Of a stretch of 22,553 nt of DNA, positions 1 through 22,553 are shown one piece after another (the first letter of the stretch is position 1; every line of letters begins with the position of its first letter). The translations under genes and the position numbers were made by a program. This DNA is from a virus: positions 1 through 22,553 of the IMG/VR virus record IMGVR_UViG_3300028146_000038, one strand, 5' to 3'. The notes under the pieces were generated by a model that did not search any database, was not told the origin of the DNA, and was given only the letters and a program-made list of their open reading frames with translations.

Positions 1-2727
1 TCCCAAATTTGTGCTTTCAGGGCAAGTATAGAGAACTTGTGAGTATTCAAGTCCATTTGGAGTTCCAGAAAAGTTAGGATTATTCCATGGGTCATTATCA
101 TTCTGACTAAGGAACATTTGTAAAGTGACTTTTCCGGCTGATGTGACATCCAAAAGGTACTTTTGAACTCCTATTCTTACTTGTCTTCCTTGATCCCAAA
201 ACACTGGAAACTGTTTAGTCTGAAAATATGGCTGTGATAGCTTTGCAAACTGTCCTGCACCTGTGTACGTGCCCCCAGGCCAATTTCCGTTAATGACAAA
301 ATTGTTTTCATCAATGATTTGGACAACTGCAAATGCTTGATCGTTAAGAGCGGTTATCCCCAGGCAATTCTGGATGTAAATGAAATCTGTCGTAAACGTA
401 TTAGGATTACTACTCTGAAGACAGTGATTATATGAAGTGATTTGAGTGTATCCATTTCCAGCATTTTGCATTGCACTGATCGTTCCAGAAATACTCTCAT
501 CTGTTCCAACGCCTTTTACAAGGACATACCCTTGAGGATTTCCTGCAATTACTTGGATCTCATAAGCCGTTTCTGTTCCAGTGTCCCATGTATCTGTCCA
601 CTGATTCCATGATTTATAAGGAAGAGTTGCCCATGTCAAATTGGAATTGGCTCTATACTGACCATGGCATGTGAAGTTTTCATAAAAAACGGCCCATGTA
701 TTATCCCGGTAGTTGAAGAAAAATGTTTGAGTCGGAAACACCCAGTTTTGACTGTCATCTCCGCTATTATCGACTGGATAGCAAAAGTAAATCCATTCGT
801 TGATATAATCACGGACAGCATTTACTCTTTCTGCTCCATGATTGTCTTTCTGTATTTGGAAGACAGCATTTGGGATGTCTAAATCTATTCTTTGAGCGCT
901 TTGCTGATCAGTTATGCAAATCCCGAAGCTTCCTATATCGATTGCGCCTTTGTCCAAAACAACACTAGAAAATGTTGATGTTGAAGGTAACTCAGAGTTG
1001 ATATTATAGAATAAAAATGGCTGAAGATCGTTTCCGGTGTACGCAAAACGTGTTTTTCTACCGTTACCACCAAATCCAATCAAAAGAACGTCTTCATTAT
1101 TGGTCACAGTTTGGATGGGTTGAGATATGCCTGCAGACAGCCAGCCACCTTTTCCTGTTTGGTCTACATAATATGCTGTGACATCAAAAGTTTGATTATT
1201 TGGGACAAGAGCGTTGTAAAATGGTGTTCCATTCCAACTCCACAAGACAGTATCTTGAAGCTGAATTGGACTGCCTCCAGATGTCTGAACATATGGGCTA
1301 AAAAACAGAAGTCTGTCCTTATATGGCAAAATAGCCAATGCTCCCACAAGATAATATCTTCCTAGAGGAAGACCGTTTATAGATACACTTGATGCTGTAA
1401 GTGGTGGAGAGAAATTCACCCAACCTGTCGTCGTGCTAGTAGGAATTCCAGTTTGTGATGTCATATCACCATCATACCAACGAATCCCGTCTCCAGTACT
1501 ACTTGGAGATGTAGCTGTCAAAGTCTGAAAAATTCCGGAACTAGTTATTGCTTTTCCTGTGGTATTCACTGCAACTGTAAACGTATTTGCGCCAGTTTTT
1601 GTGATAGGAAACGCTTGACCGTTTAATAGGTTTGAATCAGCGCCTGTAATCTCATTAAACCACACGTAATCTCCAGTAATTAAACCGTGTGGAGATGCAG
1701 TAGTTATTATTGTCGGATTTCCTACCGTGATTGTCGAAATAAATTCAAACTGCATTCCAGGAACGTTGTTTGTTGCCCAAAAGGCACCGGACTGATTAGT
1801 TGTTGTGCTAGGGTAGTTTGTAGACCAGAATTGCTGGTAATTTTGTCCAGACCAAGTGACCGGATTTCCTGTGTTTTTATAATAACTAATAGAGAAGAAT
1901 CGAGTATTTACATCAGCTTGTGTACATTGATAGGCATAGGTCGTATCAAATGCTATTAGATCTGGGTAATTTGACAGTGCATCTGGAGCAGTAAAATCTC
2001 TCAGTCCCATGACTGGAAGTCCAGGATAGTAGGAAAATGAGATTAGAGAAGAAACACCTCTTAAAATTCCTCCTGCCGCTCCTCCAGTTATAGTCACCGC
2101 ACCTGTTGTATAATTTATGGTTCCAGATCCAGCTGGAGATCCTACTAAACTTCCATCTACAGGACTTGGTTCCGTATATGAATTTGTGCCATCTGAAAGA
2201 TGAATACTCCCAGGAGTTATTTGAGAGAAATTAGAAACAGTAACAAACCCACCGCTTGAATATGCTGTGAAAAGAGTCGAATCAATATTTACTGTGATTG
2301 TGTTAGCACCAATATTTCTTGAAGTGATGGTTCCTGTTAAACCATTAATCTGAGTCATGCCTAGGACAGATGAAAATACAACCTCTTCCCCCACGGTAAA
2401 TATGTCATTTCCTATAGTCACTACTGCGTTTGATGCTTGAGTGATTCCTGTAATGGATGTTTTGACAAGATTTGTGGATAATGCTCCAGCTCCAGAAAGA
2501 GTGCCAAATTGACCTACTTGTTTGGCTAAAGGTGGTGTAGAATTCAATACAGATTGAACTTGAAGTGCCAGCTGCCCTAAATAGACCGTCCCACGCTTCC
2601 TCTTTACCCTCTGTCTCCAGACATAGGAATTGAATAAAAACGGGAATGCATCGTTGTCAATATTGAACGCTGTTACATCGTCGCGAAGGCCTTTGCCGAA
2701 ATTTCCTATGTAGACTTGTTGTTGCAC
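1..2727 (-). CDS. Large virion structural (tail-type) protein, C-terminus cut by window edge
   Basis: The frame is open for 909 codons from a GTG at 2727 to the window edge, so the C-terminus is missing. The GTG has an AGGA seven bases upstream and starts one base after the stop of the preceding gene. The sequence is rich in Thr, Asn, Ser, Gly and aromatics, as in beta-structured tail proteins, with no signal peptide or membrane span. Three FCCH-like beta-repeats (pattern: Pro-x-x-[VI]-T-T..HGL..GD..W, then N-x-x-x-[FY]-x-[VI], then NTFT) lie near residues 92-165, 327-395 and 745-822; the second is the clearest. The same repeat occurs in the genes at 6057 and 6522. The gene follows the connector-like and gp53-like tail-fibre genes, so a role in the tail hub or spike is inferred. 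No catalytic motif was recognised. Confidence 0.8.
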   Translation of the reverse strand, partial: MQQQVYIGNFGKGLRDDVTAFNIDNDAFPFLFNSYVWRQRVKRKRGTVYLGQLALQVQSVLNSTPPLAKQVGQFGTLSGAGALSTNLVKTSITGITQASNAVVTIGNDIFTVGEEVVFSSVLGMTQINGLTGTITSRNIGANTITVNIDSTLFTAYSSGGFVTVSNFSQITPGSIHLSDGTNSYTEPSPVDGSLVGSPAGSGTINYTTGAVTITGGAAGGILRGVSSLISFSYYPGLPVMGLRDFTAPDALSNYPDLIAFDTTYAYQCTQADVNTRFFSISYYKNTGNPVTWSGQNYQQFWSTNYPSTTTNQSGAFWATNNVPGMQFEFISTITVGNPTIITTASPHGLITGDYVWFNEITGADSNLLNGQAFPITKTGANTFTVAVNTTGKAITSSGIFQTLTATSPSSTGDGIRWYDGDMTSQTGIPTSTTTGWVNFSPPLTASSVSINGLPLGRYYLVGALAILPYKDRLLFFSPYVQTSGGSPIQLQDTVLWSWNGTPFYNALVPNNQTFDVTAYYVDQTGKGGWLSAGISQPIQTVTNNEDVLLIGFGGNGRKTRFAYTGNDLQPFLFYNINSELPSTSTFSSVVLDKGAIDIGSFGICITDQQSAQRIDLDIPNAVFQIQKDNHGAERVNAVRDYINEWIYFCYPVDNSGDDSQNWVFPTQTFFFNYRDNTWAVFYENFTCHGQYRANSNLTWATLPYKSWNQWTDTWDTGTETAYEIQVIAGNPQGYVLVKGVGTDESISGTISAMQNAGNGYTQITSYNHCLQSSNPNTFTTDFIYIQNCLGITALNDQAFAVVQIIDENNFVINGNWPGGTYTGAGQFAKLSQPYFQTKQFPVFWDQGRQVRIGVQKYLLDVTSAGKVTLQMFLSQNDNDPWNNPNFSGTPNGLEYSQVLYTCPESTNLG

Positions 2728-2728
2728 G

Positions 2729-3316
2729 TTAAAATCCTATCGCAACCCAATATACCGATGAACTAGAGCTTGAACCGGATGGATTAATTGTAAATCCAGA
2801 AGTTGACTGAGAAGAAACATAGAAGAAGCTGCTACTTGAAAATCCAGTAAGTTGTATTGACATCAGTTGTGATGAGAATGTTTGAGGAAAAGTAATAGCT
2901 ATACTGGTTCCCACCGTATTTGATAACCCATACTGAAGTAATATTCCCCCAGGAAGAACTGTATAACCGCTTTTTTGGTTACCTGCGGATGGGGTTACTT
3001 GTTTTGGAACAGGAGCAACAGGGCCTGTAAGCTGAGTAATGACTCCATTTCCGCTTTCATAAAATAGATTCTGATCAGAAGATGCCGTCTTCGTATATAA
3101 TTGACCAACTCCTGCAACAACACCAGGGTCTGATCCCTGATTATTGAAATGAATAACTTTGTGATAGCCACCAGGTGTTGCTTGTGAATTAAATCCAACG
3201 TGATCAACAGCAATTAATCCTGATATACTTGCAGCGTTTGTCTGCATAGTAGGCTGATCATTTTTTGGTGCATGGTTGGCTGCCGGCACCGTCTGGTCAT
3301 AAGGAAAATTCGCCAT
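2729..3316 (-). CDS. Tail-fibre protein with gp53-like C-terminal domain
   Basis: This 195-residue protein starts at an ATG with TAGG seven bases upstream, just after the connector gene. The N-terminal half has a phage-type signature (N-D-Q-P-x-M-Q-T-N, then AVDHVGFN and GGYHKVIHF) seen in many small phage fibre proteins. The C-terminal 80 residues match the gp53-like tail-fibre pattern: LPGG-x-L-x-Q-Y-G, a TFPQTF strand, a long Ser-rich loop (FSSSSFFYVS) and a closing YWVAIGF. Such domains form receptor-binding tips in other phages; a host-binding role here is inferred from that. The stop codon is part of GGATTTTAA, which also holds the SD of the next gene. Confidence 0.78.
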   Translation of the reverse strand: MANFPYDQTVPAANHAPKNDQPTMQTNAASISGLIAVDHVGFNSQATPGGYHKVIHFNNQGSDPGVVAGVGQLYTKTASSDQNLFYESGNGVITQLTGPVAPVPKQVTPSAGNQKSGYTVLPGGILLQYGLSNTVGTSIAITFPQTFSSQLMSIQLTGFSSSSFFYVSSQSTSGFTINPSGSSSSSSVYWVAIGF

Positions 3317-3323
3317 AGATTAC

Positions 3324-4541
3324 CTAATATCCTGTGGATCCCTGGTTAAAGCTACTTTGTGATCCTGAATTACTGAAAATTGTCTGTGTACGAGTTGATG
3401 TAAACTGTCTTTGGCTTCTCTTCCAAACTAGTGTTTCCTGTTCTCTAAATAAAGGCTCGTAGGCATTAAACTGATCCCAATCCCCCGTATCCGCAAGCAG
3501 TTTTCTGGCTGCTCCTCTAGCAATGTATTCCGCCATGTATGCGAATGGGATTGCTGCGGATGTATTCAAGAATGCAGCGGGAGTCAAGTATGCTTCGATA
3601 TCGATGCGGTACTGTGTATTAGGAGGTGGAAATATCGTGAGGACGTTGTTAAAGTACAATGCCGCTCTAGATAGGCCTTGTTCAATGTAATATGCCTCTG
3701 CTTTAATTGGAACGCCATCTGGGATGGGTTCGTTGAAATATACGTTTGTCGCTACTCCAGTTGAGTAGTTAATCGTATTCTGAGTTGTTGTGTAGTAAGG
3801 TGCTGGTCCATTACTTAATGGCAAATTTCCATTCGGCGCTTGACCTGGTTCCATTAAAAGACCATACAGATTTCCATCAGTTCCATCCTGCATAAACAAC
3901 CCTGTATCTGCAACGACAATATTCCGACCATTTGCAGCCGTTGCAGTAAAGTAGACGGAAGAATCAACACTTGTGACAGGTATTGCTGAAATGAAATCAT
4001 CAGTCGGGATGTTATTAATCTCCGTAGATGTGATGAAAATGGGGTCTTGATATCTGCTAAACTGGTTAGCAAATGCAATGACTCCAGTCATGTCAACATG
4101 GCCTGTAATCGTTGGGAAGAACGGAGCTTGAAGCGTATATGGTCCATTAGTTCCGTTACCAGTTCCTACCTGAGCTACCTGTTGAACGTAGTTTGGCCAA
4201 ATATTGTAAAAATCGTTCGTTTGCGTGTACAGAGGGCATATGATTCCATTTACCTTAAAGGGCATCATGAATCCCTGATAGACGGGATAATAGGAAATCG
4301 TGTAGTTACTATCACCATTTTGAACTTGAGGCGTATACAACGGCATGTTGTATTTATGAATTCCAGGAATGGTCTGAAACGAATAATACGTCTTCAAGTC
4401 AAAGAACTGAGCTCTAGCATCCATATCCATTAGGTAGAATCGATTGATATAATCAATCAAAAGACTATCGGTGACGACAGCGTTTGAGGGCGTCTTAATC
4501 AGCCTTCTAACATACGTGATGATATCGCTCAGAGTATTCAT
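3324..4541 (-). CDS. Probable head-tail connector / tail tube-type structural protein
   Basis: The protein has 405 residues. Its ATG overlaps the stop of the His-rich gene as TAATG. The N-terminus is helical (SDIITYVRRLIK...DYINRFYLMDMDAR), the middle is a long beta-rich region, and near residues 335-380 there is a helical segment with AEYIARGAARKLLADTGDWD followed by EQE and an Arg-rich stretch. That ending resembles the C-terminal helices of phage connector or adaptor proteins; the family is recalled, not searched. Position between the small basic genes and the tail-fibre gene fits a connector or tail-completion role. It ends GSTGY, and the terminal codons GGATATTAG help form the ribosome site of the next gene. 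Its exact place in the virion is uncertain. Confidence 0.6.
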   Translation of the reverse strand: MNTLSDIITYVRRLIKTPSNAVVTDSLLIDYINRFYLMDMDARAQFFDLKTYYSFQTIPGIHKYNMPLYTPQVQNGDSNYTISYYPVYQGFMMPFKVNGIICPLYTQTNDFYNIWPNYVQQVAQVGTGNGTNGPYTLQAPFFPTITGHVDMTGVIAFANQFSRYQDPIFITSTEINNIPTDDFISAIPVTSVDSSVYFTATAANGRNIVVADTGLFMQDGTDGNLYGLLMEPGQAPNGNLPLSNGPAPYYTTTQNTINYSTGVATNVYFNEPIPDGVPIKAEAYYIEQGLSRAALYFNNVLTIFPPPNTQYRIDIEAYLTPAAFLNTSAAIPFAYMAEYIARGAARKLLADTGDWDQFNAYEPLFREQETLVWKRSQRQFTSTRTQTIFSNSGSQSSFNQGSTGY

Positions 4542-4693
4542 TACTTTTTCTTATCATGGTGTTTGTGAGCGGCTTTAGCCATCTTATGCAATGCTGCCAT
4601 ATGATGCTTGATCGCTTTGTGGTGATGATCGGGATGATCTTCATGATGCATGCCTTTGTGAGTAGCTTCCGCCTTCTCTTTCATTTTAGCCAT
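4541..4693 (-). CDS. Histidine-rich 50-residue basic protein
   Basis: A short gene whose ATG follows the TAA of the previous gene with no gap; its own TAA shares a base with the next ATG. AAGGG lies seven bases before the start. Of 50 residues 13 are His, mostly in clusters (MHHEDHPDHHHKAIKHH and AAHKHHDKKK), and Lys is also abundant. There is no hydrophobic segment. Overlap at both ends makes real translation likely. The composition suggests metal or nucleic-acid/polyphosphate binding, but that is inference only; no family was recognised. Confidence 0.72.
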   Translation of the reverse strand: MAKMKEKAEATHKGMHHEDHPDHHHKAIKHHMAALHKMAKAAHKHHDKKK

Positions 4694-4888
4694 TTACTTG
4701 CCCTTTTTGTGATTCATTTTCTTGAGCGTCTCGGCAAGAACTGCCTTTTTTTTAAGAGAAGGATTCTTGCTGTGCTCAGCCTTTTTTAACTTGGATTCGG
4801 GTATTTTTTCACCCTCTTTTACATGTAGTGCTTTATGGAGTGATCCAGGATGTTTAATCGCCTTTTGAATGAATTTTTCCTTACCCAC
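4694..4888 (-). CDS. Small Lys-rich conserved phage protein
   Basis: The best start is the GTG at 4888, which has GGAGG five bases upstream and overlaps the TAA of the preceding gene. A TTG twelve bases earlier lacks such a site. The 64-residue product has the pattern FIQKAIKHPGSLHKALHVK...GEKIPESKL, then KNPSLKKKA and LKKM, which I recognise as a recurring small phage protein of unknown function. It is strongly basic and probably helical. It belongs to a run of three tiny basic genes with overlapping starts and stops. Nucleic-acid or capsid-interior binding is plausible, not shown. Confidence 0.72.
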   Translation of the reverse strand: MGKEKFIQKAIKHPGSLHKALHVKEGEKIPESKLKKAEHSKNPSLKKKAVLAETLKKMNHKKGK

Positions 4889-5063
4889 GTTTGCCTCCAA
4901 CTTTCATCCCTTTTTTTCTGGCTTCGCTAAGAGCAATTGCGACTGCTTGTTTGCTATCTTTAACAATATGGCCCTTCTTGGATCCGCTGTGGAGCTCGCC
5001 TTTGCCAAACTCATGCATGACTTTTTTAACTTTTTTCTCTGCTTTTTTCGATTCTTTAGCCAT
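4881..5063 (-). CDS. DUF6496-type small basic protein
   Basis: The 60-residue product starts MAKESKKAEKKVKKVMHEF, continues with GELHSGSKKGHIV and DSKQAVAIALSEARKKG, and ends GGKRG. This is the pattern of the DUF6496 family, found in bacteria and phages with no assigned function. The ATG at 5063 has AGGAG six bases upstream; an in-frame ATG at 5084 is less well placed. The start overlaps the end of the upstream gene by 8 bases, so translation is probably coupled. The motif S-x-K-Q-A-[VI]-A-I-A-L-S-E-A-R is the most conserved part. Confidence 0.78.
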   Translation of the reverse strand: MAKESKKAEKKVKKVMHEFGKGELHSGSKKGHIVKDSKQAVAIALSEARKKGMKVGGKRG

Positions 5064-5472
5064 TAGAAACTCCTGAAGTGGCATATCTTAACATTTTATC
5101 TTCGAGTAATATTTCTTCTCTGAAAAATCTTAGGTCTCTCAAACTTAAAATATATCCAACGCCAGAATATTCACTCATTCTTCTTAAAAATTGTGAGTTA
5201 ACTGCTATCCAAGAATCTTTTTCTCTGGGAGAAAAGTCGTGATAAAAAGATGGTTTTCCTTTATCAGCCAATTCCATAAATTTTTCATATCTTTTGATAT
5301 AATTTATTGAATTTTTCTCAATCATTTTGAAGTACAGAAAACATTGTATTCTCAAAATATCATTAAGATATATTTTTCTTTCTTTGTACTCTAGCTTTCT
5401 TTTCAACTCACGTTTTGAAATTGTCGTCCTGCACTCGCACAGACAACTTTCACAAAAATAAATTTTTACCAA
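5056..5472 (-). CDS. Unknown protein with N-terminal Cys cluster
   Basis: I do not recognise this 138-residue protein. It starts with TTG, one base after the preceding stop, with AGGA seven bases upstream. The N-terminus has four cysteines close together (C7, C10, C12, C14), which could bind a metal or form a redox site. The rest is mostly helical and charged, with no membrane segment. Its DNA is more AT-rich than the flanking structural genes, which may mean a separate origin. It lies in a structural gene run but nothing in the sequence marks it as a virion protein. Confidence 0.65.
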   Translation of the reverse strand: MVKIYFCESCLCECRTTISKRELKRKLEYKERKIYLNDILRIQCFLYFKMIEKNSINYIKRYEKFMELADKGKPSFYHDFSPREKDSWIAVNSQFLRRMSEYSGVGYILSLRDLRFFREEILLEDKMLRYATSGVSNG

Positions 5473-5473
5473 T

Positions 5474-6049
5474 TTAAAATCCTGTCGATGATAAAAAGAT
5501 TGATTTGTTTTCTGTTTGAGGCATAGCGTCGAGACGTTGTACGGTATTTTCAGTTGTCATGGTGCCATAGTATGTTGCTCTTCCGTCACTACCCGCCATC
5601 TTATGTTCTTCCATTTTATAAGTGTGATATTTGCAGTTTTTGATCTGCTCTGCAACATATCTAGGAGCATATACAGGTTTTCCTACAGGAATGACCCACT
5701 CTTGGGCTGGCATTCCAGGAAATGGCTTAGTCCATAATTGAATGGATTCTCCGATGATTTCGTTGTTGTAAGCTGTAAAGTAAACGTATTCTTTTTTGAA
5801 TTCGTAAAGCTTGCGAAACTTCTCGTTAAACTGCTCTCTTGATCCAATAGTGGTTTTAGGCTTGAGATAAAGATCGTTATTTTTAGCAGGAAGTTGTTTC
5901 GCAGGTTCGTATTGCTTTTCAAGCACGGGAGCTTTGTTTAACTCTTCCAAGTTTAAAGTAGGCATTTTGTCAATATTTTCTTGGATTTGCCCTTCAACTC
6001 TGTCTAATTCTTTTTGCCCTTCGGCGTTCACATTGGGTTTTCTGCTCAT
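5474..6049 (-). CDS. Conserved phage protein next to capsid genes (function unknown)
   Basis: This is a 191-residue protein; AGGTGAG lies before its ATG, right after the stop of the upstream gene. The N-terminal third is polar and charged (EGQKELDRVEGQIQENIDKM). The core has aromatic-rich segments: EYVYFTAYNNEIIGESIQLW, PFPGMPAQEW, PVGKPVYAPRYVAEQI and KYHTYKMEEH, then TVQRLDAMP. I have seen this pattern in phage proteins encoded near the capsid but know no function. It ends SSTGF, like neighbours ending IGF and TGY. A minor head or internal virion component is inferred from position. Confidence 0.7.
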   Translation of the reverse strand: MSRKPNVNAEGQKELDRVEGQIQENIDKMPTLNLEELNKAPVLEKQYEPAKQLPAKNNDLYLKPKTTIGSREQFNEKFRKLYEFKKEYVYFTAYNNEIIGESIQLWTKPFPGMPAQEWVIPVGKPVYAPRYVAEQIKNCKYHTYKMEEHKMAGSDGRATYYGTMTTENTVQRLDAMPQTENKSIFLSSTGF

Positions 6050-6056
6050 TTCTCAC

Positions 6057-6473
6057 CTATGCTGAAACGTTAATAAATGATCCTGGAACGTATGTACCTG
6101 TATTGATTCTGCCTGTACTATTAATTTTCCCGCTATTTATGTCTCCTACCGGAACTATCTGTGGCTGTTGTATAGAAGTGCTTGTCACAAATGAATCGAC
6201 ATTTTGAGAAGAGTCAATAAGCACTACTACTTGGTTACTTGCAGGTAAAGAAACAACATAACCTTTTTTTTCATTAAGTTGTACACATCCATTTTGAGGA
6301 GGGATGAGAAGCCTTACCTCTTGACCAATCACGTAATTCATGTTTGTCGTAGTAGTGACGGTTGTGGTCTGTCCTAATGCAATATTTGAGATGAAAAACT
6401 GAGAAGGATTGAAGTTTTTAGGCTCAATCGGAGGATTGTTGTAAGGCGGCTGTAGATTAAATGGAAAGTTCAT
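6057..6473 (-). CDS. Small virion protein with one FCCH-like beta-repeat
   Basis: This 138-residue protein has a strong AGGAG four bases before the ATG, placed immediately downstream of a terminator hairpin. The N-terminus is Pro/Asn-rich (PPYNNPPIEPKNFNPSQF). Residues 25-95 form one beta-repeat: SNIALGQTTTVTTTT, then YVIGQEVRLLIPP, then QLNEKKGYVV and NQVVVLIDSS. This closely follows the second repeat of the adjacent gene at 6522, including the V-G-Q-E-V and Q-L-N elements. The C-terminus (VPVGDINSGKINSTGR...YVPGSFINV) also resembles that neighbour's VVAVGDVNTGG region, so the gene may be a shortened paralogue. Likely a head decoration or surface protein. Confidence 0.72.
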   Translation of the reverse strand: MNFPFNLQPPYNNPPIEPKNFNPSQFFISNIALGQTTTVTTTTNMNYVIGQEVRLLIPPQNGCVQLNEKKGYVVSLPASNQVVVLIDSSQNVDSFVTSTSIQQPQIVPVGDINSGKINSTGRINTGTYVPGSFINVSA

Positions 6474-6482
6474 TTTTCTCCT

Positions 6483-6513
6483 AAAAAAGGGAGAGACATT
6501 TTAAGTCTCTCCC
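6483..6513 (-). terminator. Intrinsic terminator after decoration-like gene
   Basis: On the minus strand a perfect 9-bp stem (GGGAGAGAC with GTCTCTCCC) and a 7-base loop are followed by six U residues. It sits 8 bases past the stop at 6522, and the U run leads into the AGGAG of the next gene. It probably ends or thins capsid transcripts before the downstream tail genes. Confidence 0.85.
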
Positions 6514-6521
6514 AATCATCA

Positions 6522-7646
6522 TTACGATGTTACGTTCATGTCATGGAGATATGCACGCCAGTAAATGACGTTGCCATTAGCTCCCACAAGCACAGACGAT
6601 GCATCGTTGGTACCTGCTCCCGCACCAATGACGAATCCCTGCGCTGTGTTATTAACATAGGCACCCAAAATCGCTGGGCCATTAATTGTATTCACCCTAG
6701 TTGTACCAAATGGTACTGAATAAGGAGGAGGATACAATTGTGATCCAGACGAAATTTGTACACCACCAGTATTCACATCTCCCACTGCTACGACTTGTGG
6801 GAATTGCTCCCCAGCAAATGATAAGAATGGTTGATTAGTGTTAAAGGCGGTATATGCTGTTGAATTGAAATTTACAACAAAAGTGTTGTAATCGGTCACT
6901 GCAACTACGTAACCATAGATCGGAGATCCTGGGATTACGGAATTTGGCAATGAATTCAACTGAGTTGTACCCCACGCTGTAGGAATTCTGAAAGCTACTT
7001 CTTGACCCACGACAAAGTTATGAGCATCTGTCGTATCAATTGTAGTCGTCGTTCCAGTGGTGATAGCACTAATATAGCTAACGCCAGGAAAATACAAATA
7101 TGGGTACAGAACTTTTCTTACGTACGCACCATCGGGTGATCCACTGATTGCGGTATAGTTAGATTGGTTTGTGTTCCATGGAATTGTAAATGTATTGGCG
7201 CCAGTTACAGTCACAGTGAATGGAATCCCTGCAATTTGCTGCATACCAGTTGTTGAAGACTGATAGAGGCCTTGAAGAATTACCACATCTCCAGAAACCA
7301 AGCCATGTGCTGTAACTGTCACTACAGCAGGATTAGCTTTGGTGATACCGGAAATCTGTAACTGTGGTCCATATTGCAGAAGAGATCCTGCTGCAAATGT
7401 GCTGAAACCGTTTGCAATTACTGTATCAGTAGTAAGAACAGGAGTTGCATTGAAAACATTTTCATAAGCAAATCCTTGTCCCATGTTGGAATCCCAAAAT
7501 GCATAAGGAACACCATGCTGAGCAGGTGTACCAGCTGCAGTGTAGTTCCACAATTCTACTTGATCAGGCTGGAAAGGAAGATTAACGACCTTAGCAGCAC
7601 CTGTGGATGTGAATGTACCATGTGCCATTCTTGAGTATTCAGTCAT
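6522..7646 (-). CDS. Capsid-associated (decoration-like) protein with two FCCH-like repeats
   Basis: The start chosen is the ATG at 7646 (MTEYSRMAHG), which has AAGGAGG five bases upstream; an in-frame start at 7673 would overlap the capsid gene and lacks a site. The 374-residue protein follows the major capsid protein directly. The N-terminus (AHGTFTSTGAAKVVNLPFQPDQVELWNY in parts) looks beta-structured. Two FCCH-like repeats are visible: one with VVTVTAHGLVSGDVVILQG and GANTFTIPWN, the second with AHNFVVGQEVAFRIP and YNTFVVNF. The C-terminus ends VIYWRAYLHDMNV. Position, abundance-type SD and the terminator just after it suggest a highly expressed head decoration or fibre protein. The assignment is inference. 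Confidence 0.72.
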   Translation of the reverse strand: MTEYSRMAHGTFTSTGAAKVVNLPFQPDQVELWNYTAAGTPAQHGVPYAFWDSNMGQGFAYENVFNATPVLTTDTVIANGFSTFAAGSLLQYGPQLQISGITKANPAVVTVTAHGLVSGDVVILQGLYQSSTTGMQQIAGIPFTVTVTGANTFTIPWNTNQSNYTAISGSPDGAYVRKVLYPYLYFPGVSYISAITTGTTTTIDTTDAHNFVVGQEVAFRIPTAWGTTQLNSLPNSVIPGSPIYGYVVAVTDYNTFVVNFNSTAYTAFNTNQPFLSFAGEQFPQVVAVGDVNTGGVQISSGSQLYPPPYSVPFGTTRVNTINGPAILGAYVNNTAQGFVIGAGAGTNDASSVLVGANGNVIYWRAYLHDMNVTS

Positions 7647-7656
7647 AAAAACCTCC

Positions 7657-8275
7657 TTATACTGCGCTGCCACTCAAACGAGTGCAGAGTAGGTTTCTGA
7701 TGGCTGTATCCTGTGTGATTGCTTGCGCTTGAGCAAACTTCACTGCAAGAGTAGCATTTTGGGCCAACATACCACTGTAGTATGGGTCACGGTAAATCAG
7801 GTTCATGGAATATCCATCCTGATTAATGTGTGTAATCGCCTGCTTGCCCAAAACGGTATTGTAATACACATCTTGGCCATTTGCAGACGCGCCTGGAGCA
7901 ATTGGAGCTTCAGAGCTTGTCAGGATACGTACGTTGAATACAGATCCCCATTCTGAAGGCAATGCAGAGGCGTTGGAAGGATAGTTCCAGTTGTTCAACA
8001 CGCCAGAACCTACCAAGCCGTCAAAGTCAGTTTGCAACTGAGTAGATGACAGCATGAAGTAGGACGAACGTATTGGACCTGTTCCGAAACGATCCATACC
8101 TTCAATACCTGACATAAATTTGTAGGCATTATTTGTGTCCAAGGTAGTAGCCACGAGGCTAAAATCACTTAGGCCCAAATTTGTAGGATTGTCGCCGTTT
8201 GAACCACCACCAGCATTAATCTGGGAAGCGGCTGAAACGATGTAATCCCTAAGGATCAAATCCTCTGCTTGACGC
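7657..8275 (-). CDS. Exon 4 of the major capsid gene (C-terminal two thirds)
   Basis: This is the only long exon, 205 codons plus a stop. It starts with one base completing a Val codon, then CGT CAA (Arg-Gln) and AEDLILRDYI. The frame extends left of the first potential start, and nothing resembling an SD precedes it, so it is an exon and not a separate gene. The coding sequence is intact with no stop to 7657. It carries the best-conserved capsid motifs: NAGGGSNGDNPTNL, FGTGPIRSSYF, YPSNASALPSEWGS, and near the end NQDGYSMNLIYRDP with an L-C-T-R-L finish. The next gene's SD lies just after the stop. Confidence 0.88.
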
Positions 8276-10414
8276 CAAATTGTTACTCCACATAGTGGGG
8301 AAAGGTCATTTCTGCCTTTCTCTGCAATTTCATTTTATAGTTGCAGATCGGACTATCGCATCCCATTTCTGGGCCTCTGGACTTAGTCTCTCAGGCTGCA
8401 CATGTAAAGCGGCTTTACATTGCTTGCCCCTTGTTACCCCATCGGGCCTCCAAGTCAATCACCAAAGGTTTAATGGCCACTTGTCAAGATGGCCACGGCT
8501 AGACGCTCGGATACCCAAGCTAACACCATTCATATCTAGCCTAAGAGGGCGTGTTATTCAGCATAACAATCTCATTATAGCATTTCTCACGATACTCTTT
8601 CTCTTTTTCTGGTACTTTTGCCAATCCATTTGTAGGATTGTAATTTCTGCAAAAGTTGAGTATTTTTAACGCTTGAACTGCCTTTATTTGAAGATAAGGA
8701 ATGCATTTTTTAAGAAATTCAATCGCTTCTCCACGAGATTGAATTGAAAATCTAAATGCTGATCCTCTCAAAGCCGTGTTAGCTTTAACAATCGAAATCC
8801 CTCCATACTCACAATTTGAAAGGATGTAATTTATCGATCTTTCACTAACCATAGTTAAAATTATTTTTGGTCTAAACTTAACCAAATCTGTTTTTTGCCT
8901 ATTTTGCCCAGCTTTTCGAACAGATCTTTCTATAGAAAAAGAACCATCGGTGTCCATTAATCCTGCTACATAAGCCCAAAAATATGGATCTTCGCTGTTT
9001 TTGCGATTGATCTCCTTACCTTCAACAGACTCAATCTTTCTACTAAGATTCAAATCTTTGCAGGTTTGATAGGAAATTTCTCCGCTTTCAGGATTATCCA
9101 AAAATTTTAAAAGTTCATTTGCAGAATCTTGCTTGAGAATGAGATGTTTTGTAACTTTATATAAAAAGTTTTTGCAACCATCAAATCCTTGAAGCATCCA
9201 TTTCCACACTACACGGTAATTTTCTTTTTTAGGCTTATCACTTGCTACTGTTCCTCCAAATAAATTATTTAGATAAACGCAAGACTGTCTGAATGAATTA
9301 TGAAATTGAATTAAAGGACAAAGTTTCCCTCTTGGACCCACTCTAATCCCTATATTTCCATCTCCATCGATCAAACCAGCTATATAAGCCATAATTTCCT
9401 TTTCTTCTGGATCTTTCATACAACCTCCCTGTGAGGTTATATTATAGACCCTCCAACATTATGCTGCAAGTCTAAAACCCTCTTGATCCTGGAGGATCAC
9501 CTGCTATTGATGATACACCCAGTTCCAAAAAAAGCCATCTGCGCCATCGATGATATCTCTCTGTGGCACCTGTGCCGGCGGCACTCTGTTACTTCTATTG
9601 ACCCCTTGCAGCTACAAGGCGGGGAAACCTCTTCGGATCTCCCTCCGTGATTTCATATATTGTCACGGATCAGACTATCGCATACGCTTTCGCGTCCAAT
9701 GAACTTAGTCGTTCAGGCTGCACGGTTTCCCTGCTTGCCCCTTGTTGTCCTCCGTCTACGCAGCCAGGAGTTCCAAGTCAATCATCATCGGTTTTACATC
9801 GACACGCCGGGGTTTATCGATACCTGCATTACCCAATTGAATGGTCGGTGGCTGGAGAGCCCTCGGCCTCATAAAACGCATGGTCGTGCCGCCGTTAGGT
9901 GGCATACTGACCTTATCACATCATTCTGTTACTTGTTGACCAATGTAAAGCCGCTTTACATTGGCGGGCCAAATCTTCTCAGCTGGCCTCCCTATGTTTC
10001 CATAGGGTTCAGAGCACCGCATCCTCTTTCGAGGTCTTCTCGCTTGCTGCGTTCAGGCTGATTATTTAGGTATGCCCAAATTGGAAATTTGTCATTATCT
10101 TTACAACGTATCCAACTATCTTCACATCCCATATATCGAATTAAAAATTTTGAATTTGTAGATTTATCCCAAACCCATATTAATTCTCCATGAGGAGGTC
10201 TTATTTTAGAGATTTCATACCATTTCATAATCTTGCCCCTTGTCGTCCTTCCTTAATTGGTTAGGATTTTCAAGTCTATCAGAGAAGATTTATTCACGGC
10301 ATGTCATTCGTTTACCGTGATGTAGTTCATCGTAGGAGTTGGAACGTAGAGCATCGCAGGCGCAAGCGACTGCAGAATCATCGGCCCCAAATTTCCTGTC
10401 GTCGTAATCGACAT
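7657..10414 (-). CDS. Major capsid protein (N4-gp56 type), split by three group I introns; exons 10414-10314, 9921-9816, 9581-9448, 8275-7657
   Basis: The spliced gene is 960 bases, 319 residues, a normal length for this family. The ATG at 10414 has GAGG five bases upstream. Exon 1 begins MSITTTGNLGPMILQ; exon 2 gives MPPNGGTTMRFMRP and IQLGNAGID; exon 3 starts PPAQVPQRDIID; exon 4 starts RQAEDLILRDYI and holds GGSNGDNPTNL, GIEGMDRFGTGPIRSSYF and SEWGSVFNVRILTS. This order matches N4-gp56-type coat proteins as I remember them. Splice sites come from P1 pairings and a shared intron end. Phases agree (101+106+134+619 bases). However, exon 3 read straight has stops at 9506-9504 and 9461-9459: conserved residues (AQMAFFGTG and IIN) are in another frame. 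The copy is thus broken, mis-sequenced or recoded. Confidence 0.82.
8403..8419. repeat. Palindrome TGTAAAGCNGCTTTACA, copy 1
   Basis: This copy has G at the centre and flanking AT pairs extend it to 8402-8420. It sits in the P6-type loop of intron 3, between the ACAAGGGGCAAG block and the CAGCCUGA block, and would cap that stem as a hairpin. Confidence 0.8.
8541..9419 (-). CDS. LAGLIDADG homing endonuclease (intron-encoded)
   Basis: The 292-residue protein has two LAGLIDADG motifs, as in single-chain enzymes: YIAGLIDGDG at 12-21 and YVAGLMDTDG at 150-159. Asp20 and Asp158 are the likely catalytic acids. Each motif is followed by a beta-rich half domain with basic residues for DNA contact. 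Such enzymes cut intronless alleles and drive intron spread. The ATG has GGGAGG four bases upstream, only 28 bases into the intron. The last codons (Asn-Thr-Pro-Ser-stop) coincide with the internal guide sequence of the intron, so the coding end is fixed by the RNA fold. The frame is intact, so the enzyme may still be active. Confidence 0.93.
   Translation of the reverse strand: MKDPEEKEIMAYIAGLIDGDGNIGIRVGPRGKLCPLIQFHNSFRQSCVYLNNLFGGTVASDKPKKENYRVVWKWMLQGFDGCKNFLYKVTKHLILKQDSANELLKFLDNPESGEISYQTCKDLNLSRKIESVEGKEINRKNSEDPYFWAYVAGLMDTDGSFSIERSVRKAGQNRQKTDLVKFRPKIILTMVSERSINYILSNCEYGGISIVKANTALRGSAFRFSIQSRGEAIEFLKKCIPYLQIKAVQALKILNFCRNYNPTNGLAKVPEKEKEYREKCYNEIVMLNNTPS
9582..9815 (-). ncRNA. Group I intron 2 in capsid gene (no ORF)
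   Basis: P1 is exon AUCGAU with intron GUCGAU (9803-9798), ending in the U-G pair. P10 is exon 3 (bases 2-7, CGCCGG) with CCGGCG just before the guide. P7 is GACUA with UAGUC near 9709-9705 and 9677-9673, around a P8 hairpin with stem ACGC/GCGU and a GAAA loop. ACAAGGGGCAAG is at 9745-9734. The intron starts AAAC and ends AAGUAACAGAGUG, like intron 1. At 234 bases it is the most compact of the three and probably closest to the ancestral form. Confidence 0.87.
9941..9963. repeat. Palindrome copy 2, perfect 10-bp arms
   Basis: CAATGTAAAG, a CCG loop and CTTTACATTG form a perfect hairpin. It lies in the P9-type region of intron 1, where intron 2 instead has a different hairpin (CCTTG/CAAGG). 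The inner 17 bases match copies 1 and 3. Confidence 0.85.
9992..10228 (-). CDS. Intron-1 ORF, possible DUF551-like small protein
   Basis: The 78-residue frame starts MKWYEISKIRPPHGELIWVW, with Trp and Pro placement resembling DUF551-type phage proteins, and has later FPIWAYL. No nuclease motif (LAGLIDADG, GIY-YIG, HNH) is visible. The ATG follows the conserved intron sequence, where AAGGGG may serve as ribosome site seven bases away. About 24 C-terminal residues are encoded by the 3' catalytic core (P7, P8, P9), so their sequence is set by RNA structure. Either a passenger gene inserted in the loop with a fortuitous tail, or a remnant of a larger insert. Confidence 0.5.
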   Translation of the reverse strand: MKWYEISKIRPPHGELIWVWDKSTNSKFLIRYMGCEDSWIRCKDNDKFPIWAYLNNQPERSKREDLERGCGALNPMET

Positions 10415-10778
10415 AATAACCTCATGGAAGAGATTAATATGATATGATGATCGGTAGACGAGCCTGTTACGTCAGTTCTCGATCATATCTAGGGGGGTTT
10501 GCGAACACCCAATAACGCGAAGCACATAACGCAGTGCGGGCGTGATTCGTTGATAGCAGTTTGAATATTTTATGTCATCAGACTTGTTTATCAATTCATG
10601 ATTCAATTCTCACGAAAATTGACCGAAAAATTGACCTCGGGCAATTTTTGAGCAATTAGTTTCTATAAATAGGAGAATGATGCGAGGAGAATGATACAAG
10701 AGTGGAAAGCACAAATTAGATTGCACATGAAAAGACCGAGATGAATCTACGGAAACCCATCCCAGTCAAAATTTAGAA
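10415..10778 (-). other. Leader/intergenic region before the capsid gene
   Basis: No credible gene is seen in these 364 bases. It contains a promoter-like pair at 10594-10567, two short direct repeats (CGAAAATTGACC at 10613-10624 with a near copy at 10624-10636; AGGAGAATGAT at 10671 and 10685), and an inverted pair near 10440-10490 (GATATGATGATCG with CGATCATATC) that could fold in the 5' leader of the capsid mRNA. Confidence 0.5.
10567..10594 (-). promoter_or_regulatory. Candidate sigma70-like promoter for the capsid gene
   Basis: TTGATA (10594-10589), a 16-base spacer and TAAAAT (10572-10567) match the consensus well. The start would be about 150 bases before the capsid ATG, giving capsid its own transcript in addition to read-through from the scaffold gene. 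Confidence 0.5.
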
Positions 10779-11426
10779 TTAACCAATGCGAGCATTTCTC
10801 TGTAGCTCTTTCATTTTATCGTAGGCGTTCTTTTGTCCAGATGGGCTGAAATCCCCTTGCATAGCATATCCTGGACCGGCTACTCCTGTTGGCTGATAAT
10901 AGGGGGAGCGTTTGTTGGCATCTATCTTATCTTGAATTCCTGAAGCTTTTTTCTCTGGCTGATCAAGACCTAGGGCTTTAATGCTCTTATAAACTAGTTT
11001 TTGACGCTCAAATCCTTCAGGCATCTCTAGGATGGTATCTGCGAGCTCTTGGTCTTTCTGATATAGCTTTTCAGCATGTTTTAGGGTGTCATAGAAATCT
11101 GGATTTTGATTGATCCAGTTTTTTCTCTTCTCCTCGTAGATAGCAGTTTGAACTGCTTTTTGTATCTCGGTTTGAGTTTCTGCCCTTATCTTTTCTCCAT
11201 GTTTAGCTAGCTTCTTATCAAGCTTCTTTGGAACTACATAAGGCTCATCATCGTCATCATCATCTGGGGCTTTTTGATATTCTTGCGCTTTCCTTTCTGC
11301 TTCAGCAAGACGAGCATTCACTTCTTCCATTTGCCTTTTGTACTTATTCTCAAGTGCACGAAAGTTTAATTCTTTATCAGAAATTTGTTGATTTTCTGCT
11401 TGAGTTTCAACTTGGTTTTCTGTCAT
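10779..11426 (-). CDS. Scaffolding protein
   Basis: The 215-residue protein has the layout of a scaffold: a polar N-terminus, a coiled coil (residues 18-52, FRALENKYKRQMEEVNARLA and on), six Asp at 55-60, EPYVVPKKLDKKLAKHGEKI, then a helical domain with NPDFYDTLKHAEKLYQKD and ILEMPEGFERQKLVYKSIKALGL, and a flexible basic tail (SPYYQP, GDFSPSGQKNAYDKM). I recognise this pattern from scaffold genes placed just before N4-gp56-type capsid genes. It would guide capsid assembly and leave the mature shell. AAGGAG lies ten bases before the ATG. The gene is the first on the minus strand left of the plus-strand island. Confidence 0.8.
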   Translation of the reverse strand: MTENQVETQAENQQISDKELNFRALENKYKRQMEEVNARLAEAERKAQEYQKAPDDDDDDEPYVVPKKLDKKLAKHGEKIRAETQTEIQKAVQTAIYEEKRKNWINQNPDFYDTLKHAEKLYQKDQELADTILEMPEGFERQKLVYKSIKALGLDQPEKKASGIQDKIDANKRSPYYQPTGVAGPGYAMQGDFSPSGQKNAYDKMKELQRNARIG

Positions 11427-11483
11427 TTTGAAATTACTCCTTGACGCTGAGTTACGTTAAAATATTCATCCTACAATACAACT

Positions 11484-11705
11484 ATGGATAAAGAAAGAGA
11501 AAAAGCAAAAAAAGATTTGATAAACTTCATGCATATATGCGGATTCGACTGGATCGACGATGTCGCACTATTTTCTAAAGAAGAGTACGTAGCATCTAAA
11601 AGACAAGATGGTACTTTATGGTGGAGACCCTTGGAAGTTGAGGGAAGTGGTTTCACACGATTATTTAAGGGAAGCATAAAGGAGATATTCAATGAAGATA
11701 AATAG
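11484..11705 (+). CDS. Small unknown protein opening the plus-strand island
   Basis: A 73-residue acidic/basic mixed protein (MDKEREKAKKDLINFMHICG, later FDWIDDVALFSKEEYVASKR). I do not recognise it. No clear SD precedes the ATG, which lies in the 57-base space shared with the divergent scaffold gene; a promoter for both is expected there. Its last codons contain AAGGAG, the ribosome site of the next gene, and the two frames overlap by 14 bases, so the pair is probably co-translated. Confidence 0.65.
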   Translation: MDKEREKAKKDLINFMHICGFDWIDDVALFSKEEYVASKRQDGTLWWRPLEVEGSGFTRLFKGSIKEIFNEDK

Positions 11706-12204
11706 GTTAGAGACTCACGACAGACTCCAGCATTTTAAGAAAGATCAAGATCAGAACATATTTCTAGGGGCTGAAACATGCATGAAAAGGAATCCCGACT
11801 CTTTATTTCTTCAATCGCGATCTCCTTACATCTATATCTTTGCTCATCCAAGGACTGCTGATGATGGACTCACAAAGGTAATGTACTGGCAACCGAGATT
11901 GTTAAAACCACCTGCTCAAACCAATTCATACCTATTCAGAGCACAATCCAACAGCGATATTATGGAAATATGCTGGATATTGCCACCAAGAGAGATGTGG
12001 GATCAGTACACGTTGGGAAATATTACGGAGCATAAGGATGTTCTTTGGTCGATTGACATGTTTATGAATCATCGAGATCAATTAAATTCTCCTCATCCTG
12101 ATGATTTGGACGAAAAGGTAGCCTCTAAGATATGGCTAGAGCTGGTCGGAAATATTAGATCAGAAAAACTGATGGCTAAAGTATTGGAAGTGACAAGTGG
12201 CTAA
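11692..12204 (+). CDS. Conserved phage protein of unknown function
   Basis: The 170-residue product has segments SPYIYIFAHPRTADDGLTKV, YWQPRLLKPPAQTNSYLFRA, IMEICWILPPREMWDQYTLG and a later helical part with VLWSIDMFMNHRDQL. I recall the block W-Q-P-R-L-x-K-P-x-A-Q-T-N-S and the I-P-x-R-E-x-W motif from many phage genomes, always unassigned. No catalytic motif or membrane segment is evident. The start has AAGGAG eight bases upstream, inside the previous gene. It lies on the plus strand within the late region. Confidence 0.75.
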   Translation: MKINRLETHDRLQHFKKDQDQNIFLGAETCMKRNPDSLFLQSRSPYIYIFAHPRTADDGLTKVMYWQPRLLKPPAQTNSYLFRAQSNSDIMEICWILPPREMWDQYTLGNITEHKDVLWSIDMFMNHRDQLNSPHPDDLDEKVASKIWLELVGNIRSEKLMAKVLEVTSG

Positions 12205-12239
12205 TTTTTAGAAAAAAATAAACAAGTTTAAGGAAAGAA

Positions 12240-12506
12240 ATGCTTCTAGAAATAGAAAAAATAAAACAAGCTAAACAACTTAGAGATAACATCTTAGAGG
12301 CTATGCTGTTGAATGATTTTTTCCTAGGAAGAAATTATGTTCATAAGCGCAGAGATCTTGATATAATCTCGGTATATCTGGCTATTTGTCTAATGGAAGA
12401 AAGTATTAGTGCAGAAAACCTTGAAAACTTGAAAAAACGAGTATTTCAAATTAAGGATTGTTTAGAAAAGGTCTTCACAGACACAGGTGAAGAATGTGAA
12501 AGTTAA
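12240..12506 (+). CDS. Unknown small helical protein
   Basis: The 88-residue product is helical and charged (EIEKIKQAKQLRDNILEAML, then SAENLENLKKRVFQIKDCLE). AAGG lies about seven bases before the ATG. It follows the previous gene by 35 bases and is probably in the same transcript. I recognise no family. Confidence 0.65.
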   Translation: MLLEIEKIKQAKQLRDNILEAMLLNDFFLGRNYVHKRRDLDIISVYLAICLMEESISAENLENLKKRVFQIKDCLEKVFTDTGEECES

Positions 12507-12708
12507 CATAATACACGATATCAGACTTAAAGTTGTTTAAAAGAAGCGTCCAAGAAGTTTTTAGCCTATCCATTGGATAGGAAGTGTTTAAAAATTAAGA
12601 TAATATGACTGATTAACTAATTTTTACATATAAAATTACCGATATTTATTGATATATATCAATTTAAAAGACATATATGAATTGCTTATTAAAATCATAG
12701 GAGGTTTT
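12507..12708 (+). other. AT-rich gap before the collagen-like gene
   Basis: No gene is seen. The gap holds a 7-bp hairpin (CCTATCC/GGATAGG, 12565-12581) that may weakly end the preceding operon, and a perfect 16-bp palindrome ATTGATATATATCAAT (12648-12663), 45 bases before the next ATG, which could be an operator. Confidence 0.45.
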
Positions 12709-13383
12709 ATGTGCAAAGAAAATAAGTATACAGAACACTGTTGTATACAGGGTCCACAAGGTGTTCCAGGACTACAAGGTCCACAAGGTATTCAGGGAGT
12801 ACCAGGATCTCAAGGAGTAAAAGGACAAACTGGATTACAAGGTCCACAGGGTATTCAGGGAGTACCAGGAAAAGATTGCGATTGCACAGGAATTGCAGAT
12901 CGTCCATATGCAAACGTGTATGCATCGGTTGCTCAAATTATCCAACCATTTAATGTTCCAGCTGTTGCAGATCAAGTTCTTTTTGATCTTCAAAATTCTG
13001 TTTCTGTTGGTGATTTTGATCTATCTCTAATGAGCACAACTGGAGATTTAAAATTCCTCAAACATGGTATTTACCATTTACAATGGCAATTACAGGCTCG
13101 TATTACTTCTCCAGTACCAGTACCAGTTCCTTCATGGTCATTTGGTTTTTGGTTCGACGGTGTTCTTGTGCCAGGTTCAATCTACTCTGGATTTACACAA
13201 GCTCCTGGAGATGATGCTTGTCATTCTACTGGTGACGTTATCTTTGAAGTTAAAGCTGGATCATTGTTGAGATTGAGAAATACATCAATTTCTCAAGTTT
13301 CATTAAATCCAAGCGTGACAGGATCTGTATTTCCTATCACAATAGCTTCAATTAATATTGAATGTCTAAAACTCCTTCCTTAA
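12709..13383 (+). CDS. Collagen-like protein with C1q/BclA-like head
   Basis: The ATG at 12709 follows AGGAGG by four bases; upstream in-frame starts lack this. The 224-residue protein has an N-terminal Cys cluster (C2, C11, C12), 14 uninterrupted Gly-X-Y triplets (residues 15-56, mostly GPQ, GIQ, GVP), then C57 and C59. The cysteines would lock a trimer at both ends of the triple helix. The C-terminal 160 residues are beta-rich (FLKHGIYHLQWQLQARI, SFGFWFDGVLVPGS, VIFEVKAGSLLRLRN) like the trimeric heads of C1q/BclA-type proteins. No signal peptide is present, so it is likely a virion or cell-lysis-released trimer. A role in adhesion is inference. A GC-rich hairpin follows. Confidence 0.88.
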   Translation: MCKENKYTEHCCIQGPQGVPGLQGPQGIQGVPGSQGVKGQTGLQGPQGIQGVPGKDCDCTGIADRPYANVYASVAQIIQPFNVPAVADQVLFDLQNSVSVGDFDLSLMSTTGDLKFLKHGIYHLQWQLQARITSPVPVPVPSWSFGFWFDGVLVPGSIYSGFTQAPGDDACHSTGDVIFEVKAGSLLRLRNTSISQVSLNPSVTGSVFPITIASINIECLKLLP

Positions 13384-13389
13384 AAAGGT

Positions 13390-13411
13390 CCCCCGTAGGA
13401 AACTACGGGGG
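13390..13411 (+). terminator. Stable hairpin after the collagen-like gene
   Basis: A 9-bp perfect stem (CCCCCGTAG/CTACGGGGG) with a GAAA tetraloop lies six bases after the stop. Only two T residues follow, so it may terminate weakly or protect the mRNA 3' end. Confidence 0.6.
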
Positions 13412-13494
13412 TTCCCCAAACACAAGGTACGAGGTCATCCTATCATTCGTTCTTGATTAAATCAAAACTTTTCTGATAAACATAGATTTTTTGT

Positions 13495-13566
13495 TCCGTT
13501 GTAGCTCAGGGGTAGAGCAGTGGACTGTTAATCCATTTGTCGGTGGTTCGAAACCATCCAGCGGAG
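13495..13566 (+). tRNA. tRNA-Asn (GTT)
   Basis: All arms pair: acceptor TCCGTTG with CAGCGGA, D stem GCTC/GAGC, anticodon stem GTGGA/TCCAT with loop CTGTTAA (anticodon GTT), and T arm GGTGG-TTCGAAA-CCATC. CCA is not encoded. It could supply Asn decoding for Asn-rich structural proteins, or mark a former integration site. Confidence 0.92.
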
Positions 13567-13587
13567 TTCTCAAAATACGAGGTACAA

Positions 13588-13848
13588 ATGGTCTGCAAAT
13601 GGATGGTAAACAACCCACTCACTTTAAACGAAAGAAAAAAGATAAAAGAATGTATCGACCTAAAGATGTCTTATGGGAAGATGTCTAAGGTTATCGGAAG
13701 AGCTAAATCTACTCTCTTGCATGAAGTACAAAGAAGAGGAGGATTCGAAAGCTATGATCCTGTAGAGGCTCAGATGGACTTTGAGAACAAGCAATACCTA
13801 AGAATGAAACACAGGAGAAGTTTATATGATACCTGTAGGGTTCTCTGA
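13588..13848 (+). CDS. HTH protein resembling the IS30-type DNA-binding domain
   Basis: The ATG at 13588 has GAGG five bases upstream; the longer frame would begin inside the tRNA. The 86-residue product has LTLNERKKIKECIDLKMSYG, then KVIGRAKSTLLHEVQRRGG and YDPVEAQ. This follows the N-terminal HTH of IS30 transposases (L-x-E-R..I, GR-S-x-S-T-[IL]-x-x-E-[IV]-x-R, then Y-x-x-x-x-A). There is no catalytic DDE domain after it, so it is likely a free-standing regulator or a remnant. The next gene overlaps its 3' end by 23 bases. Confidence 0.72.
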   Translation: MVCKWMVNNPLTLNERKKIKECIDLKMSYGKMSKVIGRAKSTLLHEVQRRGGFESYDPVEAQMDFENKQYLRMKHRRSLYDTCRVL

Positions 13849-13972
13849 CGGAACAGTAATAAAAACACATGTTCCTGAGTTTCCCAAAGAAGACGAGATT
13901 AAAAAGGTTGCTTTGGCTATTCTTATGGAACTGCGAGACATCAACAAGAATGTGCGAAAATCACACATTTAG
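13826..13972 (+). CDS. 48-residue unknown protein
   Basis: It starts MIPVGFSDGTVIKTHVPEFP and continues with EDEIKKVALAILMELRDINK. AGGAG lies eight bases before the ATG, inside the end of the HTH gene. The second half is a plausible amphipathic helix. Overlap and a good ribosome site support it. No family is recognised. Confidence 0.6.
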   Translation: MIPVGFSDGTVIKTHVPEFPKEDEIKKVALAILMELRDINKNVRKSHI

Positions 13973-14016
13973 GATGAATCCAAAGATAGGAATGTTAGAA
14001 AACAACACATTTAGGA
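13963..14016 (+). repeat. 12-bp direct repeat ACACATTTAGGA, two copies
   Basis: Copies lie at 13963-13974 and 14005-14016. The first carries the stop of the 48-residue gene, the second carries the SD of the lipoprotein gene. The repeat may stem from a small duplication that brought the ribosome site. Confidence 0.55.
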
Positions 14017-14022
14017 GTCGTC

Positions 14023-14217
14023 ATGAGATACGCATTGGCAATTTTGTCCACGATAACATTAAATAGTTGTGCCGTTGGTGCAGCCACTTCGGGTGCTTCT
14101 ATCTGGGCATATTCAGCTCATACTCTTTCAGCAGAGACTGAGCAAAGGATTGTAGACAGGGTGAAATGTGAAATTTACACAGAAATGGACAACTTTGATA
14201 ATGGAAACGATAGATAA
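14023..14217 (+). CDS. Small predicted lipoprotein
   Basis: The 64-residue product starts MRYALAILSTITLNSCAVG: a short hydrophobic segment ends in the lipobox L-N-S-C, with Cys16 as lipidation site. The rest has a Gly/Ala/Ser stretch (VGAATSGASIWAYSAHT) and an amphipathic C-terminal helix (EQRIVDRVKCEIYTEM). AGGAG is five bases before the ATG. Phage lipoproteins of this size include outer-membrane spanins and superinfection-exclusion proteins; neither can be chosen here. Confidence 0.72.
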   Translation: MRYALAILSTITLNSCAVGAATSGASIWAYSAHTLSAETEQRIVDRVKCEIYTEMDNFDNGNDR

Positions 14218-14265
14218 TAGGATGGATATTATCCCTCAATCACCGGATATTTCGGATATTACATT

Positions 14266-14412
14266 ATGAATATCCCTCCAGTCCCTCCTGATCCGCCTAT
14301 TCCGATAAACCCTAGGCTGGAAGTTAAAGATTATCATAAAAATGATAACATTGAGAAAATCGTTCGGGATATTCTTGCGATTATAAGAATGGACAAAACG
14401 AAAGAAGGTTGA
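14266..14412 (+). CDS. 48-residue Pro-rich protein
   Basis: It starts MNIPPVPPDPPIPINPRLEV and ends with a helix-type segment (NIEKIVRDILAIIRM). The ATG overlaps the stop of a 15-codon upstream frame (ATGA), which could couple translation, but the ribosome site is weak. It stops one base before the convergent minus-strand gene. Function unknown. Confidence 0.5.
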   Translation: MNIPPVPPDPPIPINPRLEVKDYHKNDNIEKIVRDILAIIRMDKTKEG

Positions 14413-14413
14413 G

Positions 14414-14638
14414 CTATCTAATGTCTAACTCATAAATGGCATCTTTTATTTCTTGAATCTTCATGCACATCATGGCGGTATGGAAATCTTGAGCCATAAC
14501 TTTAGTCAATTCGATGGCGTCTACCATTGAATATTCACTATATTCATCTTCAAGAATATCGCATGCCTTAGATAGATAGTGTCTAGCCGTCATCGCTGCT
14601 TGTTCCATCGCCTCGCGTGCGATTAAATCAACTTTCAT
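14414..14638 (-). CDS. Unknown 74-residue helical protein
   Basis: An Ala/Met-rich helical product (LIAREAMEQAAMTARHYLSK, then MVDAIELTKVMAQDFHTAMM). AGG lies eight bases before the ATG. It is the last gene of the right-hand late operon and ends one base from a convergent gene. No family was recognised. Confidence 0.65.
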   Translation of the reverse strand: MKVDLIAREAMEQAAMTARHYLSKACDILEDEYSEYSMVDAIELTKVMAQDFHTAMMCMKIQEIKDAIYELDIR

Positions 14639-14646
14639 GAAAATGC

Positions 14647-14865
14647 CTATGCTAAAGACTTGGGTGGTTTACCCATTTTTGTTTTTGGAACAGGAACAAA
14701 TCCTGGAGAATATCCGCCATCTCTAACACGACCAAGTGGTTGACGAATTCCTTGTCCGTAGTTATCACCCATGCCATATTTTGTGTTGGCAGTATGGGCA
14801 AACCTATTCTTCTTTGTCTTGGAAGGAGTGCGATTGAACTCTTCAGCTTGTTGGGCTATTGCCAT
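14647..14865 (-). CDS. Small conserved phage protein (KYGMGDNYGQG motif)
   Basis: The 72-residue basic protein has NRTPSKTKKNRF, TKYGMGDNYGQGIRQPLGRV, RDGGYSPGF and a final KMGKPPKSLA. I recall this motif from short proteins encoded beside portal genes in many phages, with no known role. The ATG follows the preceding TGA by one base, so translation is probably coupled; no strong SD is present. Confidence 0.72.
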   Translation of the reverse strand: MAIAQQAEEFNRTPSKTKKNRFAHTANTKYGMGDNYGQGIRQPLGRVRDGGYSPGFVPVPKTKMGKPPKSLA

Positions 14866-14866
14866 A

Positions 14867-15115
14867 TCAATCGTAATCGACTTCTAGAGTATTGACACGA
14901 CCTACAGGCACGGCGTACTTGGCAGATTCTTTTTCTGTGCCAACAGGAGTTTTAAATCCTACGCCATATTCATTTCCTTGGGCAACGTAGCATCCCGTTC
15001 TTTTGTCGTAAGGAATCGTATTGGATTGAAACCAATCGTCTTTCTCCTTTTTCGCGGGAGCGTCCATTTTATTCTTAAAACCAGTCTTCATAATGATAAG
15101 GGGCGTTTTTTTCAA
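14867..15115 (-). CDS. Small phage protein, TTG start
   Basis: TTG at 15115 has AAGG seven bases upstream; the ATG at 15091 has no site. The product (82 residues, or 74 from the ATG) has DDWFQSNTIPYDKRTGCYVA, QGNEYGVGFKTPVGTEK and VGRVNTLEVDY. The YGVG-x-x-x-P-V-G element resembles the YGMGDNYG..PLGR element of the next gene, so the two may be distant paralogues. Function unknown. Confidence 0.68.
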   Translation of the reverse strand: MKKTPLIIMKTGFKNKMDAPAKKEKDDWFQSNTIPYDKRTGCYVAQGNEYGVGFKTPVGTEKESAKYAVPVGRVNTLEVDYD

Positions 15116-15136
15116 TTGGACGCCTTACCAATGAAA

Positions 15137-15355
15137 TTAGTTTCTGAAGTTTGTCTTAAGTGGATGCGCTTTCGCTTTGCGAATGTTTTCATCTTGCGCT
15201 GACTTAATAGCTTCTGTCGTATCTTCATAGCGATTGAGTTCGCCTGCACCTTCGGCAGACGTTTCTCTTTTCGTGTGTACGCCTTCTGGAAACACAGATC
15301 CTTTTGAACCTTTTCCAGCCCAGAAGGAATGATCATCAATTCTTTGCCCTGCCAT
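15137..15355 (-). CDS. Small conserved phage protein (IDDHSFWAGKG motif)
   Basis: The 72-residue product begins MAGQRIDDHSFWAGKGSKGS, with a later TTEAIKSAQDENIRKAKAHP. I recall this N-terminus from short proteins next to phage portal genes. GAGGAG lies five bases before the ATG. An overlapping frame at 15112-15339 is rejected because it lacks both features. Confidence 0.75.
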   Translation of the reverse strand: MAGQRIDDHSFWAGKGSKGSVFPEGVHTKRETSAEGAGELNRYEDTTEAIKSAQDENIRKAKAHPLKTNFRN

Positions 15356-15391
15356 ACTTACTCCTCGAGCATTAGCTCATTTAAAAGTATT

Positions 15392-17488
15392 TTATATTCG
15401 CCCAACCATTTGTTGGCCAGAATAATCATTCATGATTTGTGAAGCAAATCGTGTGCTTTCCGCTGTCGATCTGGCTCTGTACTTGTTTATTCTGTCGTCC
15501 ATGTCGGTTTCTTCGTCCATTCTGTCGATCTTTGCTTCTGCAAGAGCCGTCTCAACCTCTCCAAACTTAGCAATGACATCCATCATCTTCTCTATGGCTT
15601 CCATTTTGGCTTTAGTAGAGAGTGCTTCGTTCTTTTGAACTTCAGAGAGACGCTCTTCAAATAGACCCACATTACTTTCAGAACGGCCATGACGCTCTCT
15701 AGCTGTAGCCAGATTAGCCATAGCCCTAGTATACATCTCTTTGAGTTTTGCTTCTTCAAATGTATGCTGAATGTTTGTGGCCTCAGCTTGTACTGCAGAT
15801 GCTTGCTCCTCTTGTTGTTGGAGGAACTGCATTATCTCTGTCTTGCCTTGGATATTCATGTCTTTAATGATCATAGATGCAGGAATGACCTCGCGACCAA
15901 ATGCAGAATTGATGTCCATCATCTGCTGAGCCTGGAAGGATTTCTGTGTTGGTGTGTCTAATCCCTCTTCAACCACTACTTTGTACTTAGCAAATATCTT
16001 GCTGAAGAAGTGAGGTGAGGGCTCTTCCCCAATGATCATTCCAACTTTCGACGCTTCCCAATTGTTAAGCACAATCTTAAGCATCAGATCACCTAATTGT
16101 TTAAGAGATGAATCCCACTGATCAAAGTACTTCTGGAAGACCATCAGGTTAGCGGCTTGCTTGAGCATTACTGTGAGAGAAGATGTCTGCTTATCATCTT
16201 GTCCAGACCAGTTCTCAAGGTCAATTCCAGACGTTGCAAATATTAAATTTCTCATTTGATCTGCAAGGGCTAGATCGCTTTCAGGTACAGCTGAAGGTAT
16301 GATCTTCTCAACATCTGTCATGTCATAGCCTTCATTGACGATGACGTCCCATCCTTGACCAGATTTCTTTAGATTGTCTTCGTTGGCTACAGCACCAACT
16401 TTACGCTTCCATCCAGCATTAATTGTCGCTGCAGTGATGTCGTTGTTAGTTATCACTTTCCAGTTGAATAGGAACTGACTATCACGCATTGTCCTGACAA
16501 GTGATCTCACGCGAAGATCATAGTAGTTGTTATGCGGCTCATAGTTCCAAAATACAGGAACAAATGGACATGTATCAAAACCAAGAGGATTGTCACCTTG
16601 GAACATGAGCTGATCATTGAGAACAGTTGCAAGCTTCCAGCATGGAACTTCAACCTTTACCTCTTCCATATCGGGCATGTTGGATAAGATTTCATCTCTT
16701 TGTCCGTCGCCTCCCGCATAATCAAAGAACTGATTCAGTCTTTGGCTATAGAGCATAGGCTTCTTGCGCTTCCACTTGTACCATACATAGGACAAGACCA
16801 TGAGGTCATTGCGGGCCATGTTATAGTTTTCTGGAAGAAAGTAGAAATTACCATAGCGCTGTGGCGTACCTGCCATGGGTGCTATAGATTGCACCTTGTC
16901 TGGGAATCTATCCTCAGCCTCTTTTTTGCTGATATACTCTTGCGTCCAGATGAATTGTGCCTCGTTAATATCGTTACGCCAATATGGATCGATAAGGAAA
17001 GAGTTATATTCCCATACTTTCAACTTCATATCGCCCTGTGCTGGGTCTGAAGTAAAGTCTAGATAAGGCTGAAGCAATACCATTCCAGAAATCGCAGAGA
17101 GCTCACATGCTTTAGAATATACTTCATTAATCATTCCCGTCTGAGATACATGCGTGATGATGCGAGTATATTGATCTGTCGTATTAGGATCAGAACCTTC
17201 AGTGGGAACATAGTTAATGCTTTTTCGATGCTGTCTCTGATAGCCTGTAATCATGTTTACAGGCTGCTGAATCAGATTGAAGTAGTACTGATTGTTCGAA
17301 GAATTCGGGCTGAAGTTAAAGTATCGATTGACGAACGTTTGAGAACCAGCATAAAACAGGGTATCAATGTTGCTTTGATTCCACCTGGACTGTTCTATGG
17401 GTTGAAACTTCGAGTAAAGATTGTCGAGCCACTGTTTGATATTTCCTTGGTTTGGTTCCAAAGAATTATTCCAAGGAGGATAGTACAA
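15392..17488 (-). CDS. Portal protein, P22-type
   Basis: The 698-residue length is close to P22 gp1. The protein forms the 12-fold portal at one capsid vertex and the docking site for terminase. Features: N-terminal helices, IQQPVNMITGYQRQHRKSIN near residue 80, a central part with FIWTQEYISKKEAEDRFPDK, SYVWYKWKRKKP, CPFVPVFWNYEPHNNYYDLR and LVRTMRDSQFLFNW, then a long Gln/Glu/Ala-rich coiled coil from about 545 (LQQQEEQASAVQAEA) that would form the barrel. TTG is the apparent start, with GGAGA six bases upstream; the next Met is about residue 78 and too late. It follows the terminase gene in the usual order. Confidence 0.9.
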   Translation of the reverse strand: MYYPPWNNSLEPNQGNIKQWLDNLYSKFQPIEQSRWNQSNIDTLFYAGSQTFVNRYFNFSPNSSNNQYYFNLIQQPVNMITGYQRQHRKSINYVPTEGSDPNTTDQYTRIITHVSQTGMINEVYSKACELSAISGMVLLQPYLDFTSDPAQGDMKLKVWEYNSFLIDPYWRNDINEAQFIWTQEYISKKEAEDRFPDKVQSIAPMAGTPQRYGNFYFLPENYNMARNDLMVLSYVWYKWKRKKPMLYSQRLNQFFDYAGGDGQRDEILSNMPDMEEVKVEVPCWKLATVLNDQLMFQGDNPLGFDTCPFVPVFWNYEPHNNYYDLRVRSLVRTMRDSQFLFNWKVITNNDITAATINAGWKRKVGAVANEDNLKKSGQGWDVIVNEGYDMTDVEKIIPSAVPESDLALADQMRNLIFATSGIDLENWSGQDDKQTSSLTVMLKQAANLMVFQKYFDQWDSSLKQLGDLMLKIVLNNWEASKVGMIIGEEPSPHFFSKIFAKYKVVVEEGLDTPTQKSFQAQQMMDINSAFGREVIPASMIIKDMNIQGKTEIMQFLQQQEEQASAVQAEATNIQHTFEEAKLKEMYTRAMANLATARERHGRSESNVGLFEERLSEVQKNEALSTKAKMEAIEKMMDVIAKFGEVETALAEAKIDRMDEETDMDDRINKYRARSTAESTRFASQIMNDYSGQQMVGRI

Positions 17489-17555
17489 GATCTCTCTCCA
17501 AATTAAAATCGTTACTTTACAACTTTATATCTTCAGCTGTCCAAGAAGTCAACAC

Positions 17556-18830
17556 CTAGAATATGGATGAAGCTTTACCAAATCTCTCATTCATATATTT
17601 GGAAGCATTATGCGCATAAGGCTCATACACGGCCACTTTGTGTGTAGAAATGACGTAACGCAACGCATCAATTGCATGGTCATCCTTCTTTAAAGGCTCG
17701 TCATGTCCTCTTTCAATGCTTTTGTGGTCCCAAACATAGCTTTCAACTTCACGTATCGTATTCGTACATTCTTGGCATATGAATAGAGCACCTCTCTTCA
17801 TTTCATTCGTCATCTTATAAATGCCGTCTTCTACTTCATTGTTGGCATCAATGACAGCCATTCCCTTCTTCCTCAATTCTGTCTTAAATGATGCAGCACT
17901 TGGGTCAATGTAAAGCAGCTTTACAGAATAAGGTTCTAACATCTTTTCTATGTCCTCAGCCATCTCAAAGTTGGTTTTTTGCCTTTCCTTCTTTCGGTGA
18001 TCCCAATAGTATTCCTTCTCAACCCACATAACTTTTCCTGTTTGCGAGTTCTTACCACTGTGTACACCGATGAGGAGGCAAACGCATGGATTAGATGCGC
18101 CGTAGTCTATACCTGCAACCCAATAATCTGCAGCAGCTGGCGGCCTACTAACGACATGAAGTTTTCTGTCAAAGAAATCAAATATTGCACCTTCTGCTAG
18201 ACACCAAAGACCGAGAACATTTCTCTTATAGAATATACCGCTTGAAGCCTCTCGTATGCGGTCCTTATATTCACCAGTAATATATGGATTGTCATCGAGC
18301 TCGAAGTGAAGAGCATAGTAATTTGAGTTTCCCTCTTCAGCTTTATCAATCCAGTCTCTTAGCTTATGCTTAGGATGACTTGGGTTCATGGCAGCGAACC
18401 CTTTACTATGTGGAAGTGACAAACGGCTATCTATCATGTCGATGATAGATTCTGGGTAGAGCGTCATCTCGTCGCAATAGACCAAAGACATGGTTAGACC
18501 CTGAAATGCACCAAGGGCACCTTCATCTTTAGCTCCAAGTACTGTGATAATCTTATCTCGGAAGTAAAGTTTCTTTCCGGACCACGTACAAAACGGCCTA
18601 AAAATGGCCATCTCTGGGGACTCCATAAGAAGTCGCACTATATTTCGATATGCCGTATCAAATGTATGACCGACAATATATATCTGTGAATCTGGACATC
18701 TAGTTACAGCATGCATAAAGGCAAAGACAGTACAAACCGTCTTTCCCGTTCGAACAGCGCCGTGAGCCAAATTCCATTTAGCCGTAGCACCAGAGATAAA
18801 TTGCATCTGCTTTTTGCTAAATGGGTCCAT
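17556..18830 (-). CDS. terL: Terminase large subunit
   Basis: The packaging ATPase and nuclease, 424 residues. Walker A is GAVRTGKT at 24-31, Walker B LVYCDE at 116-121 (Asp120, Glu121), and GFAAMNPSHP at 144-153 is the coupling-type motif. The RNase H-fold nuclease has GIDYG (Asp242), YIDPSAAS (Asp309) and KKDDHAIDALRY (Asp384, Asp388). All key residues are present. The ATG follows the TAG of the small subunit directly, so translation is coupled. Codons for Lys-Leu-Leu-Tyr before Asp309 contain a 17-bp palindrome shared with two introns of the capsid gene. Confidence 0.96.
   Translation of the reverse strand: MDPFSKKQMQFISGATAKWNLAHGAVRTGKTVCTVFAFMHAVTRCPDSQIYIVGHTFDTAYRNIVRLLMESPEMAIFRPFCTWSGKKLYFRDKIITVLGAKDEGALGAFQGLTMSLVYCDEMTLYPESIIDMIDSRLSLPHSKGFAAMNPSHPKHKLRDWIDKAEEGNSNYYALHFELDDNPYITGEYKDRIREASSGIFYKRNVLGLWCLAEGAIFDFFDRKLHVVSRPPAAADYWVAGIDYGASNPCVCLLIGVHSGKNSQTGKVMWVEKEYYWDHRKKERQKTNFEMAEDIEKMLEPYSVKLLYIDPSAASFKTELRKKGMAVIDANNEVEDGIYKMTNEMKRGALFICQECTNTIREVESYVWDHKSIERGHDEPLKKDDHAIDALRYVISTHKVAVYEPYAHNASKYMNERFGKASSIF
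17909..17925. repeat. Palindrome TGTAAAGCNGCTTTACA, copy 3 (inside terL)
   Basis: This copy has A at the centre and lies in coding sequence just before catalytic Asp309 of the terminase. Its arms match both intron copies exactly. Confidence 0.8.
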
Positions 18831-19304
18831 CTAGCTTTCTTTAGATACTGAAGAATTCTGTTCCAATACCTTTGCTGCTTCCACTGCATGGCCGAGTTGC
18901 AATTTAGAGAAGAAATCCATTAACGTGTTGAATTTCTCTGTGGTAGCGGCAATCGCTTCCTTCTCGTCTTTGCCTGCCTCTTTCTGCTCAAGACGAACTT
19001 TTCCTAGCCAAATAAGAAGTGCATTGTCTCCTTTATCACTTAAACCAATTGCTTTGGCATATTGCACTGCTTTTAACAAAGAATCACCGCTTTGTTTTTT
19101 TTGCTGTATATATTGGGTGAAAGATACCCCATATTGTTCTTCTACTCTTCTATAAAATGTATCGTGATGCATACAAAAGAAAGCTGCAATTTCGGTGCCT
19201 AAGCATCCGGCCATCATGAGTTCGTCAACTTTATTCCAATCGATAGGTATGAGAGGGCGATGGGCTTCTTTTTTTACTCTTTTCCCTCTATTTCTTATCG
19301 TCAT
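18831..19304 (-). CDS. terS: Terminase small subunit (probable)
   Basis: The 157-residue protein has HRPLIPIDWNKVDELMMAGC, then TEIAAFFCMHHDTFYRRVEE, an HTH-type segment (about residues 27-60), YGVSFTQYIQQKK, LIWLGKVRLEQKE and a helical C-terminus. The order W-x-x-[VF]-D-x-L, E-I-A-x-[FW]-F, D-T-[FI]-x-x-R and F-L-G-K is typical of small terminase subunits that bind pac/cos DNA. It directly precedes and touches terL. No strong SD is seen before the ATG. Confidence 0.83.
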   Translation of the reverse strand: MTIRNRGKRVKKEAHRPLIPIDWNKVDELMMAGCLGTEIAAFFCMHHDTFYRRVEEQYGVSFTQYIQQKKQSGDSLLKAVQYAKAIGLSDKGDNALLIWLGKVRLEQKEAGKDEKEAIAATTEKFNTLMDFFSKLQLGHAVEAAKVLEQNSSVSKES

Positions 19305-19350
19305 GAAATATTTCTTGTTTAAAGATTTATAATCCTATACCATTGACATT

Positions 19351-19515
19351 ATGGAAGATACCCCCATTAAAAGAGAAGATCTCATTCAAATGCTAAAAGA
19401 AATGATCGATAGTTATGATCAACTTCCACCGTCAGCGATGGTAAATGCACCGACGAATTATGATTTCACGGCTCTGATGATTCTTCTTCATCAGATTCTC
19501 AAGCTTCCTTCCTAA
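19351..19515 (+). CDS. Small conserved phage protein on the opposite strand
   Basis: The 54-residue product has EDLIQMLKEMIDSYDQLPPS, AMVNAPTNYDF and ALMILLHQILK. The pattern MI-D-x-Y-D-x-L-P-x-x-A-M-x-x-P is one I have seen in tiny phage proteins. It is divergent from terS and its 3' end overlaps the HTH gene by 17 bases. No SD is visible; TATAAT at 19328-19333 would give a very short leader, so leaderless-type translation is possible. Confidence 0.6.
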   Translation: MEDTPIKREDLIQMLKEMIDSYDQLPPSAMVNAPTNYDFTALMILLHQILKLPS

Positions 19516-19945
19516 TCTTTCTCTTTCTATGAGGTGTATATTTCCTTATGGGTATCTCTAATGCTAAATAATCTAGCACATCTTCATTCTTGATGATGTA
19601 AGAACTTCTGTATTTTTCGTATTTGATCTTGTCGGTGTAAATGGCGTGGTAGATATGATGAACAGGAATATTGAAGATCTTTGAAATCATTCTGGGCGAA
19701 TAGATACCGCTCTTCCTATCGTAAATTCTATGACCTTTGTCATCTAGAGAGTAGAAACGGTCGTATTTCTTTTTCTTGTAATTTTCCAGATCTTTCATTT
19801 TGATAAAAACGCGCCCGTGCATACGAGTGACTGGAATTCTCTTGCACTTTATCGCTGCTCTAATGGAAGGCTGCTGTAAATCTATAATTTCAGCAGCTTC
19901 GGCAACTGTGATCAGCTTTTCTTTTTCTTCATGAGTTTGTCGCAT
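19499..19945 (-). CDS. DNA-binding protein with two excisionase-like HTH domains
   Basis: The 148-residue protein has two tandem winged-HTH units. The first, about residues 11-57, reads LITVAEAAEIIDLQQPSIRA, then VTRMHGRVFIKMKDLENY. The second, about 81-130, reads IYSPRMISKIFNIPVHHIYH, then YRSSYIIKNEDVLDYL. Both follow the HTH_17/excisionase layout (helix-turn-helix, basic wing, [IV]-x-x-x-D-[LV]). The ends are rich in Lys and Arg. Position between the lysis-like small genes and terminase suggests a regulator of late transcription or an excisionase; no integrase is present in the window. Confidence 0.75.
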   Translation of the reverse strand: MRQTHEEKEKLITVAEAAEIIDLQQPSIRAAIKCKRIPVTRMHGRVFIKMKDLENYKKKKYDRFYSLDDKGHRIYDRKSGIYSPRMISKIFNIPVHHIYHAIYTDKIKYEKYRSSYIIKNEDVLDYLALEIPIRKYTPHRKRKIRKEA

Positions 19946-20229
19946 TTTGCCATCTTCTTGTCATGCGCCTTGTCTAATTTGAGAAGGCTGTTTGTGTCTT
20001 TCTCTGTTTTCTTGACGTCTTTCTTGACTTTCTTGATCTGCTTATCCATATGAACTACCTTATGTTGATGGTCTATGATTTCATTAACGGCTATTGATTT
20101 TTCTTCTTTATGAAAACGGTCCAATATATTTTCTACTTTACTAAACAGATATGGAGCGATGAGATTAGAGGCGTGAAGCACTATCTTTGCTGTCCAAAGC
20201 AAAACGCTTGCATAATGTAGATGAATCAT
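19912..20229 (-). CDS. Membrane-anchored coiled-coil protein
   Basis: The 105-residue protein has a hydrophobic stretch at about 4-30 (YASVLLWTAKIVLHASNLIA) followed by a long charged helix, very Lys-rich at the end (KKVKKDVKKTEKDTNSLLKL and a KKKK finish). The ATG overlaps the previous stop as ATGA; its 3' end overlaps the HTH gene by 34 bases. The layout, one N-terminal span and a periplasmic or cytoplasmic coiled coil, resembles phage lysis accessory proteins, but no family was recognised. Confidence 0.68.
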   Translation of the reverse strand: MIHLHYASVLLWTAKIVLHASNLIAPYLFSKVENILDRFHKEEKSIAVNEIIDHQHKVVHMDKQIKKVKKDVKKTEKDTNSLLKLDKAHDKKMAKCDKLMKKKKS

Positions 20230-20315
20230 TCGTCTCTAGACTTCCTTAAAATTAAGTAAACACAAACGACTGTGACGATGGCTGCACTGCATATAAAAAG
20301 AATGGCTAATTTCAT
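20226..20315 (-). CDS. 29-residue single-span membrane peptide
   Basis: MKLAILFICSAAIVTVVCVY continues with LILRKSRDE: one transmembrane helix with a basic tail. AAGG lies four bases before the ATG, and the gene overlaps both neighbours by ATGA. The arrangement makes this very short gene believable. It could act with the flanking lipoprotein in lysis or exclusion. Confidence 0.62.
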   Translation of the reverse strand: MKLAILFICSAAIVTVVCVYLILRKSRDE

Positions 20316-20473
20316 ATCGCCTTCATTGGCAAGGAAACGTCAGCCTTGATATCTGGTTCTGCAGTTTGAGTCTCATCGACTACGTCACTTGCTGTGCCTT
20401 CGGTGTGAACCATAGTGATAGAATAAGTACAGCTGCAGAGTGCAGCTAGAGCTAGATATGGAACATATTTCAT
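20312..20473 (-). CDS. Small lipoprotein (SITMVHTEG type)
   Basis: The 53-residue product starts MKYVPYLALAALCSCTYSIT, with lipobox-type L-C-S-C and Cys15 as the lipid site, then MVHTEGTASDVVDETQT and a C-terminus VSLPMKAI. I recall the block Y-S-I-T-M-x-H-T-E-G-x-A-S-D-V-V-D from small phage lipoproteins of unknown role. GGAGG is five bases before the ATG. It heads a three-gene chain with ATGA overlaps. Confidence 0.75.
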   Translation of the reverse strand: MKYVPYLALAALCSCTYSITMVHTEGTASDVVDETQTAEPDIKADVSLPMKAI

Positions 20474-20511
20474 AACATCCTCCATTTTAAAATATGTTGT
20501 ATACGATTGGT

Positions 20512-20907
20512 CTATTTTTCAGAAATATTTTCTGATGCCAATTTGTCGCATTCTTCAAATGTAACACGTAAAGCATAGACTTTAGGACCACCATATTTCT
20601 GATCAAATTCAAAAGTCAGGTTGGGATTACTGTCGGCCCTTCCCGATCTTGCGTCTCCCGTTATCCATTCCGAAATGCAATCTACTGACCATTTGAGTGC
20701 ATAGCGAAGATTGTCATGGGAATCTAGTTTTCTTGGGGCGATCCTACAAAAAGTGATCTTGCATGGAAGCTTTGGCTTCTTGCTAGCTAAAAGATGAAGG
20801 CTAATCGTTTCTCGTTGTAGCTTGTGATAAGCGGCTCGAACCTTCCAATTATGGGATATATTCTGCTCAGACTTAATCCTTAAAGGAATTTCTATCTCGT
20901 ATTTCAT
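20512..20907 (-). CDS. RusA-like Holliday junction resolvase
   Basis: From the ATG at 20907 the product has 131 residues; a TTG two codons earlier is possible and neither start has a strong SD. RusA-family signs: N-terminal basic beta strands, KITFCRIAPRKLDSHDNLRY with Asp62 and Asp65, LKWSVDCISEWITG, GRADSNPNLTFEFDQKYGG with Asp92, and a final beta strand (VYALRVTFEE). RusA dimers cut four-way DNA junctions during phage recombination and before packaging. Spacing of the acidic residues fits the family. It lies downstream of the replication genes. Confidence 0.82.
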   Translation of the reverse strand: MKYEIEIPLRIKSEQNISHNWKVRAAYHKLQRETISLHLLASKKPKLPCKITFCRIAPRKLDSHDNLRYALKWSVDCISEWITGDARSGRADSNPNLTFEFDQKYGGPKVYALRVTFEECDKLASENISEK

Positions 20908-20965
20908 TGACAACGCTTTTGTAAAATGTTAGCTTGACAAACGCATATTGTCTTCCTTGTGTGGG

Positions 20966-20997
20966 GGCCTTCTGGTTCAGGGCCAGAGGGCCTTTTT
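20966..20997 (+). terminator. Forward intrinsic terminator with no forward gene before it
   Basis: A 10-bp stem (GGCCTTCTGG/CCAGAGGGCC, one wobble) with a 7-base loop is followed by five T on the plus strand. All genes nearby are on the minus strand. TTGACA occurs at 20907 and 20934, but the -10 boxes are poor. Confidence 0.75.
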
Positions 20998-21027
20998 CAT
21001 TTCAACAATCCGGAAATTCCGGATGAT

Positions 21028-21888
21028 TCATTCTATCTTGAAATATCTTTCCATGTACTCCTGAAACTTTGGATCATCAAATCGATAAGTCGATGAGGCT
21101 GGACCCTGACAAAAAAGAATGCCGTCTTCCAAAACTTGAAATGATGTGTATTTTCCAATGGTATGCATTTTCCCTTCCTTGTCCAACTTCCTATATTTCT
21201 CATACATTCCTTTCGATTTTGACTTAGATTTCGACACAGGCGGTTTCTTTTGCTTACAGCACCAAATTAAAAGCTGAGCCAGGCTCTCCCTTGGCTCTTC
21301 ATCTTTGGCGAAATCTAGGGCCAAAAGAATGCGTTCTAGAGGGTATCTGCTTAGATAGATCTTATCGTCTTCAGTTAGATCTTCGATATCCAGCAAACAA
21401 TCCGGAATTTCCGGAGGATTCCTTTTTGGGCGCAGATCTTGCCTTTTCTTAGAAGAAGAGACAACGACAGGCGGCGAAGCCGCTCTTGTTGTTGTTTCAT
21501 TATTTATTTTAGCTTCATTACTTACTAGTGTCGCGTTTTCCGGGGCCGAGCTTGCCGGGGCCGGATTTCCCGTCTCCGGCAAAGATTTGTTAATTGGTGT
21601 CTCGTAAAGAATGTACTCAACCTCATTAAAAGAACCTTTGTTTGATCTATGCTGCTGCCTTACGCAATAGCCATATTTTATGAGCTCATTAAATGCCGCA
21701 CGAAGCGAATCTCGCCCCTCTTTTAAAACCGTGGTCATTTGCTGTATATGAAAACTCCACCCATCTGGCTTGCTCATGCAATATGAAAGCAATCCCTTTG
21801 CTTTCAAGGACAAGTTTATGTCTTCAAGAAAGTTTTTGTTTATGATGACATATGGATGGTCTTTATCCTTGGATGTTCGGACTAGCAT
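21028..21888 (-). CDS. Replication initiator / replisome-organiser-like wHTH protein
   Basis: The 286-residue protein has an N-terminal winged-helix domain with YVIINKNFLEDINLSLKAKG, LLSYCMSKPDGWSFHIQQM and LKEGRDSLRAAFNELIKYGY, the pattern of phage replisome-organiser and plasmid initiator proteins. A low-complexity linker follows (residues 105-160), then YPLERILLALDFAKDEEPRE and LAQLLIWCCKQKKPP, a Ser/Lys run (SKSKSKSK), and a C-terminal part that is unfamiliar. The ATG overlaps the previous gene by 7 bases with AGG upstream. Role in opening phage replication is inferred. The related short gene upstream shares the SL-x-x-KG-[LV] element. Confidence 0.75.
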   Translation of the reverse strand: MLVRTSKDKDHPYVIINKNFLEDINLSLKAKGLLSYCMSKPDGWSFHIQQMTTVLKEGRDSLRAAFNELIKYGYCVRQQHRSNKGSFNEVEYILYETPINKSLPETGNPAPASSAPENATLVSNEAKINNETTTRAASPPVVVSSSKKRQDLRPKRNPPEIPDCLLDIEDLTEDDKIYLSRYPLERILLALDFAKDEEPRESLAQLLIWCCKQKKPPVSKSKSKSKGMYEKYRKLDKEGKMHTIGKYTSFQVLEDGILFCQGPASSTYRFDDPKFQEYMERYFKIE

Positions 21889-22295
21889 GATTTACCTACT
21901 TTTTCAAGGATTGACACAGCTTCCATAAAATATTTACAATCACAAAGCTCATTGATAAGAGCACTTATTTTTTCTTCGGAAACTTGTTTGAAGTCTCCAC
22001 CAGATTCTAGAAAGCAATAAACACCCTTGGATTCAAGGGATATATTATGATTCTCAATGAGATCTCTTAAAATATGGACACATTCATCATTTTCATTCTT
22101 AAGAAAACCGTTCGTTTTCAGGATATCGATCGCTTCCAAAATGCTTTCTCTTGAAAGAAAGCCAAGGATTTCTTCTAAATCTTCTAAAGGACAAGACATT
22201 CCAAAAATACAATCGTAAACAACAGCAGCATCCAAACCATATTTTTCTGCAAAATCCATGCTAAAGGAAAGATAAGGGCCTGAAAAATTCTCCAT
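21882..22295 (-). CDS. Small protein related to the initiator wHTH
   Basis: The ATG at 22295 follows AAGGAGG by five bases; 44 further upstream codons have no such site and are excluded. The 137-residue product is acidic. It has FAEKYGLDAAVVYDCIFGMS, a helix pair LEEILGFLSRESILEAIDIL, then KTNGFLKNENDE, typical of winged-helix replication proteins, and in the second half NISLESKGVYCFLESGG, which parallels NLSLKAKGLLSYCMSKPDG in the next gene. It probably works with that initiator. Confidence 0.7.
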   Translation of the reverse strand: MENFSGPYLSFSMDFAEKYGLDAAVVYDCIFGMSCPLEDLEEILGFLSRESILEAIDILKTNGFLKNENDECVHILRDLIENHNISLESKGVYCFLESGGDFKQVSEEKISALINELCDCKYFMEAVSILEKVGKSC

Positions 22296-22331
22296 GACAA
22301 CCTCCTTATATAAAATTTGTTGAAGAGGTGG

Positions 22332-22360
22332 TTGACAAGAATTCGTTGAAATGATAGATT
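22332..22360 (+). promoter_or_regulatory. Candidate forward promoter for a small RNA
   Basis: A perfect -35 TTGACA (22332-22337), 17-base spacer and TAGATT (22355-22360). The spacer contains GAATTCGTTGAA, whose reverse complement lies at 22423-22434. Confidence 0.55.
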
Positions 22361-22434
22361 CACAGACATAACTTTCTGGTGAGAATTTAAAATATTCTCG
22401 TCTATGAATCGTTGAAAGGGGTTTCAACGAATTC
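22339..22434. repeat. Inverted 12-bp repeat GAATTCGTTGAA / TTCAACGAATTC
   Basis: The arms at 22339-22350 and 22423-22434 are perfect. The second arm is also half of a 9-bp hairpin. One arm lies inside the candidate promoter spacer, so it may be an operator or may block promoter-proximal folding. Confidence 0.65.
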
Positions 22435-22478
22435 CTGTCCTCCAGGGGGCGTCCTTTAACGGGGGCGCCCTTTTTTTT
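22367..22478 (+). ncRNA. Candidate structured small RNA, about 112 bases
   Basis: Between the forward promoter and terminator there is no forward ORF of note, but three hairpins: GAGAAT/ATTCTC (22381-22399), TCGTTGAAA/TTTCAACGA with a GGGG loop (22409-22430), and the terminator. It starts beside and is transcribed away from the minus-strand initiator operon, overlapping that operon's 5' region. Confidence 0.5.
22447..22478 (+). terminator. Forward intrinsic terminator
   Basis: Stem GGGCGTCC/GGGCGCCC (8 bp, one wobble), loop of 8 bases, then eight T. It ends the candidate small RNA; no forward protein gene precedes it. Confidence 0.85.
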
Positions 22479-22499
22479 CTCTCGATTAGGCTAATATCT

Positions 22500-22553
22500 C
22501 TAACTCATTTCTGCATTATCATCAACATTTTTCTTAACGCAATCTTTAAGAAT
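22500..22553 (-). CDS. Possible C-terminal end of another minus-strand gene
   Basis: The frame is open from the window edge to TAG at 22502-22500, giving ILKDCVKKNVDDNAEMS. Too short to identify; gene density and direction make a partial gene plausible. Confidence 0.35.
   Translation of the reverse strand: MLKDCVKKNVDDNAEMS

Follow-up and report, generated by a model that had tools for sequence, protein, structure and literature searches.

A predicted antisense RNA over the replication-initiator leader of an uncultured phage, and a candidate ribosome-site switch among its relatives

The initiator operon and a divergent predicted RNA

The DNA analysed here, which we call the window, is an entire IMG/VR virus record of 22,553 bases that is classed as linear and is probably a fragment. 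Around the feature under study the main genes lie on the minus strand, and they include an operon that encodes a replication initiator. A promoter and a terminator predicted on the plus strand delimit a short transcript that points the other way.

21028..21888, minus strand: replication initiator, 286 aa, with an HTH_36/DnaD-like N-terminus
21882..22295, minus strand: first operon gene, 137 aa
22301..22306, minus strand: Shine-Dalgarno AGGAGG of the first operon gene, predicted to be sequestered when leader arm A (see below) is blocked
22332..22360, plus strand: predicted antisense-RNA promoter, TTGACA-17-TAGATT, extended -10
22367..22478, plus strand: predicted antisense RNA, about 112 nt, non-coding, its start placed from the promoter
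22444..22478, plus strand: intrinsic terminator with eight T, -18.4 kcal/mol

The initiator matches PHROG replication initiation and DnaD-like families (best E 2e-20); its best Pfam match, HTH_36, falls below the Pfam cut-off, and profile comparison gave no match to RepA_N. The 137-aa gene ends in a stop codon that overlaps the initiator's ATG, so that translation of the two is probably coupled. The initiator is followed by smaller genes, then by the terminase (17556-18830) and a portal of P22 type. The window holds no minus-strand promoter-like site from the operon to the contig end. The operon leader is therefore probably read through from beyond the contig end, and would in that case be complementary to an RNA made from the plus strand.

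A preliminary description of this locus had proposed a transcript of about 112 bases without an ORF, delimited by a consensus -35, a fair -10, three hairpins and a strong terminator with eight T, and running away from the initiator genes across their leader. All of these elements hold up on computation. The -35 (TTGACA, 22332-22337) and the -10 (TAGATT, 22355-22360, with TG in front) are spaced by 17 nt and match at 10/12 positions, and the promoter score of 11.6 is higher than that of all 60 dinucleotide shuffles of the 130-nt context (mean 5.65, sd 1.53). The RNA predicted from this promoter (22367-22478, 112 nt) ends 75 nt short of the window's right end and folds at -41 kcal/mol, as against -26.3 (sd 3.2) for shuffles (z -4.6; 0/200 equal). 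Its hairpins fall at about 22374-22408, 22409-22430 and 22447-22470, with one 4-bp helix besides, and the terminator stem occupies 22444-22473, with its eight T at 22471-22478. No plus-strand ORF of at least 50 aa crosses the predicted RNA, whose sole ATG opens a frame of three codons, and no Rfam 15 covariance model scores above its gathering cut-off (best ncS025, 24.2 bits vs 46). The outward direction and the antisense relation to the leader follow from the geometry of the sequence, given the predicted promoter and terminator. On these computational grounds we regard the existence of an antisense RNA here as highly likely, and the models indicate that this uncultured phage very probably makes one of about 112 bases against the leader of its replication initiator.

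Other features of the window deserve mention in their own right. The gap that separates the initiator from the gene at 20512-20913 contains a second strong terminator (20963-20995, plus strand, -21 kcal/mol) that is directed away from that gene, and two TTGACA hexamers (TTGACAACGC, TTGACAAACGC) stand just before it on the same strand. Outward terminators likewise lie ahead of the orthologous gene in L011, L013, L018, L019 and other relatives, and the one in the window possibly belongs to a second antisense RNA of similar style. Palindromes downstream of the initiator (TCCGGAAATTCCGGA) and within it (TCCGGAATTTCCGGA), at 21009-21024 and 21400-21415, together with GC-rich CCGGGGC repeats in the initiator gene (21532-21580), are candidate origin or iteron sites. 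A free-standing LAGLIDADG homing-endonuclease gene (8541-9419, minus strand) sits amid structural genes, and a phage tRNA-Asn (GTT; 13494-13567, plus strand), on the strand opposite the main genes, adjoins a collagen-repeat gene (12649-13383, plus strand).

Outward terminators and promoters in related phages

A DNA search of phage records with the 20.9-22.55 kb part of the window returned no match, and the only near-identical contig, L002, stops inside the first operon gene; relatives, of about 40 kb, were therefore gathered via the terminase. This yielded 89 distinct contigs with at least 2.5 kb upstream of the terminase, and in 36 distinct contigs the leader region could be delimited by calling genes mechanically and applying a fixed rule. 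Phylogenetically, these relatives do not count as independent, and each RNA start is a predicted one. Their common layout is a leftward gene block opposite a rightward block, the latter with a small HTH gene first and then the initiator; in L015 the HTH gene matches HTH_3 (2e-6).

A terminator directed away from the initiator recurs in the gap between these two genes in 23 of the 36 contigs. Outward terminators number 33 matches vs 3.0 expected from dinucleotide shuffles of the 36 contigs, and terminators in the sense direction 4 vs 0.8. The automatic rule leaves 13/36 relatives without one, including L013 and L045, which carry a terminator that the rule overlooked; L020 and L004 have the hairpin, scored in the opposite direction. 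Where relatives were mapped, the terminator stands downstream of the HTH gene, in the gap, rather than within it. An outward terminator in this place ends no annotated gene, and is thus sensible if a short transcript begins between it and the initiator. As a control, a scan of similar kind recovers tO, the lambda oop terminator. Four cultured phages with related initiators were inspected and did not have this leader architecture, and several other contigs with relatives of the initiator have outward terminators within 900 nt.

Next to 28 of these terminators, the top-scoring sigma70-like promoter of the antisense strand exceeds that of the sense strand (p=0.0008). Antisense-strand promoters also exceed shuffles, modestly and in a search that is noisy in AT-rich DNA (p=0.018, n=28), while sense-strand sites are no better than shuffles. 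In a diverged subgroup (L016, L017, L018, L019, L023, L024) the -35 and a spacing of 16-17 nt are retained and the neighbouring positions have changed; between subgroups, MAFFT sets the terminator stem one column out of register. The predicted RNA starts mostly 50-70 nt from the AUG; in many leaders that distance is 50-58 nt and the RNA measures 58-80 nt. Judged from sequence, then, the outward terminator and its same-strand sigma70-like promoter are conserved in position and not in sequence. The loop of the ribosome-site hairpin, CAAC (usually TCAAC), is retained in L024, L023, L017, L016, L018, L019, L020, L194 and L196. It is the complement of the antisense promoter's -35, so that a single stretch carries two constraints.

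Predicted alternative pairing of the leader

A 23-nt inverted repeat (22329-22351 / 22422-22444) that the preliminary description did not include connects the promoter of the RNA with its 3' half, and a third, shorter copy lies at 22406-22417. Read on the minus strand, the three copies are arms of the operon leader.

22422..22444, minus strand: leader arm A, the pre-emptor, which the antisense RNA would cover; assigned from the inverted repeat and the A:C stem
22406..22417, minus strand: leader arm B, which would form a local hairpin with A; its loop reads CCCC here and GGGG in the antisense RNA
22329..22351, minus strand: leader arm C, partner of A or of the ribosome-binding region, overlapping the antisense promoter; assigned from the inverted repeat and folding

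The repeat is explained by its promoter-side arm being leader arm C. The A:C stem in the window is long, with 30 paired nucleotides vs 8.4 in shuffles (0/100 equal), and the switch score of 11.1 nt (vs 2.5) is matched by 2/100 shuffles. When arm A is covered, folding has GAAUUCUU of arm C pair with GAGAAUUU of codons 2-4, around a helix that holds the Shine-Dalgarno, and the openness of the Shine-Dalgarno falls from 0.30 to 0.09. The AUG is left in an internal loop and opens from 0.48 to 0.91, for which reason the whole-site accessibility change is not below that of shuffles; the ribosome-site effect in the window is thus mixed and weaker than family-wide. The CCCC loop of arm B and its GGGG counterpart in the RNA are a plausible first contact between the two RNAs.

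Across the family, initiator leaders were folded with and without the part covered by the RNA. A recurrent fold emerges in which the covered part supplies arm A, whose partner is an arm C that is located between the RNA start and the ribosome site and hence overlaps the RNA promoter; with arm A covered, the predicted folds pair arm C with the Shine-Dalgarno and start region (R). In L196, the clearest case, the partner of C (TGCATTTTATGTTTCTCTTGG) is A (CCAAGAGAAAC...AAAATGCA), and CTCTTGGATTTTAA of arm C can instead pair with TTAAAATCAAGGAG, hiding the Shine-Dalgarno. Alternative stems of the same kind, built from different sequences, are seen in L017, L018, L019, L024, L045, L056 and L059.

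Blocking lowers ribosome-site accessibility by a mean of 0.06 (-0.06), vs +0.04 when the leader is randomised outside the ribosome site (Wilcoxon p=4e-6, n=26 leaders); an earlier variant of this test gave p=2e-5 (n=26). C:R pairing is in excess (p=6e-7, n=26), and 4.2 nucleotides vs 1.9 change partner from A to R (p=0.009, n=26). A:C pairing alone gives p=0.09 (n=26), with little A:C stem in about 9 of the 26 leaders. Starts were misplaced in L040, L041 and L076, and the analysis was accordingly repeated with the demand that the start be clear of the AUG. Twenty other leaders of the same phages, given a nominal block, have no excess in this direction, and initiator leaders differ from these controls in both the switch (p=0.004) and accessibility (p=0.013). 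At the level of the family, binding of the antisense RNA is thus predicted to favour a stem that hides the ribosome-binding site.

Comparison with known systems

That antisense RNAs control replication initiators is textbook knowledge for plasmids. Among plasmid systems, RNAI of the staphylococcal RepA_N plasmid pSK41 is a counter-transcript of about 83 nt which, on binding, has been proposed to bring about a stem-loop that hides the ribosome-binding site of rep (PMC5703833). Both it and the phage RNA would thus be counter-transcripts to an initiator leader that act by induced ribosome-site sequestration. They differ in setting: pSK41 RNAI belongs to a plasmid with a RepA_N initiator and has its target about 100 nt upstream of the translation start, whereas the phage RNA occurs in a tailed-phage family, has its promoter inside the switching arm, and often faces a coupled first gene. 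From sequence we would say that the phage RNA works like pSK41 RNAI and is not a member of its class, the initiator having no RepA_N match. The antisense RNAs pT181 RNAI and pIP501 RNAIII likewise target an initiator and oppose a pre-emptor to the 5' arm of a regulatory stem-loop, but these attenuate transcription, as described for the pT181 pre-emptor system (PMC5703833), whereas the stems in the phage leaders cover the ribosome site.

Among phages, the closest map position is that of lambda pO, which lies between cII and O, directs transcription away from O and has tO as its terminator; the described target of OOP is cII, and pO also affects replication via interference with pR (PMC3985674; PMC5869508). 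Lambda OOP shares with the RNA described here its short outward form, a promoter just upstream of the initiator, a small regulator alongside, and a 5' hairpin followed by a terminator, and the predicted elements reproduce the OOP arrangement of promoter, direction and own terminator. It differs in that its known target is cII and not O, and the available text says nothing of an induced stem that would sequester the ribosome site of O. The RNA predicted in the mapped relatives does not overlap the 3' part of the regulator gene upstream, and no likeness to OOP is evident when the sequences are read side by side. Since the target differs, the phage RNA does not appear to be a member of the OOP group.

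ArrA of Bacillus subtilis is an antisense RNA over the dnaA 5' UTR that reduces dnaA expression (PMC12112137); it shares antisense coverage of an initiator leader with the phage RNA, but is chromosomal, and its abstract has no word of a ribosome-site switch. Extrachromosomal mycobacterial prophages use RNA-based origins in phages without repA (PMC7157519), a plasmid-like mode of phage replication, whereas the phage family studied here has a protein initiator as the predicted target. These two are the nearest conceptual neighbours that we found. The available portion of a 2025 review of phage sRNAs (PMC12197685) has none shown to act against a replication initiator.

Proposed mechanism and alternatives

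Taken together, the comparative and thermodynamic evidence makes an antisense or copy-control-type regulator, as the preliminary description had suggested, the best-supported reading of this predicted RNA. Specifically, we think it reasonably probable, on the strength of the models, that a cis-encoded antisense RNA of about 112 nt controls translation of the initiator operon by induced sequestration of the ribosome site. The operon mRNA would read into its leader from the far side. Where the antisense RNA is absent, A would pair with C and leave the Shine-Dalgarno free, so that the first gene would be translated and the initiator, presumably by coupling, along with it. If expressed, the antisense RNA would begin just past arm C, run through A away from the initiator and end at its terminator. 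Its binding to A would free C to pair with the ribosome-binding region and switch translation off. With RNA output proportional to genome copies, such repression would amount to negative feedback on phage DNA replication.

A different reading makes the promoter, and not the RNA, the part that matters: its collision or interference with transcription entering the initiator operon would tune origin use, as proposed for lambda pO, and the RNA would be a by-product or would target the upstream gene as OOP does cII. The map position equals that of pO/oop, loss of lambda pO lowers replication via pR interference (PMC3985674), and the same program recovered lambda tO. We nevertheless consider this reading unlikely, because it leaves unexplained both the conserved exclusivity of A:C and C:R pairing and the lowered accessibility of the ribosome site, and because the mapped relatives have the terminator after the HTH gene rather than inside it. 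We think it quite improbable that the RNA has trans targets among other phage mRNAs or among host mRNAs, or that it serves as a primer for leftward DNA synthesis. It does adjoin the initiator, and OOP was formerly proposed as a primer (PMC3985674, PMC12197685), an idea since abandoned for OOP. Relatives, however, show near-complete turnover of the RNA's sequence while complementarity to its own leader is retained.

The repeats could also be protein-binding sites, operator or origin, with the hairpins and promoter incidental. Three (T)TCGTTGAAA-like copies are indeed clustered at 22339-22434. The motif is not clustered beyond chance elsewhere in the window, though, nor common to the relatives, whose repeats differ in sequence and spacing yet keep the same pairing logic, and protein sites would leave the outward terminator unexplained; we give this reading very little credence. 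A genome-wide operator role for the repeat motif was rejected, the window having no further exact 13-nt copy and relaxed matches staying within chance. A search of viral contigs for the palindrome TCGTTGAAA-N4-TTTCAACGA gave 4 contigs. Finally, the outward terminator might serve only to keep stray antisense transcription out of the regulator gene upstream, with no dedicated RNA. Outward terminators precede another gene too in this phage family (20963-20995 in the window), but the terminator here is preceded by a near-consensus promoter that scores above all shuffles, and together with the statistics of the RNA-leader switch this makes shielding hardly credible as the whole account.

Lifestyle and significance

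Among 21 relatives of about 40 kb, none has a tyrosine-recombinase match and one has a serine recombinase, so that the integrase types searched are nearly absent and the phage family seems mostly non-integrating, either virulent or extrachromosomal. A ParA-like match occurs in one of the 21, with a second below the cut-off; with partition genes so rarely seen, an extrachromosomal lifestyle stays a possibility, and a copy-control RNA would be expected if it applies. We offer as a speculation, more doubtful than probable, that this widespread family of uncultured phages of about 40 kb persists as extrachromosomal plasmid-prophages, in which a fast-evolving antisense-RNA switch on initiator translation sets copy number and gives every phage an RNA incompatibility group of its own. 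Three related contigs (L090, JAGXTH010000002.1; L088; L089) come from MAGs, a 40-kb one from Simkania (Chlamydiota) and two from Bacteroidetes/Bacteroidales. These bins conflict as a guide to the host, and we claim none.

If the antisense switch acts as proposed, a plasmid-type translational switch at the position of OOP would link the control of plasmid and phage initiators, and would account for the way in which a phage that apparently does not integrate keeps its own replication in measure. The family also offers many natural versions of the switch, in which A, C and the ribosome site change jointly. These could serve as a data set for the evolution of RNA switches, and may be useful for the specificity of superinfection and incompatibility as well.
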